The notes under the pieces are model-generated. The model was given only the letters and a program-made list of their open reading frames with translations, searched no databases and was not told the DNA's origin. From Candidatus Abyssobacteria bacterium SURF_5 (GTDB lineage: Bacteria > Abyssobacteria > SURF-5): a DNA stretch of 64,000 nucleotides. This document shows positions 1 through 64,000 of this stretch, one piece after another. Made by a program: the position numbers and the translations under genes. The stretch lies in contig QZKU01000128.1 in the NCBI GenBank assembly GCA_003598085.1, forward strand, positions 124,001-188,000, written 5' to 3'. Each line of letters begins with the position of its first letter. Position 1 is the first letter of the stretch.

Positions 1-470
1 TCTATCTTCAGCGTTTTTCCCGTATCGCTCTCTTTGTCAATTACGATCAATTGGCCCGCGACTTCGCCTCCCTTCTCTTCGGGGATGAACCCCAGTTGCT
101 CGCGGTTCACCCCGAGCATCGCTTCGATGTCATCCATCACCGTGTCCGATTCCGGCTGCTCGTGGAACGCGGCCTCTTTCCAGTTCTTGGAGATGTAATA
201 TGCCTCTCGTTTCGAGGCGATGTCATCCGTCTCGATGAGGTTTTTGGAAAGCGCCATCATTTTGAGCGTTTGCGCGAAGGCTTTGACCGTCCCGACAGTC
301 AGCGTGCGCTCCTTCTTGCGGTTGGAGATCTCGAGGAAGCCCTCCTTGGGTTTGTAGCGGACATTGTTCAACGCGCGAATCGGCATGCGCATCGAAGGCT
401 TCTGGCGCTTGAGGATTTTTTCCTGGATCGTTTTTGCGTTTCTTTTTATCGACTGCAAGGCGGTCGTCAC
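1..470 (-). CDS. top6A: DNA topoisomerase VI subunit A (partial, N-terminal part)
   Basis: This is the N-terminal 156 residues of the Spo11-like catalytic subunit of type IIB topoisomerase; the rest lies beyond the window start. Subunit A carries the tyrosine that cleaves both DNA strands and forms 5' phosphotyrosyl links; subunit B supplies the ATPase clamp. I translated the open frame by hand. The motif KREAYYISKNW (residues 88-98) holds the adjacent tyrosines expected at the catalytic site in the winged-helix (CAP-like) domain. I chose the GTG at 470-468 because a GGAGG sits 7 nt upstream, overlapping the stop region of subunit B; a TTG at 476 would be too close to that site. The gene follows subunit B with an 11-nt gap, as in archaeal top6B-top6A operons. 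Identity is firm from the partner and motif; the C-terminal Toprim half cannot be checked. Confidence 0.85.
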   Translation of the reverse strand, partial: MTTALQSIKRNAKTIQEKILKRQKPSMRMPIRALNNVRYKPKEGFLEISNRKKERTLTVGTVKAFAQTLKMMALSKNLIETDDIASKREAYYISKNWKEAAFHEQPESDTVMDDIEAMLGVNREQLGFIPEEKGGEVAGQLIVIDKESDTGKTLKI

Positions 471-481
471 GTTCAAGCCTC

Positions 482-2053
482 CTAAAATTTCCTGGAGTTC
501 CGCAGGATGTCTTTCAAGACTTCGGTAAGGTTATCGGTCTCTTTCTTTTTCAAAGAAAGAATCTCGCCCAGCGATTCGCTGATATGCGGAATATATCGCT
601 CGATGTACACCCGTTTGGTGTGAGCATCGGCCTCGCGACGCTGGCGCCGCAAGTATTGTCCCATTTTTCTGCCGCATTCCTGCAAGGCGAGCCGGATTTC
701 CTTGAGAATCTCCGGGTAATGCGCTATCGCCTCTTTGCTTTCTGATGTAAACGGAACCCAAACGGACGCAACGTGAACCATGATCGTGAGCGGTCCATGC
801 GGCAATGCGCCCTTGGACTGCTGCAGCCCATAAGAGCGCCAGTTAGTGGCAACTATCGCCTTATGAATTGCGCATGCCGATTGCTGATAGAGGAGAGGAA
901 CCCGGTTCGCGAAGCGGAGAACGGTCGCCAGTTCGTCGGCGTCTCCGGCGCCACCGTAGGCGATGCCGCATTCGATCCGGAATGGATTCCCGCGGTAGAC
1001 GGCCGGAGGGCGGGTGCACGCCTCATAGAATTCGGCCTCAAAAACCTGTGCCAATCCTTTCTTTACAAGTTCTTCGCCGATGGGGATCACGCAATCTGAC
1101 GGCGGGCTCATGATTTTCGTGGCGTTTATTGCCGCATAAAGCTTATCGGCTTCCTCACGTGCAATTCGGCTCGAATTTGCCCTCTCGCTCAAGCCTGCCG
1201 TCGTGCAAATCTCGGCCGCGACGCGAGGAGTCACCCGGGAGAATTCGGCAGCCAGAAATGCTGAGAGCGTACGGCTTTTCGACTCCTTGAGCATCTTGAT
1301 GAGGACGCCGAGTTCGACTCCATATGGGTGGGGTTTGATCAGTTTCGGCCGGTCGGGCATTATATCAGTTGCCCGATTGTACTCGAAAACCTCCCCCTCC
1401 GGATTGATGTACTTGAGTGTGACGTGAGGATTTGCAATGGCCGTTTGTGCCAGATAACCGTCCACCGACTGTCGCCCCCGCTGATAACGGGCTTCCAGTT
1501 CGATATCCACCTGTGTTCCTTGCGGGAAATCGGCCTCGATTTCGGAATCCTTGATAATTTCGGGCCGGTTCTTCTGTGTATCGATCTGAACCTCATAATA
1601 ATGGGCGGGCTTGCGGGGCGACGTCCGGGAAATTATTTTCATTGATTTGCCGGTTGTAAGCAGCCCGTACATTCCGGCGGCCGAGATGCCGATCCCCTGC
1701 TGGCCGCGCGCCATTCTGAGTGTGTGGAACTTAGAGCCGTACAACAATTTACCGAAGATATTGGGGACCTGGGATTTGACGATTCCGGGGCCGTTGTCCT
1801 TAACCGATACCAGAAACCGGTCGGTTCCTGTATTGCGGATCAGAACCTCGACTTCCGGCAGAATCCCGGCCTCTTCACAGGCGTCCAGCGAGTTATCGAC
1901 AGCCTCTTTCACCGCTGTCAGCAATGCCTTTTTCGGGTTATCGAATCCCAGCAGGTGTCTGTTCTTGGCAAAAAATTCTGAAACAGAGATATCACGCTGC
2001 CTTTTTGCCAGGGTTTCCGCAGTCTCAGCGGTTTTCAGATTCTTCTGTGGCAT
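482..2053 (-). CDS. top6B: DNA topoisomerase VI subunit B (GHKL ATPase)
   Basis: This is the ATP-binding subunit of topoisomerase VI, which relaxes and decatenates DNA together with subunit A. At 523 residues it matches the archaeal family. GHKL ATPase motifs are plain: EAVDNSLDA (about 50-58, the Mg-binding Asn), DNGPGI (86-91) and GQQGIGISAAGMYG (118-131). The QQSKGALPHGP stretch in the second half fits the switch-lysine loop of the transducer domain. I placed the start at the ATG of MPQKNLKTAE because conserved sequence begins about 20 residues later; a longer frame reaches 2116 but its first 21 residues look non-coding. The Shine-Dalgarno site is poor. It is followed directly by top6A and is divergent from the promoter at 2182. 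Topoisomerase VI is mainly archaeal and plant; bacterial copies are scattered and are usually explained by transfer. Confidence 0.93.
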   Translation of the reverse strand: MPQKNLKTAETAETLAKRQRDISVSEFFAKNRHLLGFDNPKKALLTAVKEAVDNSLDACEEAGILPEVEVLIRNTGTDRFLVSVKDNGPGIVKSQVPNIFGKLLYGSKFHTLRMARGQQGIGISAAGMYGLLTTGKSMKIISRTSPRKPAHYYEVQIDTQKNRPEIIKDSEIEADFPQGTQVDIELEARYQRGRQSVDGYLAQTAIANPHVTLKYINPEGEVFEYNRATDIMPDRPKLIKPHPYGVELGVLIKMLKESKSRTLSAFLAAEFSRVTPRVAAEICTTAGLSERANSSRIAREEADKLYAAINATKIMSPPSDCVIPIGEELVKKGLAQVFEAEFYEACTRPPAVYRGNPFRIECGIAYGGAGDADELATVLRFANRVPLLYQQSACAIHKAIVATNWRSYGLQQSKGALPHGPLTIMVHVASVWVPFTSESKEAIAHYPEILKEIRLALQECGRKMGQYLRRQRREADAHTKRVYIERYIPHISESLGEILSLKKKETDNLTEVLKDILRNSRKF

Positions 2054-2181
2054 AGATGTTGTTTGTTCCCGACAGACGGACAATACAATATAATGTGTTA
2101 CACAGCGGTTGAGCACTGATAATCGTCAGCCATATTGTAGCAAAACAAGCATACCGATTTCAAGGCTATCTTTCATGGTGA

Positions 2182-2210
2182 TTGACACGGCACGAGCGCG
2201 AAAGTATACT
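2182..2210 (+). promoter_or_regulatory. Sigma70-type promoter for the 99-aa gene
   Basis: TTGACA (2182-2187), a 17-nt spacer and TATACT (2205-2210) make a near-consensus housekeeping promoter, 36 nt before the ATG at 2247. This is one of the best promoter matches in the window and implies that the small gene is strongly transcribed. Confidence 0.75.
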
Positions 2211-2246
2211 TTTTGAAGAGGACTGAAGCACCGATTGGAGGATACC

Positions 2247-2546
2247 ATGATATCAAAAGGCGATCTCGTGAGAATGCGGCTGAGGATCGGAGGCGACGGG
2301 ACCAAGCCGCTTATGGAAATGCTCATCTTCGGTACGGTCAAGAACTATTCCGAGGATGAGGACAGCTATATTGTTGAGCCGCGGGTGATTTCGGTTCCGA
2401 AGGAGCATGTAGAGGCGATAGATACGCTGCCGAAGGATTTTGATTTTGAAGATGTCTCGATGGAGTTGAACGTTGGACAGGGAAATCGGAACAAACAAAA
2501 GCCGGACGAAGTCACGGATATCCGTTTTTCAAAACCAGCTAAGTAA
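2247..2546 (+). CDS. Conserved-looking hypothetical protein, 99 aa
   Basis: I do not recognise the family. The product is a small soluble protein without signal peptide or membrane segment. The N-terminal half looks like a compact beta domain (ISKGDLVRMRLRI, then LIFGTVKNY, YIVEPRVISVPKEHVEAI), reminiscent of small SH3-like or PilZ-like barrels, though no diagnostic motif is present. The C-terminal 25 residues are polar and probably disordered. The ATG at 2247 has TTGGAGGA 4-5 nt upstream, and a near-consensus promoter lies just before. The last 8 nt overlap the 3' end of the convergent pilT-like gene. A real gene is likely because of the promoter, ribosome site and codon use; function is unknown. 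Confidence 0.7.
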   Translation: MISKGDLVRMRLRIGGDGTKPLMEMLIFGTVKNYSEDEDSYIVEPRVISVPKEHVEAIDTLPKDFDFEDVSMELNVGQGNRNKQKPDEVTDIRFSKPAK

Positions 2547-3597
2547 AAAGGGCCTTGTTCGAAGCCAGCCGCCGGGCAGCTTTAGGCGTGATTGTGCATT
2601 CCTGCACCAATTGGGTGAGATGTTCATCGAGCATCTGCATTCCGTGTTTTTTCCCCGTTTCCATGATCGACACCATCTGCTCGATTTTTCCTTCCCGAAT
2701 TGTATTGGAAATGGCTGAAGTGCCGATCATTATTTCCGCGACGGCCACACGCCCCTTATTATCCGATCTTTTCAAGAGCTGTTGAGCGACGACACCCGTG
2801 AGTGCTTCTGCGAGGAGTGCGCGAATCCTGTTGCGCTCCTCGAAGGGGAACACGTCGATGATCCGGTTGACGGTTTTTGCCGCGCTGGTGGTGTGAAGGG
2901 TTCCAAAGACGAGCGCTCCCATTTCAGCCGTAGTGAGCGCCATGGAGATGGTATCGAGGTCGCGCATCTCGCCGACCAGAATGATGTCGGGATCCTGGCG
3001 CACGGCGCTGCGCAGTGCAGCCTTGAAGCTATGGGTATGCAATCCGACCTCGCGCTGGGTTATCAGGGAGCGGATGTTCTTGTGAACATATTCGATCGGC
3101 TCCTCAATGGTGACGATATGTGAGTGGCGCTCGTGGTTGATCAAGTCGATCATTGCCGCCAATGTTGTCGTTTTTCCGCTGCCGGTCGGGCCGGTCACGA
3201 GAATGAAGCCGCGCGTCGATCGCGCAAGCTGCTTGACGCCTGCGGGCAATCCCAATTCCTCGATGGTCTTGATCTTTGTGGGAATCGTGCGCAGGACGAT
3301 TCCGACCCCCTTTGTCTGGCGGTAGATATTGCATCTGAATCGGGCGCAGTCGGGCACTTCATAGGCGAAATCCAGATCGCCCGACCGTTCGAAACGGCGT
3401 ATCTGTTCATCGCTGAGTATCTCGTAAATGAGGTTGCGCGTCTGTTCGGTTGAAAGGATAGATTCGCCGTTTCCGTAATCGAGGGCGAACAGATCGCCGT
3501 GGACGCGCAACATCGGTTTTGATCCCGATGCGAGCATGAGGTCGGACCCCTCGTGATTCACGAGGAAATGCAGGAATTTATCTATTTCGGCGGCCAA
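2539..3597 (-). CDS. PilT/PilU-type twitching motility ATPase (first copy)
   Basis: This is a hexameric secretion-superfamily ATPase that drives type IV pilus retraction at the inner membrane. At 352 residues it has the usual PilT length. Visible motifs: GPTGSGKT Walker A (136-143), Asp box TIEEPIE (about 163), Walker B DIILVGEMRD (204-213), and His box GTLHTTSAAKT. The PilT AIRNLIRE motif is only partly kept (ISNTIREGK), so PilT or PilU is possible. The start is TTG at 3597, with AAGAGGGAA about 5 nt upstream. It follows a second copy on the same strand with a 14-nt gap, so the two form an operon. No pilin or assembly gene is in the window. Its 3' end overlaps the convergent 99-aa gene by 8 nt. 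Confidence 0.9.
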   Translation of the reverse strand: MAAEIDKFLHFLVNHEGSDLMLASGSKPMLRVHGDLFALDYGNGESILSTEQTRNLIYEILSDEQIRRFERSGDLDFAYEVPDCARFRCNIYRQTKGVGIVLRTIPTKIKTIEELGLPAGVKQLARSTRGFILVTGPTGSGKTTTLAAMIDLINHERHSHIVTIEEPIEYVHKNIRSLITQREVGLHTHSFKAALRSAVRQDPDIILVGEMRDLDTISMALTTAEMGALVFGTLHTTSAAKTVNRIIDVFPFEERNRIRALLAEALTGVVAQQLLKRSDNKGRVAVAEIMIGTSAISNTIREGKIEQMVSIMETGKKHGMQMLDEHLTQLVQECTITPKAARRLASNKALFT

Positions 3598-3611
3598 ATG
3601 ATTCCCTCTTC

Positions 3612-4691
3612 TTAACCTGCCGATTTGACTCTGCCTCCCAGGAGGCTGAGAAAATGTTCGCGATCGATGACTTTTTCCAAGGCATGCTTCGGATCGACGA
3701 GCCCCTGCTGATAAAGCGATACGATGTGGTCGTCCATCAGCATCATGCCGAATTTTCTGCCGGTCTGCATAAGAGAAGGAATCCGGTACGTGTTCCCCTC
3801 ACGGATGAGATTTGCCAGGGCGGTTGTGCGAAGCAGAATCTCCATGGCGAGCACGCGCCCGGTGCCGGCCACGTTCCTGATCAACTGTTGTGAGATAACT
3901 CCGGCGAGCGACTCAGAGAGCATGGTGCGAATTTGCGCGATCTGGTCGGGCGGGAACACGTTCATGATTCGCTCGATCGTTTTTGCGGCATTGCGCGTGT
4001 GCAGCGTGCTGAAGACCAGGTGTCCCGTCTCGGAGGCGGTGATTGCCATTGCAATGGTTTCGAGGTCGCGCATCTCGCCGACGAGGATCACGTCGGGATC
4101 CTCGCGCAGGGCGGCGCGCAGGGCGGTTGCGAAACTTCGCGTGTGGACGCCGACCTCGCGCTGGTCAATGTGGGAGAGCCGGCTTTTGTGGACGAACTCG
4201 ACGGGGTCCTCGACGCAGATGATGTGGCGGCGCGATTCCCGGTTGATCAGGTCGATTAAAGCAGCCAGTGTAGTAGACTTTCCGCAGCCGGATGGGCCGG
4301 TGACGAGCACGAGCCCCTGGTTCAGGCGGGTCAGCGTCCGCGCGGCTTCCGGCAAATTCAATTCTTCAACACTGCGAATCTGCGATGGGACGACCCGGAA
4401 CGCGGCTGAGATGCCGCGGTCCTCGTAATGGATGTTCACGCGAAAGCGTCCGACGTCCTGCACGACATAAGAAATATCGATCTCCAGGTTACGCTCGAGG
4501 TCGTCGATTTGGCGGTTGGAGAGGATTTCAAACAGGCGTCGCTTGTTTTCCTCTGCGGAAACTACCTGATGGCCTGGCAGCGGTTGAACCTCTCCGTATT
4601 GCCGGACGAGCGGCCTTGTATTGGAGCACAGGTGGATATCGGACGCCCCTATTCTCATGGCCTCTCGTAAAATTACATCAATCTCAGCCAC
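3612..4691 (-). CDS. pilT: PilT-type twitching motility ATPase (second copy)
   Basis: This second pilus-retraction ATPase (359 residues) is transcribed just ahead of the first. Motifs: GPSGCGKS Walker A (132-139), IICVEDPVEFVH Asp box, DVILVGEMRD Walker B, STLHTRNAAKT His box. ALANLIREGNTYRI is closer to the PilT AIRNLIRE signature than the neighbour's version, so this copy is the better PilT candidate and the other may be PilU-like. The start is GTG at 4691, with AAGGAG 9 nt upstream. It lies 125 nt downstream of recO on the same strand. The two copies are clearly homologous over their whole length but diverged, pointing to an old duplication with split roles. Confidence 0.92.
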   Translation of the reverse strand: MAEIDVILREAMRIGASDIHLCSNTRPLVRQYGEVQPLPGHQVVSAEENKRRLFEILSNRQIDDLERNLEIDISYVVQDVGRFRVNIHYEDRGISAAFRVVPSQIRSVEELNLPEAARTLTRLNQGLVLVTGPSGCGKSTTLAALIDLINRESRRHIICVEDPVEFVHKSRLSHIDQREVGVHTRSFATALRAALREDPDVILVGEMRDLETIAMAITASETGHLVFSTLHTRNAAKTIERIMNVFPPDQIAQIRTMLSESLAGVISQQLIRNVAGTGRVLAMEILLRTTALANLIREGNTYRIPSLMQTGRKFGMMLMDDHIVSLYQQGLVDPKHALEKVIDREHFLSLLGGRVKSAG

Positions 4692-4816
4692 AAATATATC
4701 TCCTTAAACAGGGAGGGGGACACCACGCAAAACAGCTTGAGGGTGACTGACAGGTATCGAAGAACCAGCGGATGATGAATTTTAGCATAAAACAGGCGAT
4801 TCCGCAATCGTTTTCG

Positions 4817-5578
4817 CTACTTCGGACGCTGTGGCAGGGCAACGCGGTTCAGGTACTGTGCAGATTTTAATTGTCGTCCCGTATGGTGGACAACATATGC
4901 GTTCAGAGCATTCAGCATTTCTTCTACTGAAGAGGCGGGAATTCGAATTCGCTCGAACATTTCCCGATCCGTGCGCATCAATTGTTCCATGATTCGGGCG
5001 GAACCTGCTGAGAGCTTTTCGCCCGAGCCTGCTGTGCACGCGCCGCACAGGACTCCGCCCGCTCCCGCATCCAGATACGCCACTCCTTGCACCGGATTCT
5101 TACAGCGGGCGCACCGGCTGAAATCGGGCAACAATCCAGAGATATCGAGCAATTTCAGGTAGAAAAAGATCAGGAGGCTCTCATGATTTTTCGGCATCTC
5201 TGAGAGCAGCTTCAAAGAGGTGGAGAGGAGCGAGAAATATTCCGAGGCTTCCTCATTCTCCTGCACGAACTGTTCGATAAGTTCACACATTACCGAGCCC
5301 AGCCCGAGCCGCTTCAGATCGGAACGAACGGAGGGGTATGAATCCCGGGTTTCCGCCTGCGACAGATTCTGCAGGTCGCGTCCTTCTTTAAAATAGACCT
5401 GGACTTCAATGCGCGTTATCGGCTCCAGTGAACTGCCGAATTTGCTTTTGGTGCGACGAACCCCCTTCGCAACGGCGCGCACCTTTCCCCGCGCCGGCGT
5501 CAGCAAGACCACTATCTTGCTTGAATCGGTCAAGTTATAGGTATGAAGCACGATTGCTTCGCATTGTTCGACGGCCAT
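4817..5578 (-). CDS. recO: DNA repair protein RecO
   Basis: RecO works with RecR (and RecF) to load RecA on SSB-coated single-stranded DNA in gap repair. The product is 253 residues, the family's usual length. The N-terminal OB-fold starts EAIVLHTYNLTDSSKIVVLLTP; KGVRRTKSKFGSSLEP is the typical basic stretch after it. A zinc-finger-like pair follows: CARC near residue 156 and CGAC near 181. The C-terminal helices are normal for the family. ATG at 5578 is the natural start. The upstream neighbour is divergent and the pilT pair lies downstream on the same strand. Confidence 0.95.
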   Translation of the reverse strand: MAVEQCEAIVLHTYNLTDSSKIVVLLTPARGKVRAVAKGVRRTKSKFGSSLEPITRIEVQVYFKEGRDLQNLSQAETRDSYPSVRSDLKRLGLGSVMCELIEQFVQENEEASEYFSLLSTSLKLLSEMPKNHESLLIFFYLKLLDISGLLPDFSRCARCKNPVQGVAYLDAGAGGVLCGACTAGSGEKLSAGSARIMEQLMRTDREMFERIRIPASSVEEMLNALNAYVVHHTGRQLKSAQYLNRVALPQRPK

Positions 5579-5734
5579 GGGAATCCTTTTCTGTCGGGTG
5601 CGAAGGATTTCTTCTATAGTTTAGCAGAGAGGGCGCTTCGAATTCCATGGTTTGCCGTGAAAGACGGGATGGTTTGACCGGCAGCATGGTTACGCATTAA
5701 GATTGATCATAGCTGGCTGAAAGGAGCTGCTACA

Positions 5735-6658
5735 GTGGGGATATCAATAACCGTAGGTTTCTTGTTCCTGGCGCTTCTGCTGGTTTTGGCGTACGCACTT
5801 TTCATCGAAACGCGCCTTTTTCGGATTTCCTCGGCTCAATTGCCGATGCGGCATGCAATTGGGCGCGATCTCAGAGTGCTGCATCTTTCAGACCTGCATT
5901 TCACGAAGGGGAACAAGGCCAAGCTTCGTTTCTTGCGCATGCTCCAGCGGGAGCCGGCCGACCTTGTTCTTGTTACCGGCGACATGATCGATGATGACGA
6001 AGGGATAGCTCCGCTGGTTGAGGTTTTGGGGGGGTTCAAGCCGCACCTCGGGACATTCGCAATATTCGGGGCACATGATCATTGGGACACGCGCCTCAAG
6101 AACGTTATTCTTGACCTATCGCTGGGAGGCTACCGGCGGGGCGAGCCGAACGATTTTGAGCGGTTGAAGCGGGAACTAAGGGGAGCTGGGGTGGTTTGCC
6201 TGGAAAACGAATCGAGTCGCCTCGGGTTGTCACCTGATTATCGGGAGGACGTGTGGTTGGTCGGCGTGGATGATGTGTTTGCGGGTTTGGCGGATTTCGA
6301 AAAGGCGCTTGATGGCGTGCCGGCCGGTGCGCCGAAAATCCTGCTGTCGCACACGGTGGAGAATCCTGCCGATCTGGCGGCATTTGGATTTGACGCCGTC
6401 TTTGCGGGTCACTCGCACGGGGGGCAGGTGAGAATACCATTGTTCGGGGCAGTCATCACACGCTCGAGTCTACCCCGCAAATACGCGTGGGGGGCCTTTG
6501 AATACGATGGGACGGCCTTTCACATAAACAACGGTCTTGGCACCGGCAAATGGACCGGCTTTCGCTTCCTTTGTCCTCCTGAGGCCACCTTCGTCAGTGT
6601 GAAAGATCATCATCATTGCCGAGCCGAATTCCTACGCGATAAAAAAGTAGACAACTGA
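5735..6658 (+). CDS. Membrane-anchored metallophosphoesterase (YkuE-like) with altered GNHD motif
   Basis: This is a calcineurin-like phosphoesterase of 307 residues with one N-terminal transmembrane anchor (about residues 4-23), so the enzyme probably sits on the membrane face. Metal-site motifs: LSDLHF (52-57), VTGDMIDD (about 81-88), LLSHTVEN, and GHSHGGQ near the end. The third motif, usually GNHD, reads GAHD here; the asparagine normally bridges the metals and phosphate. Relatives include YkuE and lipid-A-precursor pyrophosphatases such as LpxG, so UDP-diacylglucosamine hydrolysis is one possibility, not shown. The start is GTG at 5735 with AAGGAG 8 nt upstream. The 3' end overlaps the convergent DUF456 gene by 27 nt. 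Confidence 0.85.
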   Translation: MGISITVGFLFLALLLVLAYALFIETRLFRISSAQLPMRHAIGRDLRVLHLSDLHFTKGNKAKLRFLRMLQREPADLVLVTGDMIDDDEGIAPLVEVLGGFKPHLGTFAIFGAHDHWDTRLKNVILDLSLGGYRRGEPNDFERLKRELRGAGVVCLENESSRLGLSPDYREDVWLVGVDDVFAGLADFEKALDGVPAGAPKILLSHTVENPADLAAFGFDAVFAGHSHGGQVRIPLFGAVITRSSLPRKYAWGAFEYDGTAFHINNGLGTGKWTGFRFLCPPEATFVSVKDHHHCRAEFLRDKKVDN

Positions 6659-7141
6659 ACCGGCCATTATCACCCCGATAATCTCCTTCAGCACGACTGC
6701 GGCCGTTTTGCCCATAAGAGCGCCGATTCCGGCTCTGGCGGACAAGCGGAGGTCATTAAGCCGCCAGTACTCATAAAAAAACACCGCCAAAAATGCACCC
6801 GCAAACGCGCCGAGGATCGAACCAACAATAAAGCCGAAGCCCGCCCCTATAATGGCGCCGACTATTGATCCTGCAAGAGCTGCCAACTCGCCGCCCCTCG
6901 AACTTCCGTACCGTCTGGCGCCGATTGCGGCTGCGAGGAATTCGATTATTTCGCCGGTAAGAGCGGCGGCGGCCAGCACGGCGATGAAGCCCCAACCGAA
7001 TTTGCTCCAGCCGGTGAGGAGACCATAGGCCGCGCCGCAGGCGAGAATGAGCCAATTGCCGGGAAGCCCGAGCGGCGTCAGGACAAGCCCCACCAGCATA
7101 AAGAAACTTAGAACAAGATATGTAATGATCGAGAGGAGCAT
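6632..7141 (-). CDS. DUF456 family membrane protein
   Basis: This is a small integral membrane protein of 169 residues with about five to six hydrophobic segments rich in Gly and Ala. The GLPGNWLIL signature near residues 24-35 and the later GARRYGSSRGGE loop, followed by glycine-zipper helices (GSIVGAIIGAGFGFIVG), are characteristic of DUF456. The family's function is unknown. ATG at 7141 has GAAGGAAG upstream. It overlaps the convergent metallophosphoesterase by 27 nt and appears to be a single-gene unit. Confidence 0.85.
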   Translation of the reverse strand: MLLSIITYLVLSFFMLVGLVLTPLGLPGNWLILACGAAYGLLTGWSKFGWGFIAVLAAAALTGEIIEFLAAAIGARRYGSSRGGELAALAGSIVGAIIGAGFGFIVGSILGAFAGAFLAVFFYEYWRLNDLRLSARAGIGALMGKTAAVVLKEIIGVIMAGSVVYFFIA

Positions 7142-7233
7142 TTTCCGTTCTTCCTTCGCCCGGTCAAAAGCCTTTTATCTGTTAACTGTAATCTACGATT
7201 ACGGCGCCCGTCAAGGTTTCCGTCGTTGCGCGC

Positions 7234-7262
7234 TTGCCGGAATTGGAAACGGATGCTATTTT
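7234..7262 (+). promoter_or_regulatory. Possible promoter for the WrbA-like gene
   Basis: TTGCCG (7234-7239), 17 nt, then TATTTT (7257-7262), about 50 nt before the ATG at 7312. The match is modest; a second -10-like CATAAT lies at 7268. Low certainty. Confidence 0.3.
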
Positions 7263-7311
7263 TTCAGCATAATTGGGATGAGGTCCAATAAACCAGAGGA
7301 GGCGTCGCGAT

Positions 7312-7926
7312 ATGAGGATCCTTATCGCTTACTACAGCTTTTACGGGCACATTCTAAAGATGGCGCAGGCCGTAGCGGAAGGCGTGCGCCAGGTGGAGGG
7401 GGTAGAATGTATTATCCGGCGCGTCGAGGAATTTGAGAAGGTGAATAAAATCATAGATGGGAATGAGGCCGCGCGCGCTGTTCGCGATCGCCAGAAAGAT
7501 ATTCCCGTTTGCGCGCTTGACGATCTGCGACAGGCTGACGGCATTATCTTTGGCAGCCCGACGCGATATGGGAACATGACAGCCCAAATGAAGCAGCTTT
7601 TCGATTCGACGGCGCCACTGTGGCTGAAGGGAGAACTGGAAGGAAAAACGGCGGGTGTTTTCACCTCTACGGCGACTACGCATGGAGGGCAGGAGACGAC
7701 CCTTATCTCAATGATGATCCCGATTTTGCATTTGGGAATGGTGATTGTAGGAGTACCGTATTCGACTCCGGGAATGCTGCATACGGAAGGTCGAGGCGGA
7801 ACTCCTTACGGGCCGACGACAATAGCAGGTTCGGACAACAAGCGCGAGCCGGCGGCGGAGGATTTGGAGTTGGCGCGGGCGCTGGGGCGGCGGGTGGCGG
7901 AGATAACGAAAAAGCTGAGGAGTTGA
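7312..7926 (+). CDS. wrbA: WrbA-like flavodoxin-fold NAD(P)H:quinone oxidoreductase
   Basis: This enzyme probably reduces quinones by two electrons using FMN and NAD(P)H, avoiding semiquinone radicals. It is 204 residues, as in WrbA. The N-terminal MRILIAYYSFYGH is the flavodoxin phosphate loop; GSPTRYGNM and STATTHGGQETT are typical FMN/substrate loops of WrbA; PYGPTTIAG is the C-terminal family signature. ATG at 7312 has AGAGGAGG 9 nt upstream. It stands alone, followed by a GTCGGAC-type repeat array. Confidence 0.9.
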   Translation: MRILIAYYSFYGHILKMAQAVAEGVRQVEGVECIIRRVEEFEKVNKIIDGNEAARAVRDRQKDIPVCALDDLRQADGIIFGSPTRYGNMTAQMKQLFDSTAPLWLKGELEGKTAGVFTSTATTHGGQETTLISMMIPILHLGMVIVGVPYSTPGMLHTEGRGGTPYGPTTIAGSDNKREPAAEDLELARALGRRVAEITKKLRS

Positions 7927-7943
7927 CGCGTGATTTTCGGCGG

Positions 7944-7988
7944 TGTCGGACGCGTCGGACGGGTCTGACGGGTCGGAGAAATCGGAGA
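7944..7988. repeat. 9-nt GTCGGACnn tandem array (copy 1)
   Basis: Five units in 9-nt phase read as GTCGGACGC, GTCGGACGG, GTCTGACGG, GTCGGAGAA and a decayed fifth. It lies between convergent wrbA and the alcohol dehydrogenase gene. It is the only copy outside the 37-56 kb region; see the finding on this family. Confidence 0.7.
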
Positions 7989-8031
7989 AGACTCGGGAAC
8001 AATCATCAAATTCAAGTGCTTCGTGGAGAGA

Positions 8032-9030
8032 TCAACCTATCTTGAGAACGGCCGCTCCGCGGATTTCTGCCCGCTTCAGCCGTTCGAGCACCGAGTTTGC
8101 TTCAGACAGCGGATAGACTTCCACGTCGGTCTGTATGGGTATCCTTGACGCCAATTCGAGCAATTCTACGGCATCCTGCCGCGTGCTGTTGGCGACACTC
8201 CTGACGGTTCGCTCGCCGTAAAGAAGCGAGTATTCAAAGGAGGGAATTGCGCTCATATGGATTCCCGCAAGCGCGAGTGTGCCTCCTTTCCGCAGGGCTT
8301 TTAGCGCCTGTGGGACGAGTTCGCCGGCGGGGGCAAAAATGATGGCTGAATCAACAGGCTTTGGGGGCTCGTCGCCAGCCCGACCGGTCCAAACGGCTCC
8401 CAATTCTTCCGCATGTTTTCGATGTTGGGGGCTTCGAGAGAAGACATATACTTCACACTTCCAGTAGCGGGCCACCTGAATCGTGACGTGAGCCGATGCC
8501 CCGAATCCGTAAAGACCAAGCACTTGTCCTGCCTGTATTTCGCTCAGTCTTAGGGAACGGTATCCGATGATGCCGGCACACAGAAGGGGCGCGGCCTGCA
8601 CGTCGGGGATTGCCTCAGGCAGAGGATAGCAGAAATCCGCGGGAGCGATCATATATTCGGCGAACCCTCCATTCACCTGCAAGCCGGTGAACTGGGCGGA
8701 ATCGCACAGATTCTCGCGGCCGCTCTCGCAATAGTGGCAATGGCCGCAGGTTGAATGCAGCCAGGGTACGCCGGCTCTGATTCCCTTTTGAAACCCGTTC
8801 ACGCCCGGTCCCCATTCATCCACCCGGCCAATCACCTGATGGCCGGGGATGATTGGCAGAGAGGGTACGGACAAATCGCCTTCAACAATGTGCAGGTCTG
8901 TATGGCATACTCCGCACACATCGACTCGAATCCGCACTTCCGAAGCGGCCGGCACCGGCTGCGGTACGTCCTGTTCGATCAGCGGGCCCTGTGATGCCGG
9001 CATCTGATTTTTCAGGACCATCGCCCTCAT
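8032..9030 (-). CDS. Zinc-dependent alcohol dehydrogenase
   Basis: This is a medium-chain dehydrogenase/reductase (332 residues) that oxidises alcohols or reduces aldehydes with NAD(P). Catalytic zinc ligands are Cys39 and/or Cys42 in CGVCHTDLH and the His of GHQVIG (64); a structural zinc site is complete ([15 protein letters not shown], four Cys between 95 and 109). The Rossmann loop is [12 protein letters not shown]. It resembles the AdhP/AdhA group that keeps the zinc lobe. I chose the ATG at 9030 (MRAMVLKN), with AAAGAGG upstream; a frame from 9060 adds ten unlikely residues. It is probably monocistronic. The substrate is not readable from sequence. Confidence 0.9.
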
Positions 9031-9193
9031 AAAGCCGCCTCTTTTTACCTGAAAGGCCACATGGGTTCTCGAAAACTTATTCTACAGACAGTCACGTGAA
9101 ATCTCAAGAGAACAATTGCTCGTTACGCCGGGCGATGTTATATTTGCTTCACGCTGCTTCCAAATCCAATCAGCCAAAGGAGGAGAAAAGGAA

Positions 9194-9667
9194 ATGGAAT
9201 GGAAAAAGATTTTTGTCGCCATTGCTGTGGGCATCATCCTTCTCTGTCCGCTTGCTTTCGCGCATGCACAGAATGAGGATGAGCAAGCGGTCGCGCCCGA
9301 CCAGGGTGAAGAACAGCTTGCACGGGCCCAAACAGACCTGTTGTGCAGTCCTGAGCATATGCGCACGATGCTGCAGAATGACCAGGACAAGGAGTGCGTT
9401 GCCGAAGCCGCCTTGAAAGATGAAGCGACCACAGAGATTCTTATGGACAAGATTGTCGCCGATCCCGGTCTGCGGAAGAAGATGATGCAGAAAATGCACG
9501 CCGCAATGCACGAGCGCATGATGGAACACAAGAGGGGAATGCAGGGTGAAGGCGGGATGATGGAGGAGGGGGGCATGATGAACAAAGGCGGCATGATGGA
9601 AGAGGGCGGCATGATGAACGAAGGCGGCATGATGGGCGAAGGGGAGATGGAGGTGGAAGCGGAATAA
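9194..9667 (+). CDS. Exported Met/Gly-rich repeat protein
   Basis: I do not recognise the family. The product is 157 residues with a clear signal peptide (MEWKKIF, hydrophobic core, cleavage after AFAHA around residue 25). The middle is acidic and helical, with a Cys at CSPEHM and another in KECVAEA. Residues about 112-157 are a tandem repeat of GGMMEEG/GGMMNKG-type units ending in Glu-rich sequence, with many paired methionines and several His and Met in HAAMHERMMEHK. Such Met/His/Glu-rich exported tails can bind copper or other soft metals; this is inference. The ATG at 9194 has AAAGGAGGAG 8 nt upstream. A strong terminator follows at 9717. The DNA repeat is prone to length change. Confidence 0.75.
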   Translation: MEWKKIFVAIAVGIILLCPLAFAHAQNEDEQAVAPDQGEEQLARAQTDLLCSPEHMRTMLQNDQDKECVAEAALKDEATTEILMDKIVADPGLRKKMMQKMHAAMHERMMEHKRGMQGEGGMMEEGGMMNKGGMMEEGGMMNEGGMMGEGEMEVEAE

Positions 9668-9716
9668 AGGGCCATCAGGGAGGCCACTGGTCCCCAAAAA
9701 CATATTGACGCTTGAG

Positions 9717-9747
9717 AATCCGCCGGTAAGTTCCCGGCGGATTTTTC
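9717..9747 (+). terminator. Rho-independent terminator after the Met/Gly-rich gene
   Basis: AATCCGCCGG, a short loop and CCGGCGGATT form a 10-bp stem followed by a T-rich run (ATTTTTC). It ends the exported repeat gene and isolates it from tyrS. Confidence 0.85.
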
Positions 9748-9790
9748 ATTTGCGAGCGCGTCACATATCATTGATGGCATTCAACTTTTC

Positions 9791-9819
9791 TTGAATGATT
9801 TTCGGGGGGGTGATATAAT
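9791..9819 (+). promoter_or_regulatory. Promoter for tyrS
   Basis: TTGAAT (9791-9796), a 17-nt spacer and a perfect TATAAT (9814-9819) preceded by TG (extended -10). It lies 47 nt before the TTG start of tyrS. No T-box or leader hairpin is evident in the short leader. Confidence 0.75.
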
Positions 9820-9866
9820 GAAAAATCTTGTTAGCACATTGAGAAAACAGGGAAAGAGGAAACGAT

Positions 9867-11090
9867 TTGAAGCCGGAAGAACAACTGGAGTATCTTCGCC
9901 GGGGAACGGCGGAAATCATTACCGAAGAAGAATTACTCAGGAAGTTGAGGCGTTCACAGGAGACGGGAAAGCCGCTGAGAATAAAGGCAGGATTTGATCC
10001 CACGGCGCCGGATCTGCACATCGGCAGCGCCGTAGTCATTCGGAAAATGCGGCATTTCCAGGAACTCGGTCACGAGGTTATCTTTCTGATTGGGGACTTC
10101 ACCGGGATGATTGGAGATCCGTCCGGCAGAAGCGAAACCAGAAAGCAATTGTCGCGCGAAGAGGTTGAGGAAAACGCTCGAACGTATCAACGGCAGATAT
10201 ACAAGATTCTCGATCCAGAGAAGACACGTATCGCGTTCAACAGCGAGTGGTGCGCAAAAATGAGCTTTGAGGACGTCATCGGGCTGGCTTCGCGTTACAC
10301 TGTCGCTCGAATACTGGAGCGAGATGATTTTGCCAAAAGGATGGCGGCAAACCAACCCATCAGCGTTCTGGAGTTGCTCTATCCTCTGGTTCAAGGATAT
10401 GATTCAGTCGCGCTGCGTGCGGACGTCGAATTGGGAGGCACCGACCAGACGTTCAATCTTTTGGTCGGGCGAGTCCTCCAGCGGGAATACGGTCAAGAGC
10501 CGCAGGTCATCCTCACGATGCCGCTGCTCGAGGGGATCGATGGCATCCAGAAGATGAGTAAGAGTTTGGGCAATCACATCGGTATCAATGAGCCGCCCGA
10601 TCAGATTTATGGGAAGACGATGTCGATAGCTGATGAATTGATGTGGAAATATTTTGAGCTTGCGACCGAGGCGCCAAAGCCGGAAATCGAGGATTTACGG
10701 AGCCGTCTCGAAACAGGACAGTTGCATCCGAAAGAGGTGAAGAGGCGGCTTGCTCGAGAAATTGTTACTCTTTATTATGGTCCGGCGGTGGCCGCCGAGG
10801 CGGAGGAGCAGTTTGAGAGAGTATTCGCCAGGAGAGAGCTTCCCGAAGAGATGCCGCATCTGACTCTGAGACGCGAAGAACTCGGAAACGGCAAAATCTG
10901 GGTGGTGAAACTTCTGGTGCTTGCAGGTCTGGCGCGCTCGAATGCCGAAGGTCGCCGGCTGATTCAGCAGGGAGGCGTTCGAATCAATCAGCAGGAAATA
11001 CATTCGGATGAAAGCGATGTCGAGATAAAGGACGGCGACGTGCTGCAGGCCGGAAAGAGGCGCTTCATTCGGATTACTCTTCATGAATGA
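9867..11090 (+). CDS. tyrS: Tyrosyl-tRNA synthetase
   Basis: Class I aminoacyl-tRNA synthetase charging tRNA-Tyr, 407 residues. HIGH-type motif HIGS at 51-54 and KMSKS at 229-233 are intact; GGTDQTFN (190-197) and the tyrosine-pocket region [11 protein letters not shown] are present. A C-terminal S4 RNA-binding domain spans about 340-407. The start is TTG at 9867, with AAAGAGGAAA upstream. The bacterial TyrRS type with [11 protein letters not shown] is clear. It heads a plus-strand run with trxA (20 nt downstream), AMMECR1, MEMO and a permease. Confidence 0.97.
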
Positions 11091-11110
11091 TACCGTGAAA
11101 GGAGATGACA

Positions 11111-11440
11111 ATGGCCAGCGATAAAATCGTTCAGGTTTCGGATGCCGATTTTGAGGAGAAGGTGCTGAAAAACAACTTGCCGGTGGTCGTTGACTTTTGG
11201 GCGGAATGGTGCGGACCGTGCAGGATGGTGGCGCCAACGCTTGCTGAACTGGCGGGCGAGGTCGAGAGTAAGGCCGTTATCGCCAAGATGAATGTCGATG
11301 AAAACAAGAAGACGCCGGGGCAATACAATATTCATGCGATCCCGACGATGATCTTTTTCAAGAAAGGGAAAGAAGTTGCCCGGCTCGTCGGCGTGGAAAC
11401 AAAGAACGCGATCAAGGCGAAAATAGACGAGATGATGTGA
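11111..11440 (+). CDS. trxA: Thioredoxin
   Basis: A standard thioredoxin of 109 residues, a general protein disulfide reductant. The active site is WCGPC (33-37), with the cis-Pro loop IPTMIFFKKGKE. I use the ATG at 11111 because AAAGGAG is 6 nt upstream; the in-frame ATG at 11105 abuts the ribosome site. It lies between tyrS and the AMMECR1 gene, probably in one transcript. Confidence 0.96.
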   Translation: MASDKIVQVSDADFEEKVLKNNLPVVVDFWAEWCGPCRMVAPTLAELAGEVESKAVIAKMNVDENKKTPGQYNIHAIPTMIFFKKGKEVARLVGVETKNAIKAKIDEMM

Positions 11441-11476
11441 CGGGCGGATTGCCTGAAACGAAAGGGGGGGCCTGCC

Positions 11477-12043
11477 ATGAATCCCCCGCAATTGTTGAGT
11501 CTTGAAGAACAGGATTTCCTGATCGAGACAGCTCGAAGAACCATTATTGAATATGTGACTTCCGCACGGGCGCCGGAGGTCATTTGCAACCATGCGAGGC
11601 TCAATGAGAAATGCGGCGCATTCGTCACGCTGCACGAGAAGAATGGAGCTTTGAGGGGATGCATTGGGTATGTTGAGCCGATCAAGCCTCTGGTTCAGAC
11701 GATTATCGATATGTCGATTGCCTGCTCGACGAAAGATCCGCGGTTTTCTCCGGTCACGGAAGGCGAGTTGGCAAACCTCGACCTGGAAATCTCCATATTG
11801 AGTTCCCTCGAAGAGATCGATAACCCCCAAAAAATTCTCATCGGCACACACGGCTTGCTCATCAAGAAAGAGTTCGCCACCGGGCTGCTTCTTCCCCAAG
11901 TAGCGGTCGAATTCGGCTGGGATCGCTATCGTTTTTTGCGGGAAACATGCCGGAAGGCCGGTCTGGCCACCGATGACTGGAAGAAACCCGACTCCAGGCT
12001 CTTTATCTTCTCCGCGCAAATATTTAGAGCGAGCCTTCTCTGA
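11477..12043 (+). CDS. AMMECR1 domain protein (AmmeMemoRadiSam protein A)
   Basis: This is an AMMECR1-family protein (188 residues); the signature LRGCIGYVEPI lies near residues 58-68, with the flanking conserved GAFVTLHEKNGALRG and FGWDRYRFLRETCRKAG. In many prokaryotes it is linked with MEMO and a radical SAM enzyme (the AmmeMemoRadiSam system) of unknown chemistry. Here it is followed 35 nt later by a MEMO gene, which supports that link. ATG at 11477; the purine-rich AAAGGGGGGGCC lies just upstream. Confidence 0.92.
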   Translation: MNPPQLLSLEEQDFLIETARRTIIEYVTSARAPEVICNHARLNEKCGAFVTLHEKNGALRGCIGYVEPIKPLVQTIIDMSIACSTKDPRFSPVTEGELANLDLEISILSSLEEIDNPQKILIGTHGLLIKKEFATGLLLPQVAVEFGWDRYRFLRETCRKAGLATDDWKKPDSRLFIFSAQIFRASLL

Positions 12044-12078
12044 ATCACGGGCGCGGAAACAGGAAAGAGGTTACGGTT

Positions 12079-12930
12079 ATGCCTATTCGGCAGCAGCAAG
12101 CCTCCAATTTTTATTCGGGCGCTTCGCAGGCATGGATCGAAAAGGCGTTGCGCGGCTTTGAGGTTTCAAAGCTGGAAAAGGCGCCCGTGGCCGGTCTGGT
12201 TCCCCATGCAGGCTGGGAGTTTTCGGGAGCGGTCGCGGCGAAGGTATATCAGTCGATAAAGGCCTACCGCACTCCCGATACAGTCATTTGCTTCGGGACT
12301 GTCCATCAGAACATCCCGGATAATGCCATCTATTGTCGGGGCGCATGGGAGACCCCCTTCGGCAAGATGTCAGTAGACGAAGCCCTTGCCGACCGGCTGC
12401 TCCAGAGGCTTTCCGGTCTGGCGGAGAGAAATGAAAGCGCGCACGAACACGAACATTCGATAGAAGTGCAGATGCCGTTTCTCAAGTACTTCTTTCCGGA
12501 AGCCCGGGCCGTGCCGATTTCGATATTGCCGGACGAGCGGGCTCACCTGGTGGGGAGGCGGGTGGGGGAACTGGTAAAAGAGGAGTCATACAATGCGCTT
12601 ATTATAGGGACAACAGATCTGACTCATTATGGGGACGCCTACTTCTTCACGCGTGCCGGCTACGGTCATGAGGCTCACGAGTGGATGAAGCGAAATGATG
12701 CCAGGATCATCGGTCTTGCGAGCGCGTTGAGGGATGACGAAATCGTCGCCGAGGCCGAATCGAATCGGAACGCGTGCGGAGCAGGCGCAATGGCCGCGAC
12801 GGCGGGCGCGGCGAAAGTTTTCGGGTGTCGGGCCGGGCAGGTTGTGGCCTACACAACCAGCTATGACATGGCGCCAGAGCGCGAATTCCGGCTCGGAGTC
12901 GGGTACGTCGGCATGCTCTTTTGCGCCTGA
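12079..12930 (+). CDS. MEMO1-like protein (AmmeMemoRadiSam protein B)
   Basis: MEMO family protein of 283 residues, structurally related to class III non-haem iron dioxygenases. Conserved His-containing motifs are visible: PHAGWEFSG (about 42-50), HEHEHSIEVQMPFL (about 121-134), TTDLTHYGD (about 179-187) and the Cys-rich GACG-like NACGAGAM. These provide the expected metal ligands. It directly follows the AMMECR1 gene. The third member, a radical SAM protein, is not in the window; the radical SAM gene at 25.8 kb belongs to another family. Confidence 0.92.
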   Translation: MPIRQQQASNFYSGASQAWIEKALRGFEVSKLEKAPVAGLVPHAGWEFSGAVAAKVYQSIKAYRTPDTVICFGTVHQNIPDNAIYCRGAWETPFGKMSVDEALADRLLQRLSGLAERNESAHEHEHSIEVQMPFLKYFFPEARAVPISILPDERAHLVGRRVGELVKEESYNALIIGTTDLTHYGDAYFFTRAGYGHEAHEWMKRNDARIIGLASALRDDEIVAEAESNRNACGAGAMAATAGAAKVFGCRAGQVVAYTTSYDMAPEREFRLGVGYVGMLFCA

Positions 12931-12951
12931 GCAGAGGGACGGGAGGAAACC

Positions 12952-14070
12952 GTGCAAAAACCTTTGGAGAACGTGTGGCTCCGCTTCGTTATCGTAGTGC
13001 TCATTCTGGGTCTCTTGTTCTGGGCCAGCTATCATCTTCGGGGAATCCTCATCTCGCTTGTCTTCGCATTTATCATCGCATACATCTTCGACCCGATCGT
13101 CGATTTTTTTCAGGCGCACAGAATTCCGCGCACGGTGACTATAGCGCTGCTGCTGGTGCTAATTCTCGGATCGATTGCAGGCAGTCTCGCCGTCCTTGTT
13201 CCCGAGTTCGTTCAGGAGACGGTCCAACTGGCAGAGATCGTGCAGGAAAATATTCCGATGATCCAGGAGAAGCTGGAGGGCAAGTTGGAGGAATACAGCG
13301 GGTATCCTCTGACAGAGACGGTAAATCAGTATCTTGGGAGGATATTGGAAGCGCTGCAACGGAATATGCCCCAGGTTCTGAACGCCATGGAGGGGGTTCT
13401 TACCGGCGCCGTCGCATATACCGTTAACATCGTCGGCTACATCGTGAATCTGATTTTGTTCGCAGTGGTGAGCGTTTATCTGTTGAAGGACTTTCATCTG
13501 GTAGTCGAGAAAATGGAGGATCTTATTCCGCTCCACTACAGGACCACCACGCTCGATATCGTCGAGAAAGTGAATCTCAAGCTGAGAGGTTTTTTTCGAG
13601 GGCAACTGGTGGTGGGAACAATCCTGGCGGTCATTTACTTCGTCGGACTCACCCTTGTAGGGGTTCCGTACGCTCTGCTGCTTGCACTCGTTGGCGGCTA
13701 TGGCCAGATTATTCCGTACATGGGGATCGTTCTGGCCATGATACCCGCGGTTCTGCTCGCCCTTGTAAAATACGGCGATTTTATTCATCCGCTGCTGGCT
13801 GCCGCGGTCTACGTGATCGGGCAGATGCTGGAGGGTGCGGTGATCACGCCGCGGGTGATGGCGGGCAAGGTGGGGCTGCATCCGGTGGTCATCATCCTCT
13901 CGGTTCTGATCTTCGGGAAGACACTTGGTTTCCTTGGCATCCTGATCGCGGTTCCTTTGACCACCGCCTTAATCGTGCTGCTGCAGGAGGTTCTTGTCCG
14001 CTACAAGAAATCCAGTCTGTACAGTCCGAAAGCGCTTGATTATCCCGGAGCCGGCTCGGGTGAATCATGA
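12952..14070 (+). CDS. AI-2E family (PerM/YdiK-like) membrane transporter
   Basis: An integral membrane protein of 372 residues with about eight transmembrane segments and a long amphipathic loop (residues about 70-140), the usual layout of the AI-2E transporter family. Family marks: IAYIFDPIVDFF in the N-terminal third, RGQLVVGTILAVIYFVGL, GLIPYMG-like YGQIIPYMGIVLAMIPA, and LHPVVIILSVLIFGKTLGFLGILIAVPLT-type C-terminus. The start is GTG at 12952 after GGGAGGAAACC. Substrate unknown; members include AI-2 exporters and Na+/H+ antiporter-like proteins. Confidence 0.9.
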   Translation: MQKPLENVWLRFVIVVLILGLLFWASYHLRGILISLVFAFIIAYIFDPIVDFFQAHRIPRTVTIALLLVLILGSIAGSLAVLVPEFVQETVQLAEIVQENIPMIQEKLEGKLEEYSGYPLTETVNQYLGRILEALQRNMPQVLNAMEGVLTGAVAYTVNIVGYIVNLILFAVVSVYLLKDFHLVVEKMEDLIPLHYRTTTLDIVEKVNLKLRGFFRGQLVVGTILAVIYFVGLTLVGVPYALLLALVGGYGQIIPYMGIVLAMIPAVLLALVKYGDFIHPLLAAAVYVIGQMLEGAVITPRVMAGKVGLHPVVIILSVLIFGKTLGFLGILIAVPLTTALIVLLQEVLVRYKKSSLYSPKALDYPGAGSGES

Positions 14071-14092
14071 CGGAGGGCGGCGCATCCATCCA

Positions 14093-15238
14093 TTAAAGCT
14101 TGGCGAGCCTCGCATCGGCCAGATCATTGAGAGAGTCAATCCTGACCTCGGCCATCTCAATTGCAGTATTCGAGAACATCCCCATCAGCCAGAAAAAGTC
14201 TCTGTTGCGCGGGCTTGAGTAGTAGCTGATGAGGACATTTCGTTCGTTCACCACTACGCCTGCATAGGCGGTATCTCCATTGCTCGGGAGGTCCGAGAGG
14301 AACACGAGGCGCTCGGGGCGGACGAGATAGAGGGATGTCCGCTTGCGTCCCCAACAGCTTCCCATATGCTTAGCGCCTCCGACGTGGCGGCGCCCGACCG
14401 CAAAGGTGCGTTCGCCGATCTGAAACAGACATGGGCCATCGAGGCGGGTTTCGTAACTGCGGCTCAAGCTCCACTCGGTATACGGCGGAGAGGATATCCC
14501 GATCAAGGTGTGTCCTTGCGGCCCATAGCCCCAATAATTTGGGTTCATTTCGAGGCGGCCGGTCATTACCAAGGTTCCGTCGGGGCGGAACACGGCGTCG
14601 GTTTCATCAATGGTGTCGCCTGAATAGATGGGGCCGACCTCGGTCCATTCGATTCCGTCGGTGGATTTGAACAGGGTAGCCTTGCCGTGCTCCCACCAGT
14701 AGGCGGGGACGTAGAAGGTTTTTGCGTCAGGCGTTTGCGGGCGCCAAAAGAGCCAGCCCTTGTTTGCCAGTTGTCGGGGAGCGGTCCAGTTGATGCCGTC
14801 TTCACTAACGCAGTAGGAGGTAGTATACGGTTTCGGTTCGAATTTGGCATTGTTCAGGAAATAGAGGAAGAGCTTTCCGTCAATCAGGGCGAATTTCGGG
14901 TCGCGCACGTCTTCTCCCGGCACGGCGATTTCAGCCTGTTTCTTCCACTGCCTGCCGTCGGCCGATGCCCGAATGACGAGCCTGCATTTTTTTGAGGCAA
15001 AATGGTAGGGCGAGGTGGCATGTACCAGCAGGAACGAGTCCTTGTATCTGAAGAGATCGGTGTTTGAATGATGAGCGTCGGGCGGGACCGCGGTCCATGA
15101 TTCCATTGTGAGGGAAGGGGCAACTTGCAGGTCCGACGGCTGCCGGAACCTCCAGTACAGGAGCGGACCGCCCACCGCAACGAAAAGAAGCACCAAGCAA
15201 AGAACTGCGACCACTGCTCTTCTCCTTCCTTTTTCCAT
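14093..15238 (-). CDS. Membrane-anchored beta-propeller protein with Asp-box-like repeats
   Basis: A 381-residue protein with an uncleaved-looking N-terminal anchor (RRRAVVAVLCLVLL...), then an extracytoplasmic domain. Repeats of the Asp-box type SxDGxxW are visible: SADGRQWKK, SEDGINWTA and STDGIEWTE, which point to a sialidase- or GH43-like propeller. I see no certain catalytic Arg triad, so it may bind or hydrolyse glycans. I chose ATG at 15238 (MEKGRRR) because AGGAAGGA lies 5-6 nt upstream; in-frame ATGs at 15253 and 15268 are alternatives. It is convergent with the AI-2E gene and divergent from rpmE. Confidence 0.75.
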   Translation of the reverse strand: MEKGRRRAVVAVLCLVLLFVAVGGPLLYWRFRQPSDLQVAPSLTMESWTAVPPDAHHSNTDLFRYKDSFLLVHATSPYHFASKKCRLVIRASADGRQWKKQAEIAVPGEDVRDPKFALIDGKLFLYFLNNAKFEPKPYTTSYCVSEDGINWTAPRQLANKGWLFWRPQTPDAKTFYVPAYWWEHGKATLFKSTDGIEWTEVGPIYSGDTIDETDAVFRPDGTLVMTGRLEMNPNYWGYGPQGHTLIGISSPPYTEWSLSRSYETRLDGPCLFQIGERTFAVGRRHVGGAKHMGSCWGRKRTSLYLVRPERLVFLSDLPSNGDTAYAGVVVNERNVLISYYSSPRNRDFFWLMGMFSNTAIEMAEVRIDSLNDLADARLAKL

Positions 15239-15446
15239 GGATTCCTTCCTCATGTCGGTCTGGATCACATCTATTGCCCAGGAACGTGGTGCATGGCGAC
15301 AGCGCCGCAGGAGATCTTGAAATTTGCGGCGTCGCGAACATCAGTGGAATGATTATACCTGAAATCGGAACATTTCCGATAGTTTTTCAGTTGCTCTTTC
15401 CGGGAGAAGGTGCCGGGAGTCCGGACGGCGAGCGGGGCTGAATCTT

Positions 15447-15475
15447 TTGCAAATAGCTCCGCCTCATGGTATAAT
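15447..15475 (+). promoter_or_regulatory. Promoter for the rpmE-thyX-prfA run
   Basis: TTGCAA (15447-15452), 17-nt spacer, TATAAT (15470-15475) with an extended TG. It lies 49 nt before the rpmE start. The rest of the 15239-15524 gap shows no other feature. Confidence 0.65.
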
Positions 15476-15524
15476 GAGTTGATTACGGCCTCAGGCCGCT
15501 ATAACTCGAGTGGAGGTGAAACAG

Positions 15525-15728
15525 GTGAAGAAAAAGATCCATCCGGAGTATCACGACGTACTGGTTACGTGCGCCTGCGGGAATAAGATACAGACACGTT
15601 CGACAAAGAAGGATATTACCATCGATATCTGCTCGAACTGTCATCCCTTCTTTACGGGCAAGCAGAAATTGGTGGACACTGAAGGACGCGTACAGAGATT
15701 TCGTCGCAGATATAACATGAAAGATTAG
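15525..15728 (+). CDS. rpmE: 50S ribosomal protein L31 (zinc-binding type)
   Basis: Ribosomal protein L31, 67 residues, C+ form with a zinc site: CACG and CSNCHPF provide the Cys ligands. [20 protein letters not shown] is the classic N-terminus. The start is GTG at 15525, with GGAGGTGA 5 nt upstream; GTGs at 15510 and 15516 are within or before the ribosome site. It begins a translation-centred run with thyX, prfA and prmC. Confidence 0.95.
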
Positions 15729-15791
15729 CCGTTGTTCCGGCCGGGCCGTTCGAGTACTGGACTGCTTGGCCTTTTTTCTGTGAGGAAGCCG

Positions 15792-16493
15792 ATGGAAAGT
15801 TCACTCAAAGTGAAGCTGCTTCGCTACACGCCGGAGCCCGAGAAAGCGGTTGCTCTGTCAGCGAAGCTTTGTTACTCGCCGGTCGGCATCGACAAGCTTG
15901 CGGAGCGGATTGATCAAGAGGAGACGGTGCAGTTTCTTCAGCGGCTCACCGACATGGGCCATTTTTCGCCGCTCGAGCACGCCAGCTTCACCTTCGGAAT
16001 CGAAGGCGTTTCACGCGCTACCACCCATCAACTGGTGCGGCACCGCATTGCGTCATACTCTCAGCAGAGCCAACGCTACGTAAAGAAGAAAAAGCAATTT
16101 GATTACATAACACCGCCGACCATTCGCAAGCAGCCAGAGCTCAGGGCGAAGTTCGAACGGGCGATGGCGGGTCTTCAAGCGCTTTACGCTGAGTTTCTGG
16201 AGAAAGGCACGCCGGCCGAGGATGCGCGGTACCTGCTTCCAAACGCGGCCGAAACGAAGATCATCGTTTCGATGAACGCACGGGAGCTGAGGCTTTTTTT
16301 CCGCCAACGCTGCTGCACGAGAGCGCAATGGGAGATCAGACATATGGCCGAGGAGATGCTGCGCCTGGTGCAGGAGGTAGCTCCTGTCCTGTTCGCGAAA
16401 TGCGGACCTCCGTGCATCACCGGGCATTGCCCGGAAGGCGAGATGAGCTGCGGCCGGGCGGCTTCCTTTTCGGCGGGTGAGAAGACAAATTAA
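15792..16493 (+). CDS. thyX: Flavin-dependent thymidylate synthase
   Basis: ThyX makes dTMP from dUMP using FAD, NADPH and methylene-tetrahydrofolate. At 233 residues it has normal length. The signature RHRX7S is present (R83-H-R, then S93), with [20 protein letters not shown] before it is also typical, as is the C-terminal [18 protein letters not shown] chose the ATG at 15792, preceded by GAGGAAGCC; earlier in-frame codons read through non-conserved sequence. No thyA is visible in the window. It sits between rpmE and prfA. Confidence 0.95.
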
Positions 16494-16522
16494 CTCTTCG
16501 CTTTCAGGGTAATAGGGTAATA

Positions 16523-17590
16523 ATGTTGCTGGATAAGCTGAACAAGATAGAAGAAAAATATCAGGAGTTAAACCGCCTGATGAGCGACCCCGAAATTGTG
16601 GGCGATCCGGCGGCGTATCAGAAGCTTGCCGGGCAGCACGCCGATCTCTCGATCATGGTGGAGAAGGCCGAGCTGTATCGAAAGCTATTGCAGGACTTGC
16701 AGGCAGCCGAGGATATGCTCCGTCAGGAGAAGGATGAAGAGCTTTTGCGTTTTGCCGAGGAGGAGAAGGCACAGACCGAAGAACGGCTGGACGTCCTGGA
16801 GCGAGAGCTGAAGTTGCTCATGGCGCCGCGGGATGAAAAGGATGTGAAGGACGTCATTATGGAGATCCGTGCGGCGACAGGCGGCGAAGAGGCGGCTCTT
16901 TTTGCGGCAGACCTTTTCCGGATGTACACGCGGTACGCAGATGGGAGGCGCTGGCGCTGGGAAGTACTGAACAGCAACCCGACCGGCATCGGCGGCATGA
17001 AGGAAGTGATCTTTTCCATTACGGGAAAAGAGGCATACGGATACTTGAAATACGAGAGCGGCGTTCATCGGGTGCAGCGTGTTCCGGCAACCGAGGCGGG
17101 CGGCAGAATTCATACCTCGACTGTCACAGTGGCGGTTTTACCGGAAGCCGAGGAAGTGGAAGTGTTCATTGATCCGAAGGACCTGAAGATCGATGTTTTT
17201 CGCTCATCCGGTCCGGGCGGGCAAAGCGTGAACACAACGGATTCGGCGGTGCGGGTTACGCATTTACCCACGGGACTGGTTGTAAGTTGCCAGGATGAGA
17301 AGTCCCAGCACAAGAACAAGGCGCGCGCGCTTCGGGTGCTGCGGTCGCGACTCCTCAGCGAGAAGGAGCGACAGCAGGCGCAGGAGATTTCCGCCACCCG
17401 GCGCAGTCAGGTCGGTACGGGCGAGCGGAGCGAGCGCATCCGAACATACAATTATCCTCAGAACCGAATCACCGATCATCGCATCGGGCTTACCCTCTAT
17501 AAGCTGGAATCCATTTTGAATGGGGATCTTGAAGAAATTATCGATGAGTTGCGACTGGCCGATCAAGAGGCTAAAATGAAGGCGATCTAA
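16523..17590 (+). CDS. prfA: Peptide chain release factor 1
   Basis: RF1 reads UAA and UAG stop codons and triggers peptide release. It is 355 residues. The GGQ motif lies at 232-234 ([16 protein letters not shown]), and the codon-reading PxT tripeptide is PAT (188-190), which identifies RF1 and not RF2. The N-terminal coiled-coil domain is complete. prmC, which methylates the GGQ glutamine, follows after 2 nt, a conserved pairing. Confidence 0.97.
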
Positions 17591-17592
17591 GG

Positions 17593-18495
17593 GTGCGTCC
17601 TGAGAGGGTTTTTCCAAAACCGTCATCGCACGTGATAATCATCGACATCCTCCTTCAAGCCGAGGCAGTTCTTCGGGCTTCCTCTGTTAGTGAAACTCCC
17701 CGCCTGGATGCCGAAGTCATGTTGGCTGATGTGCTCGGCATAGATCGTTCCCGCCTGATTGCTTCCTATTCCGACTGGATAGATACAAGCGCCGCCGGAC
17801 AGTTTCAACGGCGGGTCGAACGGCGTGCGCGAGGCGAACCGGTATCTTACATAACCGGGAAGAGAGAATTCATGGGTCTCAGCTTCCGGGTGGACGGGCG
17901 GGTGCTGATTCCCCGCGCCGAGACCGAAACTCTTGTCGAATACGTCCTGCATGCTCACAGGGAGAGCGGGATTCGCCAGGTGCTGGACGTGGGAACCGGT
18001 TCGGGTTGTATCGCGGTTTCGCTTGCCGTTTATCTCGCGGACGCGGTGGTGTATGCGACCGATGTCTCGGCGGTCGCGCTCGAGGTCGCTCGAAAGAACG
18101 CCGATATCCACCGGGTTGAGCGCAAAATACAGTTTTACCAAGGCTTCTTGTTTGATGGGCTGCCGCAGGAGTTGAAGGGAACGTTTGATGTAATCGTTTC
18201 AAACCCGCCGTATATCCCCGATTACGAGTACCCGCTCCTGCAGAAGAATGTGCGTGAGTTTGAGCCGCCGGAGGCGCTGCGGGGTGGGCCGGACGGCCTT
18301 GACTGCTTTCGAAAGTTAGCCGGTGAGTGTCCGGACTGGCTCGCTAAAGATGGAATGCTGGCGGTCGAACTGGGGGAGGGCCAGATGCAGAAAGCCTCTG
18401 CCTTACTGGCAGAAAAGGAAAGAATCGAGGTCGTTGACATTGTTCGCGATCTGGCAGGGAAACAGCGGGTGATAGTGGGGCGAAGGAAGGCATGA
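17593..18495 (+). CDS. prmC: Release factor glutamine N5-methyltransferase
   Basis: PrmC methylates the glutamine of the release-factor GGQ motif using S-adenosylmethionine. It is 300 residues. Motif I is DVGTGSGCIAVSLA (132-145) and the catalytic NPPY lies at 204-207. The N-terminal helical domain holds PRLDAEVMLADVLG, typical of the family. The start is GTG at 17593, just after the prfA stop, with a weak AAGG; a later GTG at 17632 is possible. The 3' end overlaps radC by 4 nt. Confidence 0.95.
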   Translation: MRPERVFPKPSSHVIIIDILLQAEAVLRASSVSETPRLDAEVMLADVLGIDRSRLIASYSDWIDTSAAGQFQRRVERRARGEPVSYITGKREFMGLSFRVDGRVLIPRAETETLVEYVLHAHRESGIRQVLDVGTGSGCIAVSLAVYLADAVVYATDVSAVALEVARKNADIHRVERKIQFYQGFLFDGLPQELKGTFDVIVSNPPYIPDYEYPLLQKNVREFEPPEALRGGPDGLDCFRKLAGECPDWLAKDGMLAVELGEGQMQKASALLAEKERIEVVDIVRDLAGKQRVIVGRRKA

Positions 18496-19187
18496 ACGAG
18501 CGACAGAAGACGCCGATGATACGGGAAATGCCGTCGAGCGAGCGTCCACGCGAGCGGCTCGCGAAGCGTGGAGCGAGCTCCCTCAAAAATTCCGAGTTAT
18601 TGGGAATCCTGTTTCGGACGGGCACGAAGCATATGAATGCCATCGAGCTGGCCGAAAGCACGCTGCAGAAATTCAATGGCTCGCTCGGATTGCTTGCGCG
18701 CGCAAACATCGATGAATTGTGCGGCTGCGAGGGGATAGGCTTTGCGAAGGCGGTCGAGGTGCAGGCGGCGTTCGAGTTAGGCCGGAGACTGGCGAACGAG
18801 GAAATTAAGAACCCGATCATAAAGTCGCCGAAGGACGTGGCTCGACTGATGACGCCGGAAATGCAGTCGCTGGACCGGGAACATTTTAAGGTCCTCTTGC
18901 TGAACACGAAGAACCATGTAACGCAGGTGCATACGGTATCAATGGGGTCTCTCAATGCGAGCGTGGTGCACCCGCGTGAGTGTTTTCGGCCGGCCATCGC
19001 CGCGCAAGCGGCGGCGGTGATCCTTGTTCACAATCATCCGAGCGGAGATCCGGAACCAAGCCCGGAGGATATCAGTCTGACGCGAAGACTCGTTGCTGCG
19101 GGCGATTTGCTTGGAATTAAGGTGCTTGATCATGTTATAATAGCAGGAAACAGATTTGCGAGTGTAATGGATAAAGGAGTGAAATAA
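18492..19187 (+). CDS. radC: RadC/JAMM-domain protein
   Basis: A RadC-family protein of 231 residues with a UPF0758 helix-hairpin-helix N-terminus (LLARANIDELCGCEGIGFAKA) and a C-terminal JAMM metalloprotease-like domain, HNHPSGDPEPS (His180, His182, Asp186 as zinc ligands). A DNA-repair role was once proposed but is doubtful; the biochemical function is unknown. ATG at 18492 overlaps the prmC stop, so coupling is likely. An AAAGGAG within its last codons is the ribosome site for psd. Confidence 0.93.
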   Translation: MNERQKTPMIREMPSSERPRERLAKRGASSLKNSELLGILFRTGTKHMNAIELAESTLQKFNGSLGLLARANIDELCGCEGIGFAKAVEVQAAFELGRRLANEEIKNPIIKSPKDVARLMTPEMQSLDREHFKVLLLNTKNHVTQVHTVSMGSLNASVVHPRECFRPAIAAQAAAVILVHNHPSGDPEPSPEDISLTRRLVAAGDLLGIKVLDHVIIAGNRFASVMDKGVK

Positions 19188-19188
19188 G

Positions 19189-19839
19189 ATAAAAATTCCG
19201 GTTGCAAAGGAAGGATATAAGATACTTTTCGCCTGTGCGGCGCTGGGTATAGCAGGTGGTTTTGTGCATCCGGCTCTTTTTGCCGTCGGTGCATTTTTTG
19301 GGTCGTTCAGCCTGTACTTCTTCCGGGACCCCGAGCGGTCGCTTCAGGTGTTGCCCGGTCAGATCGTTGCTCCGGCCGATGGAAAAGTGGTGGCCATCGA
19401 CGAGGTGCAGGAGAGGGAGTTTCTGGGCATGCGCTGCAAGCGGATCAGCATCTTCCTTTCCATCTTTAATGTCCATATCAACCGCGCCCCGATCGGCGGC
19501 AGGGTTGAGATGGTCAAGTACACGCCGGGAAAATTTGCTTTTGCCAATACTATTGACGCGTCGGCGCGCAACGAAAACAACTTCATCGGGATCGATGGCG
19601 GCGACGTGCGGGTGGCGGTGAAACAAATAGCGGGCGCGGTCGCCCGGAGAATTATTTGCTACTGCCGCCCTGCTCAGGATATTGCCGCCGGCGAGCGGAT
19701 CGGCATGATCAGATTCGGTTCCCGAACAGAATTGTATCTTCCGCTCGATTGTGAAGTTCTTGTGGCGGTAGGCGAGACGGTAAGAGGAGGCATAAGCCTC
19801 GTGGGGGCGTATGATGCGACGATCGCGAAAAAGGCGTAG
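19189..19839 (+). CDS. psd: Phosphatidylserine decarboxylase proenzyme (short PSD-A type), apparent AUA start
   Basis: This enzyme converts phosphatidylserine to phosphatidylethanolamine at the membrane. It self-cleaves at Gly-Ser to make a pyruvoyl group; here the site is FGSRTELYLP (G177-S178). Other family marks: YFFRDPER, VAPADGKV (Asp64), FNVHINRAP. Two hydrophobic helices lie near the N-terminus. The conserved N-terminus of the short family, IPxAKEGY, is encoded from 19189 as IKIPVAKEGYKILF, but the first codon is ATA. AAAGGAG lies 9 nt upstream of it. The first standard in-frame start, GTG at 19264, would remove 25 conserved residues. So the start is an AUA (or AUU at 19195), or the base is an error. 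pssA overlaps the 3' end by 29 nt. Confidence 0.9.
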   Translation: MKIPVAKEGYKILFACAALGIAGGFVHPALFAVGAFFGSFSLYFFRDPERSLQVLPGQIVAPADGKVVAIDEVQEREFLGMRCKRISIFLSIFNVHINRAPIGGRVEMVKYTPGKFAFANTIDASARNENNFIGIDGGDVRVAVKQIAGAVARRIICYCRPAQDIAAGERIGMIRFGSRTELYLPLDCEVLVAVGETVRGGISLVGAYDATIAKKA

Positions 19840-20575
19840 CAGAGTCAATATCTTGCCCAGTCTGCTGACAATCGGGAACATGTACATGGGCCTGCTCTCA
19901 ATCGTGTACACGATAAATGGTCAGTTCGAGATAGCCGGTTGGCTGATTCTGGTAGCCTTGTTGTTTGATGGAAGCGACGGCCACATCGCCCGTCTCACCA
20001 AGAGCGCCAGCAATTTCGGCAAAGAACTGGATTCGCTGGCGGATGTGGTGACGTTCGGAGTAGCCCCGGCGGTGCTTGTCTACAGGAGCGTGCTTCACAA
20101 TTATCAGCACATAGGCGCTTTTATTGTGACTGTTTACGCGATTACGGGCGCTCTTCGGCTGGCGCGTTACAATATTCAGAGCGGGTCGGTGGTGAAATCG
20201 TTTACCGGGCTGCCCATTCCGGGCGCAGGGTGCCTGGTGGCTGCGATTGTCCTGATGAAAATGAAGTATGAGACCCCGCTGATCGAGGCATATCTGCCGC
20301 CATTCATGGCTGCGCTTATGATCGCGCTTGCCTTCCTCATGGTAAGCCGGATCATCTATCCGAAGCAGGAGATATTTCTGGTACACCGGCACAGGGCGTT
20401 GCAGTATACCTTTATCCTGATCCTCATTTTCAGCCTTGTCAGATTGAAGCCGACTCTGTTTGTCTTTGTGATCTTCTTCTCTTATGCGCTGGTCGGCCCG
20501 CTCAATTACCTGGCGCGGAATCGTCTTTTCGGCGGCAAGCTGCAACTGGATCAGGAAGAGGCGAACGCGCAGTAA
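19811..20575 (+). CDS. pssA: CDP-diacylglycerol-serine O-phosphatidyltransferase
   Basis: PssA makes phosphatidylserine from CDP-diacylglycerol and serine; the product is the substrate of the upstream psd. It is 254 residues with about seven to eight membrane helices. The CDP-alcohol phosphotransferase motif is present from residue about 53: DGSDGHIARLTKSASNFGKELDSLAD, listed here in pieces as DGxxAR, G, D and D with normal spacing. The start ATG at 19811 (or the next codon, 19814) lies inside the end of psd. The psd-pssA overlap implies translational coupling. Confidence 0.93.
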   Translation: MMRRSRKRRSRVNILPSLLTIGNMYMGLLSIVYTINGQFEIAGWLILVALLFDGSDGHIARLTKSASNFGKELDSLADVVTFGVAPAVLVYRSVLHNYQHIGAFIVTVYAITGALRLARYNIQSGSVVKSFTGLPIPGAGCLVAAIVLMKMKYETPLIEAYLPPFMAALMIALAFLMVSRIIYPKQEIFLVHRHRALQYTFILILIFSLVRLKPTLFVFVIFFSYALVGPLNYLARNRLFGGKLQLDQEEANAQ

Positions 20576-20665
20576 GAGAGACGTGCGCCTCTTGCGGCGT
20601 TTAGGATTGTGCCGGAAGATGCGTCTGCGCTTGATCGTTCAACCTCGCGAAGGAAAGGGGAGACG

Positions 20666-21793
20666 GTGCTGCCTGTTACGAAGCGTTCCTTACTCATTTT
20701 CCCGCTTTTGCTGACACTTATCATATTCCTGCACGCGTGTGCGCGGTCGACCGCGAAAGCACCCGATAGCGCCGCAGTCGCCCCTCCTATACCGCAAGGC
20801 CCGGTGGTTCTTGTTTGCGAAGTCGATTGCGTCGCGGTGGAGCCCGAAGCTATTGGCCTGAGTCTCACACTCGCCCCTCTGATTCGCCGCGACCTTTTCT
20901 GCGTGCGCCAGCTGAGCATTCTTCCCGAGGAGGATAGCGCCGTATCGGGGAAACCCTTTTTTGTGGGGACAAGGGGGATAAAGCGAATAGGATCTGCGCT
21001 TGGCGCTGATATCGTTACAGTGGGCCTCCTGAAAATGCAGGTTGATACGGTATCCGTCGAGCTGCTGGCATACGACGTTTCGGCGGAACGCCTTCTCTTT
21101 AATTCGGTGGTAGAGGGCAAAAGAACGGCGTTTTACAAGCTCGAGAAACAGTTGGTCGAGCAATTTCTTGAGAAGATGGCGATTGAACTGCAGGACGAGG
21201 AACGCGCCAGAATATATTCGCATAGACCAAAAGATTTTTCGGCATTGCTGACGTATGGACTCGGCCTGCTCAACGAGAAGAAGGGCAAAGATGCGGACGC
21301 TCTGATGGCATATCAGAAGGCGCTTATGGACGACGAGAAGATGGTTTTGCCTTACGCCGCGCAGGCGCGCTCCTTCATGCGTTTAAGCGCTCCCGAAAAG
21401 GCCATGGAATCCTATGAGAAGGCTGTTACGAAGGACCCGTTTTTTGCGGAAGCATGGTACCGGCTGAATCTGTACGCCGCCCAAAGAAAAGATGACGAGA
21501 AGGCTCTCGATTGCTGTCTGAAAGCTCTTGAGGTGGCTCCCCGGTTCGGGAAGGCGAAGCTGAGTTTTGGAACCCGTCTCCACGACCTCGGGCGGCTTCA
21601 GGAAGCAATCGAGGAAACTAAATCGGCCGCAACAATTCTGAAGGTAGACCCGCTTCCGTCTTACAATCTCGGGCTCTATTATCTCGAGGCCGGCGACGCA
21701 CAGGCCGCTCGAGGATGGTTCGAGCAGGCGTTGCGTCGAGCCCCGGATTTTGAGCTCGCCCGAGCCGAGCTCGTGAAGCTTAACCAAAGATAA
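20666..21793 (+). CDS. TPR-repeat lipoprotein
   Basis: A 375-residue lipoprotein. The N-terminus MLPVTKRSLLIFPLLLTLII is followed by the lipobox LHAC (Cys at about 26). Residues about 45-180 form a domain of unknown type that looks like the N-terminal GNA1162/CsgG-like fold used to sum up envelope proteins (VVLVCEVD..., LGADIVTVGLLK, SVVEGKRTAFYKLEKQLV). Residues about 185-375 hold four to five tetratricopeptide repeats (for example ALMAYQKALMDDEKMVLPYA, EKAMESYEKAVTKDPFFAEA). The start GTG at 20666 has AAAGGGGAG upstream. It probably acts as an envelope scaffold; function unknown. Confidence 0.8.
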   Translation: MLPVTKRSLLIFPLLLTLIIFLHACARSTAKAPDSAAVAPPIPQGPVVLVCEVDCVAVEPEAIGLSLTLAPLIRRDLFCVRQLSILPEEDSAVSGKPFFVGTRGIKRIGSALGADIVTVGLLKMQVDTVSVELLAYDVSAERLLFNSVVEGKRTAFYKLEKQLVEQFLEKMAIELQDEERARIYSHRPKDFSALLTYGLGLLNEKKGKDADALMAYQKALMDDEKMVLPYAAQARSFMRLSAPEKAMESYEKAVTKDPFFAEAWYRLNLYAAQRKDDEKALDCCLKALEVAPRFGKAKLSFGTRLHDLGRLQEAIEETKSAATILKVDPLPSYNLGLYYLEAGDAQAARGWFEQALRRAPDFELARAELVKLNQR

Positions 21794-21859
21794 GACCCGT
21801 CCTCAATCATCGCTCCAAGTCCCAAGCGTATCCGAATAATCGAGGTTCTTTTTCTCCTC

Positions 21860-23314
21860 TTATTGCTGCAGTAATTTCCGCACAGCGGCGGCAGCCTGAT
21901 TACCCGCTGTTACGGCATCGGGGAAATGGCTAACCGGGTTCAAATATTCCGCATTTGCAAAAAAGACGTTTCCAAAGGGTCTGCCGAGTGTGGGGAACAC
22001 GGAAGTGATGTAGCCGGGATACGGGATACAGTAGTTTCTGGTACGCAGGAAAACGTGAATGGCTTCCACCTTCGCGGCCATGTCAGTGAACCGCATATCG
22101 AGTTCGGTGAGCACTCGCGCCGTCATTCGCACCATGTGTTCCTTGTTCTTCACCGTGTCAACGTCCTTCAAGGACATCTTGTTGAAACACGAGAGGATGT
22201 TGGGCCGCCCTGCCCCCAGATGCCGGCAGAACCAATCGGGAACAGTGACCGCCTGAATCGTGCATCCCATTACGCCTACGCGATAGCCGCGCCGATAGAT
22301 CGGCTGATGAGAGCAGAAATGGAAAGTGGGATAACTGAATCTGCGCATCCGCCCCATTGCGACCTTCAGATCTTCCGGGATATCATGCAGGATCTTCATT
22401 GCAATATTGGATTCTGCGTTGACAATGGCTGCCCTCGCGCGAACCGTGAATATCTTGCCGTCGCGCCAGTACGTCGCCAACACGCGGCCGTTGGCGTCGT
22501 GCCTGACGCTGTAGACGAAAGCCCCCGTCAGCATGCGTCCGGGGCCGGCCTCCTCGACTTTGTCCTGTAGCGTCTTATTGATGAGAGCAAGTCCGCCGGG
22601 AAATGAGCAGATGCCTTTATCTTCGGCGTAATCGCCTTCCCTCGCCGATGTGATGGCGTAATAAGCCGAAGCATCCTCGGTGTTCGGGTAGGGCTTCGCG
22701 AGCAGTTCATACCAGTCTCTGAATTCCGGCGAGTATTTTTTCAGGAATTCCGAGAAGGAAATCTGGTCGAGTTCATCCTTTCGCGCTTCGATGTCGATGC
22801 GCGGCATGTCGAAGAAGTAGAATCGCAAGATGTCGCGTTTGACGCGCCAGGGCAGCGGCATTCGAAGGAACCCTCGGGCGCTATAGGGGTTTTGCACCTG
22901 CACGTCGCCCGGAAACGCCACCGTGAGGGGGCTGTCATCTTTCTCGGGATGAAGGTTGAGTTCCCGGCACAAATCCCACGCGGAATCGGCCCATGTGCCG
23001 GGCACTCCGATATATTGCCCGCCGAGAGAGAAGGGAACCCCTTCCCACTCGCAGTACATCGAGTTGCCGCCGAGCTGCGGGAGCGCTTCGAGCAGCAGCA
23101 TGTTGCAGTCGCGCAGCCGGTAAGCCGCCGTCAGCCCGCCGGCGCCTCCGCCAATGATAACAACGTCGATATCGCGCTGTGGTTCGGGCGGTGGCGGAAA
23201 TTCTTCTCTTTCGAATTTTCGATTTGGATTATCGGGGAAAACTTCTCCGTGAAAAACTATCTTCTTTTCTATGCTCTCCGGTGTGATATCGTGCATGTGG
23301 GTTTTCTTTCTCAT
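21860..23314 (-). CDS. FAD-dependent amine oxidase/desaturase-type oxidoreductase
   Basis: A 484-residue flavoprotein. The FAD-binding Rossmann motif VVIIGGGAGGLTAAYRLRD (about 52-70) and the following LLLEALPQLGGNSMYCEWEG match the NAD(P)-binding-like flavin amine oxidoreductase/phytoene desaturase group. C-terminal FFANAEYLNPVSHFPDAVTAGNQAA is the second FAD-binding segment. It has an N-terminal extension of about 48 residues rich in charged and proline residues and no signal peptide. Substrate unknown. ATG at 23314 has GAGGG 4 nt upstream. A short damaged reading frame precedes it and rng lies further upstream on the same strand, separated by a terminator. Confidence 0.85.
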   Translation of the reverse strand: MRKKTHMHDITPESIEKKIVFHGEVFPDNPNRKFEREEFPPPPEPQRDIDVVIIGGGAGGLTAAYRLRDCNMLLLEALPQLGGNSMYCEWEGVPFSLGGQYIGVPGTWADSAWDLCRELNLHPEKDDSPLTVAFPGDVQVQNPYSARGFLRMPLPWRVKRDILRFYFFDMPRIDIEARKDELDQISFSEFLKKYSPEFRDWYELLAKPYPNTEDASAYYAITSAREGDYAEDKGICSFPGGLALINKTLQDKVEEAGPGRMLTGAFVYSVRHDANGRVLATYWRDGKIFTVRARAAIVNAESNIAMKILHDIPEDLKVAMGRMRRFSYPTFHFCSHQPIYRRGYRVGVMGCTIQAVTVPDWFCRHLGAGRPNILSCFNKMSLKDVDTVKNKEHMVRMTARVLTELDMRFTDMAAKVEAIHVFLRTRNYCIPYPGYITSVFPTLGRPFGNVFFANAEYLNPVSHFPDAVTAGNQAAAAVRKLLQQ

Positions 23315-23326
23315 GCTGCCCTCGCG

Positions 23327-23507
23327 TTACAAGAGAGCGCACATTTCAGAGACATCCTCGATCTGATCGAGGTTCTTGATCATTTCGATGAGTTGCGCCA
23401 CGTTCTTTTTCGGCAATACCTTATCAGCCTCCGCTCTGAACTTTTCGGAAAAGTCGTCAGTTCTCGCAGAAATGGTCGAGACCCGGAGGAATAGTAGGGT
23501 TCATCAT
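23327..23507 (-). pseudogene. Small reading frame upstream of the FAD enzyme, apparently frameshifted
   Basis: From an ATG pair at 23507/23504, with AAGGAGACAGG directly upstream, the frame reads MMNPTIPPGLDHFCEN and stops at 23457. A different frame then gives a well-formed 40-residue tail (FSEKFRAEADKVLPKKNV, then a helix with NLDQIEDVSEMCALL) ending at a TAA at 23327, just before the FAD enzyme's ribosome site. Neither part is convincing alone: the first is too short, the second lacks a standard start. Together they would form a roughly 58-residue protein broken by one frameshift. This may be a decayed gene, a sequence error or programmed shifting. No family recognised. Confidence 0.35.
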
Positions 23508-23555
23508 CCTGTCTCCTTATCCTGTGTGAGTGGAGGGTTATCAGGAAAATGAAAA

Positions 23556-23592
23556 GCCGGCCCTCCCGCGCTGGTCGGCGGGAAGGGCCGGT
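23556..23592 (-). terminator. Terminator after rng
   Basis: On the minus strand, CCGGCCCTTCCCGC and GCGGGAGGGCCGG form a long GC stem around a CGACCA-type loop, followed by CTTTTCATTTT. It lies just past the rng stop and closes the long mre-to-rng operon. Confidence 0.8.
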
Positions 23593-23613
23593 TCATTCTA
23601 TAGGAAGGGATTA

Positions 23614-25191
23614 TTAAGATTCAAGCAGCTCGCCGGCGCCGGTCTCGATGATCGAGAAAAATTCGAGATGGCAATCAGGCGAAGCCTTCAGTTGGATTTT
23701 TCTGCCATGTTGCTTCTCGAGTTTGGCGAGGGTATCGCCCTCGCGCTCGCGCAACTGTTCGATGACGTCTTTATGAGCGGTCAAGGTGAGCGCCCTGCGG
23801 CCGTTTTCCCTGCACTGGCGCTCGAGTTGCCTGAGCGCCTGTATGCGGGTGGTCGTTGCCGACTTCACCCATCCAGTGCCGCCGCAGTAGGGACATGGTT
23901 CGCACAGCGAGGGCGTGAGGCTGAGCTTGACGCGCTTGCGCGTCATCTGGACCAGCCCGAGTTCGGTAATCCCGAGCACATATACTTTCGTGCGGTCGGA
24001 TTTAAAGGCCTCTTCCAATTCTTTGAGCAGTTTCTGCCGGTTGGATGCCTTTTCCATGTCGATGAAATCGACGACGATGATGCCGCCGATATCGCGGAGG
24101 CGTACCTGACGCGCGATCTCGCGCGCCGCTTCCATGTTCGTCTTAAAGACAGTGTCCTCGAGTTTCTGTTTCCCGGTGAACTTCCCCGTGTTCACGTCAA
24201 TGGTGGTAAGCGCTTCGGCCTGATCGATAATAATATATCCGCCGCTGGGGAGCCAGACCTTCTTGCGCAAAGCCTTCTCTATCTGCGCTTCGAGATCGTA
24301 CTTTTCGAAGAGAGGAACCGATCCCCTGTAGAGCTGGACGCGCGACTTGAGTTGCGGGGCCAGATTATCGAGAAGGTTGAGGACGGTGTCGTAGTCGGGC
24401 TTCGAGTCGATGATGAAGCGGTCGATGTCATCATTGAGCACGTCGCGGACGACGCGGGCAACCTGTCCGAGATCCTGATGCAGTTGAGAAGGGGACGGCA
24501 TGCTTTCCATCCGGCGGACAATCTTCTGCCACAGCCCGGTGAGATATTTGACGTCGGCCGCTATCTCTTCCTTCCCCTTGCCCACGCCCAGCGTTCGGAC
24601 AATCAAGCCCAGGTTCTGCGGGCGCACGTCGGCCGCTATTTTTCGCAGGCGGTCGCGCTCTTTCTCATCCTCGATTTTCCGGGAAACGCCGACGTGATTG
24701 ACTGTCGGCATCAGTACGAGGTAGCGTCCCGGCAGCGAGATGTAATTGGTCAGGCGCATTCCTTTTTGGCCCATGGGCTCCTTGACGACCTGCACCATGA
24801 TCTCCTGCCCGCGCTTCAGCATGTCTTCGATTCGCAGTTTGCGCCTCCGTTTGGAGCGGGGGCGATATCCCTCCTCTTCGACCTCGTCATCGAAATCATA
24901 GTCATCGAGGACATCGGTCACGTCGGAGACGTAGAGAAAACCGTTCTTCCCTTGCCCGACGTCAACGAAAGCCGCCTCGATGCCGGGAACGACGCTTTTG
25001 ACTGTTCCCTTGTAGATGTTGCCGACGAGGTGGCGCTCAGTGGTACGCTCGATGAAGAGCTCGGTCAGCTGGGCATTCTCCAGCAACGCGATCCTCGTCT
25101 CGCGCGAATCCACGCTGGCCACCAGTTCCCGGAGGAATTCCTTTTGCGTCTTACCTGCTTTCCTTAATTTCCTCCTCTTGTTCTTTCGCAT
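23614..25191 (-). CDS. rng: Ribonuclease E/G family protein
   Basis: An endoribonuclease of the RNase E/G family, 525 residues, acting in rRNA maturation and mRNA decay. The S1 domain covers residues about 45-150 (NIYKGTVKSVVPGIEAAFVDVGQGKNGFL), with an inserted acidic-then-basic segment. Catalytic acids lie in TTIDVNTGKFTG and GGIIVVDFIDM. The zinc-link CEPCPYCGGTGW follows. No long RNase E-type scaffold tail is present, so RNase G is the better name. ATG at 25191 overlaps the upstream DUF2344 gene by 41 nt; the lysine/arginine-rich first 15 residues may be real. The radical SAM-DUF2344-rng order is common in bacteria. Confidence 0.93.
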   Translation of the reverse strand: MRKNKRRKLRKAGKTQKEFLRELVASVDSRETRIALLENAQLTELFIERTTERHLVGNIYKGTVKSVVPGIEAAFVDVGQGKNGFLYVSDVTDVLDDYDFDDEVEEEGYRPRSKRRRKLRIEDMLKRGQEIMVQVVKEPMGQKGMRLTNYISLPGRYLVLMPTVNHVGVSRKIEDEKERDRLRKIAADVRPQNLGLIVRTLGVGKGKEEIAADVKYLTGLWQKIVRRMESMPSPSQLHQDLGQVARVVRDVLNDDIDRFIIDSKPDYDTVLNLLDNLAPQLKSRVQLYRGSVPLFEKYDLEAQIEKALRKKVWLPSGGYIIIDQAEALTTIDVNTGKFTGKQKLEDTVFKTNMEAAREIARQVRLRDIGGIIVVDFIDMEKASNRQKLLKELEEAFKSDRTKVYVLGITELGLVQMTRKRVKLSLTPSLCEPCPYCGGTGWVKSATTTRIQALRQLERQCRENGRRALTLTAHKDVIEQLREREGDTLAKLEKQHGRKIQLKASPDCHLEFFSIIETGAGELLES

Positions 25192-25852
25192 TCTCCATCC
25201 TTAAAGGGCGGCCACTAAATCTCATTTCCGTTCGTACTATATGCAAACATTTCGCTTCATCCGGGGAAAGATGCAATACCGCCTGGGCCACTTCCGCTGC
25301 GCTGCAGGAACCACGGCCGCCTAGGGTAATTTCCATCCGCAGCCACCGGCCGTCCGCCCGGGTCTCCGTCCTCAGATCCTTCACGAACTGTTTCACGTCG
25401 ATAATATCGCTTGTATCCTTGCGCACCCGTTCGATCAGTGCGGTTTCTTTTGCGCAAAATTCTTCGATATCTTTACCAACTTCGGTTGGTTCTCTTTTTA
25501 ATTGTACCATATACAGTGCAGAAGTTGCACTGGAAAGACGTGGGGAAGAAGGATCAACGGGTGCGAGTGCGAGCAAATCGAGCCCTTCCGGCAAGAGCGG
25601 AGCGAGTCTATCTTTGACCATTGTAACGGAAAATGCGTGCGCAAAAGTAAAATCAACGTACTCTGCCTCGCTCTCATAGCCGAGCGGGAGGGCGGCGCCC
25701 ATGGTTATCTTCGGGCGCGGGTTGAATCCCTCGGTATATACAAGTGGCAAACCGGTGCGGGATAGCGCCCGCACCAGGGCGCGCATCACGTCCAGATGAG
25801 AGATGAACCTGATTCGGCCTCGTTTGGCGTATTTAAGACGATAAGTCCACAT
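25151..25852 (-). CDS. DUF2344 (TIGR03936-type) radical SAM-associated protein
   Basis: A 233-residue protein of the DUF2344 family, usually encoded beside, or fused to, the TIGR03960-type radical SAM protein. The N-terminus MWTYRLKYAKRGRIRFISHLD and the following TEGFNPRPKITMGAALPLGYES are family hallmarks. Its biochemical role is unknown; a part in tRNA or ribosome modification has been suggested from gene context. I chose ATG at 25852, with GGAG upstream, since a longer frame to 25933 adds non-conserved residues inside the upstream gene. It overlaps the radical SAM gene by 20 nt and rng by 41 nt. Confidence 0.9.
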   Translation of the reverse strand: MWTYRLKYAKRGRIRFISHLDVMRALVRALSRTGLPLVYTEGFNPRPKITMGAALPLGYESEAEYVDFTFAHAFSVTMVKDRLAPLLPEGLDLLALAPVDPSSPRLSSATSALYMVQLKREPTEVGKDIEEFCAKETALIERVRKDTSDIIDVKQFVKDLRTETRADGRWLRMEITLGGRGSCSAAEVAQAVLHLSPDEAKCLHIVRTEMRFSGRPLRMENAKEQEEEIKESR

Positions 25853-27647
25853 GTGCGCAGACTCCACAGCCAAGACAGCGTTCCCTGCAATCGGCGGTAA
25901 ATTCAGGCGAGCGGGAGCGGGCTCTTTCCTCAAGCAGGTATTCCTTTGTCACTCCGGTTCGGATGTGGTCCCAGGGAAGCGGATCGGCCGGTCCATATGG
26001 AAAAGTGATCACGCTGGAGAAGTCAAGGCCGGCCTGGCTGATTGATTGCCGCCACGCTTTCATGCTCGATTCGGAAGACCATGCATCAAATCTTGCTCCC
26101 GCCTTCCAGGCGCCAAGCACCACTGCTGCTGCTCTGCGATCGCCTCGCGACAACAAGGCTTCGAGCAGGCAGAGCGAGGGCTCGCGCCAGCTGATTTTTA
26201 CGTCGCGATAAGGCACTCGTCCGGTGATGGTGGAATATTTCCGCCGCAACAGGTCTTCGGGAACCATGTTCTCCCACTGGAACGGGGTATGCGGCTTGGG
26301 TATGAAAGCGGAAAGGCTGACGTTGGTGCGGAACCGTTTGCCCCTGATTTTGCGGCCCATGTTCCTGATGTTCAAGACGAGCGCCGCGATTGCTTCCACG
26401 TCCTCATCTGTTTCGGTTGGCAATCCGAGCATGAAGTACAGTTTAAAGAGGTCCCAACCGGCCAGAAGAGCACTATCGAGCGATCTGAACATCTCGTCTT
26501 CCCTATAGTGTTTGTTTATGGCCCTCCGCAGGCGGTCGGTGGCGGCCTCGGGCGCGAACGTGAAACCGCTTTTTCTCACTTCCTGGATTTTTTCGGCGAT
26601 CTCGATTGAAAAACTGTCGAGTCGCAGTGAAGGAAGCGAAATAGATATCCTTCGGCCCGAGAGCAGATGCGTAAGCCGGTTGACCAATTCGCCGATCTTG
26701 CTGTAATCGGTCGAACTGAGGGAGGCGAGCGTAACGGCATCATAGCCTCCGTTGGCCAGGCCTTGTTCGACAAGTGCGCAGATAGTGTCGACGCTGCGTT
26801 CCCGTACCGGCCTGCACGTCATCCCGGCATGGCAAAACCGGCAGCCGCGCGTGCACCCGCGCATGATCTCGACGACGTAGCGATCGTGGACGGCCTCAAT
26901 CAAGGGAACGGGCGAAGCGGTGGGGAAGGGGGCCTCATCAAGATTCTTCACCCATAGCCTGTCGATATATTCAGGTGCTCCCTCTCGACAATGCAGAGTA
27001 AAGAATTTGCCATTGCGATACTCGGGCTCATAAAGAGAAGGAACGTATATACCATCAACGGCGGACAGCCGGCGGAGCACGTCTCGCCTTGACCCATCGC
27101 TGCCGCGCGCTTCCTCATAGGCTTTTAACAGATGCAAGATCCCTTCTTCCGCCTCTCCAATGAGAAACGCATCGATGAAATCCGCCGTCGGCTCCGGATT
27201 CAATGCGCAGGGGCCGCCGGCAATTACGATTGGGTCCTCTCTGCGCCTGTCGGAGCTCAGCAGCGGAATAGCGGCAAGATCGAGCATGGTGAGGACGTTG
27301 GTAAATGTCATCTCGTACTGGAGTGAGAATCCGAGGAGGTCGAACTCGTTCAATGGCCGGAAGGATTCGAGCGAGTACAACGGCACATTGTGCCGGCGCA
27401 TCTGGCGTTCCATATCCGGCCATGGGCAGAAGGCACGCTCGGCGAGGTACTGAGGCCGTGAATTGATGATGTGGTAGAGAATCTTCAGGCCGAGATGCGA
27501 CATTCCTATCTCGTAGATCTCGGGAAAGGCGAGAGCCACCCGCACGCGAGCGGCGTTCCACTCCTTGCGGATGCCATGCAATTCACCGCCGACATAGCGG
27601 CCGGGTTTGACCACCAGCGGGAGAAACTGTTCGAGTTGTTCGAGCAT
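25833..27647 (-). CDS. TIGR03960-type B12-binding/radical SAM protein
   Basis: A radical SAM protein of 604 residues with an N-terminal cobalamin-binding-like region and the [4Fe-4S] motif CTRGCRFC (C265, C269, C272). Sequence typical of the family includes SHLGLKILYHIINSR, AFCPWPDME, IAGGPCALNPEP and GEAEEG. The C-terminus ends in a Cys cluster, CRERCLGCGVC. It is thought to modify RNA or protein, but the substrate is unknown. I start it at ATG 27647, which overlaps the rodA stop as TAATG; a frame extends to 27935 but runs inside rodA. It is coupled to DUF2344 and rng downstream. Confidence 0.92.
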   Translation of the reverse strand: MLEQLEQFLPLVVKPGRYVGGELHGIRKEWNAARVRVALAFPEIYEIGMSHLGLKILYHIINSRPQYLAERAFCPWPDMERQMRRHNVPLYSLESFRPLNEFDLLGFSLQYEMTFTNVLTMLDLAAIPLLSSDRRREDPIVIAGGPCALNPEPTADFIDAFLIGEAEEGILHLLKAYEEARGSDGSRRDVLRRLSAVDGIYVPSLYEPEYRNGKFFTLHCREGAPEYIDRLWVKNLDEAPFPTASPVPLIEAVHDRYVVEIMRGCTRGCRFCHAGMTCRPVRERSVDTICALVEQGLANGGYDAVTLASLSSTDYSKIGELVNRLTHLLSGRRISISLPSLRLDSFSIEIAEKIQEVRKSGFTFAPEAATDRLRRAINKHYREDEMFRSLDSALLAGWDLFKLYFMLGLPTETDEDVEAIAALVLNIRNMGRKIRGKRFRTNVSLSAFIPKPHTPFQWENMVPEDLLRRKYSTITGRVPYRDVKISWREPSLCLLEALLSRGDRRAAAVVLGAWKAGARFDAWSSESSMKAWRQSISQAGLDFSSVITFPYGPADPLPWDHIRTGVTKEYLLEERARSRSPEFTADCRERCLGCGVCAHVDLSS

Positions 27648-28750
27648 TAGAAGATAAAAGAACGCATTCGGATTCCCAGGAGGATTCCGATGCAGGTCAT
27701 CATTGTCAGCAGATTTGAACCGCCGTAGCTCATGAAGGGCAGCGGGATACCGGTAACGGGACATAATCCGACGGTCATGAGGAGATTCACGAGCACCTGG
27801 AAAACAATGATTACGATGATGCCGACGGCGAGCATACTGCCCTGAAAGTCGCGGGCGGTATCGGCAATTTTGATCGCCTGAAACAACAGTCCGAGGTAAA
27901 GCAAAATCAGCAGGCAAGCGCCGAGGAACCCCCACTGTTCCGCAAAAACCGAAAAAATGAAATCAGTATGCTGTTCAGGCAAGAAGTTGAGCTGGCTTTG
28001 AGTTCCGGCAAGCCATCCTTTCCCGATGAGTCCGCCTGATCCCACTGCGATTTGAGATTGGATCACCTGGTAGCTTATTCCCAGGGGGTCGAGGTCGGGA
28101 TTCACGAACGCCAGCAGGCGCGCTTTTTGGTAGCCTTTGAGGAACTGCCAGAAAATCGGGATTCCGGCGATTCCGGCCGCGGCGAGAAAGGCGAAATGAC
28201 TCCGTTTGATTCCTGCTGCGAAGAGCATTCCTGCGAGAAGCACAATGAGCACGAGAGCGGTTCCCAGATCCGGCTGAAGCAATATCAGACCCGTCGGGAC
28301 GCCGGCGAGAAGGAGGGCGACTACGAGGAATTTCACCTCGTGAATGCGATCACCGATATCGTCCAGGAATCTGGCCAGGACAAACAGGGTGCTGAGTTTG
28401 ACGAACTCCGACGGCTGCACCTGGACGCCCATCAAGTGAATCCATCGCTGGGAACCGTGAACTTCTTTCCCTGAGAAAAGGAGGAAGACCAGCAAAAAGA
28501 GAGTGACGCCGTACAATTGATACGCATACGCTTCCACGAAGCGGTAATCGATCAGGACCGCGATGAGCATGGCGACCAGTCCGAGCAGCGCCCAAACCAG
28601 TTGTCGCGAAAAATAAGGCTTCACCGCATCGAGACCTGACGTATAGGAGGAGGAAAAGACAGTCACCAGTCCCAGACAGACCAGGAGAAGCGTGCAGGCC
28701 AGAGTAACAGAATCAAAACCTTTGGTTAAATTTCGGTGCCCGTTCTTCAC
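27647..28750 (-). CDS. rodA: Rod-shape determining glycosyltransferase RodA
   Basis: RodA is the SEDS-family peptidoglycan polymerase that works with PBP2 in cell elongation. The product is 367 residues with about ten membrane helices. Family marks: QPSEFVKLSTLFVLARFL, LLQPDLGTALVL, LNFLPEQHTDFIFSVFAEQWGFLG and the C-terminal GIPLPFMSYGGSNLL. The start GTG at 28750 overlaps the mrdA stop by 4 nt (GTGA). It sits in the expected mreBCD-mrdA-rodA order. Confidence 0.96.
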   Translation of the reverse strand: MKNGHRNLTKGFDSVTLACTLLLVCLGLVTVFSSSYTSGLDAVKPYFSRQLVWALLGLVAMLIAVLIDYRFVEAYAYQLYGVTLFLLVFLLFSGKEVHGSQRWIHLMGVQVQPSEFVKLSTLFVLARFLDDIGDRIHEVKFLVVALLLAGVPTGLILLQPDLGTALVLIVLLAGMLFAAGIKRSHFAFLAAAGIAGIPIFWQFLKGYQKARLLAFVNPDLDPLGISYQVIQSQIAVGSGGLIGKGWLAGTQSQLNFLPEQHTDFIFSVFAEQWGFLGACLLILLYLGLLFQAIKIADTARDFQGSMLAVGIIVIIVFQVLVNLLMTVGLCPVTGIPLPFMSYGGSNLLTMMTCIGILLGIRMRSFIF

Positions 28751-30696
28751 GTGCTGTGTCCTTCTTGTGCGGTTTCAGTGGAAGCAATCGTGCCGGCCCC
28801 TTCCGCAATGCGGGTGGCAAGCTCGAGAGTCACCAGGACGGCGCTTTCGGAAGCGTGGCCGCTGTGCTCGCAGAAAACGACGACCGCGTACGGTTCATCG
28901 GGACCATCGATGATAGATGCGAACCAGGCATGATCTCGCAATTCATAGGGGATCTGCTCAAGCTCTTTCGCTGTGTCGGCTCTTTCCTTAAAGGCTGCGA
29001 CCTGAGCGGTGCCGGTTTTCCCAAGAATCGATACCGTATCGTTTTTGGCGCGCCACGCCGTGCCGAAAAACGGTTGACGCGAGACCACGGCCTGCTTCAA
29101 TCCTTCTTGAATCAGATCGAGCGCCGCGGAATCGTTTAGTGCGTGTCTTTGAGCGGGCGCGCGTTCGAGAAGGACCTTATCGCTCTGCGGAGTCTCGACT
29201 CTTTCGATAAGATAGGGAGTGACCAGCCTGCCGCCATTCACTATTGTGGCAATCGCGCATGTTAGCTGCAAGGGTGTTGCCAGCGTATAACCCTGGCCGA
29301 TGCCCGCGATCACGGTTTCCCCCAGAAACCATTTCTGATCGGCCGGCCTTTTGAAGGTTTTCTGTTTCCACTCGGGAGATGGAATGAGCCCTTTCATTTC
29401 TCCCGGCAGTTCTATTCCGGTCGCGGCGCCGAGTCCGAACAGCCGCGCGTAGTGCTCGAGGCGCTCGATTCCGAGTTCCATGGCCATGGTGTAGAAGAAG
29501 ACGTCGCAGGAATACGCCAGCGCCTGGACGACATTGAGTGAGCCATGGCCGGTATCCTTCCAGCAGCGGAATTTCCTTCCCAATGTAAACGAGCCGCTGC
29601 AGTAGACTTTTGTATCGGGCGAGACGATTCCTTCGGCCAGGGCGGCATATGCGGTGACTATCTTGAACGTAGAACCGGGCGAATACGCCTGCAGGGCGCG
29701 ATTAAGGAGGGGATGCCGGGGATCATTGAGAACTTCGAGCCGTTCGGCGTTTCTTCCCGGCGAGACGAAGCTATTCGGGTCAAACGAGGGTCTGCTGACG
29801 AGGGCTCGGATGGCGCCGGTTTCGGCGCCCATGACGACTATGGCGCCGTCATATGAGCCCATTGCCGCTTCGGCGGCGAGTTGGATGTCGGCATCGATGG
29901 TGAGACGAACCACATTGCCGGCCTTCGGCACTTTTTTGCCCAGGGTAAGCAATTCACGGCCGGCGGAATCGATGCGGACGCTGGGATTGCCGGTTTCGTC
30001 CAGTTCGATCTGCGGATGCCCGTCGGCATACACCTGCACCTGCATTCCGCCGCTTTCTCCATGAAGCCACTCCTCAGCCACCAACTCCAAGCCGGCCTTG
30101 CCGATGTAATCTCCGATGACATATCCTTTATCCGCGAGCCGCTCGTGTTCGCGGGGGGCGATTTCACCAAGATATCCGAGAACATGTGCGGCTCCTTTGA
30201 GAAGAGGGAATCGCCTGCACGGTTCCGCGGTTATGGTGATGCCCGGGAGTTCAAGCGAGCATTCCTCGATAGCGGCTGCCTGCTCGAGGGAGACATCGTA
30301 GGCAACGGCGATTTGGCTGAAAGGAGCGTTTCTCGCGGCCTCCAGTTTTCTCTGAGCTTCTTGCTCGTCAAATTCGAGGAATCGGCGCAGTTTTTGGAGC
30401 GTGGCGGCAGGATTGGATGCCTCCCCCGGAATGATGCTAACAGTAAAGGACGGCCTGTTATCGACAAGAATGTTATTGTGCCTGTCGAATACGAGTCCCC
30501 TCGGCGCCTGTAGCCGGAGCAGGCGGATTCTGTTTCTGTCGGACAAGCTTCTGAAGGTTGTTCCCGCGAATATCTGCAGGTGCACCAGTTGAAGGAAAAG
30601 GAGCGAGAATCCGCACGCAATGATGATACTGAGAACACGAAGCCTCAAGTGGAAATGGATTTGTTCTCTATGTCTTGATCTCAGGTATGGTTTCAT
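28747..30696 (-). CDS. mrdA: Penicillin-binding protein 2 (elongasome transpeptidase)
   Basis: PBP2 cross-links peptidoglycan during elongation and activates RodA. It is 649 residues with a cytoplasmic tail, one membrane helix (about 22-42) and a periplasmic pedestal. Transpeptidase motifs: STFK (Ser342-Lys345), SCD (396-398) and KTGT (560-563). The APRGLVFDRHNNILVDN stretch after the anchor is typical. ATG at 30696 lies inside the end of mreD (29-nt overlap), so translation is probably coupled. It overlaps rodA by 4 nt. Confidence 0.96.
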   Translation of the reverse strand: MKPYLRSRHREQIHFHLRLRVLSIIIACGFSLLFLQLVHLQIFAGTTFRSLSDRNRIRLLRLQAPRGLVFDRHNNILVDNRPSFTVSIIPGEASNPAATLQKLRRFLEFDEQEAQRKLEAARNAPFSQIAVAYDVSLEQAAAIEECSLELPGITITAEPCRRFPLLKGAAHVLGYLGEIAPREHERLADKGYVIGDYIGKAGLELVAEEWLHGESGGMQVQVYADGHPQIELDETGNPSVRIDSAGRELLTLGKKVPKAGNVVRLTIDADIQLAAEAAMGSYDGAIVVMGAETGAIRALVSRPSFDPNSFVSPGRNAERLEVLNDPRHPLLNRALQAYSPGSTFKIVTAYAALAEGIVSPDTKVYCSGSFTLGRKFRCWKDTGHGSLNVVQALAYSCDVFFYTMAMELGIERLEHYARLFGLGAATGIELPGEMKGLIPSPEWKQKTFKRPADQKWFLGETVIAGIGQGYTLATPLQLTCAIATIVNGGRLVTPYLIERVETPQSDKVLLERAPAQRHALNDSAALDLIQEGLKQAVVSRQPFFGTAWRAKNDTVSILGKTGTAQVAAFKERADTAKELEQIPYELRDHAWFASIIDGPDEPYAVVVFCEHSGHASESAVLVTLELATRIAEGAGTIASTETAQEGHST

Positions 30697-31210
30697 GTTC
30701 GGTTATATGCTTCAGTTTGAGCCTCAGATATGGGAGGGCCTGCGGCCTTCTGACGACGATATACACGCACGGCGCGAGCGCCGCCGTGTACAAGGAAGAG
30801 CCGAGCACGGTGGCGACAAGAGCCACGGGCGAACCCAGTTCATAATGAAGCAGCGGTTTGAGAAGGATGATCATGATCCCATAAATTAGCGTTCCCGCGA
30901 ACGCTATCGCGCATTGCCCCGTCCATGTTTCGGCGAGCACATATTCTTCGGCTTTGAGAAGGAGAAACGCGGTCAGCGTGAGAGCAAAAGCGCTCATACC
31001 CGGCGCGCTCAGGGAAAACATGTCGCGGGTGACCCCGAGCAGGAACGCGACCAGGAGCGTTCTGGAGAAGCTGGTTTCGCCGCTGATGAGGACGAGCGCG
31101 AGCATGAGAAGGTCGGGGCGGATTCCTGCGAGATCGATTGCCGGCATCAGGACCGATTCGGCTATCGTCAGCAGAATGCCGATTCCAAACCATTTGAGCC
31201 CGAAGATCAT
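30668..31210 (-). CDS. mreD: Rod-shape determining protein MreD
   Basis: MreD is a small integral membrane protein (180 residues, five to six helices) of the elongasome. Sequence is poorly conserved in this family; identification rests on hydrophobic pattern, the RPDLLMLALVLISGE segment (typical PDLLL motif) and its position between mreC and mrdA. The start ATG at 31210 lies 10 nt after mreC. The 3' end overlaps mrdA by 29 nt. Confidence 0.93.
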   Translation of the reverse strand: MIFGLKWFGIGILLTIAESVLMPAIDLAGIRPDLLMLALVLISGETSFSRTLLVAFLLGVTRDMFSLSAPGMSAFALTLTAFLLLKAEEYVLAETWTGQCAIAFAGTLIYGIMIILLKPLLHYELGSPVALVATVLGSSLYTAALAPCVYIVVRRPQALPYLRLKLKHITEHETIPEIKT

Positions 31211-31220
31211 TTTCTCTTCC

Positions 31221-32117
31221 TCACGTGCCGCCGGTGCGCGGAACAGGCGCGTCCTGCGGCTGGAGATAACCCGCCGCGGGCGCCGGCTCCTGAACGGGCG
31301 GCGGCACCAAGACCACCACTTCCTCGAGTTTCTTGAAATCAGTATACGGCATCAATCTGGCCCACTGAAAAAGGCTTCCCGGCGTATTCTTGATATCGGT
31401 AACGCTGCCGACCAACAGTCCTTTGGGATATATGCGGCTGTAGCCGGAGGTGATGAGGACGTCACCGGTTTTGATGTGTGCGGTGGGCTCGATGTATTTG
31501 AGAAGGCATTGGCTGGCGCCGTCGCCCTGGACGACGCCTTGCACGCGTCCTTGCTGCGCAATCACGCTCACTTTCGAATTGGGATCTGTCAGCAAGAGGA
31601 CTTTACTGGAGAACCGGAAGACTTCAACCACGTGACCGGCCAGCCCTGATGCGGAGATGACGGGCAGGTACGGGCGGACGCCGTGGACGGTTCCTTTGTC
31701 GATTATGATCGTGCGAAACCAACTGCTCGGGTCATTTCCGACCACGCGAGCGAATATCTTCTCCTCCTGAAAGTTCTCAGCGTACCCGAGCAAGTCTCTG
31801 AGGCGCCGTTCCTGGCGCAGGTCCTCCCGCAGGGCGACCACCTGCTGTTCGAGTTCTCCGACGCGTTTCTTCAGGGCGATATTCTGGGCTCGAGTCCGAA
31901 AAAAATCCGGGAAAACGGAAAGGACATTTCGCGCACCGTTATGCGCTCCCTTCGACAGCGATTGGACCGGCGAGGTGAAATCGAGGACCAGTTCGTTGCC
32001 GATTCGCGCGACCCATTTCTTATGGAGGCTGTCAATCATGAAAAGGCACGCGAGTGATAGCAGGGCGAAAAACAGAAGCGGGCGTCTATACTTCCATAAG
32101 AAGTCGGGTAGATACAA
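31221..32117 (-). CDS. mreC: Rod-shape determining protein MreC
   Basis: MreC (298 residues) is the periplasmic elongasome protein that binds and activates PBP2. It has one N-terminal membrane helix (about 14-30), a coiled coil (about 70-105) and the beta-rich core. VVGNDPSSWFRTIIIDKGTV and ASGLAGHVVEVFRFSSKVLLLTDPNS are hallmark sequences, as is the later VLITSGYSRIYPKGLLVGSV. The C-terminal tail is proline-rich. It follows mreB by 25 nt on the same strand. Confidence 0.96.
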   Translation of the reverse strand: MYLPDFLWKYRRPLLFFALLSLACLFMIDSLHKKWVARIGNELVLDFTSPVQSLSKGAHNGARNVLSVFPDFFRTRAQNIALKKRVGELEQQVVALREDLRQERRLRDLLGYAENFQEEKIFARVVGNDPSSWFRTIIIDKGTVHGVRPYLPVISASGLAGHVVEVFRFSSKVLLLTDPNSKVSVIAQQGRVQGVVQGDGASQCLLKYIEPTAHIKTGDVLITSGYSRIYPKGLLVGSVTDIKNTPGSLFQWARLMPYTDFKKLEEVVVLVPPPVQEPAPAAGYLQPQDAPVPRTGGT

Positions 32118-32142
32118 CTGCTACCTCTTGGGTGGATAAGAG

Positions 32143-33165
32143 CTAGATGCGGCTCTTTGGAAAATTGAACATACCGTCCAGATATTTTCCCGCACCCATG
32201 GCCACCGCGGTTAAAGGATCGTCAGCCAATCTCACCGGCAATTGCGTTTCCTCCGCGATCAGTTTATCGAGACCGCGCAGAAGTGAGCCGCCGCCGGCAA
32301 GAACCATTCCCCGGTCGACAATGTCCGCTGATAATTCAGGCGGTGTGCGCTCCAGGGTGATCTTTACGGATTCGAGGATGGTGGATATGGGTTCTGCAAG
32401 AGCTTCCCGAATTTCTTCAGAGGTAATGGTGATCGGCTTCGGCAGGCCGGCGACCATGTCGCGGCCCTTTACCGTCATATGTTTTTCTTCCTCCATCGGG
32501 AAAGCGGAGCCGAGCGCAATCTTTATTTCTTCAGCTGTTCGCTCGCCGATCATGAGGTTGTATGTTTTCTTCAGGTGCTGAATGATTGCCTGATCCATTT
32601 CGTCGCCGGCTATGCGCGCGGTCTTGCTGAAGACGATTCCTCCCAGCGAAATGACGGCAACCTCGGTTGTGCCGCCGCCGATATCGACAATCATGTTGCC
32701 AATGGGCTCCTGTACCGGCAAGCCCGCGCCGATGGCCGCGGCCATCGGTTCTTCTATGAGCGCTACGCTCCGAGCGCCTGCCTGCGCGGCGGAATCCTCG
32801 ACGGCCCTTTTCTCGACCTCGGTGATGCCGGACGGAACTGCGATGACCATACGCGGACGAACAAGAGATTTGCGGTTATGGACCTTTTGAATGAAGTAGC
32901 GAAGCATCTGTTCGGTGACTTCAAAATCCGCGATAACACCGTCCTTCATGGGTCTGATAGCAACGATGTCACCGGGTGTGCGGCCGATCATCTGTTTCGC
33001 TTCGCTACCGACTGCCAGCGCGCGATTTTCCCCCTGTCGAATCGCGACAACCGAGGGTTCGCGCAGAACAATGCCCTGTCCTTTTACGTACACCAGGGTA
33101 TTTGCGGTGCCAAGATCAATGCCCATATCATTGGAAAAGAGCCCCGCAATAGTATCGAAGATCAT
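32143..33165 (-). CDS. mreB: Actin-like rod-shape protein MreB
   Basis: MreB (340 residues) forms membrane-bound filaments that orient the elongation machinery. Nucleotide-binding motifs: [17 protein letters not shown] (phosphate 1), [17 protein letters not shown] (phosphate 2) and [12 protein letters not shown] (adenosine). The N-terminus carries a short amphipathic stretch ([13 protein letters not shown]). It is the first gene of the minus-strand operon through rng. A possible promoter lies at 33256-33285. Confidence 0.98.
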
Positions 33166-33255
33166 GTCGAAATCCTCCGCAGATGCAGAATAGTGAGAAG
33201 CGCCCAGCCCCCTCAGGTAGTGTTGAAGACGGTTGTGGTGTGGGTAGTTAGGCTA

Positions 33256-33285
33256 ATTTTACCATTTCCGGATTCAAAAAGTCTA
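33256..33285 (-). promoter_or_regulatory. Possible promoter for mreB
   Basis: Read on the minus strand: TAGACT (33285-33280), 18 nt, TGG then TAAAAT (33261-33256), an extended -10 form, about 90 nt before the mreB start. Its -35 is imperfect. It is back-to-back with the pabB promoter at 33312, leaving a compact divergent control region. Confidence 0.4.
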
Positions 33286-33311
33286 CTGAAATTCCTGCCG
33301 CTTGATTTTCT

Positions 33312-33340
33312 TTGAGTAATAGTGCGGCATCTGGTATAAT
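33312..33340 (+). promoter_or_regulatory. Promoter for pabB-pabC-rimI
   Basis: TTGAGT (33312-33317), a 17-nt spacer and TATAAT (33335-33340) with an upstream TG. It also shows that coding in this frame cannot begin at the TTG of the -35 box. Confidence 0.65.
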
Positions 33341-33410
33341 TCTCCTAATTCTACCCCAATGTTTTGTGATACAGCAATTTTTGTGCCGTCCAAATTTGGG
33401 CAATATACCT

Positions 33411-34916
33411 ATGCATCGGCAAATCGCGAACTTGATCTGCAAAGAGGGAGAAGCGCACTCAACGGTTATCGAGCGCGAGGGCCTTTCTCCGGTCGGTATC
33501 TGCCGACAGCCTCTTGCTCCCTATCTCAAGCCGCTTGAAGTGCTTAAAGCCCTGGCCGGCCGCGCATTTCCGTTCCTGCTTGAGAGTGCTGAGGGGCCAT
33601 TCAAGACGGCACGCTACTCGATAATCGGGTGCGACCCCCTTTTCACCATACGAGCGAAACGATTCGCCTGCCGTATTCGTGATGCTAACGGAGAGAGGAC
33701 TCTGCCGGGAAATCCAGTTGACACTATAAAGGAGCTGCTGGCCCCTTACCGCTTGCCGCACCAGCCGCAACTTCCGCAGTTCTTCGGCGGGATGGTCGGT
33801 TTGTTCTCATACGACATGAAGAATTATTTTGAGGAACTCCCTGACGAGGCCGAAGACGATCTGGATCTGCCTGATTGTTTTCTCATATGTGTGGACACGG
33901 TGGTCGTGTTTGACCGGATGACCGGCGCGGTGGAGATTATTTCCTCCGTTTTCGATTGTAGTGACGGCGCGCAGGCGGAAGCGAAGGCTTTCTCGAAGGT
34001 GTCACAATTTTTGGGAAAGCTTAACAATGGGAGTACTTCGGCGTCGGAAGACGCTCGGATCGGTTTTGGCGAGATGACCTCGACACATACCATAGAGAAA
34101 TATTCCGAGATGGTCGTTCGGGCGAAAGAATATATTGCGGCGGGCGACATCTTTCAGGCCAACCTTTCGCAGCGACTGAAGATCCCGTTCGAGGGCGGCA
34201 CGATCGAGCTTTACCGGCGGCTTACACGAATCAATCCGTCTCCGTTTGCTTTTTACATGGATTTCGGCGAATTCCAGTTGGTGAGCTGTTCGCCGGAACG
34301 GCTCGTCCGGGTGATCGGAGATTTTGTTGAGACACGCCCGATCGCGGGAACGCGGCCGCGCGGGCGAAGCGAGGCCGAAGACGAAGCCCTGCGCGAGGAG
34401 CTTATTCTTCATCCGAAAGAGCGGGCCGAGCACATCATGATCGTAGACATGGCGCGGAACGATATCGGGCGCGTATGCACATGTGGAACGGTGAGGCCAG
34501 ACGAGCTGATGGTGATTGAACGATATTCGCATGTGTTCCATATCGTGTCAAACATCGTAGGAACGCTTGCGCCCGGACGTTCGTGTTTTGATGTTCTGGC
34601 CGCCGTTTTTCCCGGCGCCAGCATTACCGGCGTCCCAAAAATTCGGTGCATGGAGATTATCGACGAGCTCGAATCGGTGAGGCGGGGTCCTTACACGGGC
34701 TCGCTCGGTTGGATCTCTTATACAGGCGACATGGACCTGAACATCATCATTCGCACATTCGTCATCAAGGGCGGCAACGCCTACATCCAAGTCGGGGGCG
34801 GAATAGTCGCCGATTCCGAGCCCGAGCGGGAATATCAGGAGAGCCTGAACAAGGCGCAGGCGCTTATCGAAGCTTTGCGAACGGGCAAGCAGATACGGCG
34901 GAGGCCGAAATCCTGA
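33411..34916 (+). CDS. pabB: Aminodeoxychorismate/anthranilate synthase component I (PabB-type)
   Basis: A chorismate-utilising enzyme that adds ammonia to chorismate; 501 residues from ATG 33411. Motifs: RPIAGTRPRG, VDMARNDIGRV, and FPGASITGVPKIRCME. The SITGxPK form is typical of PabB, whereas PIAGT (E. coli PabB has PIKGT) is also found in TrpE, so anthranilate synthase is not excluded. The neighbour is a class IV aminotransferase like PabC, which favours folate (p-aminobenzoate) synthesis. No glutamine amidotransferase subunit (PabA/TrpG) is nearby. The start is uncertain: the ribosome site before ATG 33411 is weak. The next gene begins at once after TGA. Confidence 0.88.
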   Translation: MHRQIANLICKEGEAHSTVIEREGLSPVGICRQPLAPYLKPLEVLKALAGRAFPFLLESAEGPFKTARYSIIGCDPLFTIRAKRFACRIRDANGERTLPGNPVDTIKELLAPYRLPHQPQLPQFFGGMVGLFSYDMKNYFEELPDEAEDDLDLPDCFLICVDTVVVFDRMTGAVEIISSVFDCSDGAQAEAKAFSKVSQFLGKLNNGSTSASEDARIGFGEMTSTHTIEKYSEMVVRAKEYIAAGDIFQANLSQRLKIPFEGGTIELYRRLTRINPSPFAFYMDFGEFQLVSCSPERLVRVIGDFVETRPIAGTRPRGRSEAEDEALREELILHPKERAEHIMIVDMARNDIGRVCTCGTVRPDELMVIERYSHVFHIVSNIVGTLAPGRSCFDVLAAVFPGASITGVPKIRCMEIIDELESVRRGPYTGSLGWISYTGDMDLNIIIRTFVIKGGNAYIQVGGGIVADSEPEREYQESLNKAQALIEALRTGKQIRRRPKS

Positions 34917-35795
34917 ATGCCGGAGACGGAAGTGGAGAAGGTTGTTTATCTTGACGGAGACTTCTTGCCTGAAGGCAAGGCGCTGGTTTCGGTCTTTGAC
35001 CGCGGATTCCTGTACGGCGACGGCGTATTCGAGACGATGCGCGCGTACGGTGGCCGCGTCTTCAGGCTCGCACAACACCTGCGCCGGCTCGAGGAGTCCG
35101 CAGAACTGATAAAAATTACCCCGCCTCTTTCGCAAGATCAATTCGCCAAAATCTGCAGCGATCTAATCGAACGAAATAACACAGCCGATGCGATCGTCAG
35201 GATCAGTGTCACGCGCGGAAAGGCTTCAGGGGGCCTTGGAACATCAAATGCGGGACGCCCGACTGTCGCAGCTTTCATCCGCCCGCCGATGCCGGTTTCG
35301 ACCGAAGCGGCGTCGGAGGGAGTACCCGCCATTATTTCATCGTTTCGAAAAATGCCCTCCGCGGCACTGAACGCGCGCATCAAATCGATGAACTTCCTGA
35401 ACTCGATCCTTGCTCGTTCGGAGGCGGAGGAGGCCGGCTGTTACGAAGCTGTTTTGCTTGACTCAGACGGGAACGTTACCGAGGCAACTACTGCAAATAT
35501 CTTTTTTGTCGGGGGCGGCCGCCTCTTTACACCGGGGCCGGAAAGCGACATTTTATTAGGGATAACACGCGCCGCAGTCCTCGAGCTTTCAGCCGAAATG
35601 GGGATTCCGGCTGAGCAGAGAAAGATTTCCGCGTCCGAACTTGGCGGCTTCGAGGAATGTTTCATCACCAACAGCGCGATCGAGGCGCTGGCGGTGACGC
35701 GGATAGGCCCCTTGCGAGTGGGCGGCGGAAAACCGGGCGCTATCTATAAGAGAATACATGGAGCTTATCGCGAGCTCGTTCTCAGGAATACCTGA
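34917..35795 (+). CDS. pabC: Class IV PLP aminotransferase (4-amino-4-deoxychorismate lyase-type)
   Basis: A fold-type IV pyridoxal-phosphate enzyme of 292 residues. The catalytic lysine is K156 in ARIKSMNFLNS. Other marks: SVFDRGFLYGDGVFETMRAYGG at the N-terminus, EATTANIFFVGGGRLFTP, and the later GITRAAVLELSAEMGI. The family includes branched-chain aminotransferases, D-amino acid aminotransferases and aminodeoxychorismate lyase; the neighbour pabB favours the last. Its ATG follows the pabB stop directly and its own stop overlaps rimI by 1 nt, so the three are one operon. Confidence 0.85.
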   Translation: MPETEVEKVVYLDGDFLPEGKALVSVFDRGFLYGDGVFETMRAYGGRVFRLAQHLRRLEESAELIKITPPLSQDQFAKICSDLIERNNTADAIVRISVTRGKASGGLGTSNAGRPTVAAFIRPPMPVSTEAASEGVPAIISSFRKMPSAALNARIKSMNFLNSILARSEAEEAGCYEAVLLDSDGNVTEATTANIFFVGGGRLFTPGPESDILLGITRAAVLELSAEMGIPAEQRKISASELGGFEECFITNSAIEALAVTRIGPLRVGGGKPGAIYKRIHGAYRELVLRNT

Positions 35796-36310
35796 TGGCA
35801 AAGGTGGGCAAACTCAGCTTTCACACGCTCTCAATCAAGCATCTTGACGAGGTGCTCGAAATCGAAAAGGTCTCATTCAGGACTCCGTGGACAAAATATG
35901 CGTTTATCCACGAGATACAATTCGAGAAGTCGGTTTTCAAGGTGCTGAAGCTGAATGGGCGAATCATAGGATACGGCGGGTTCTGGCACATTCTCGACGA
36001 GGCGCACATCTCGAATATCGCGATTCACCCCGAGTACCGCGGGCAGGGCTTCGGAAAGATGTTGCTGCTGCACCTGCTGGAAGAGGCGCTGCAAAAGGGC
36101 GCATCGAAGGCGACGCTGGAGGTGCGCAGGTCGAACGTCATCGCACAGAAGATGTACTCCCGGTTCGGCTTCAAAATCATTTCCGTACGAAAGAACTATT
36201 ACACCGATGAACAGGAAGATGCGCTCATCATGTGGAACGATGACATCCGCGCGACACTTGCCGCTGCGGGCACGGAGAAGGAAGACACGCCCTCGGAATC
36301 CATCCATTGA
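35795..36310 (+). CDS. rimI: Ribosomal protein S18 alanine N-acetyltransferase-like GNAT enzyme
   Basis: A GNAT-fold acetyltransferase of 171 residues resembling RimI. The acetyl-CoA motif is HPEYRGQGFGKMLLLHLLEEA (shown here as RGQGFGK, residues about 82-88); the N-terminal EIEKVSFRTPWTKYAF and the C-terminal LEVRRSNVIAQKMYSRFGF (NxxAQxxYxxxGF) are the standard RimI marks. ATG at 35795 overlaps the pabC stop (TGATG). It converges on the amidohydrolase at 36321 with a 10-nt gap. Confidence 0.9.
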   Translation: MAKVGKLSFHTLSIKHLDEVLEIEKVSFRTPWTKYAFIHEIQFEKSVFKVLKLNGRIIGYGGFWHILDEAHISNIAIHPEYRGQGFGKMLLLHLLEEALQKGASKATLEVRRSNVIAQKMYSRFGFKIISVRKNYYTDEQEDALIMWNDDIRATLAAAGTEKEDTPSESIH

Positions 36311-36320
36311 CGCGACGGCG

Positions 36321-37262
36321 TTACAGTTTCAGCAATTTTGCCGCCGCCTGCCCCAGAATGATATCGATTTCCTCCTGACTGAATGAAATATGGGATTTGG
36401 GCGCATCCTTGACGGCATCGATCCATTGCCGGGTTGGCAGCACGAGCTTGAGGTACGGGTTGTCGGTCCCGAACATTACTCTCCACGGCCCTATTTCATC
36501 GAGCGCCGTGCGCAGCATTCCATAAAACTTGTCCGGATGCAGCGTGAATGTTCGCTGCCATCCTGAGAAATCGACGTACAGATTCCACTTGGTTCCCGCG
36601 AGCGCAATCGCCTCTTCCCACCAGCAGAGGCCGACGTGCGCCATGACGATCTTCAGGTCGGGAAAATCAGCGGCGACACTATCGATGAAAACCGGCCGCG
36701 CATATTTGGCCTTCATCGGCACCGGCTGGGTCCCGGTATGGAAGAGGACGGGAACACCAAGCTCCTGGGCCTTGCGGTACACCGGGTGGCAGATGGGATT
36801 GTCGGGGTAAAAGCCGGCGGTTGGATGCAGTTTCACTCCGCGAGCGCCCTGCTCGGTGACTCCGATTTCGACCTGCTTCGCGGCATCCTTTCGCCTGGGA
36901 TCGATTCCGACGAAATGGACCAGGCGCTTTCCGTGTTTGGCTGAAATCCGGCTGAAAATCTGGTTTTGCGTCGCGATCGGAACGCATTCCGATGCGCCGG
37001 AACAAGGCTCTTGCGCGCCGAGGGCGTAGTCGACCGGAAAGATCACGGAAACGTCGACACCAGCCTCATCCATATCAGCGAGCAGCAGATCGCCCTCCGG
37101 GTCTTTCAACTGTTTGACCGCGCCGCGCAGCAAGATATCGGGGTCGGGGAATTCGCCGGTGCTCTTGGCGACATTGGCCGCAACGACCTCTCCCAATCCG
37201 CGCATGAAGGCCTGCGGTATCCATCCTTCGTCATACACATGAACATGCACATCGACAATCAT
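36321..37262 (-). CDS. Amidohydrolase 2 family protein (tandem copy A)
   Basis: A TIM-barrel metal-dependent hydrolase or decarboxylase of 313 residues. The HxH metal motif is VDVHVHVYDE at the N-terminus; later ligands are GVKLHPTAGFYP, VLFHTGTQP, MAHVGLCWWEEA and the Asp of MFGTDNPYL. This is the amidohydrolase 2 group that includes aromatic-acid decarboxylases (gamma-resorcylate, ACMSD). Substrate unknown. It is closely related to the next upstream gene (37434-38378), the two being tandem paralogues. ATG at 37262. Confidence 0.88.
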   Translation of the reverse strand: MIVDVHVHVYDEGWIPQAFMRGLGEVVAANVAKSTGEFPDPDILLRGAVKQLKDPEGDLLLADMDEAGVDVSVIFPVDYALGAQEPCSGASECVPIATQNQIFSRISAKHGKRLVHFVGIDPRRKDAAKQVEIGVTEQGARGVKLHPTAGFYPDNPICHPVYRKAQELGVPVLFHTGTQPVPMKAKYARPVFIDSVAADFPDLKIVMAHVGLCWWEEAIALAGTKWNLYVDFSGWQRTFTLHPDKFYGMLRTALDEIGPWRVMFGTDNPYLKLVLPTRQWIDAVKDAPKSHISFSQEEIDIILGQAAAKLLKL

Positions 37263-37291
37263 AAGTCCTCCGTCTCATTTATGTTTTCAGC

Positions 37292-37310
37292 CACAGGCTG
37301 GAGCCCTGTG
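37292..37310. repeat. REP-like palindrome (CACAGGCTGGAGCCCTGTG)
   Basis: An imperfect 8-bp inverted repeat in the gap between the tandem amidohydrolase genes, related to the GTAGCACAGGCTTCCAGCC family seen at 40061, 41252, 45412, 52267 and 63941. Confidence 0.55.
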
Positions 37311-37349
37311 TCAGGTTCTGCAGTCGCCGCTCCAAATCCGGGTGGCTGA

Positions 37350-37392
37350 GTCCGACGTGTCTGACGAGTCGGACCAGTCGGACATGTCGGAA
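37350..37392. repeat. 9-nt GTCGGACnn tandem array (copy 2)
   Basis: Five units in phase: GTCCGACGT, GTCTGACGA, GTCGGACCA, GTCGGACAT, GTCGGAAAA. It lies just downstream of the REP-like palindrome, between amidohydrolase genes. Confidence 0.75.
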
Positions 37393-37433
37393 AAACTCGC
37401 CCTCGGGGGCCCCTCATGACCTGGCGGCACAGC

Positions 37434-38378
37434 CTATATCTTGTATAGCTTCTGCGCGGCCGCGCCGGTGACTATCTCGATCTCTTCTTTGCTGAAAGAA
37501 TACTCCCCGCAATTGACAGCATCCTGAACGGCAGCAAGCCATCTCTTTGAGGCTAGGACGAGTTGCAGATACGGGTTATCGGTCCCGTACATCACGCGAT
37601 ACGGCCCGATCTCATCGAGCGCGCACCTGAACATGTGATAGAACCTGTCCGGATGGTAGAGGAATTCTCTTTGCCAGCCGGAGATGTCGACATAGAGGTT
37701 CCATTTTGTTCCGGCGAGCGCGAGCGCTTCTTCCCACCAGCAATGGCCGACGTGCGCCATAACCATTTTGACTTCCGGGAAGTCGGCGGCGGCGCTGTCG
37801 ACGAAAACGGGACGCGCGAACTTGGCTTTCATGGGCGCCGGCTGGGTGCCGGTATGAAAGAGTACCGGCACGTCGAGCTCGCGCGCTTTCTCATAGAGTG
37901 GATGACAGATGGGGTCATCGGGATAGAATCCGGTGGTGGGATGAAGCTTGAGTCCGCGGGCGCCCTGCTCAGTCACCCCGCGCTCGAGCTCTTTCGCGGC
38001 ATCCTTGCGGCGCGGGTCGACCGCGACAAGATGGACGAAGCGTTTTGGATGTTTTGCGGCGATATCTCCGAAGATGCGATTCACATCGGAGATTGGCAGG
38101 CAATAGGGATCGCCTGAGCACGGCTCATCGTCGCCCATCGCATAATCGACCGTGGTGATGACGGAAACATTTACGCCGGCTTCGTCCATGTCCGCTATGC
38201 ATAATTCACCCGTCGGATCGGTGAACTGTTCGTCGGCGCCTTTTACCAGTTCGTCGGGGTCGGCAAACTCTCCGCTGTATTTCGCGAGGCTTGCGGAGAT
38301 TATGCGTCCGAGGCCTCGCTTGAATGCGGCCGGTCTCCACCGGTGATCATTCAAATGGACATGTGCATCAATGATCAT
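37434..38378 (-). CDS. Amidohydrolase 2 family protein (tandem copy B)
   Basis: A 314-residue paralogue of the previous gene, with the same motif order: IIDAHVHLNDH, GLKLHPTTGFYPDDPICHP, VLFHTGTQPAPMKAKFARPVFVDS, MAHVGHCWWEEALALAGTKWNLYVD and MYGTDNPYLQLV (each shorter than shown when matched exactly). The two proteins align end to end with high similarity, so duplication was fairly recent. Metal-dependent hydrolase or decarboxylase; substrate unknown. The C-terminus IEIVTGAAAQKLYKI is also shared. An array and a palindrome separate the copies. Confidence 0.88.
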   Translation of the reverse strand: MIIDAHVHLNDHRWRPAAFKRGLGRIISASLAKYSGEFADPDELVKGADEQFTDPTGELCIADMDEAGVNVSVITTVDYAMGDDEPCSGDPYCLPISDVNRIFGDIAAKHPKRFVHLVAVDPRRKDAAKELERGVTEQGARGLKLHPTTGFYPDDPICHPLYEKARELDVPVLFHTGTQPAPMKAKFARPVFVDSAAADFPEVKMVMAHVGHCWWEEALALAGTKWNLYVDISGWQREFLYHPDRFYHMFRCALDEIGPYRVMYGTDNPYLQLVLASKRWLAAVQDAVNCGEYSFSKEEIEIVTGAAAQKLYKI

Positions 38379-38454
38379 GACGTTCCTCCTCGATGTAGAA
38401 ATGCCCCGCCATTATATGCCACGGAGAATTTCATGTCCAGAGGAAGGTGGGACT

Positions 38455-38483
38455 CGTCGGACCGGTCGGACAAGTCGGACACT
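38455..38483. repeat. 9-nt GTCGGACnn tandem array (copy 3)
   Basis: Three units: GTCGGACCG, GTCGGACAA, GTCGGACAC. It lies between the amidohydrolase copy B start and the methyltransferase stop. Confidence 0.7.
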
Positions 38484-38507
38484 TGAAAGAAGGTGGAGGC
38501 GCTGCTT

Positions 38508-39311
38508 TCATTTCTTGCGTGTCGCTATAAAGATGAGTTCGCCGGGATACGTGGAGCCGAGGGGGCTCTTGTCATAATCGGCATAAACATTTTCGATGCG
38601 AAAACCCGAGAGCTCGAGCAGGTGCTCGACTTCAAACCTGAAGAAGTAGCGGGTGGAAAAGCGCTGGCTCAGGGTTTCGGTGCGGCCGTCGGGATAGGTG
38701 ACGTCGTGGTTTAACTCGAGATCGAGAATTTGATTCAAGGCCCCGCCGGAGCTGACCGTGATGCGGCGCGTCACTCGGCTGCCGTCGGGCATGGTGAATT
38801 CGGGCTCTTCTTCCCGATGCGGCTCAGGACTGTCGATAAGATGAGCCAGTCGTCTGACGTCAGGATTAAACAGATCGAGGATCAATTTGCCATCCTCGGC
38901 GAGATGCTCGCGAACACTTGCGAGACAGGAACGCTGGTCGGCGACATTGAGGAGGTGCTGAAACGGGCGGAACGGCGTGGTGATCAGGCGGAATCTTTGG
39001 CCCAAATCGAAGGATCGCATATCCGCCTGCACGAGCCAAGCGCGCTCCTGCACCTCTTTCGACTCGCGAGCAAGTTTCTCGCGGCAGACCGCGAGCATCG
39101 AGGCGGAAATATCAAGCCCGACTGTTTCGATTCCCGCGCGCGCGGTGGGAATCAGAATTCGGCCGGTGCCGCAGCCGATTTCGAGAACGGGTCCGCCCGA
39201 TTCGCGAGCCATTTCCACGAAAAAAGAGATGTCGCGGCGCTTGCGATAAAGCTCGACGTGGTCGTAAAACCGGGCCACAACTGAGTAGATATCTTGCGGG
39301 ACAGATTTCAT
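38508..39311 (-). CDS. Class I SAM-dependent methyltransferase
   Basis: A 267-residue methyltransferase with motif I VLEIGCGTGRILIPTARAG (about 43-60) and post-I acidic VGLDISASML. An N-terminal YSVVARFYDHVEL segment is typical of small-molecule or Methyltransf_25 enzymes. The C-terminal half carries a beta-rich domain (TMPDGSRVTRRITVS, DVTYPDGRTETLSQRF). Substrate unknown. It overlaps nothing and lies 17 nt downstream of the GNAT gene on the same strand, so they may be co-transcribed. Confidence 0.88.
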   Translation of the reverse strand: MKSVPQDIYSVVARFYDHVELYRKRRDISFFVEMARESGGPVLEIGCGTGRILIPTARAGIETVGLDISASMLAVCREKLARESKEVQERAWLVQADMRSFDLGQRFRLITTPFRPFQHLLNVADQRSCLASVREHLAEDGKLILDLFNPDVRRLAHLIDSPEPHREEEPEFTMPDGSRVTRRITVSSGGALNQILDLELNHDVTYPDGRTETLSQRFSTRYFFRFEVEHLLELSGFRIENVYADYDKSPLGSTYPGELIFIATRKK

Positions 39312-39328
39312 TTCTGATTGGAGGTTGG

Positions 39329-39832
39329 TCAGGAATCCGGAAACACGATTTCCAGTTCCAGTTCATCGCGGATCCTGATTCCGTCCGCGCCGATGAGCGG
39401 GATCTCGGGCTTCAGCTTGCGGGCACGGTCAATCGCATTTGGGTAGACCGCGACCAGATGAAATCCGCGCTTCTGGTAGAAGCGCAAGGCGTTCGTGTTA
39501 TCATTGGAGGTAACGAGCCAGAGGCGCCTGCATCCCGCTGAGACCGCCGCACCCTTTACGGCCTCGATCAACGCCGATCCTATGCCTATTCCCTCGACGC
39601 CGCTTTCGAGGGTCACCATCTCGCACTCTTTATTTTTAATATGATAGGTTGCGAGGCTGACCCGCTGACCATTGATCGTCCCCACGTAACCCGGCAGGAG
39701 GACTACGTCATAAGTTCTGCCGCGGGAGATGATTCTGGTTGAGCCCCAGCTTTGCGAGACAAAAGAGATCAGCCACTCGCGATCGTCCTCATTCAGGCTT
39801 CTGATCTTGAACAATTCTTGGGCGCCGGGCAA
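39329..39832 (-). CDS. GNAT family N-acetyltransferase
   Basis: A 167-residue GNAT-fold acetyltransferase. The acetyl-CoA loop is GVEGIGIGSALIEAV (about 79-93), and LWLVTSNDNTNALRFYQKRGF is the C-terminal family motif. The substrate is not predictable. The start is TTG at 39832, with GAAGGA 8 nt upstream. It is paired with the methyltransferase 17 nt downstream. The 480-nt region upstream holds no gene, only repeats. Confidence 0.85.
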   Translation of the reverse strand: MPGAQELFKIRSLNEDDREWLISFVSQSWGSTRIISRGRTYDVVLLPGYVGTINGQRVSLATYHIKNKECEMVTLESGVEGIGIGSALIEAVKGAAVSAGCRRLWLVTSNDNTNALRFYQKRGFHLVAVYPNAIDRARKLKPEIPLIGADGIRIRDELELEIVFPDS

Positions 39833-39926
39833 AGGTCGGATCCTTCATGCAGGTGCGCGATTCCTTTTGCATGCAATCTTAACAGATGAAAAGAAAAAAG
39901 CCAAACGGGGTGCGTAGTGGTGAGGC

Positions 39927-40013
39927 AGTCGGACGGGTCGGGCGGCGGACAAGTCAGACAGGTCCGACGAGTCCGACCGGTAAGACAGTCGGAGGACTCC
40001 AACCGGTCCGACA
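39927..40013. repeat. 9-nt GTCGGACnn tandem array (copy 4, longest)
   Basis: About nine units over 87 nt, mixing GTCGGAC, GTCAGAC, GTCCGAC and decayed forms, and adjoining the composite repeat at 40015. Because GTCGGAC and GTCCGAC are reverse complements, transcripts could form hairpins. Confidence 0.75.
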
Positions 40014-40014
40014 A

Positions 40015-40225
40015 CTATTCACATCCTGCCGCGCGCCCACTCCGGCGCAACAAAGCCCCGGTAGCACAGGCTTCCAGCCCGTGGCAGTTGGTTTTAAAAA
40101 CACACAGGCCAGAGGGCGGCAGTGCCGCACCCGGCGCCACCGGGCCTGGGAGGCTCACTGAAATGCTGGTGGGCACTTTTTTCGGCCACCCTTACTGGAC
40201 CAACCGTTTCATATCCTCCTCTGAG
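40015..40225. repeat. Composite repeat block A (REP-like palindrome and TGAAATGCTGGTGGG box)
   Basis: The 40.02-40.31 kb gap has no gene. It contains CACATCCTGCC, then the palindrome GTAGCACAGGCTTCCAGCC (40061-40085), then ACACAGGCCAGAGGGCGGCA, and finally GGGAGGCTCACTGAAATGCT at 40150-40169. The first part recurs at 41220-41280, the middle at 45295-45350, and the end at 41150-41222. Confidence 0.65.
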
Positions 40226-40310
40226 CCTCAGCAGGTTGACGGCGGCATTTTGCTGCTGATATTATTCCGTCAAATAGGGGGAAAGCGCTTTAAGAGGAAG
40301 GCAGGCGGAA

Positions 40311-41111
40311 ATGGGAAAAAATTCACGTTCATCGGCGGAGGCATTGCGGGAGAAAATCGGCCGGGATTCGCTGGAGCGTTACACGAACAGTCCGGTCGCG
40401 GAATTTCAGCCGTTTATTTTGCTGACCAATTTTTCCCATTACATGACGCTTTTCAATGAGGCGTCCGGGAGAGCCACATGCCGGGGCTCGCTTATGGAGG
40501 TCTGTCACTGGCCGGAGGAGCAAATCTCGATCTTGAATTTCGGCGTGGGGTCTCCGATGGCTGCGCTGGTGATAGACCTGCTGGCGTTTGTCGATCCGCT
40601 TGCGATCCTGATGCTCGGCATGTGCGGCGGATTGCGGAAGAAACACCGTCTCGGCGACTTCTTCAATACGGTGGCCGCGATAAGGGACGAAGGCACGTCG
40701 AATCATTACATGCCGCCAGGAGTACCCGCCCTTGCATCGTTTACGGTACAGAAGGCGGTTACAACGGAGGTGGAGGCGGCCAAGCGTTTTTATCATACGG
40801 GCGTGGTGCACACTACCAACTACCGCATGTGGGAATTCGATGACGACTTCAGGGCTGCACTCGAACGCGAAAAAGTCAGCGGGATCGAGATGGAGTGCGC
40901 GACACTGTTCTCGGCGGGGTTCAGCCGGAACCTGAACGTCGGCGCACTACTGCTTATTTCGGATCTGCCGCGGACACGGCGCGGCATCAAGACGAAGGAA
41001 TCCTCGAAGCGGGTGTTCAAGGAATATGCTCAGCCTCATCTCGAGATTGGAATAAACGTGATGCGGCGACTGCGCGAGATGGAGCGTGGCCTGCTGAAGA
41101 AACAGTGGTAG
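40311..41111 (+). CDS. amn: AMP nucleosidase (short type)
   Basis: A nucleoside phosphorylase-fold enzyme of 266 residues that probably splits AMP to adenine and ribose 5-phosphate. YTNSPVAEFQPFILLTNFSHY at the N-terminus and GLRKKHRLGDFFNTVAAIRDEGTS are typical of the short AMP nucleosidases found in Bacteroidetes and others; NYRMWEFDDDFR and GIEMECATLFSAGF form the base/ribose pocket. ATG at 40311 with AGGAAGGCAGG upstream. It stands between two copies of a repeat block (40160 and 41160), so it may have been moved or duplicated as a unit. Confidence 0.85.
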   Translation: MGKNSRSSAEALREKIGRDSLERYTNSPVAEFQPFILLTNFSHYMTLFNEASGRATCRGSLMEVCHWPEEQISILNFGVGSPMAALVIDLLAFVDPLAILMLGMCGGLRKKHRLGDFFNTVAAIRDEGTSNHYMPPGVPALASFTVQKAVTTEVEAAKRFYHTGVVHTTNYRMWEFDDDFRAALEREKVSGIEMECATLFSAGFSRNLNVGALLLISDLPRTRRGIKTKESSKRVFKEYAQPHLEIGINVMRRLREMERGLLKKQW

Positions 41112-41149
41112 AGGATCGCGCCATGCCGGTGAATCGTTGAAAAGCCGGT

Positions 41150-41310
41150 GGGAGGCTGGTTGAAATGCTGGTGGGAATTGTTTTCGGGCCGCACTTTACC
41201 GGACCAAACCTTTCACATCCTCCCGTGCGCGCACTCCGGAGCAACAAGCTCCGGTAGCACAGGCTTCCAGCCTGTGGCTGTAGCTTTCAAAAAACACCCG
41301 GGCCGGGCGA
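41150..41310. repeat. Composite repeat block B (second copy around the AMP nucleosidase gene)
   Basis: GGGAGGCTGGTTGAAATGCT, then a box ending in GGACCAAACCTTTCACATCC, repeats block A's 40150-40221 segment with about 80% identity by eye. It is followed by CACTCCGGAGCAACAAGCTC and the palindrome CGGTAGCACAGGCTTCCAGC (41252-41278). No gene lies in 41112-41402. Confidence 0.65.
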
Positions 41311-41402
41311 ACGACTGAGAGCGGTGAGCATCGAGTTTTCGCTCAAACGCACTTGAAAAAATCACACAGTAAAAAAGCCAACCAAACGAAGGAAAGGATA
41401 AC

Positions 41403-42152
41403 ATGGATCTTTACCTGAAGAATAAGGTGGCGCTGGTGACGGGAGCGGGATCGGGTATCGGGCGGAACACGGCCTTGTTTCTGGCTGAGGAAGGAGCGAA
41501 AGTCTGTTGTGCGGACCTCTTCGAGGAGAAGGTCGCGGAAACGGTCAAGATGATCCGCGATCAGGGCGGCGAGGCGATGCCTGCGGTCTGCGATGTCCGC
41601 GAGTATCGGCAGGTCACCCGGATGCTCAGGGCAACTCTTAATGCATACGCGCAGGTGGACATGCTGATTAATAGTGCCGGCGTGGCCGCCGGCGGACTGT
41701 TTGCCGATACCGAACCCGAGGAGTGGGCGAGCGAAATCAATATCAATCTTATTGGGACCATGAATTGTTGCAGAGCCGTAATCGACCACATGATCCCGCG
41801 CGGATACGGCAAGATCGTCAATCTTGCCTCCGACGCCGGCCGCGTCGGCGAGAAACGGATGACCGTTTACGGGGCGGCCAAGGGCGGAGTCATCGGCTTC
41901 ACGAAATGCCTGGCGGTCGAAATGGCGCGCTTCAAGATCAATGTCAACGCCGTCGCTCCGGGCGTGGTTCGCAGTCCGATGACCTCGTACCTGACTGATG
42001 AAATGGCAAAGGAGTGGGCGCGCTACTATCCGCTGCGGCGGCTGGGCGAGACTGAGGATATCGCAAACATGATTGTCTTCCTTTGCTCCGACCGGACCAA
42101 CTGGATGACCGGCCAAATCGTCAGCGTCGACGGCGGGTTCTCGCGAGTGTAA
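41403..42152 (+). CDS. Short-chain dehydrogenase/reductase (SDR)
   Basis: A classical SDR of 249 residues, NAD(P)-dependent. Motifs: TGAGSGIGR cofactor loop (about 14-22), NSAG (about 89-92), and catalytic Ser-Tyr-Lys with YGAAK (about 158-162). The C-terminal MTGQIVSVDGGFSRV is typical. It resembles 3-oxoacyl-ACP reductases and sugar or steroid dehydrogenases; substrate unknown. ATG at 41403 after AAGGAAAGGA. The amidohydrolase 71 nt downstream and a cupin beyond suggest a small catabolic operon. Confidence 0.92.
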   Translation: MDLYLKNKVALVTGAGSGIGRNTALFLAEEGAKVCCADLFEEKVAETVKMIRDQGGEAMPAVCDVREYRQVTRMLRATLNAYAQVDMLINSAGVAAGGLFADTEPEEWASEININLIGTMNCCRAVIDHMIPRGYGKIVNLASDAGRVGEKRMTVYGAAKGGVIGFTKCLAVEMARFKINVNAVAPGVVRSPMTSYLTDEMAKEWARYYPLRRLGETEDIANMIVFLCSDRTNWMTGQIVSVDGGFSRV

Positions 42153-42223
42153 GCGGGAAGAGATCTGTTCAGTCTGAAAGAAGCAGGCAAGGCAAGCAAG
42201 GGCCATTTTTTTGGGAGGACCGC

Positions 42224-43102
42224 ATGATAAAAGCCATAGATGTCCACGCGCATCCATCGACGCGCGCCGCCGCCAGGAGCATGCTGAAGTACCAGAAGGC
42301 TCTTCTCCAGTATTACCAGAAGCGTGAGCTGACGGACGAGGAGGTATTGTCGGTCTCCAAATCCGAAGCTGAGATGGCGCAGGATTTTATTGATGCAGGC
42401 GTCAAAGGAATCATCGTTGCGTGGGACGCCGAGACCAATACCGGTCAGCCGGCGACGAGCAACGACTATATTGCAAAGCTCACAAGCGATTATCCCGACG
42501 CCTTCATCGGCGGCTACGCCTGCGTTGATCCGTGGAAAGGCGAGATGGCCATTCAGGAGGCCGAACGCGCGATCAGGAAGCTCGGGCTGATGGGCGTCAA
42601 GTTCCAGCAGACGGCGCAGGGTTTCTATCCGAACGACCGCCGCTTTTATCCGTTGTGGGAGAAGTGCGTGGAACTGAAGGCGCCGGTCATGTTCCATACG
42701 GGCACAACCGGGCTTGGCGCGGGCATGCCCGGCGGCATGGGAATTCATCTCAAGTACACGCGCCCGATCCCGCACATTGATGATGTGGCGGCCGATTTTC
42801 CGGAGTTGCTCATCATCGCGTGTCATCCGTCATGGCCGTGGCAGGACGAGATGATTGCGGTGCTCATTCACAAGGCAAACGTGGTAATGGAACTATCCGG
42901 CTGGTCCCCCAAGTATTTTTCGCCGGCGCTCAAGAAGGAACTGCACAGCCGCCTGCAGGACCGAGCGATGTTTGGGTCGGATTATCCGATGATCCCGCAC
43001 CAGAAGCTGTTTGATGCATACGCCGCCGAGGGCTATAAGGATGAGATTCTGGAAAAGATATTTTTGAAGAACGCGCAGCGGATATTGGGAATTAAAATCT
43101 AG
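42224..43102 (+). CDS. Amidohydrolase 2 family protein (third, more distant)
   Basis: A 292-residue TIM-barrel metal-dependent hydrolase or decarboxylase. HxH motif IDVHAHPSTR, then GVKFQQTAQGFYPNDRRFYP, VMFHTGTTGLGAG, IIACHPSWPWQDE and FGSDYPMIP with the last Asp ligand. It belongs to the same superfamily as the tandem pair at 36-38 kb but is diverged. Decarboxylation of an aromatic acid is one possibility. ATG at 42224 with GGGAGGACC upstream; an earlier reading frame from 42083 lies inside the SDR gene and is not used. Confidence 0.9.
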   Translation: MIKAIDVHAHPSTRAAARSMLKYQKALLQYYQKRELTDEEVLSVSKSEAEMAQDFIDAGVKGIIVAWDAETNTGQPATSNDYIAKLTSDYPDAFIGGYACVDPWKGEMAIQEAERAIRKLGLMGVKFQQTAQGFYPNDRRFYPLWEKCVELKAPVMFHTGTTGLGAGMPGGMGIHLKYTRPIPHIDDVAADFPELLIIACHPSWPWQDEMIAVLIHKANVVMELSGWSPKYFSPALKKELHSRLQDRAMFGSDYPMIPHQKLFDAYAAEGYKDEILEKIFLKNAQRILGIKI

Positions 43103-43106
43103 AAGT

Positions 43107-43161
43107 TGTCGGACAGGTCGGACCCCGTCAGACAGGTCGGACGAGTCGGACGAGTCCGACC
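43107..43161. repeat. 9-nt GTCGGACnn tandem array (copy 5)
   Basis: Six units: GTCGGACAG, GTCGGACCC, GTCAGACAG, GTCGGACGA, GTCGGACGA, GTCCGACCG, with one extra base between the second and third. It starts 5 nt after the amidohydrolase stop and ends 21 nt before the cupin ATG, so it lies inside a likely transcript. Confidence 0.8.
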
Positions 43162-43182
43162 GCCGATACGGGAGAACACGCC

Positions 43183-43455
43183 ATGGACGAAATTGAAATC
43201 AAGAAGCTCTCGAAGGACGACCTCGAGAAAATGGGGGTGTCGACGTGGCCGATTTGGGAGAAAGAAGCCTCGACCTTCGATTGGCACTATGACGAGACCG
43301 AGCAATGCTATATTCTTGAAGGCCGGGTGCGGGTGGAGCCGAAAGATGGAAAGCCGGCGGAATTCGGGCCGGGCGATTTTGTAACTTTTCCGGAGGGCAT
43401 GGACTGCGTCTGGAAAATTTCAAAGGACGTGAGGAAACATTACAGGTTCCTCTAG
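43183..43455 (+). CDS. Small cupin-domain protein
   Basis: A single-domain cupin of 90 residues. It belongs to the cupin_3/DUF861 type: FDWHYDETEQCYILEGRVRV (metal-site region, motif 1) and FGPGDFVTFPEGMDCVWKI (motif 2). It may bind or modify a small catabolic intermediate, or act as a stress-linked protein; no proof. ATG at 43183 has GGGAG upstream. It follows the SDR-amidohydrolase pair. Confidence 0.88.
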   Translation: MDEIEIKKLSKDDLEKMGVSTWPIWEKEASTFDWHYDETEQCYILEGRVRVEPKDGKPAEFGPGDFVTFPEGMDCVWKISKDVRKHYRFL

Positions 43456-43632
43456 GGATCATGGTTTGATGCCTTTGGCTCTGTGGAATGTGCATGCCGA
43501 AGCCGGCCGGCTTCGCTCCTTCTAAAGCCATGGCTTAATTCTCTTTTTTTGCCACTGTAAGCTCCTGGGTGCATAGTATAGAAGAGGAAAAGTGAACAGT
43601 CCTTCTGGGGTTTTTGAGAGGGAGTGACATAC

Positions 43633-43944
43633 ATGGAACAGAAACATGAAGAACAGAAAATAAAGGAAGAAAAGAAAGAATACGAGCAAAAACTAGAGGA
43701 AAAAATCGAGGACATCGAGCACGAGATAAAGGAAGTCGAGGCGAAGACCGAGCACGAGAAGGGGCAACGGAAGCAGGAACTGCATCGTTTGCTCGATGAT
43801 CTCAAGGTGAAACGGGAGCAGGCGAATAAGAGATTAAGCGAAGTAAGATCCGCCAGTGCGGACACCTGGAAGAACGTGAAAACGCGGATGGATGCCACTT
43901 TGGACGATCTGAAGAAATTCGGGCGGAAGGTGTTCCATAAGTAG
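43633..43944 (+). CDS. Soluble coiled-coil protein, 103 aa
   Basis: I do not recognise a named family. Almost the whole protein (residues 1-85) is a charged Lys/Glu helix with heptad pattern (EQKLEEKIEDIEHEIKEVEA, RKQELHRLLDDLKVKREQ), ending in SADTWKNVKTRMDATLDDLKKFGRKVF. No signal peptide. The tail resembles that of the exported coiled-coil protein at 44117 (SDTLKQMRKQLATALEDLEQF), so the two are probably related. I chose ATG 43633 with GAGGGAG 9-10 nt upstream; a GTG at 43624 is less likely. A strong terminator follows. Confidence 0.75.
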   Translation: MEQKHEEQKIKEEKKEYEQKLEEKIEDIEHEIKEVEAKTEHEKGQRKQELHRLLDDLKVKREQANKRLSEVRSASADTWKNVKTRMDATLDDLKKFGRKVFHK

Positions 43945-43961
43945 AGCTCGGGTGCAATGCA

Positions 43962-43998
43962 GCGGGAGGCGGCTGTGCCGGCGGCCTCCCGCTCTTTC
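43962..43998 (+). terminator. Rho-independent terminator after the soluble coiled-coil gene
   Basis: GCGGGAGGC and GCCTCCCGC form a 9-bp perfect stem, loop about 13 nt, then TCTTT. It separates the two coiled-coil genes. Confidence 0.8.
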
Positions 43999-44116
43999 CA
44001 TGTGAGAAGCACGCGCGAAGTAATAGCTTGACGGAAGCTAAGGGTCATCAATAGAATTGTCAGAACTGGTTTCGTGCGAGCAGTGGAGAAACATGTCCTT
44101 GAGTGGGAGGAAGAAG

Positions 44117-44620
44117 ATGCGATACCTGTTTTTGAGTATTCTCATATTTCTTTTCATTGCCGGAGCGGCGGGTATAGTCGTCGCTGAGGATCAGGATACG
44201 GCGGCATCGGCCGGATCGGCCGAGGAGGTTTCCCCCGAAAATGCAGAAGAAGAAACCGTTCCGCCCGAAGTGTCGGCCGAAGAGGTGAGGCGGAAGACAC
44301 AAGAGGCGTATGAGGCTGCAAGGCGGTACATGATCCAGCGGATGGAAGAGTACGAGAAAACGTTGAATGTGCGGCTGGATGAGTTGAATCGGGAACTGGA
44401 CGAGCTCCAGCGAAGGGCGGAAAAGGAAAAGCCCGAGGTAGAAGCGAAAGTCGAAGAGCAAATACAGGAGCTGGAGCAGCGCAAAGAGGTACTTGAAAAA
44501 AGACTTGACGAGGTTGAAAAAGAGGGCTCGGACACCCTGAAGCAGATGCGGAAACAACTGGCTACCGCACTCGAGGACCTCGAGCAGTTTATAAGAGAAG
44601 TACTTCCGCCGGGGGAGTGA
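44117..44620 (+). CDS. Exported coiled-coil protein, 167 aa
   Basis: A secreted or periplasmic protein with a signal peptide (MRYLFLSILIFLFIAGAAGI, cleavage near VVAEDQ) and an acidic low-complexity linker (EEVSPENAEEETVPPEVSAE), then a long coiled coil (about 60-150, ELNRELDELQRRAEKEKPEV and LEQRKEVLEKRLDEVEKEG). The C-terminus SDTLKQMRKQLATALEDLEQ is like the neighbouring 103-aa protein. No named family. ATG at 44117 has GGGAGGAAGAAG upstream; an earlier ATG at 44057 gives a non-signal extension. Function unknown; an envelope-spacer or apolipoprotein-like role is speculative. Confidence 0.75.
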   Translation: MRYLFLSILIFLFIAGAAGIVVAEDQDTAASAGSAEEVSPENAEEETVPPEVSAEEVRRKTQEAYEAARRYMIQRMEEYEKTLNVRLDELNRELDELQRRAEKEKPEVEAKVEEQIQELEQRKEVLEKRLDEVEKEGSDTLKQMRKQLATALEDLEQFIREVLPPGE

Positions 44621-44621
44621 T

Positions 44622-44675
44622 GGTCGGAAAGAATCGGACGGGTCAGACGGGTCGGACAGGTCCGACTGGTCGGAC
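44622..44675. repeat. 9-nt GTCGGACnn tandem array (copy 6)
   Basis: It begins directly after the stop of the exported coiled-coil gene: GTCGGAAAG, ATCGGACGG, GTCAGACGG, GTCGGACAG, GTCCGACTG, GTCGGACTC. Six units in exact 9-nt phase. Confidence 0.8.
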
Positions 44676-44718
44676 TCCTCCAAGTGCCTGCCACCGATCA
44701 GAAAGTGGACCTGGAATA

Positions 44719-45162
44719 ATGCGATACAGCGAGGGCGCCATTGGGCGGATATTTGTGCTGAGGCTCGAGCACGGCGATAAAATGCCGGCGGCCATTGAGC
44801 AATTTGCGCTGGAAGAGAAAGTCAGCCGGGGCCTGTGCATTATGGTGGGCGGAATCGACACCGGCGGGAAGATTGTGGTCGGTCCGAGGGAGCGGGAGAG
44901 GATGCCCGTTGAACCGTTGTTTCACATGCTCGAAGGGGTTCACGAAATATGCGCGGTCGGCACCATATTCCCCGACGGTGAAGGCAGGCCGCGTCTGCAC
45001 ATGCATGCAGCGCTCGGACGGGAGGGCCAGACGCGGACCGGGTGCATCCGCCCCGGGATTGAGGTTTGGAAGCTGGGGGAAATCATCCTGCTCGAAATCA
45101 AGAATAACTCGGCCGTTCGGCGCCGTGACCCTGAGACAGGTTTCGATGTAGTGGATCCGTAA
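44719..45162 (+). CDS. PPC/DUF296 domain protein
   Basis: A 147-residue single-domain protein of the PPC (plant and prokaryote conserved, DUF296) family: RIFVLRLEHGDKMPAAIEQF at the start, GTIFPDGEGRPRLHMHAALG in the middle (conserved HxH), and TRTGCIRPGIEVWKLGEIIL at the end. Plant relatives are AT-hook regulators; bacterial single-domain copies have unknown function. ATG at 44719. It has repeat arrays or composite repeats on both sides and no obvious partner. Confidence 0.88.
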   Translation: MRYSEGAIGRIFVLRLEHGDKMPAAIEQFALEEKVSRGLCIMVGGIDTGGKIVVGPRERERMPVEPLFHMLEGVHEICAVGTIFPDGEGRPRLHMHAALGREGQTRTGCIRPGIEVWKLGEIILLEIKNNSAVRRRDPETGFDVVDP

Positions 45163-45269
45163 AGGCTGTCTGCGGTATGATACGGAAAGCCATCCCTTTT
45201 ATCTTTTAGGCGCCGTGACTGTCTGGGCGGGTTTTTCACTGCCTAGCCGGTGTCGGCTTCACTCGTAGT

Positions 45270-45440
45270 TGGTTTTGTTTTCAAAAGAAGAAAAGCACAC
45301 AGGCCAGAGGGCGGCAGTGCCGCACCCGGCGCTACCGGGCTGAGTGGCGCTGATTCAGCAAGGGGGAGGAACTTGAACAACCCCTGCCAAGGATTGCAAT
45401 TTTTAAAAAAACACAGCCGAGACGCCTGTGCCGCAGCCGG
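45270..45440. repeat. Composite repeat block C
   Basis: The 45163-45706 gap shows no gene. Here ACACAGGCCAGAGGGCGGCA matches block A at 40105, then GATTCAGCAAGGGGGAGGAA with ACTTGAACAACCCCTGCC, then CACAGCCGAGACGCCTGTG (45412-45430). The second half aligns with block D at 52360-52440 along about 90 nt. Confidence 0.65.
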
Positions 45441-45475
45441 CACTACCGGAACACGGACAGCCGAGACGGCGGCTG

Positions 45476-45511
45476 CCATCCGACTGGTCTGACGAGTCCG
45501 ACAGGTCCGAC
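45476..45511. repeat. 9-nt GTCGGACnn tandem array (copy 7)
   Basis: Four units: ATCCGACTG, GTCTGACGA, GTCCGACAG, GTCCGACTT. The remaining 45512-45706 region shows no feature beyond a possible weak leader of the cheB gene. Confidence 0.7.
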
Positions 45512-45706
45512 TTGTTCAATTCTCAAATTGCCCCGTACGGAGAATCCGGCCTCGCAATTTTGACAGGAAGCATCCTCTTTCCTGCGGCAAGGAGCGGTGT
45601 TGACTCTTACTTGAATCAGCGCATACTATTGCGCATGGACGGAAAGAGGGTTACCTTGTTCTGCGGTGGGGGCAGTGAGAGAGGCTCTACCACTCCCGTT
45701 TAAGAA

Positions 45707-46414
45707 ATGATAAAATATTTTAGGGTGGTAAATCTGTCTGATTACGGCCCAAGCAAATCTGCATCTGAGGTTCGATGCGCGCGCCTCACGCGAGGTCGAC
45801 GAGATGCGAGCGCGGAAAGCCGGCCGCAAGTGAAGACACAGGCATACGATATCATTGCAATTGGAGCGTCGGCGGGCGGGTTGAGGGCGCTGGAAAAGAT
45901 TCTCGAACATCTGCCTGAGAACCTGGAAGCCCCGGTTGTTGTTGTACAGCATCTTGATCCGCGACACCGGAGCCTGATGGCCAAAATCCTCAGCCGCCAT
46001 ACAAAGGCACAGGTCAAGCAGGCCGAAGAGGGAGAGGCGCTGGAGGCGGGGAAAATATATATTGCGCCTCCGAATCGCCATCTGTTGATAAATAGAGACC
46101 GCACCATTTCGCTATCGCAGAGCGAACTGGTTCATTTCGTTCGGCCGTCGGCGGATTTACTCTTTGAATCGGTCGCGGCAACATATAAAGACAGGGCGAT
46201 CGCGGTAATATTGACTGGTACGGGCAGCGATGGCGCAATGGGGATTCAGGCAATCAAAAAGATGGGCGGAACGACAATTGCCCAGGATGAGCAGAGTTCG
46301 GAGTTTTACGGCATGCCGTCCAGCGCGATTCGAACCGGCAAAGTGGACTTCATTCTTCCATTGTCGGAGATCGGGCCTGCACTTGTGACTCTGGTGCGAG
46401 GAGAAGAATTGTGA
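45707..46414 (+). CDS. cheB: CheB-type protein-glutamate methylesterase domain protein
   Basis: A stand-alone CheB catalytic domain (235 residues as drawn) that would remove methyl groups from chemoreceptor glutamates. No receiver domain. Catalytic triad regions: IGASAGG (Ser), VVVVQHLDPRH (His) and TGTGSDGAMG (Asp). The first 46 residues are not conserved; translation may begin later, for example at GTG 45830, just before TQAYDIIAIG. Its stop overlaps the CheR-PAS start by 4 nt, so the two genes together match the common CheB-CheR-PAS fusion. They precede kinases and response regulators in one run. Confidence 0.88.
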   Translation: MIKYFRVVNLSDYGPSKSASEVRCARLTRGRRDASAESRPQVKTQAYDIIAIGASAGGLRALEKILEHLPENLEAPVVVVQHLDPRHRSLMAKILSRHTKAQVKQAEEGEALEAGKIYIAPPNRHLLINRDRTISLSQSELVHFVRPSADLLFESVAATYKDRAIAVILTGTGSDGAMGIQAIKKMGGTTIAQDEQSSEFYGMPSSAIRTGKVDFILPLSEIGPALVTLVRGEEL

Positions 46415-48273
46415 GTGCCTCCCAGAAAACGATTATTGAAGATAAACATGCCTTTGAGGAGTTGCTCAACTTCTTAAAGTTCAGCCGAAATTTTGACTTC
46501 ACCGGCTACAAGCGGAGCAGCCTCACGCGGCGGATACAAAAGCGGATGGCGACGGTGAAAACATACAGCTACGAAGAGTACCAGGATTATCTCGAAGTAC
46601 ACCCGGAGGAATTCAACGAGCTTTTCAACACGATCCTGATCAATGTCACGTGCTTCTTCCGCGATCCCGTCGCCTGGGAATTTCTGGCGAATGAGGCAGT
46701 TCCGGCATTGCTTGAAAAAAAGGGCGAGCAAGCGCAGGTGCGCGCATGGAGCGTCGGCTGCTCGACCGGGCAGGAGGCGTATACATTAGCGATGATCCTC
46801 GCCGAGGTGCTTGGCAAAGAACGGTTTATACACAGAGCAAAGATATATGCCACCGACGCGGACCAGGAGGCAATCATTTTCGCGCGCCACGGGCTATACA
46901 GCAAGCAGGACCTCGAGGAAGTTCCCGAGCGCCTGCACAACAAGTATTTTAGATTAGTGAACGGAAAATACCAGTTTGACAAGGAACTGCGGCGCAACGT
47001 CATCTTTGGGGCGCATGATGTAGTGCAGGCGGCGCCGATCTCACGGCTCGACATCCTTGCGTGCCGGAACACGATGATGTATTTCAACATCGAAACGCAG
47101 GAGAAAATCCTGGGGCGGTTCCACTTTGCGCTCAATGATTATGGGATCCTTTTCCTCGGAATGGCTGAGACAATGCTTACGCGCGACCGTTTCTTTGAGC
47201 CGCTGAACCAGAAACTGCGCATTTTTCGGAAACTGCCGATGCCGGTGTCTTATCGCCGTGCCATTGCAGCGGGCAATCTGGTTGAGCCGGTTGAAGAGCC
47301 GGCGGCGCGGCAGCAGCTCTATGAGAGCCTGTTTCAGTTCATGCCGGCCGCGCAACTGGTGGTCGACACGGATGAAAAGCTGCTCCTGGCCAACCTCGGG
47401 GCCGTTTCTCTGTTCAACATCAAGGAATCCGACGTCGGCCGCCCGTTTTTTGAGTTGGAGGTTTCTTACCGGCCGGCGGAGCTGCGCCCGCTCATTCATG
47501 ACGTGCTCAATCAAAACCGTGTCATCAATTTGACAGGTGTGGAGCGCAACTTGCCTGAGGGTGCGGTGCAATATCTGGATATCTACATGTATCCGCTGGC
47601 TGATCAGCAGCGGAAAATAGTGGGTGTGGGTATTTTTTTTACCGACGTTACCGCGCATCGTCAACTCCAGAAGGAAGCGGAACGGATCAACGTCGAACTT
47701 GAGCAGGCGCTGGTAGAAGTGCAATCGTCTTCCGAAGAACTCGAGACCACGAATGAGGAACTCCAGTCGACGGTCGAGGAATTGGAGACTTCAAACGAGG
47801 AACTGCAATCCTCCAATGAAGAAATGGAGACGATGAACGAAGAGCTGCAGGCGACGAACGAAGAACTGCAGACAATCAACGACGAGTTGCGCGAGCGCAC
47901 GGAGCAATTGAATCAGATGACCTCCTTCCGCGACTCGGTCCTCCGCAGCGTCCCGATGGGCGTCGTAGCGCTTGACCGCCGGTTCCAGGTAATGATGTGG
48001 AACTTGCACTCTGAGCAATTATGGGGTATTCGCGCCGATGAAGCGGAAACACATAATTTTCTTAACCTCGACATGGGTCTGCCGGTAGAAAAGCTGAAGG
48101 ATTGCATCAGGACTGTTCTTGAGAATAAGGAAGCTGAGAAAGTCGAGCTCAAGGCGATAAATCGACGCGGAAAGGAAGTCACTGTTCACGTCAATTGCAG
48201 TCCGCTTATCGGGCGGGAAAGGGAAGCCGCGGGTGTGATCCTGGTGATGGATGAGTATCCAAAAAAAGGATGA
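46411..48273 (+). CDS. CheR methyltransferase-PAS sensor fusion
   Basis: A 620-residue protein. Residues about 15-270 are CheR: N-terminal helices, then the SAM motif AWSVGCSTGQEAYTLAMI and DILACRNTMMYF. PAS-like domain one spans about 305-415. A long Glu/Asn-rich coiled coil follows (about 425-500, EELETTNEELQSTVEELETS and relatives), then a second PAS domain (about 505-615). It would methylate receptor-like proteins and sense a signal. No kinase domain, so output goes through the following genes. GTG at 46411 overlaps cheB by 4 nt. The coiled coil has strongly repeated codons. Confidence 0.9.
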   Translation: MSASQKTIIEDKHAFEELLNFLKFSRNFDFTGYKRSSLTRRIQKRMATVKTYSYEEYQDYLEVHPEEFNELFNTILINVTCFFRDPVAWEFLANEAVPALLEKKGEQAQVRAWSVGCSTGQEAYTLAMILAEVLGKERFIHRAKIYATDADQEAIIFARHGLYSKQDLEEVPERLHNKYFRLVNGKYQFDKELRRNVIFGAHDVVQAAPISRLDILACRNTMMYFNIETQEKILGRFHFALNDYGILFLGMAETMLTRDRFFEPLNQKLRIFRKLPMPVSYRRAIAAGNLVEPVEEPAARQQLYESLFQFMPAAQLVVDTDEKLLLANLGAVSLFNIKESDVGRPFFELEVSYRPAELRPLIHDVLNQNRVINLTGVERNLPEGAVQYLDIYMYPLADQQRKIVGVGIFFTDVTAHRQLQKEAERINVELEQALVEVQSSSEELETTNEELQSTVEELETSNEELQSSNEEMETMNEELQATNEELQTINDELRERTEQLNQMTSFRDSVLRSVPMGVVALDRRFQVMMWNLHSEQLWGIRADEAETHNFLNLDMGLPVEKLKDCIRTVLENKEAEKVELKAINRRGKEVTVHVNCSPLIGREREAAGVILVMDEYPKKG

Positions 48274-48327
48274 TAGCTCAAAGGGAACATCTCGAGTGGT
48301 TCCGCGCGGGCGGCGACCCGAGATGGC

Positions 48328-50016
48328 GTGCTCAGCAAGATGGACAAGGCCTCAAAGAAAACCGAGATAGAACGGCTGCTCGATCAGGTCGAAGTATTCT
48401 CGAAGGTTGATTTTTCCGACGAGCAACAGCTTCGCGAGGTTCTGCCCGAGATGATCGAGAGGCTAAAGCATACGCTCGAGGAACTGGCTGTGGCCGAGGA
48501 GGAACTGCGCCAGCAAAACGAGGAACTCCGCAGAGCGCAGGATATCATAACGGCCCAGCGCAGGGAATATCAGAACCTGTTCGACTTTGCTCCGTCGCCG
48601 TATGTTGTGACGGACGAGGCCGGGATCGTTCTTGAGGCGAACGAGGCGGCGAAGGATGCGCTGAGACTGCAGGATGTTCCGCAGATACGTGTGCCGTTGG
48701 TGAACCGGGTCCTTGCTGAAGAGCGCAACTATTTCCTGGACCGGCTGAAGGAGATGCCCGCGAAAGGGGGAGTGTTGGAATGGGAACAGACGATCGCGGC
48801 GGATGAGAAATATTCATTTCCCGGTCTCTTTCGCGCAGTCCTGCTGGAACCTGCAGGCAAACAAATGTGTCGAATCCTCTGGCTAGTTAAAGACTTGACG
48901 GATCAGAAACGTCACCAAGCCGAGCGGGAGAATGCGCGCAGATTCGCCGAGGAGTTGTTTCAGACGATACGCGAGCCGCTCCTTGTACTCACTGAAGATT
49001 TAAAGGTGATGCTTGCCAACACCTCGTTCTATCGATTCTTCAGGGCAGATCAGGGAAGCGTCGAGGGAAGATACGTTTTCGAACTGGGGAACCTGCAGTG
49101 GGATATCCCGTCGCTTCGCAATCTGCTGAGCGAAATGGTCGCGGGCCGCGACTTTTTCGAAGATTTTCAGGTCGAGCATACTTTTCCTAATATCGGCCGC
49201 CGGGTCATGCTGCTGAACGCGCGCCGCCTGCAGAATGAGAATTTCGGTGTCATACTCCTTCTGGCGATTGAGGACGTGACCGAGCGAATCGACTCCGAAC
49301 GCAGACTCGATCGCCTCATGCGCGAATTGAAGCAATCGAACGAGGAGCTCCAGTATTTTGCGTATGTCGCCTCGCACGACCTGCAGGAGCCTTTGCGCAT
49401 GATCACCAGCTACGTCCAACTGATCGAGAGGAGATACGGTCACCTGCTCGAGGATGACGCCCGCGAGTTCATGGATTACGTGGTTGACGGCGCTACCAGG
49501 ATGAAAGCGCTCATCGAAAGTCTGCTCGAATACTCGCGCGTACAGACGCGGGGAAAAGAACCCGAGGCGGTTGATGCCGAAGAAGTTTTGGCGCGGGTGC
49601 TCCAAACGCTGGGGAGTTTGATAAGGGAAAACCATGCCACTGTCACTCATGACACCTTGCCTGTTGTTGTGGCGGACCCGATACAATTCTCGATGGTCTT
49701 TCAGAACCTCATCGATAACGCAATCAGGTTCAGGAAGGAGGATGAGCCGCTCAAAGTCCATATATCCGCAAAAGAGGCCGGGAACGAATGGGTGTTTTCT
49801 GTTTCCGACAACGGGATCGGGATCGAGCCGCGCCACTACGAGCGCATCTTTCGCCTGTACCAGCGGCTGCACACTCGCGGCGAGCACACGGGCACCGGCA
49901 TTGGACTCGCCATTTGCAAGCGGGTGGTCGAACGCCATGGCGGGCGCATCTGGGTTGAATCGATTCCCGGCGCGGGATCCACTTTTTTCTTCACCATACC
50001 ACGGAGAGAGCAATGA
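48328..50016 (+). CDS. PAS-containing sensor histidine kinase
   Basis: A cytoplasmic histidine kinase of 562 residues: a coiled coil (about 45-85), PAS (about 85-195), PAS (about 210-320), HisKA with H350 in [15 protein letters not shown], and an HATPase with [34 protein letters not shown]. The SHDLQEPLR box is typical of the phytochrome/cyanobacterial kinase subgroup. The start is GTG at 48328; ATG 48340 is possible. The 3' end overlaps the next response regulator by 4 nt (ATGA), which pairs them. Confidence 0.92.
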
Positions 50017-50474
50017 CCATATTGAGAACTGAGACGGGCAAGATAGCGGATATCCTCCTGGTTGAAGATAATCCGGGGGATATCCGGCTGACACAGGAAG
50101 CCTTCAGAGAAGGCAAAATCAAGATCAATCTGCACATAACTCGCGACGGCGAAGAGGCGATGGATTTTCTTCGCCAGAACGGAAAATTTGAGGATGCGCC
50201 GCGGCCCGACCTCATCCTGCTCGACCTGAACCTTCCCCGAAAGGACGGGCGCGAGGTGCTCGAGGAGTTGAAGAGGGACCAAGACCTAAAGAACATACCT
50301 GTGGTAATCCTGACAGTTTCAAAGGCTGAGGAAGACGTGCTGAAAACGTACAATCTGAATGCAAACGCATACATTGTCAAGCCGGTCGACCTCGATCAAT
50401 TCATCAGGGTCATTCGAGTAATCGAGGATTTCTGGCTTACCATTGTAACGCTTCCAAAAAAGGGACAGGATTAA
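50013..50474 (+). CDS. Single-domain response regulator (Rcp1-like)
   Basis: A 153-residue receiver with no output domain. Phosphoacceptor Asp71 in [14 protein letters not shown], acidic pair E18-D19 (VEDNPGD), and the conserved Lys in YIVKPVD. The VEDNPGD start and the length match Rcp1-type regulators that pair with phytochrome-like kinases. ATG at 50013 lies in the kinase stop (ATGA). It is followed 1 nt later by a REC-PAS-kinase. Confidence 0.92.
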
Positions 50475-50475
50475 A

Positions 50476-52008
50476 TTGTCTACCGCGCAAAGGGAAAAAT
50501 ACAACATCCTGATCATTGAAGACAATCCGGGCGACGTCCGTCTGGTTAGCGAACTTCTCAGCGAGATCTCGGATTTGACTTTTCATATCGAAACGAGTTC
50601 CCGGCTTGAGCCGGGATGCCGGAGATTGGCGCAGGGGGGCATCGATCTGGTTTTGCTCGATCTCCTCCTCCCCGACAGCGAGGGCCTGGACACATTGCGC
50701 AAGGTGCAGGAATGCGCTCCGAAAGTACCGATTGTTGTTCTTACCGTGATCAAAGATGAGGAGTTGGCGGTTCAGGCGCTTTCCCTGGGAGCGCAGGAGT
50801 ATTTGTTCAAAAGCGAGATGAACAGCGGCATGCTTTCTCGCGGGATCAAGTATTCGCTCAAGCGGAAGGAACTCGAGATGGCGCTGCGTGAAAGCGAGGA
50901 ACGGTTTCGGCTTGCGGCCGAGAGTTATCCGTCGTTTTTCGTCATCTACGATAAAGACCGGCGCATCCTTTATATGAACGAGAGAGGGATGAAGCTGCTT
51001 GGGCGGCGAAGGGAAGAGATTATCGGCAAACGCGATGAGGAGCTTGTTTCGCCTGAAATCACACAGAAGTACCTTCCACTGATGTTCAAGTCTATGGAGA
51101 CGCGCAAACCGCAGACGACGGAATTCAGCTTTCGCCGTGAGGGGACGGAATATACATTAGTCCTAACGTATGTGCCGATTCTGGATGAGCGCGAGGATCT
51201 GAAGCAGGTGGCCACATTCACGTATGATATAACCGACAGAAAGCTGACGGAGGAACGCTTGCGGCAATCGGAGCTGCGCTACCGCCAACTTTCGGAAAGC
51301 CTTGAGGAAACGGTTAAGATCAAGGTCGAACAGATGCGCCGCATGCAGTCGCTGGCCCAGATCGGACAGATGGTGTCGGTCGTCGCGCACGAAATCCGCA
51401 ACCCGCTGCAAAACATCCGGATGGGCGTCGACAGCCTGCGAGTTGTGCTCGGGAAAGAGCGTGACAAGCTCGAAATTCTCGGCGAGATCGACCACGGCAT
51501 TAATCTGCTCAATAATACTGTCGCCGAGCTGCTGGAATATTCGAAGCCTGTGGAAATGAACCGGTCGCTGTGGCCGGTTTCGGAACTTTGCCATCAGGCG
51601 GTAAAAGGGGTCGCTCATCTGCTGAGAGATGTCGTGGTGAAAGTGGATTGTTCTCCGGTTGACCAGTCCATTCTCGTCGATGGCCCCAAGCTGATCCGCG
51701 TGCTCATGAACCTGATAACGAACAGCGTCGAAGCCATGCCGGAGGGCGGAAACATTGAAGTAAATGCCTGCTTTCTCGAAAAAGACGGAAAACGGCAGGT
51801 GGTTTTCTCAGTAGCGGATACGGGCCGCGGGATTCCCCCGGAGCAGTTGTTGCTCGTGCACGAGCCGTTCTTTACGACAAAGCTGCACGGAACCGGGCTG
51901 GGGCTTTCCATCTGCAGAAAGCTGATCGATGCGCATGGCGGCTCGCTCACCATCACCAGCAAGGTGAACGAAGGCACCAGGGTAGAATTTAGTCTTCCAG
52001 TTGAATAG
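50476..52008 (+). CDS. Receiver-PAS hybrid histidine kinase
   Basis: A 510-residue protein with an N-terminal receiver (acidic E15-D16, phospho-Asp62 in LLDLLLPDSEG), a PAS domain (about 140-255), a short coiled coil, HisKA with H305 in VVAHEIRNPLQNIRMGVDSL, and HATPase with NLITNSVEAMPEGG and GTGLGLSICRKLIDAHGG. The kinase half closely matches that of the gene at 52620. The start is TTG at 50476, directly after the response regulator. It may receive a phosphate from the upstream kinase and pass it on. Confidence 0.9.
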   Translation: MSTAQREKYNILIIEDNPGDVRLVSELLSEISDLTFHIETSSRLEPGCRRLAQGGIDLVLLDLLLPDSEGLDTLRKVQECAPKVPIVVLTVIKDEELAVQALSLGAQEYLFKSEMNSGMLSRGIKYSLKRKELEMALRESEERFRLAAESYPSFFVIYDKDRRILYMNERGMKLLGRRREEIIGKRDEELVSPEITQKYLPLMFKSMETRKPQTTEFSFRREGTEYTLVLTYVPILDEREDLKQVATFTYDITDRKLTEERLRQSELRYRQLSESLEETVKIKVEQMRRMQSLAQIGQMVSVVAHEIRNPLQNIRMGVDSLRVVLGKERDKLEILGEIDHGINLLNNTVAELLEYSKPVEMNRSLWPVSELCHQAVKGVAHLLRDVVVKVDCSPVDQSILVDGPKLIRVLMNLITNSVEAMPEGGNIEVNACFLEKDGKRQVVFSVADTGRGIPPEQLLLVHEPFFTTKLHGTGLGLSICRKLIDAHGGSLTITSKVNEGTRVEFSLPVE

Positions 52009-52160
52009 CCCGGGCGAAGAGGATCGCTCGGGCACCGCAGAAGTTTTTAGCTTGTAAGAGCGTGTTGTGAAATATTGACCCGCGTTTGTAAATGCGGGCA
52101 TGCCAGTTGATCCATCCTGATAGTTCACCTCTACTTCACCTCACTTCGGAAAGCCCGAAA

Positions 52161-52215
52161 GACTCAGACCTGTCGGACGTGTCGGACAGGTCGGACGAGT
52201 CGGATGGGTCGGAGA
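52161..52215. repeat. 9-nt GTCGGACnn tandem array (copy 8)
   Basis: Six units in phase, from CTCAGACCT, GTCGGACGT, GTCGGACAG, GTCGGACGA to GTCGGATGG and GTCGGAGAC. It precedes composite block D in the 610-nt gap between two kinase genes. Confidence 0.8.
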
Positions 52216-52224
52216 CTGAACTTC

Positions 52225-52440
52225 GGAGGAAAAAGCTCCGGTAGCACAACTCCGGGAAAAAAACCCCGGTAGCACAGGCCTCCGGCCTGTGGCTTTTGGT
52301 TTTTAAAAAGAGAAGAAAGACCACAGGCGAGACGCCTGTGGTACCGAGCTGACAGGTAATGATTGAGCAAGGGGAAAAACTTGAACAGCCCCTGTGAAGT
52401 TGCAGCTTTTAAAGACCACCCCGCTGGAGACCTGTGCCGC
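52225..52440. repeat. Composite repeat block D
   Basis: CTCCGGTAGCACAACTCCGG, then palindrome CGGTAGCACAGGCCTCCGGC (52267-52293), a second palindrome CCACAGGCGAGACGCCTGTG (52321 on), then GATTGAGCAAGGGGAAAAAC and TTGAACAGCCCCTG, as in block C at 45350-45390. No gene lies in 52009-52619; a weak -10-like TATAAA sits at 52508. Confidence 0.65.
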
Positions 52441-52619
52441 CGAGGGGGAGAGTCGTTCTAAGAAGTGCTTTAGCACCTATTAACATGCAATAAAAAGATT
52501 GATAAACTATAAATGAGCTCTGCCGAGCGGCGCCCGCCATTCATGCGAATGATTCTTATTTCCGGCTGTCGAAGGACAGTACGGCCCGCTTTGAGACCCG
52601 CATCCGGAGGGGATGACTA

Positions 52620-54743
52620 GTGGTAAAAATCGGCCAAAATAGAATTAGATTCATCGACGACATGCAATACTTTCTCGAGCATTTAACAGATGTCGAAGAC
52701 AGGAGGCGCTCAAAAGAAACAGGGGAAAGAGACTTTGACACTCTCATCCAAATGCTTCGGAGGTCGCTGCGAAAACTGCTGGCGGCGCAAGAGGAGATAT
52801 CTGAAAAGGATGCTCAAATTGAGGAGAGCCGCCGATTAATCGAAGAGGAACGTCTGAAAAGCCGCAAACTTTTCGAACAAGCTCCTGAGGGGTTGATAAT
52901 CACGACCCCATCCGGAGTGATTCTCGATGCGAATCTGAGCGCGGGTCGGATGCTCAACGTTACTCCCGATTTTCTCCGGGGAAGGCCGCTGATTGTATTT
53001 GTCCACGAGCTTGATCGCGACAGATATTCAGCGGTTCTAGAGAGCCCGGAGAAGGGAGCGGGGAATGGTGAGTGGGAGGTGCGTATGCAGCCCGCAGGCG
53101 AGAAGGCCGTCTTTGAGGCGGCTCTGACAGTAATCCCCCAGTGGCAGGATGCCCGACAAAAGGGGTTGTGCTGGATCATTCGCGATATCAGCGGACAGAA
53201 ACGTTTTGAGGAAGCGCTGCTCCAAGAGAGGGAGCGGGCGCGGAAATATCTGGACGTGTCCGGAGCGATTATTGTCAAGATACGGACCGATGAACAGGTT
53301 GAGATGATCAACCGGAGCGGATGCGAGCTGCTCGGCTACCAGCAGGGTGATGTTGTAGGGCGCAACTGGTTTGACCAGTTTCTGCCGGAGCGGGCTCGGG
53401 AGAGCGTGCGGGAACAGTTCCACCGTTTCATCACCGGGGATGGCGAAACGTGGAACCATGAGTATCCTGTCGTTACGCGAAGCGGGAAGGAACGGCTCAT
53501 GGACTGGCGCTGCATTTTAATACGGGACGATCTCGGGCAAGTCATCGGCACCCTCAGTTCCGGTCAGGATATCTCCCGCCGAAAGGAGACGGAGGAGCGG
53601 CTGCGGCGCGAGAAAGAATTCAGCGAGCATCTCATCAACAGCAGCAGCGACGGCATCATTGCGTTTGACATGCAGCTTCGCTGCACCGCCTGGAATCGGG
53701 TGATGGAGCACATATCGGGCGTGTCGAAGGAGGACGTACTGGGCAAGAATATCCTGGAGGTTTTCCCGGTCCTGCAGGGGGAGGAGCCGCGCCGCTGTTT
53801 TACGGAGACATTGTCCGGCAAGAATCTGGCCTTCAAGGAATGCCCGTACGTTCTGCCGGGGACAGGAAGGCCGGCATATATCGATTCGGAATTTTCGCCG
53901 ATCCGCGATATGGATGGGCGGATCATTGGCGGACTGGTGCTGGTCAAGGACGTAACGGAGCGGAAATTGGCGGAGGAAGCGTTGCGGGAGTCTGAAGCGG
54001 GCTATCGGCGGCTGTCGGAAAATCTGGAAAATGCGGTTCAGAGCAAAGTTAGGGAGCTTCAACAGGCGGAAAGCCTCGCGGCCATCGGGCAGATCGTTTC
54101 CATTGTCGCGCATGAGGTGAGGAACCCCCTGCAGAATGTGCATATGGGAGTCGACATGCTCCGGCATTCGCTTGAGCAGGAAGAGAATTTGGAACCTGAG
54201 AAACTGCAGATTCTGGACGAGATAGATTACGGCGTCCATCAGCTCAATGAGATCGTGATGGACCTTCTCGAATATTCAAGGACGGTCAAAATCAGTTGCT
54301 CCTGGTGGGAGGCGCGCGTGGTCATCCATCGAGTGCTTGCCGCTTTGTCGGACAAGTTACGTCGTATCAATGTCGAGCTGAAGCTCGAGCATGGCGACCG
54401 GCTTTGCTTCGGCGATCCCGAAAAAATCAAGCGGGTGCTGCTCAATCTTGTCGAAAACGCGGCGGACGCCATGCCCGGCGGGGGAAGGCTCAAGATTCAG
54501 ACACGGGTCGAGACAAGCGAACAGGAAGAGACCTTTATCTTTCATGTTCAGGATACCGGAGCTGGCATCGATCGGGAAACGCTCCCGCGAATACAGGAAC
54601 CTTTCTTTACGACCAAGGCGCAAGGGACGGGATTAGGTCTATCGATCTGCAAGAAGATTATCGATGCGCACAAGGGGGAACTGCGATTTGCGAGTGCTCC
54701 GGGCACGGGGACGACCGTTGAGGTTCTTCTTCCGCTGCAGTGA
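52620..54743 (+). CDS. Multi-PAS sensor histidine kinase
   Basis: A 707-residue soluble kinase: coiled coil (about 45-85), three PAS domains (about 85-200, 210-330, 335-455), HisKA with H498 in VAHEVRNPLQNVHMGVDMLR, and HATPase with NLVENAADAMPGGG and GTGLGLSICKKIIDAHKG. Its kinase core and the preceding linker are much like those of the gene at 50476, pointing to duplication. The start is GTG at 52620 with GGAGGGG upstream. It is followed after about 210 nt by a small response regulator, a likely partner. Confidence 0.92.
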   Translation: MVKIGQNRIRFIDDMQYFLEHLTDVEDRRRSKETGERDFDTLIQMLRRSLRKLLAAQEEISEKDAQIEESRRLIEEERLKSRKLFEQAPEGLIITTPSGVILDANLSAGRMLNVTPDFLRGRPLIVFVHELDRDRYSAVLESPEKGAGNGEWEVRMQPAGEKAVFEAALTVIPQWQDARQKGLCWIIRDISGQKRFEEALLQERERARKYLDVSGAIIVKIRTDEQVEMINRSGCELLGYQQGDVVGRNWFDQFLPERARESVREQFHRFITGDGETWNHEYPVVTRSGKERLMDWRCILIRDDLGQVIGTLSSGQDISRRKETEERLRREKEFSEHLINSSSDGIIAFDMQLRCTAWNRVMEHISGVSKEDVLGKNILEVFPVLQGEEPRRCFTETLSGKNLAFKECPYVLPGTGRPAYIDSEFSPIRDMDGRIIGGLVLVKDVTERKLAEEALRESEAGYRRLSENLENAVQSKVRELQQAESLAAIGQIVSIVAHEVRNPLQNVHMGVDMLRHSLEQEENLEPEKLQILDEIDYGVHQLNEIVMDLLEYSRTVKISCSWWEARVVIHRVLAALSDKLRRINVELKLEHGDRLCFGDPEKIKRVLLNLVENAADAMPGGGRLKIQTRVETSEQEETFIFHVQDTGAGIDRETLPRIQEPFFTTKAQGTGLGLSICKKIIDAHKGELRFASAPGTGTTVEVLLPLQ

Positions 54744-54956
54744 CGGCGCTTGGAGAAGAAGAAGGCCGAATTTATCCGGTTAGGTATACGGTTATATATA
54801 ACTGAAATAAATTTACAATTAAGCTCTACGTAAATTTCCCCTTGCTTTTTCCATTCGTTTTGGCATAATAAGTCTTGATCAAACCCTGTCTATGTCCTGG
54901 AGACGTGAATCCCCTTGCTGAATCACGTTCAGTTGCAGTACGGCTTGGAGTCATGA

Positions 54957-55322
54957 ATGAGATTATTGGATATCATAATACTGCTGGTTGAGGATGATGA
55001 TATCGTACGCCGGCAGATGGCGCGACTGCTGCAGGCGGACGGGTACAAGATATTGCAGGCGGCGCGGGGCGATGACGCGCTGACCCTGCTTGACCATGAA
55101 GACGTGGACCTGGTGCTGAGTGACTGGAAGATGCCGGGGATGGACGGGGTGGGCGTCCTGAACTATGTGCGCACGCATCATCCCGATGTCCCGGTCGCGC
55201 TGGTGACTGCTTACCCGGAGGGATTGGAACAGTTCAAGCCGGACGCTATTCTCGTCAAACCTTTCAACGCGGACCAACTGAGGCAGTTGATCCGGACTCT
55301 AACCCACAAACAGAAGGCATGA
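54957..55322 (+). CDS. Single-domain response regulator
   Basis: A CheY-like receiver of 121 residues. Phosphoacceptor Asp56 in LVLSDWKMPGMDG, acidic E12-D13 (LVEDDD), Thr in ALVTAYPEG and Lys in ILVKPFN. ATG at 54957 has GGAG 6 nt upstream; an overlapping out-of-frame ATG at 54953 is not used. Probably the target of the kinase just upstream. The 213-nt gap before it, 54744-54956, is AT-richer but holds no clear promoter. Confidence 0.9.
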   Translation: MRLLDIIILLVEDDDIVRRQMARLLQADGYKILQAARGDDALTLLDHEDVDLVLSDWKMPGMDGVGVLNYVRTHHPDVPVALVTAYPEGLEQFKPDAILVKPFNADQLRQLIRTLTHKQKA

Positions 55323-55335
55323 CCGGAGAAGCGAT

Positions 55336-55370
55336 TTCGGACCGGTCGGACCGGTCGGATGTGTCTGATT
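55336..55370. repeat. 9-nt GTCGGACnn array (copy 9)
   Basis: Units TTCGGACCG, GTCGGACCG, GTCGGATGT, GTCTGATTT: four units, the last decayed, between the response regulator and tatD. Confidence 0.7.
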
Positions 55371-55389
55371 TCCAGGCGGGAGTCAGGAT

Positions 55390-56157
55390 GTGCCGCCGGT
55401 CTTCAGAGCCAGTGGTCACGCCATGTTTTCTCTAATCGACACGCACGCGCATCTCGATCAGCTTGAGGATATTGAAGGCGCGGTTCAGCGGGCGCGGGCC
55501 GCGGGGGTTGCCGCCATTATCGCAGTCGGCATGAACCAATTTTCGAACTACCATGTGTATAAACTGGCCAGAGAGCACCGCGGGTACGTGTATCCGGCTT
55601 TCGGGATTCATCCATGGGCGATCGAAAAGGGCGAACTTGAGGATACCTTCGAATTTATTCGGGCGCATTTCGGCGATTGTGTTGCGGTTGGAGAAATAGG
55701 GCTCGATTACTGGATTAAGAAAGACAAGAAAATCCAGCAAGAGGTATTCTGCAGGCTTCTGGAGGCGGCCGGGGAGAAGGGGAAGCCGATAAGCACGCAT
55801 TCTCGCGGGTCCTACGAGGATGTTTTTCAATTGGTGCAGGAATATGGAATAAAAGAGGCCGTCTTTCACTGGTACAGCGGCCCGCTCGAGATCGTGGAAC
55901 GCATCGTTGAGAGCGGCTATTTTGTTTCGGCCACTCCTGCGGTCGAATACAGCGAGAAGCATCGGGCCGTTATTGAGATGGCGCCCCTGGAGAATCTGCT
56001 TCTCGAAACCGATTGCCCCGTCAAATACAAAGACGTGAAGTCAGAGCCAGCCACTTTGGAGGTGACCCTCCGTGAGGTGGCGAAGCTGAAGAAAGCCGAT
56101 CCCGCCGATGTTGCTCGGATCACAACTGAGAACGCGCGGCGTATTTTCCGGTTGTGA
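55390..56157 (+). CDS. TatD family hydrolase
   Basis: A TIM-barrel metal-dependent hydrolase of the TatD DNase family (255 residues as drawn). Metal motifs: DTHAHLDQL near the N-terminus, VGEIGLDYW, STHSRGSYED, HWYSG and ETDCPVKY. E. coli TatD has 3'-5' exonuclease activity; other members cleave small substrates. The start could be GTG 55390 (GGGAG 7 nt upstream) or ATG 55423 (MFSLIDTHAHL), the latter closer to family norms. It is the last gene of the plus-strand signalling region. Confidence 0.9.
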   Translation: MPPVFRASGHAMFSLIDTHAHLDQLEDIEGAVQRARAAGVAAIIAVGMNQFSNYHVYKLAREHRGYVYPAFGIHPWAIEKGELEDTFEFIRAHFGDCVAVGEIGLDYWIKKDKKIQQEVFCRLLEAAGEKGKPISTHSRGSYEDVFQLVQEYGIKEAVFHWYSGPLEIVERIVESGYFVSATPAVEYSEKHRAVIEMAPLENLLLETDCPVKYKDVKSEPATLEVTLREVAKLKKADPADVARITTENARRIFRL

Positions 56158-56175
56158 AGGTCCCCCCAGTCGTCG

Positions 56176-56213
56176 CTGTCCGACAGGTCCGATATGTCAG
56201 ACGCGTCCGACTC
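56176..56213. repeat. 9-nt GTCGGACnn array (copy 10)
   Basis: Units GTCCGACAG, GTCCGATAT, GTCAGACGC, GTCCGACTC in exact 9-nt phase, inside the 64-nt gap between the convergent tatD and MFS genes. Confidence 0.75.
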
Positions 56214-56221
56214 TCCGCCAT

Positions 56222-57469
56222 CTAGCTCGCTCTCTTGTACGCCGCTTCGGGAGGCGCAAGAGCGGCTGGTGCGGGCTCGTGGGTGCCGTTCGTATGAATG
56301 GAGAGAGTGAGCAGGGAAGCAATAAGCATGCATGCGGCGGCAGTTGGAAAAATAAGCGGATAACCGGAAGAGTCAATGAGCGCGCCGGCGGTCATTGGGC
56401 CGAAAATCTGGGGCGCCGCCATACTGATCACTCCCAGACCCACGAATTCTGCTGTGCGGCCGGCCGGGATGAGGTCGAGCATGAAAGCATATGCGACACT
56501 CCCGACCGCTGCAAGAGGAATCCCGGTGAGGCTCACCAGCACGATGGCCTGCGTATATGTGTGCGAGAATCCGATAAGAGATTGAACAGCGGCCCAAAAC
56601 AAGATCATACAGAAGAGAATCCTCTTCCGAGAGAATCGGTCTCCGAGCAGGCCGAAGGGCAGAACGAAGCAGGTCTGCAATACAGTCGCGGTGAACGGCG
56701 CCAGGAGGGCTTTTCCTTCCGGGACGTTCAGAGACTCGACCATGAAGAGGGTGAGAAAAGATTGAACGACCCAGAAACCGAGCCACCAGAAGAACTGCGC
56801 GAGAAAGAATTTCATGGCATTTCTTTCCTTCGCAAGTCCGCGCAGGTGGCGGAAAGGGTTGGCCCTCGCTGAGAGCTGCACGACAGGCGCGGCCGGTTCC
56901 TTCAACAGGGCAATTGCGGCCAGAGTGCATCCAGCCGTGATGAGCGATACCAGATAAAAGAGTTCAACCCGATACTCTTCCCAGAGCCTGGAGCTGAGGA
57001 AAAAACATGCCATTAACCCGACATTGCCGAAGAAGCTCATGACTCCGCTGGCGGTGCTGCGCTGGTGCGCGGGCGTAATGTCGGGAAGAAGAGCCATATA
57101 GGGTGTCTGAGCGGTGTCCATGCAAAAATATGATAAAGCGGAGACGAAGATTACCGCGGCAAAAGCCTGGACATGCGGTAAAGCGATGAAACAAACAAAG
57201 ACGCCCAGCATGCCGAAGAAGATATAGGGCCTGCGGCATCCGTACCTGCTTCTGGTTCGATCGCTCAGGAATCCGACGACAGGAGGAACAATGCAGCCGG
57301 AGATTCCTGCAAGCGTTAACACGAGGGAGATGGTGAACTTCGAATCTGTGAACTCCCTCAGGAACAGGGGCATGGTTCCCGAATAAAAAGCCCAGAAAAA
57401 AAGAATTCCGAACCATCCTACTCCCAGAGCGGACATCGTACCGGCGCTGATTTTCGAGGGAGCTTTCAA
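56222..57469 (-). CDS. Major facilitator superfamily permease (SLC45/GPH-like)
   Basis: A 415-residue, twelve-helix secondary transporter. The loop motif GFLSDRTRSRYGCRRPYI (loop 2-3) is like that of sucrose/SLC45-type and GPH sugar transporters (SDRxxSRxGRRRP). Halves are joined by a central loop near residue 205. Substrate unknown. The start is TTG at 57469; ATG 57436 is a possible later start. A hairpin in the 92-nt gap separates it from the Fe-S cluster upstream on the same strand. Confidence 0.88.
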   Translation of the reverse strand: MKAPSKISAGTMSALGVGWFGILFFWAFYSGTMPLFLREFTDSKFTISLVLTLAGISGCIVPPVVGFLSDRTRSRYGCRRPYIFFGMLGVFVCFIALPHVQAFAAVIFVSALSYFCMDTAQTPYMALLPDITPAHQRSTASGVMSFFGNVGLMACFFLSSRLWEEYRVELFYLVSLITAGCTLAAIALLKEPAAPVVQLSARANPFRHLRGLAKERNAMKFFLAQFFWWLGFWVVQSFLTLFMVESLNVPEGKALLAPFTATVLQTCFVLPFGLLGDRFSRKRILFCMILFWAAVQSLIGFSHTYTQAIVLVSLTGIPLAAVGSVAYAFMLDLIPAGRTAEFVGLGVISMAAPQIFGPMTAGALIDSSGYPLIFPTAAACMLIASLLTLSIHTNGTHEPAPAALAPPEAAYKRAS

Positions 57470-57506
57470 GAAGGGGAAATCCTTTTTCAGGGAAGTGAGA
57501 AGCAGG

Positions 57507-57544
57507 AGGGGAGCTTTTTTCCGATGAGAAATCGGCTCCCCTCA
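57507..57544 (-). terminator. Intercistronic hairpin between the Fe-S cluster and the MFS gene
   Basis: GAGGGGAGC and GCTCCCCTC form a 9-bp perfect outer stem; CCGAT and ATCGG form an inner stem. There is no T-run after the outer stem on the minus strand, so it may be an attenuator or mRNA-stabilising structure and not a full terminator. Confidence 0.5.
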
Positions 57545-57561
57545 AACTGTCTCAGAGTCGG

Positions 57562-58638
57562 TTAGTCAATTTTTATCTCGATGCCGCGGCTGGCGGCGCG
57601 CTTCATGTTCCATTCCATCAGATTCGACGGCGGCTGGTCCTGTTCGGCCTCGGGCCTTCGCTCGAGCCTGATCGATTCGGTCGGACACGTCGGCGTGCAC
57701 ACTCCGCAGCCGATGCAGCGTTCCGAGATCACGCTGTAGCTGCCGTCAGTCTCGACGATGGCGTCCATCGGGCAGCGCTCGTCGGCGCAGACGCCGCATG
57801 AGGCGCAGCTATCCTGATCGATCACGGCCACGAAATTGCTCTTCGCAAGGATGTAGGGGGCCTTGTACTGTTTGACGCCGCGCAGAATGCCACAGCAGCA
57901 CGAGCAGCAGTTGCAGACGAAAACCTGGCCCTCCTCGACATTGTACGTGCAATGGACAAGGCCTTCCTCTTCCGCCTTCTTCATTACCTGGAGCGCCTCT
58001 TCCCTGTTAATGACGCGCCCGCTGGGGTAGCGGTCGAAGGCGTTTTCCTCGGTTGAGAAGCTGAGGCAGATTTCGAAGGTATGCTTGCACTGATGGCCTT
58101 CGAGTTTCTGTTCTTTCCGGCAAATGCAGTCCTGAACGCAAAAGGATTTGGCCTCGGAGATCATGAGCGCCATGTCCTCATAACGGTGCACGTGCAGGTC
58201 CTGCTTGATTTCGGTGCTGACGGGCACCACGCGCGCGACGGCGGGTGCGTAATCACCGACTTTCTTTACGAGGAGCGGTGCATACTGTTCGAACAGGACC
58301 GTCAGTTCCTTATCAAGGCGGTAAAGCTGGAACTCGTAGATGCCGATCACGAACGGGAACAGCATGTACATCTGCTGGCCGAACATTTTGAACGAGCCGA
58401 TCTGCCCCTTCTCGACCATGTTGTCGAGGGTTTTCTGCATTTCGGGGACCGGCTTTCCGAGGCGTTCGGCGATCGCCTCGACGGTCTCCGGCATCGGTCT
58501 CAATTTGAGCGCCATTTCCGCCTCGTCGGGCGTGAAAATCTTCTCGAGGATTTTCAATTCCACTCCGCTCTCGGTTGCAGGATATCCATTTGGCAGGTCG
58601 TCGAGCCTTTTCGCAAGCCGCTTGTAAACGTCCGTCAT
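57562..58638 (-). CDS. Two-[4Fe-4S] ferredoxin-domain protein
   Basis: A 358-residue protein, the last of four redox genes. The N-terminal 190 residues include a winged-helix-like part (ETVEAIAERLGKPVPEMQKT). Then come Cys clusters CVQDCICRKE, CNCCSCCCGIL, and two classic ferredoxin motifs, CASCGVCADERCPMDAI and CIGCGVCTPTCPTESI, near the C-terminus. It probably carries electrons for the upstream HdrD/GlcD-type proteins. I chose ATG 58638 with GAAGGAGGG upstream; ATG 58662 is in frame but lacks a ribosome site. The winged-helix region is unusual beside ferredoxin motifs and could bind a protein partner. Confidence 0.88.
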   Translation of the reverse strand: MTDVYKRLAKRLDDLPNGYPATESGVELKILEKIFTPDEAEMALKLRPMPETVEAIAERLGKPVPEMQKTLDNMVEKGQIGSFKMFGQQMYMLFPFVIGIYEFQLYRLDKELTVLFEQYAPLLVKKVGDYAPAVARVVPVSTEIKQDLHVHRYEDMALMISEAKSFCVQDCICRKEQKLEGHQCKHTFEICLSFSTEENAFDRYPSGRVINREEALQVMKKAEEEGLVHCTYNVEEGQVFVCNCCSCCCGILRGVKQYKAPYILAKSNFVAVIDQDSCASCGVCADERCPMDAIVETDGSYSVISERCIGCGVCTPTCPTESIRLERRPEAEQDQPPSNLMEWNMKRAASRGIEIKID

Positions 58639-58677
58639 TAGTCCCTCCTTCAGGTAATACACTTCAATCCCGCTGCC

Positions 58678-59820
58678 TCACATTAAGGCGATTTCGGCGA
58701 TATCTTTCACCTGGATACGGTCTTCGAGCCCTTCATCTCGGCGGGCATCCTCAAACATCTTTGCGCAATTCGGGCACGCGACGGCGAGAATGCTCGCGCC
58801 GGTTTCGACAGCCTCCCTGATGCGCACGCGGGCCGGGCCGGCCTCTCCGCTCCCAATGATATCGGTGTGGAAGTTGCCGCCGCCGCCGCAGCACAGGGCG
58901 TTCTTGGAGTTCTTCTGCATTTCCTCGAGGATCAGGCCCGGCATCGAGCGCAGCACCTTGCGCGGCGCATCGAAGACGTCGTTGTGCCGGCCGAGGAAGC
59001 ACGGGTCGTGATAGGTTACGCGCGCCTTGATCTGCGGGAATGAAACCTTGTTTTCACGGACAAGCTGTTCGAGCGCCTGGGTGTAGTGCATCACTTCGAA
59101 ATCCGCCCCGAGCGCGGGATAGTCATTCTTGAAAGTGTTATAGGCGTGCGGCGAGAGCGCGATGACCTTTCTCACTCCCAGTTTTTTGAAATTCTCAATG
59201 TTGCCCTCGGCCAGCGCCTGGAACAGGCCGAACTCGCCGAGCATTCTGACCTCGTTTCCGTCGCAGGACTCATTTGCGCCGAGGATGCCGAACGGGACGC
59301 CCGCCTTCTTGAGCAGCGAGGCGACGGCGGCCGCGATCTTTTTTCCCCGTTCGTCGTACGAGCCGACGCAGCCGACGTGAAGGAGATACTCCTGTCCATT
59401 ATATGGCTCGAGGCCGAGGCCGTCGGCCCATTTGCCGCGGTCTTCGCGCGGCTGATTGAACGGATTGCCGCGCGTGCTGATGCCTTTGAAGTAATCACGC
59501 ACCGCGGGAAGAGTATGTCCCTGTTCGACCATCTCCTTTCGGGCGGCGACGAAGATATTGACAAGGTCGACGCGGAAATCGAAAACGCAATGTTCGCGGC
59601 AGTTACCGCAGGCGACGCATGAATACAGGATTTCGGAAAGGCGGCGGCTCGGTTCGACATCGCCGTTCAGCCAGGCGCGCACAAGCCACATGCGCCCGCC
59701 GGGCGAATACGTATCGAACCAGTATTTGCGGTAGGTGGGGCAGTTGAAGTCGCTGAAGTCTTTTGTGAACTTGCAGTAGCCGCAGCGGAAACAGCGGTGG
59801 ATGACGTCGGCGTATTGCAT
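58678..59820 (-). CDS. CCG-domain (HdrD/GlpC-like) Fe-S oxidoreductase subunit
   Basis: A 380-residue iron-sulfur protein with N-terminal CFRCGYCKFTKDF and CVACGNCREHC ferredoxin-like motifs and CCG-type Cys clusters (HVGCVGSYDERGKK, CCGGGGNFHTDIIGSG, VACPNCAKMFED) as in HdrB/HdrD and GlpC. It would pass electrons to or from thiol/disulfide or quinone partners. ATG at 59820 abuts the GlcD-type gene stop. It lies in a four-gene minus-strand cluster. Confidence 0.9.
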   Translation of the reverse strand: MQYADVIHRCFRCGYCKFTKDFSDFNCPTYRKYWFDTYSPGGRMWLVRAWLNGDVEPSRRLSEILYSCVACGNCREHCVFDFRVDLVNIFVAARKEMVEQGHTLPAVRDYFKGISTRGNPFNQPREDRGKWADGLGLEPYNGQEYLLHVGCVGSYDERGKKIAAAVASLLKKAGVPFGILGANESCDGNEVRMLGEFGLFQALAEGNIENFKKLGVRKVIALSPHAYNTFKNDYPALGADFEVMHYTQALEQLVRENKVSFPQIKARVTYHDPCFLGRHNDVFDAPRKVLRSMPGLILEEMQKNSKNALCCGGGGNFHTDIIGSGEAGPARVRIREAVETGASILAVACPNCAKMFEDARRDEGLEDRIQVKDIAEIALM

Positions 59821-61200
59821 CTATTTCACCTCCCAATTGCCGGGATTCATGATGCCGTTGGGGTCAAGGGCGGAGCGGACCTTGTTCATGAGCTGGACCG
59901 TGTGCGGGTCCATGTGTTCGAGGATGAGTTTTTGCGCCGGTTCTTCGGCCTTCCAGGGGATGCCGCCCATCTCGAGCACGCGCCGATTCGTTTCATGGAG
60001 CGCGCGCTGAGCGTTCAAGCGGTCGGTGTCGTCGGCCCGGTTGAAGGCGTAAGCGTAAGCGAACATCATGCAATGGCCGCGCCCGATGACGCGCACCGCC
60101 AGCGAGTATGGCGTGTTATATTTAGCCGCTATCTCGATTCCGGCTCGATAGGCGCGCGAGAAAAGCTCCAGCGGCATGATCGCTCCGACGTACTCGAACC
60201 CGCCGCCCTTCTTCGTATCGGCGTACTTGGTCATCTCGCGAAGCGGCACCTCGAGAAAACGCCCTTTCGCGAAACCGGGGATGAACATGAAGCCGCCGTC
60301 TTTGCTGTCGACGTAGCTGCGCAATGTGGCGCGAATAAACTTTCGTTTCAGTTCCAGCTCTTCATCCGAATTGGCGGTTATATAGATCAGCAACAACTGC
60401 AGGCCTTCCATGTGAGCCGGCAGCGCAGAGCAGGAGACATTGAGGTCCTCGAGCATCTCGGTTCCGGTCAGCTTGTAGAGGATATCCGTCATGTGGTCCG
60501 GATTGTCATTGAGGAAGATCATCATATCTTTTTTGGCCGGGTTCGGGTAGAGCTTGATCCCCAGCTTCGTGATGACTCCCGTGGTGCCGAACCAGCCGAC
60601 AAACAGGCCGGCCAGATCGGGCAGCGGCGCGCGCGAGAACCAGTAGGGCGTGGTTGAGCACGAGCCGATCTTGCAGACCTCACCGGTCGGCAGGACGACC
60701 TCGAGGCCGTTCAGCATTTCGGAGTGGAAGCCGGTCGCCTGCGACATATGGCCGGAGCCGTGAATGAGGATGTTGCCGGCGATGGTTGCCGAGGGCGGCG
60801 CGTCGGGACTGGAATATTTCAGGTTCGGATAGTGTTGTTTCAGGTACGCCTGAAAGACTCCGTGCGCGCAGCCGGCCTCGATGACCGCATAGCGGCTGGT
60901 TTCGTTCACCTCGATGATCTTGTTCATCCGCTTCATGTCGAGAACGATGCCGCCCTTGAGCGGACGCGAGAGCCCCGAGAGCACCAGTCCGCCGCCGAGC
61001 GGGACGACGGGAATTTTCTCGCGGTTGGCGAGGTGAACGATCGCCTGTACCTCCTCCGTTGATTGTGGGACGACGACATAATCGGGTTTTTTCGGGTCCA
61101 TCGTGCCGGGGTCGCGCGAATAGAAGAAGAGCTCCTCGGGTTGGTCCGACACGTATTCCTTCCCGACAATTTCAGCGAGAGCTTCGTATACGTTTGCCAT
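59821..61200 (-). CDS. FAD-binding oxidase (GlcD/D-lactate dehydrogenase-type)
   Basis: A 459-residue flavoprotein of the FAD-linked oxidase (PCMH) family. FAD-binding PCMH motifs: IPVVPLGGGLVLSGLSRPLK, ILIHGSGHMSQATGFHSEML; the C-terminal substrate-cap and RSALDPNGIMNPGNW ending are standard for GlcD/Dld. It would oxidise a 2-hydroxyacid such as glycolate or D-lactate. The flanking Fe-S genes replace the usual GlcE/GlcF partners. ATG at 61200 lies 4 nt after the upstream Fe-S gene. Confidence 0.9.
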   Translation of the reverse strand: MANVYEALAEIVGKEYVSDQPEELFFYSRDPGTMDPKKPDYVVVPQSTEEVQAIVHLANREKIPVVPLGGGLVLSGLSRPLKGGIVLDMKRMNKIIEVNETSRYAVIEAGCAHGVFQAYLKQHYPNLKYSSPDAPPSATIAGNILIHGSGHMSQATGFHSEMLNGLEVVLPTGEVCKIGSCSTTPYWFSRAPLPDLAGLFVGWFGTTGVITKLGIKLYPNPAKKDMMIFLNDNPDHMTDILYKLTGTEMLEDLNVSCSALPAHMEGLQLLLIYITANSDEELELKRKFIRATLRSYVDSKDGGFMFIPGFAKGRFLEVPLREMTKYADTKKGGGFEYVGAIMPLELFSRAYRAGIEIAAKYNTPYSLAVRVIGRGHCMMFAYAYAFNRADDTDRLNAQRALHETNRRVLEMGGIPWKAEEPAQKLILEHMDPHTVQLMNKVRSALDPNGIMNPGNWEVK

Positions 61201-61204
61201 CGGC

Positions 61205-62245
61205 TCATCCCCATCCTTTCAGTTTCTCGCCCAGGGCGAGGCGGCACAGGTCGCTGAGCAACAGCGGCATCAATCCGTTGGCGGCCGCTTTCTCGCCGAG
61301 CGCAACCATGCAGAATGGGCAATTGAAGACGCACGCGGTCGCGCCCGCGGCGAGCATATCATCGATATTCTTCTGCTGAATCTCTTCGGCATACTCGTAG
61401 CGGCCGAGCCCCATGATGCCGGCGCCGCAGCACAACGCATTTTCGCCGTCGTACGTTCGCTCGACGCGCTCTGCGCCCAAAATCTTGAGAATGTCATCAA
61501 CGTAGTGTTGCGTCTCGGGCACGAGACGGTTCGAGCACGGGCGCTGGTACGCCACCTTCATCGGGAGCGGGTTGAGGCTGTGCTTGCGCTCCGCCAGTCG
61601 TTTCAGCAGAAAGTCGAAAAAGTACACCGGCTTGAACGGGATATCAACCCCGAAGGCGGGCGCCCACGAGGTGAACGTGCCGTAACATTCATCGTGGAAA
61701 CAAATGACCTCATTGATACCGTTGGGCTCGAGGTAGAATTTTTGGAGGTTGTCCAGGCTCTTGGAAAGGCGCTGTTTGATGACTGAATTGCGCGCGAAGT
61801 GCAGGTACATGAGGTTGCAGAAGATGTCATTGCCGGAGATAATGGAGACGTTTTCAAAGAGACTGCCGATGATCGACATGTCCTTGAACATGCCGAACGC
61901 GCACATATCGAGCAAAGGCCCCTGCAGTTCTTTCGGCGCGCTCTTGCCGTCATGCGCCATCATGCGCACCTGCTGTTTCTCGATCGGACGCGGGACGATT
62001 TGCATTCCCCGCGCCTCCTGCGCCTCGACGATTTTGTAGAATGGGTGGTTGCCTTTGGGGCAGTATTCCTCGCAGGCGTAACAGGTGACGCAATCATGCA
62101 GGACGCGCGAGTCTTCCCCCCGATTGATTTTCGATTTCTCCTCCTTGGCCTGCTCCGGCGTCAGCTTCATGTACTGGCACCGGGTAAGGCAGTCATACGT
62201 CTCGCACGCGGCGCAGAGGCTTTCATCGAATTTCAGATTTGACAT
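61205..62245 (-). CDS. (Fe-S)-binding CCG-domain protein, first gene of the redox cluster
   Basis: A 346-residue HdrD/GlcF-like protein: CAACETYDCLTRCQYM near the N-terminus, CVTCYACEEYCPKG ferredoxin motif, then CCG-type clusters CCGAGIMGLGRYEYAEE and FNCPFCMVALGEKA. It probably accepts electrons from the GlcD-type subunit encoded next. ATG at 62245 has GAGGAGGCGAGG upstream. Together with its three neighbours it forms a transcription unit running to 57562. Confidence 0.9.
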   Translation of the reverse strand: MSNLKFDESLCAACETYDCLTRCQYMKLTPEQAKEEKSKINRGEDSRVLHDCVTCYACEEYCPKGNHPFYKIVEAQEARGMQIVPRPIEKQQVRMMAHDGKSAPKELQGPLLDMCAFGMFKDMSIIGSLFENVSIISGNDIFCNLMYLHFARNSVIKQRLSKSLDNLQKFYLEPNGINEVICFHDECYGTFTSWAPAFGVDIPFKPVYFFDFLLKRLAERKHSLNPLPMKVAYQRPCSNRLVPETQHYVDDILKILGAERVERTYDGENALCCGAGIMGLGRYEYAEEIQQKNIDDMLAAGATACVFNCPFCMVALGEKAAANGLMPLLLSDLCRLALGEKLKGWG

Positions 62246-62321
62246 GGCCTCGCCTCCTCACGAAGATGGGGCAGATTATCTTTTCTTCCACGCGTCGAAA
62301 GGAGAGCCCACCGGAAATCAT

Positions 62322-62352
62322 GGGGAAAAGGGTCTGTCCCTAATTTAGGTCA
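62322..62352. other. GGGTCTGTCCCTAATTTAGG segment in the 62.2-62.6 kb gap
   Basis: The 400-nt gap between divergent redox genes has no reading frame I trust. This piece resembles short GGGTCTGTCCC-type sequences that I recall as dispersed repeats in other genomes; this is a memory-based impression only. Confidence 0.25.
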
Positions 62353-62420
62353 GTTCCAGATCATTCGTCAGAGGTCCACGTTTTGACCGTGAAGAAAGAT
62401 CCAGCAGAGGAATCAGGCAT

Positions 62421-62490
62421 GCGTGAGGGACTATCCCTTCGCCGGATAATCCCTCCGCTGAAACCCGCCCGGGGACGTCAGCGGGTTTTT
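62421..62490 (+). terminator. Two consecutive hairpins, second with T-run
   Basis: First: GAGGGA, TATCC ... GGATA, TCCCTC (62425-62455), an 11-bp stem with single mismatches. Second: AACCCGC ... GCGGGTT followed by TTT (62462-62490), terminator-like. There is no upstream plus-strand gene to terminate nearby, so a small RNA ending here is possible. Confidence 0.5.
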
Positions 62491-62589
62491 GAGCCTGTGC
62501 TCAAAAGTATATTTGAAAAAAACGGTGAAAGTCAAAGGGAAAATTCGGTTTATCAAGATGGAAATTCTTGGAGGGCGCCAAAAAGATCC

Positions 62590-62620
62590 TTGACAGGAAG
62601 TGGCTTTGAACGGTTAAAAT
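62590..62620 (+). promoter_or_regulatory. Promoter for the NAD(P)H flavoprotein gene
   Basis: TTGACA (62590-62595), 19 nt (or 18 to TTAAAA), then TAAAAT (62615-62620), 26 nt before the ATG. A consensus -35 with a long spacer. Confidence 0.55.
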
Positions 62621-62646
62621 AAACGAAAAGGGCGGAAAAAACGGTT

Positions 62647-63894
62647 ATGAGATATGTCATCATCGGCAACGGCGCCGCCGGCGTGCATGCGGCGGAAAGC
62701 ATTCGGAGGCTGGATAGCGCCGGTTCTATTAAGATAATAGCCGGAGAAGAGGCGCCGCCGTATTGCCGCCCCATGATCAGCAACGTGCTCGAAGGTGCGG
62801 CGTCGTTTGAGCAGATTTCTCTCCGTCAGCCGGATTTCTACCGCTCCTATTCGATTGATGCGGTTGTCGGGGAGCGCGTAGAGACCGTTGATCTTGCGGC
62901 ATGGCAGGTGATCACCGGCGGCGGAAGGAAGTTCCCGTACGACCGCCTGCTGATTGCCGCCGGCGCCGACCCCGCCCGAGCCAAGTGTCCCGGCGCGGAT
63001 TTGGAGAACGTTTTCTACCTGAGGACCGAGCGGGACACACGCAACATCCTTTCCGCCCTGCCAAGGGTAAAAAGAGCGGTTGTGCTTGGGGGAGGGCTGG
63101 TGGGCCTGAAGGCCGCACACAGCCTGTTGCGGCGGGGAATTAGCGTGACAATGCTCATCGGGTCAAAACATCCGCTGTCGATGCAGGTTGATGATTTCGC
63201 GGGGAAATTGGTGCTTGATGAGCTGAGCCGTCACGGTATTGACGTGAGGACTCGTTCGGAAGCGGCGGCATTCGAAGGCGAGAAAGCTGTGCAGAGGGTG
63301 CGCCAGACGGATGGCTCAGTCCTGGCGTGCGACATGGTGATAATTGGAAAGGGAGTGAGACCCGCGGTTTCTGCTCTGCCGCGCGAGCAGATCGAGGTTG
63401 GCACGGGTGTCTGTGTGAACGACTATATGGAAACAAGCGCGGCGGGGGTGTTTGCGGCGGGCGACGTGGCGGAATCTATGGATATTGCGCGGCGCCGCCG
63501 CCGCGTGAACGCGCTCTGGCCGGTCGCAGTGGAGCAGGGACAGATTGCGGGAATGAATATGGCGGGCAGGCGCGTGCGGTATCGCGGGAGCCTGAGCCGT
63601 AATATCATTCGCGTGTTCGATCTGGACGTGCTGACTGCCGGTTTGACGGCGCCGCCGGCGGAGGACGGCTGCGATATTCTGAGCCGGTTTGACGCGCGGA
63701 GGAGACTATACCGCAGGCTCGTATTCCGAGAGGATCGGCTTGTTGGCTTCGTGATGCTGAATTCAGTCGAGCAGGGCGGCTTGTTGATGTCACTGATCCA
63801 CCAGGAGATACCGGTGCGAATTCCGAGGGAGAAATTGCTCGAGAATTCGTTCAATTATTCGCGCGTGGCGCCGATGTACGGGGGCAGGTCGTGA
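62647..63894 (+). CDS. NAD(P)/FAD-dependent oxidoreductase (rubredoxin/nitrite reductase-type)
   Basis: A two-dinucleotide-binding pyridine nucleotide-disulfide oxidoreductase family member of 415 residues. FAD motif YVIIGNGAAGVHAAESIRRL at the N-terminus, PYDRLLIAAGADP, NAD(P) motif VVLGGGLVGLKAAHSLLRRG (about 140-160) and the second FAD motif VFAAGDVAESMD. No redox-active CxxxxC is seen, so it resembles ferredoxin or rubredoxin reductases and NirB N-termini. ATG at 62647. It is divergent from the Fe-S/GlcD cluster and may link it to NAD(P)H. The ribosome site GGGCGG is weak. Confidence 0.9.
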   Translation: MRYVIIGNGAAGVHAAESIRRLDSAGSIKIIAGEEAPPYCRPMISNVLEGAASFEQISLRQPDFYRSYSIDAVVGERVETVDLAAWQVITGGGRKFPYDRLLIAAGADPARAKCPGADLENVFYLRTERDTRNILSALPRVKRAVVLGGGLVGLKAAHSLLRRGISVTMLIGSKHPLSMQVDDFAGKLVLDELSRHGIDVRTRSEAAAFEGEKAVQRVRQTDGSVLACDMVIIGKGVRPAVSALPREQIEVGTGVCVNDYMETSAAGVFAAGDVAESMDIARRRRRVNALWPVAVEQGQIAGMNMAGRRVRYRGSLSRNIIRVFDLDVLTAGLTAPPAEDGCDILSRFDARRRLYRRLVFREDRLVGFVMLNSVEQGGLLMSLIHQEIPVRIPREKLLENSFNYSRVAPMYGGRS

Positions 63895-63940
63895 GGGCTT
63901 TGCGAACGGCTGAGGCGCATGATGATTCGGTTGTCAAGGC

Positions 63941-63960
63941 AGGCAGGATGCCTGCGCTAC
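63941..63960. repeat. REP-like palindrome, reverse orientation
   Basis: AGGCAGGATGCCTGCGCTAC is the reverse complement of GTAGCGCAGGCATCCTGCCT, a variant of the GTAGCACAGGC family. It lies past the last gene; 63895-64000 holds no gene. Confidence 0.55.
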
Positions 63961-64000
63961 GAGGGCGGTGTGGCTTTGGTTTGCTGAAAAGGCCACAGAA

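Follow-up and report, generated by a model that had tools for sequence, protein, structure and literature searches.

Organization of the psd locus

We looked at the locus of psd, the gene for a phosphatidylserine decarboxylase (Psd), an essential enzyme of membrane-lipid synthesis, in a stretch of 64,000 nucleotides from Candidatus Abyssobacteria bacterium SURF_5 (contig QZKU01000128.1), referred to below as the window. For comparison, we used the three genomes of the phylum present in our collection, one per genus: that of the window (G000), G001 (JACRIR010000121.1, locus L005) and G002 (locus L004). Their Psd proteins are 64% (G001) and 61% (G002) identical to that of the window. G001 was deposited under the name Candidatus Poribacteria, but the genome collection assigns it to the family of the window, so this label may be outdated. 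The features of the locus are listed below, with positions counted from the first letter of the window.

16523..17590, + strand: prfA, release factor 1 (PF03462/PF00472; synteny)
17593..18495, + strand: prmC, release factor methyltransferase (PF17827; synteny)
18492..19187, + strand: radC (PF04002; syntenic in G001 and G002)
19173..19179, + strand: Shine-Dalgarno sequence AAAGGAG, 9 nt before ATA, within the final radC codons
19180..19182, + strand: TGA, in frame with psd and two codons upstream of its proposed start; position shared by the three genomes
19185..19187, + strand: radC stop codon TAA, 1 nt before the proposed psd start; TAG in both relatives
19189..19191, + strand: ATA, proposed psd start codon of the AUH type (AUA, AUU or AUC); ATC in G001, ATT in G002
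19189..19839, + strand: psd, phosphatidylserine decarboxylase, 216 codons, with the predicted FGSR self-cleavage site G177-S178
19264..19266, + strand: GTG, first in-frame canonical start codon, psd residue 26; not a start codon in G001
19811..20575, + strand: pssA-like CDP-alcohol phosphatidyltransferase gene (PF01066; synteny), with its own ATG start

The order prfA-prmC-radC-psd-pssA-TPR was common to all three genomes. In the window, prmC and radC overlap by 4 nt (ATGA, 18492-18495) and the last 29 nt of psd (19811-19839) are shared with pssA, and because of these overlaps the prmC-radC-psd-pssA stretch looks translationally coupled. The operon also holds the gene of release factor 1 together with that of its methylase, and the radC stops, TAA or TAG directly before the AUH codon, are both release factor 1 codons. 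From this arrangement, a release factor 1-dependent control of radC-psd coupling is conceivable.

Psd matched PF02666 (E=1.2e-41) and the profile NF003678 of the short PSD type (228 bits for a cut-off of 225), and was the single such match in the genome of the window. Within the FGSR motif, G177 and S178 were invariant in 38 sequences, and this pair is the predicted self-cleavage site giving the pyruvoyl group. The AlphaFold model of the protein (mean pLDDT 91) had E. coli PSD as best PDB matches (E 4e-6, TM about 0.5) and contained a helix hairpin formed by residues 8-26 and 28-44. The profiles, the invariant FGSR and the fold matches to E. coli PSD together indicate that psd does encode a genuine phosphatidylserine decarboxylase.

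The psd frame opens at a non-canonical codon in the three genomes

A first-pass annotation of the window had put the N-terminus of Psd at ATA 19189, with AAAGGAG 9 nt upstream, and had reported that no canonical start precedes GTG 19264. The reading frame confirmed this second point: after the TGA that closes it at 19180 it runs uninterrupted from 19183 to a stop codon whose last base is 19839, and neither ATG, GTG nor TTG occurs in it upstream of GTG 19264. Positions 19173-19200 read AAAGGAG TGA AAT AAG ATA AAA ATT CCG, followed by GTT GCA AAG GAA GGA. The gap of 9 nt between GGAG and the start is ordinary for this genome, being found in 7 of 41 genes.

When the relatives were compared at this codon, a non-canonical AUH was found in all three genomes, ATC being aligned with ATA 19189 in G001 and ATT in G002. 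In both relatives the frame likewise opens right after a TGA, without a canonical start at the aligned codon; the first canonical codon in the frame comes at +25 in the window, at +9 (TTG) in G001 and at +11 (ATG) in G002. All three loci share the spacing of GGAG plus 9 nt, a TGA that closes the psd frame two codons ahead of the AUH codon, and a radC stop separated from that codon by just one nucleotide. An assembly or sequencing error hiding a true ATG could be imagined from the window alone, ATA being one base from ATG in a draft genome of 145 contigs. However, ATC and ATT stand at this codon in the relatives, which belong to other genera and were assembled independently, and since the three assemblies have no canonical start and all differ in the third base, a single error cannot be the cause; we regard this explanation as virtually impossible. 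RNA editing of AUA to AUI was rejected as well, as it cannot account for the ATC and ATT of the relatives.

In 118 of 118 evaluable psd loci from other phyla, a canonical start was found within -15 to +4 codons of the position of ATA 19189, and the nearest homologues start exactly at the aligned codon (MRSPIHKEGF in Riflebacteria, MRIPIAKEGY in Nitrospinaceae and MRFPFAEYG in Scalindua). Across the three genomes, 6-8 of the 11 residues encoded by codons 1-11 are identical, 5-7 of those through different codons, and over codons 1-25 the third-position differences outnumber those at first and second positions. The two codons upstream of the start showed no conservation, and a TGA stands before them; readthrough of this TGA was rejected, because there is neither a start nor conserved coding there. 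Residues kept in spite of synonymous variation argue that codons 1-11 are translated, and by this comparison the psd region before GTG 19264 appears to be translated.

We then weighed a shorter Psd truly starting at the downstream canonical codon GTG 19264. A weak AGGTGG lies 4 nt upstream of this codon and the Pfam domain match begins only at residue 37, as would suit such a start. Against it, the protein encoded by codons 1-11 is conserved, and the position of the first canonical codon varies among the three genomes. Relatives beginning at the later GTG were not found: G001 reads ATA at that position, so a downstream GTG start is not conserved. Furthermore, the first-pass annotation had anticipated that beginning there would cost 25 conserved residues with part of a membrane helix, and in the model it would remove the predicted membrane helix 8-26 (pLDDT of about 95). 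A start at GTG 19264 is thus improbable.

A second way of doing without an AUH start would be programmed +1 frameshifting in the last codons of radC, as in prfB, leading to a RadC-Psd fusion: tRNA-Lys would slip from AAA to AAU at AAA-UAA while the ribosome pauses on AAAGGAG. This deserves mention because the psd frame is +1 to that of radC and a Shine-Dalgarno-like stretch lies before the radC stop, 2 nt ahead of the last radC codon; the prfB frameshift layout likewise has such a stretch before its slip site. The slip from AAA to AAU is feasible in the window, but radC has no conserved slippery codon before its stop, its final sense codon being AAA, AGA or AAT depending on the genome, and AGA to GAU or AAU to AUU would re-pair poorly. 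Moreover, the closest psd genes outside the phylum, which are not preceded by radC, have ATG at the aligned codon, and no RadC-Psd fusion was seen. We therefore hold a frameshift to be highly improbable.

Altogether, the relatives, the codon-level conservation, the Shine-Dalgarno spacing and the position of the outgroup ATG back the N-terminus at ATA 19189, and initiation of psd at this AUA is well supported by these comparisons. The first-pass annotation had left a choice between AUA 19189 and AUU 19195; only the former stood, AUA 19189 being the better candidate since G001 has TTT in place of AUU 19195 and 15 nt separate this codon from the Shine-Dalgarno sequence. With an AUH codon in every available genome of the phylum, the finding is confirmed, on firmer ground than the window alone could offer, and the alignments indicate that the odd psd start is a real inherited trait of the phylum. 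A regulatory RNA structure was also sought around the psd start of the three genomes, and no common fold was found (z-scores -0.08, 0.34 and -1.82). As a practical consequence, gene finders limited to ATG, GTG and TTG will truncate Psd in these genomes, and that of the window would be shortened by a whole membrane helix.

AUH starts elsewhere in the genomes

The gene of IF3, infC, has long been known as the textbook example of an AUH start and therefore provided a built-in positive control. In all three genomes infC starts at ATA with GGAGG 9 nt upstream (loci L085 in G000, L086 in G002 and L087 in G001), and gene callers probably miscall its start in these genomes too.

Two ortholog scans, drawing on 760 kb, 569 kb and 800 kb of sequence from the respective genomes, were carried out. 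In the first, covering 262 filtered ortholog pairs and not demanding a Shine-Dalgarno sequence, psd was the sole gene with conserved protein ahead of any canonical start in all pairs; we attribute the other candidates to upstream genes that overlap or to coincidental ribosome sites. In the second, 216 ortholog pairs were searched for a Shine-Dalgarno sequence and an AUH codon at the conservation boundary with no canonical start, which yielded psd in every one of the three pairs, alongside infC (ATA/ATA) and a single false match due to misalignment. Thus psd and infC are the only credible AUH-start genes in the 216-pair scan, the sensitivity of which is limited, an aligned canonical start with a Shine-Dalgarno sequence being assigned in just 74 of 216 pairs; for this reason further AUH genes may exist. 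As the two scans gave only psd and infC, within this limited sensitivity, a lineage-wide relaxed start rule was rejected.

An odd initiator tRNA was rejected too. Candidate initiator tRNAs, found through the GGG-CCC anticodon stem, had the ordinary CAU anticodon in G000 and G002, and none was recovered in the draft G001. As a separate observation, the palindrome GGGTTTGAAACCC occurs in about 20 copies in G000 (e.g., L100 at 8082 and 8159, L106 at 5251 and L205 at 15677) and is absent among the matches listed for G001 and G002; it is possibly a repeat family or the end of a mobile element.

Initiation of psd and its possible control

The reading that we consider likely is that psd is functional and that fMet-tRNA(CAU) initiates it at the near-cognate AUH codon, weakly, in a manner tied to IF3 and partly through reinitiation after radC. 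The initiator fMet-tRNA(CAU) would begin psd at AUA 19189 (AUC or AUU in the relatives), and ribosomes would reach this codon via the Shine-Dalgarno sequence of psd itself and/or by reinitiating after they have ended radC. IF3 proofreads the weak third pair of fMet-tRNA at AUH codons (PMC10158994; PMC5472188), and this weak third codon-anticodon pair would make psd initiation inefficient. In S. aureus, ccpN, citZ and cvfC1 are expressed from their AUA or AUU starts at about 10% of the level obtained with AUG in poor medium, ccpN reaching up to 30% in rich medium (PMC13009471), and in M13 reinitiation takes place across the 1-nt stop-start gap of geneV-geneVII and is lowered by excess IF3 (PMC2268962). 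Since such S. aureus starts are weak and the 1-nt gap matches M13 reinitiation, Psd synthesis is probably low and owed in part to ribosomes that have just completed radC. We infer on sound grounds that the weak start would restrict Psd output in comparison with RadC and PssA; Psd would then be held low compared with its operon neighbours and tied to the IF3 level, as for infC.

Whether this weakness serves regulation is a separate matter. The strongest remaining alternative to a selected throttling is that the AUH start is merely tolerated, coupling to radC making the codon unimportant, with neither IF3 regulation nor selection for weakness. Mere tolerance is favoured by the single nucleotide that separates radC stop and AUH codon in each of the three genomes, by the presence of radC beside psd in just one other locus examined (L251), and by the small number of third-base changes, which does not prove an avoidance of G. 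Yet AUG is one base away and was not regained in three diverged genera, and the AUH state matches that of infC in the same genomes; we find mere tolerance rather unlikely. The third base of the psd start changed at least twice without turning G, a pattern for which we estimate a probability of about 0.3-0.45 by chance alone. Because this pattern could be chance, it does not prove that weakness was selected and not just tolerated, and the failure to return to AUG in the three genomes is only suggestive of selection.

Regulation of psd by IF3 may be inferred by analogy, and we put forward tentatively, as a possibility, that psd is IF3-controlled, the AUH codon behind radC tying the PE-forming step to the IF3 level and to radC termination. 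If true, initiation fidelity would set the PS/PE balance, in an operon with release factor 1 and its methylase. An AUH start kept by a housekeeping lipid enzyme across three genera suggests in any case a throttling of Psd, with possible IF3 control. No earlier account of a non-canonical psd start was found in the open-access literature, including that on Abyssubacteria.

Comparison with known systems

To our knowledge, very few bacterial genes have kept AUA, AUU or AUC starts over long evolutionary times. Without a usable canonical start, and with an AUH codon at normal Shine-Dalgarno distance conserved in three of three genomes, psd is a new gene in this small known class, and the mechanism is not of a new kind. 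Like infC, which is known with AUU, AUC or AUA starts and for its autoregulation by IF3 and which carries its ATA in the same three genomes, psd has an AUH codon behind a good Shine-Dalgarno sequence with a 9-nt gap. Unlike infC, it stands 1 nt behind radC and encodes a lipid enzyme instead of the regulator, so any effect of IF3 on psd would be one-way. In E. coli, an AUU start limits pcnB; both are enzyme genes with an AUH start, pcnB being another gene of another lineage, outside a radC operon.

Conserved AUA or AUU starts are found in S. aureus infC (AUA), ccpN and cvfC1 (PMC13009471). The conserved near-cognate starts of ccpN (AUA) and cvfC1 (AUU) in S. aureus and Bacillus resemble that of psd, although these are other genes in other phyla, with extended Shine-Dalgarno pairing and proof by ribosome profiling (PMC13009471). 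In Streptomyces, IF3 represses the non-canonical start (GTC) of sigR; here both starts are non-canonical, whereas gene and codon differ and the effect of IF3 was tested in sigR (PMC5472188). Finally, geneV-geneVII of M13 and radC-psd share the single nucleotide from stop to start, the M13 start being a canonical AUG (PMC2268962).
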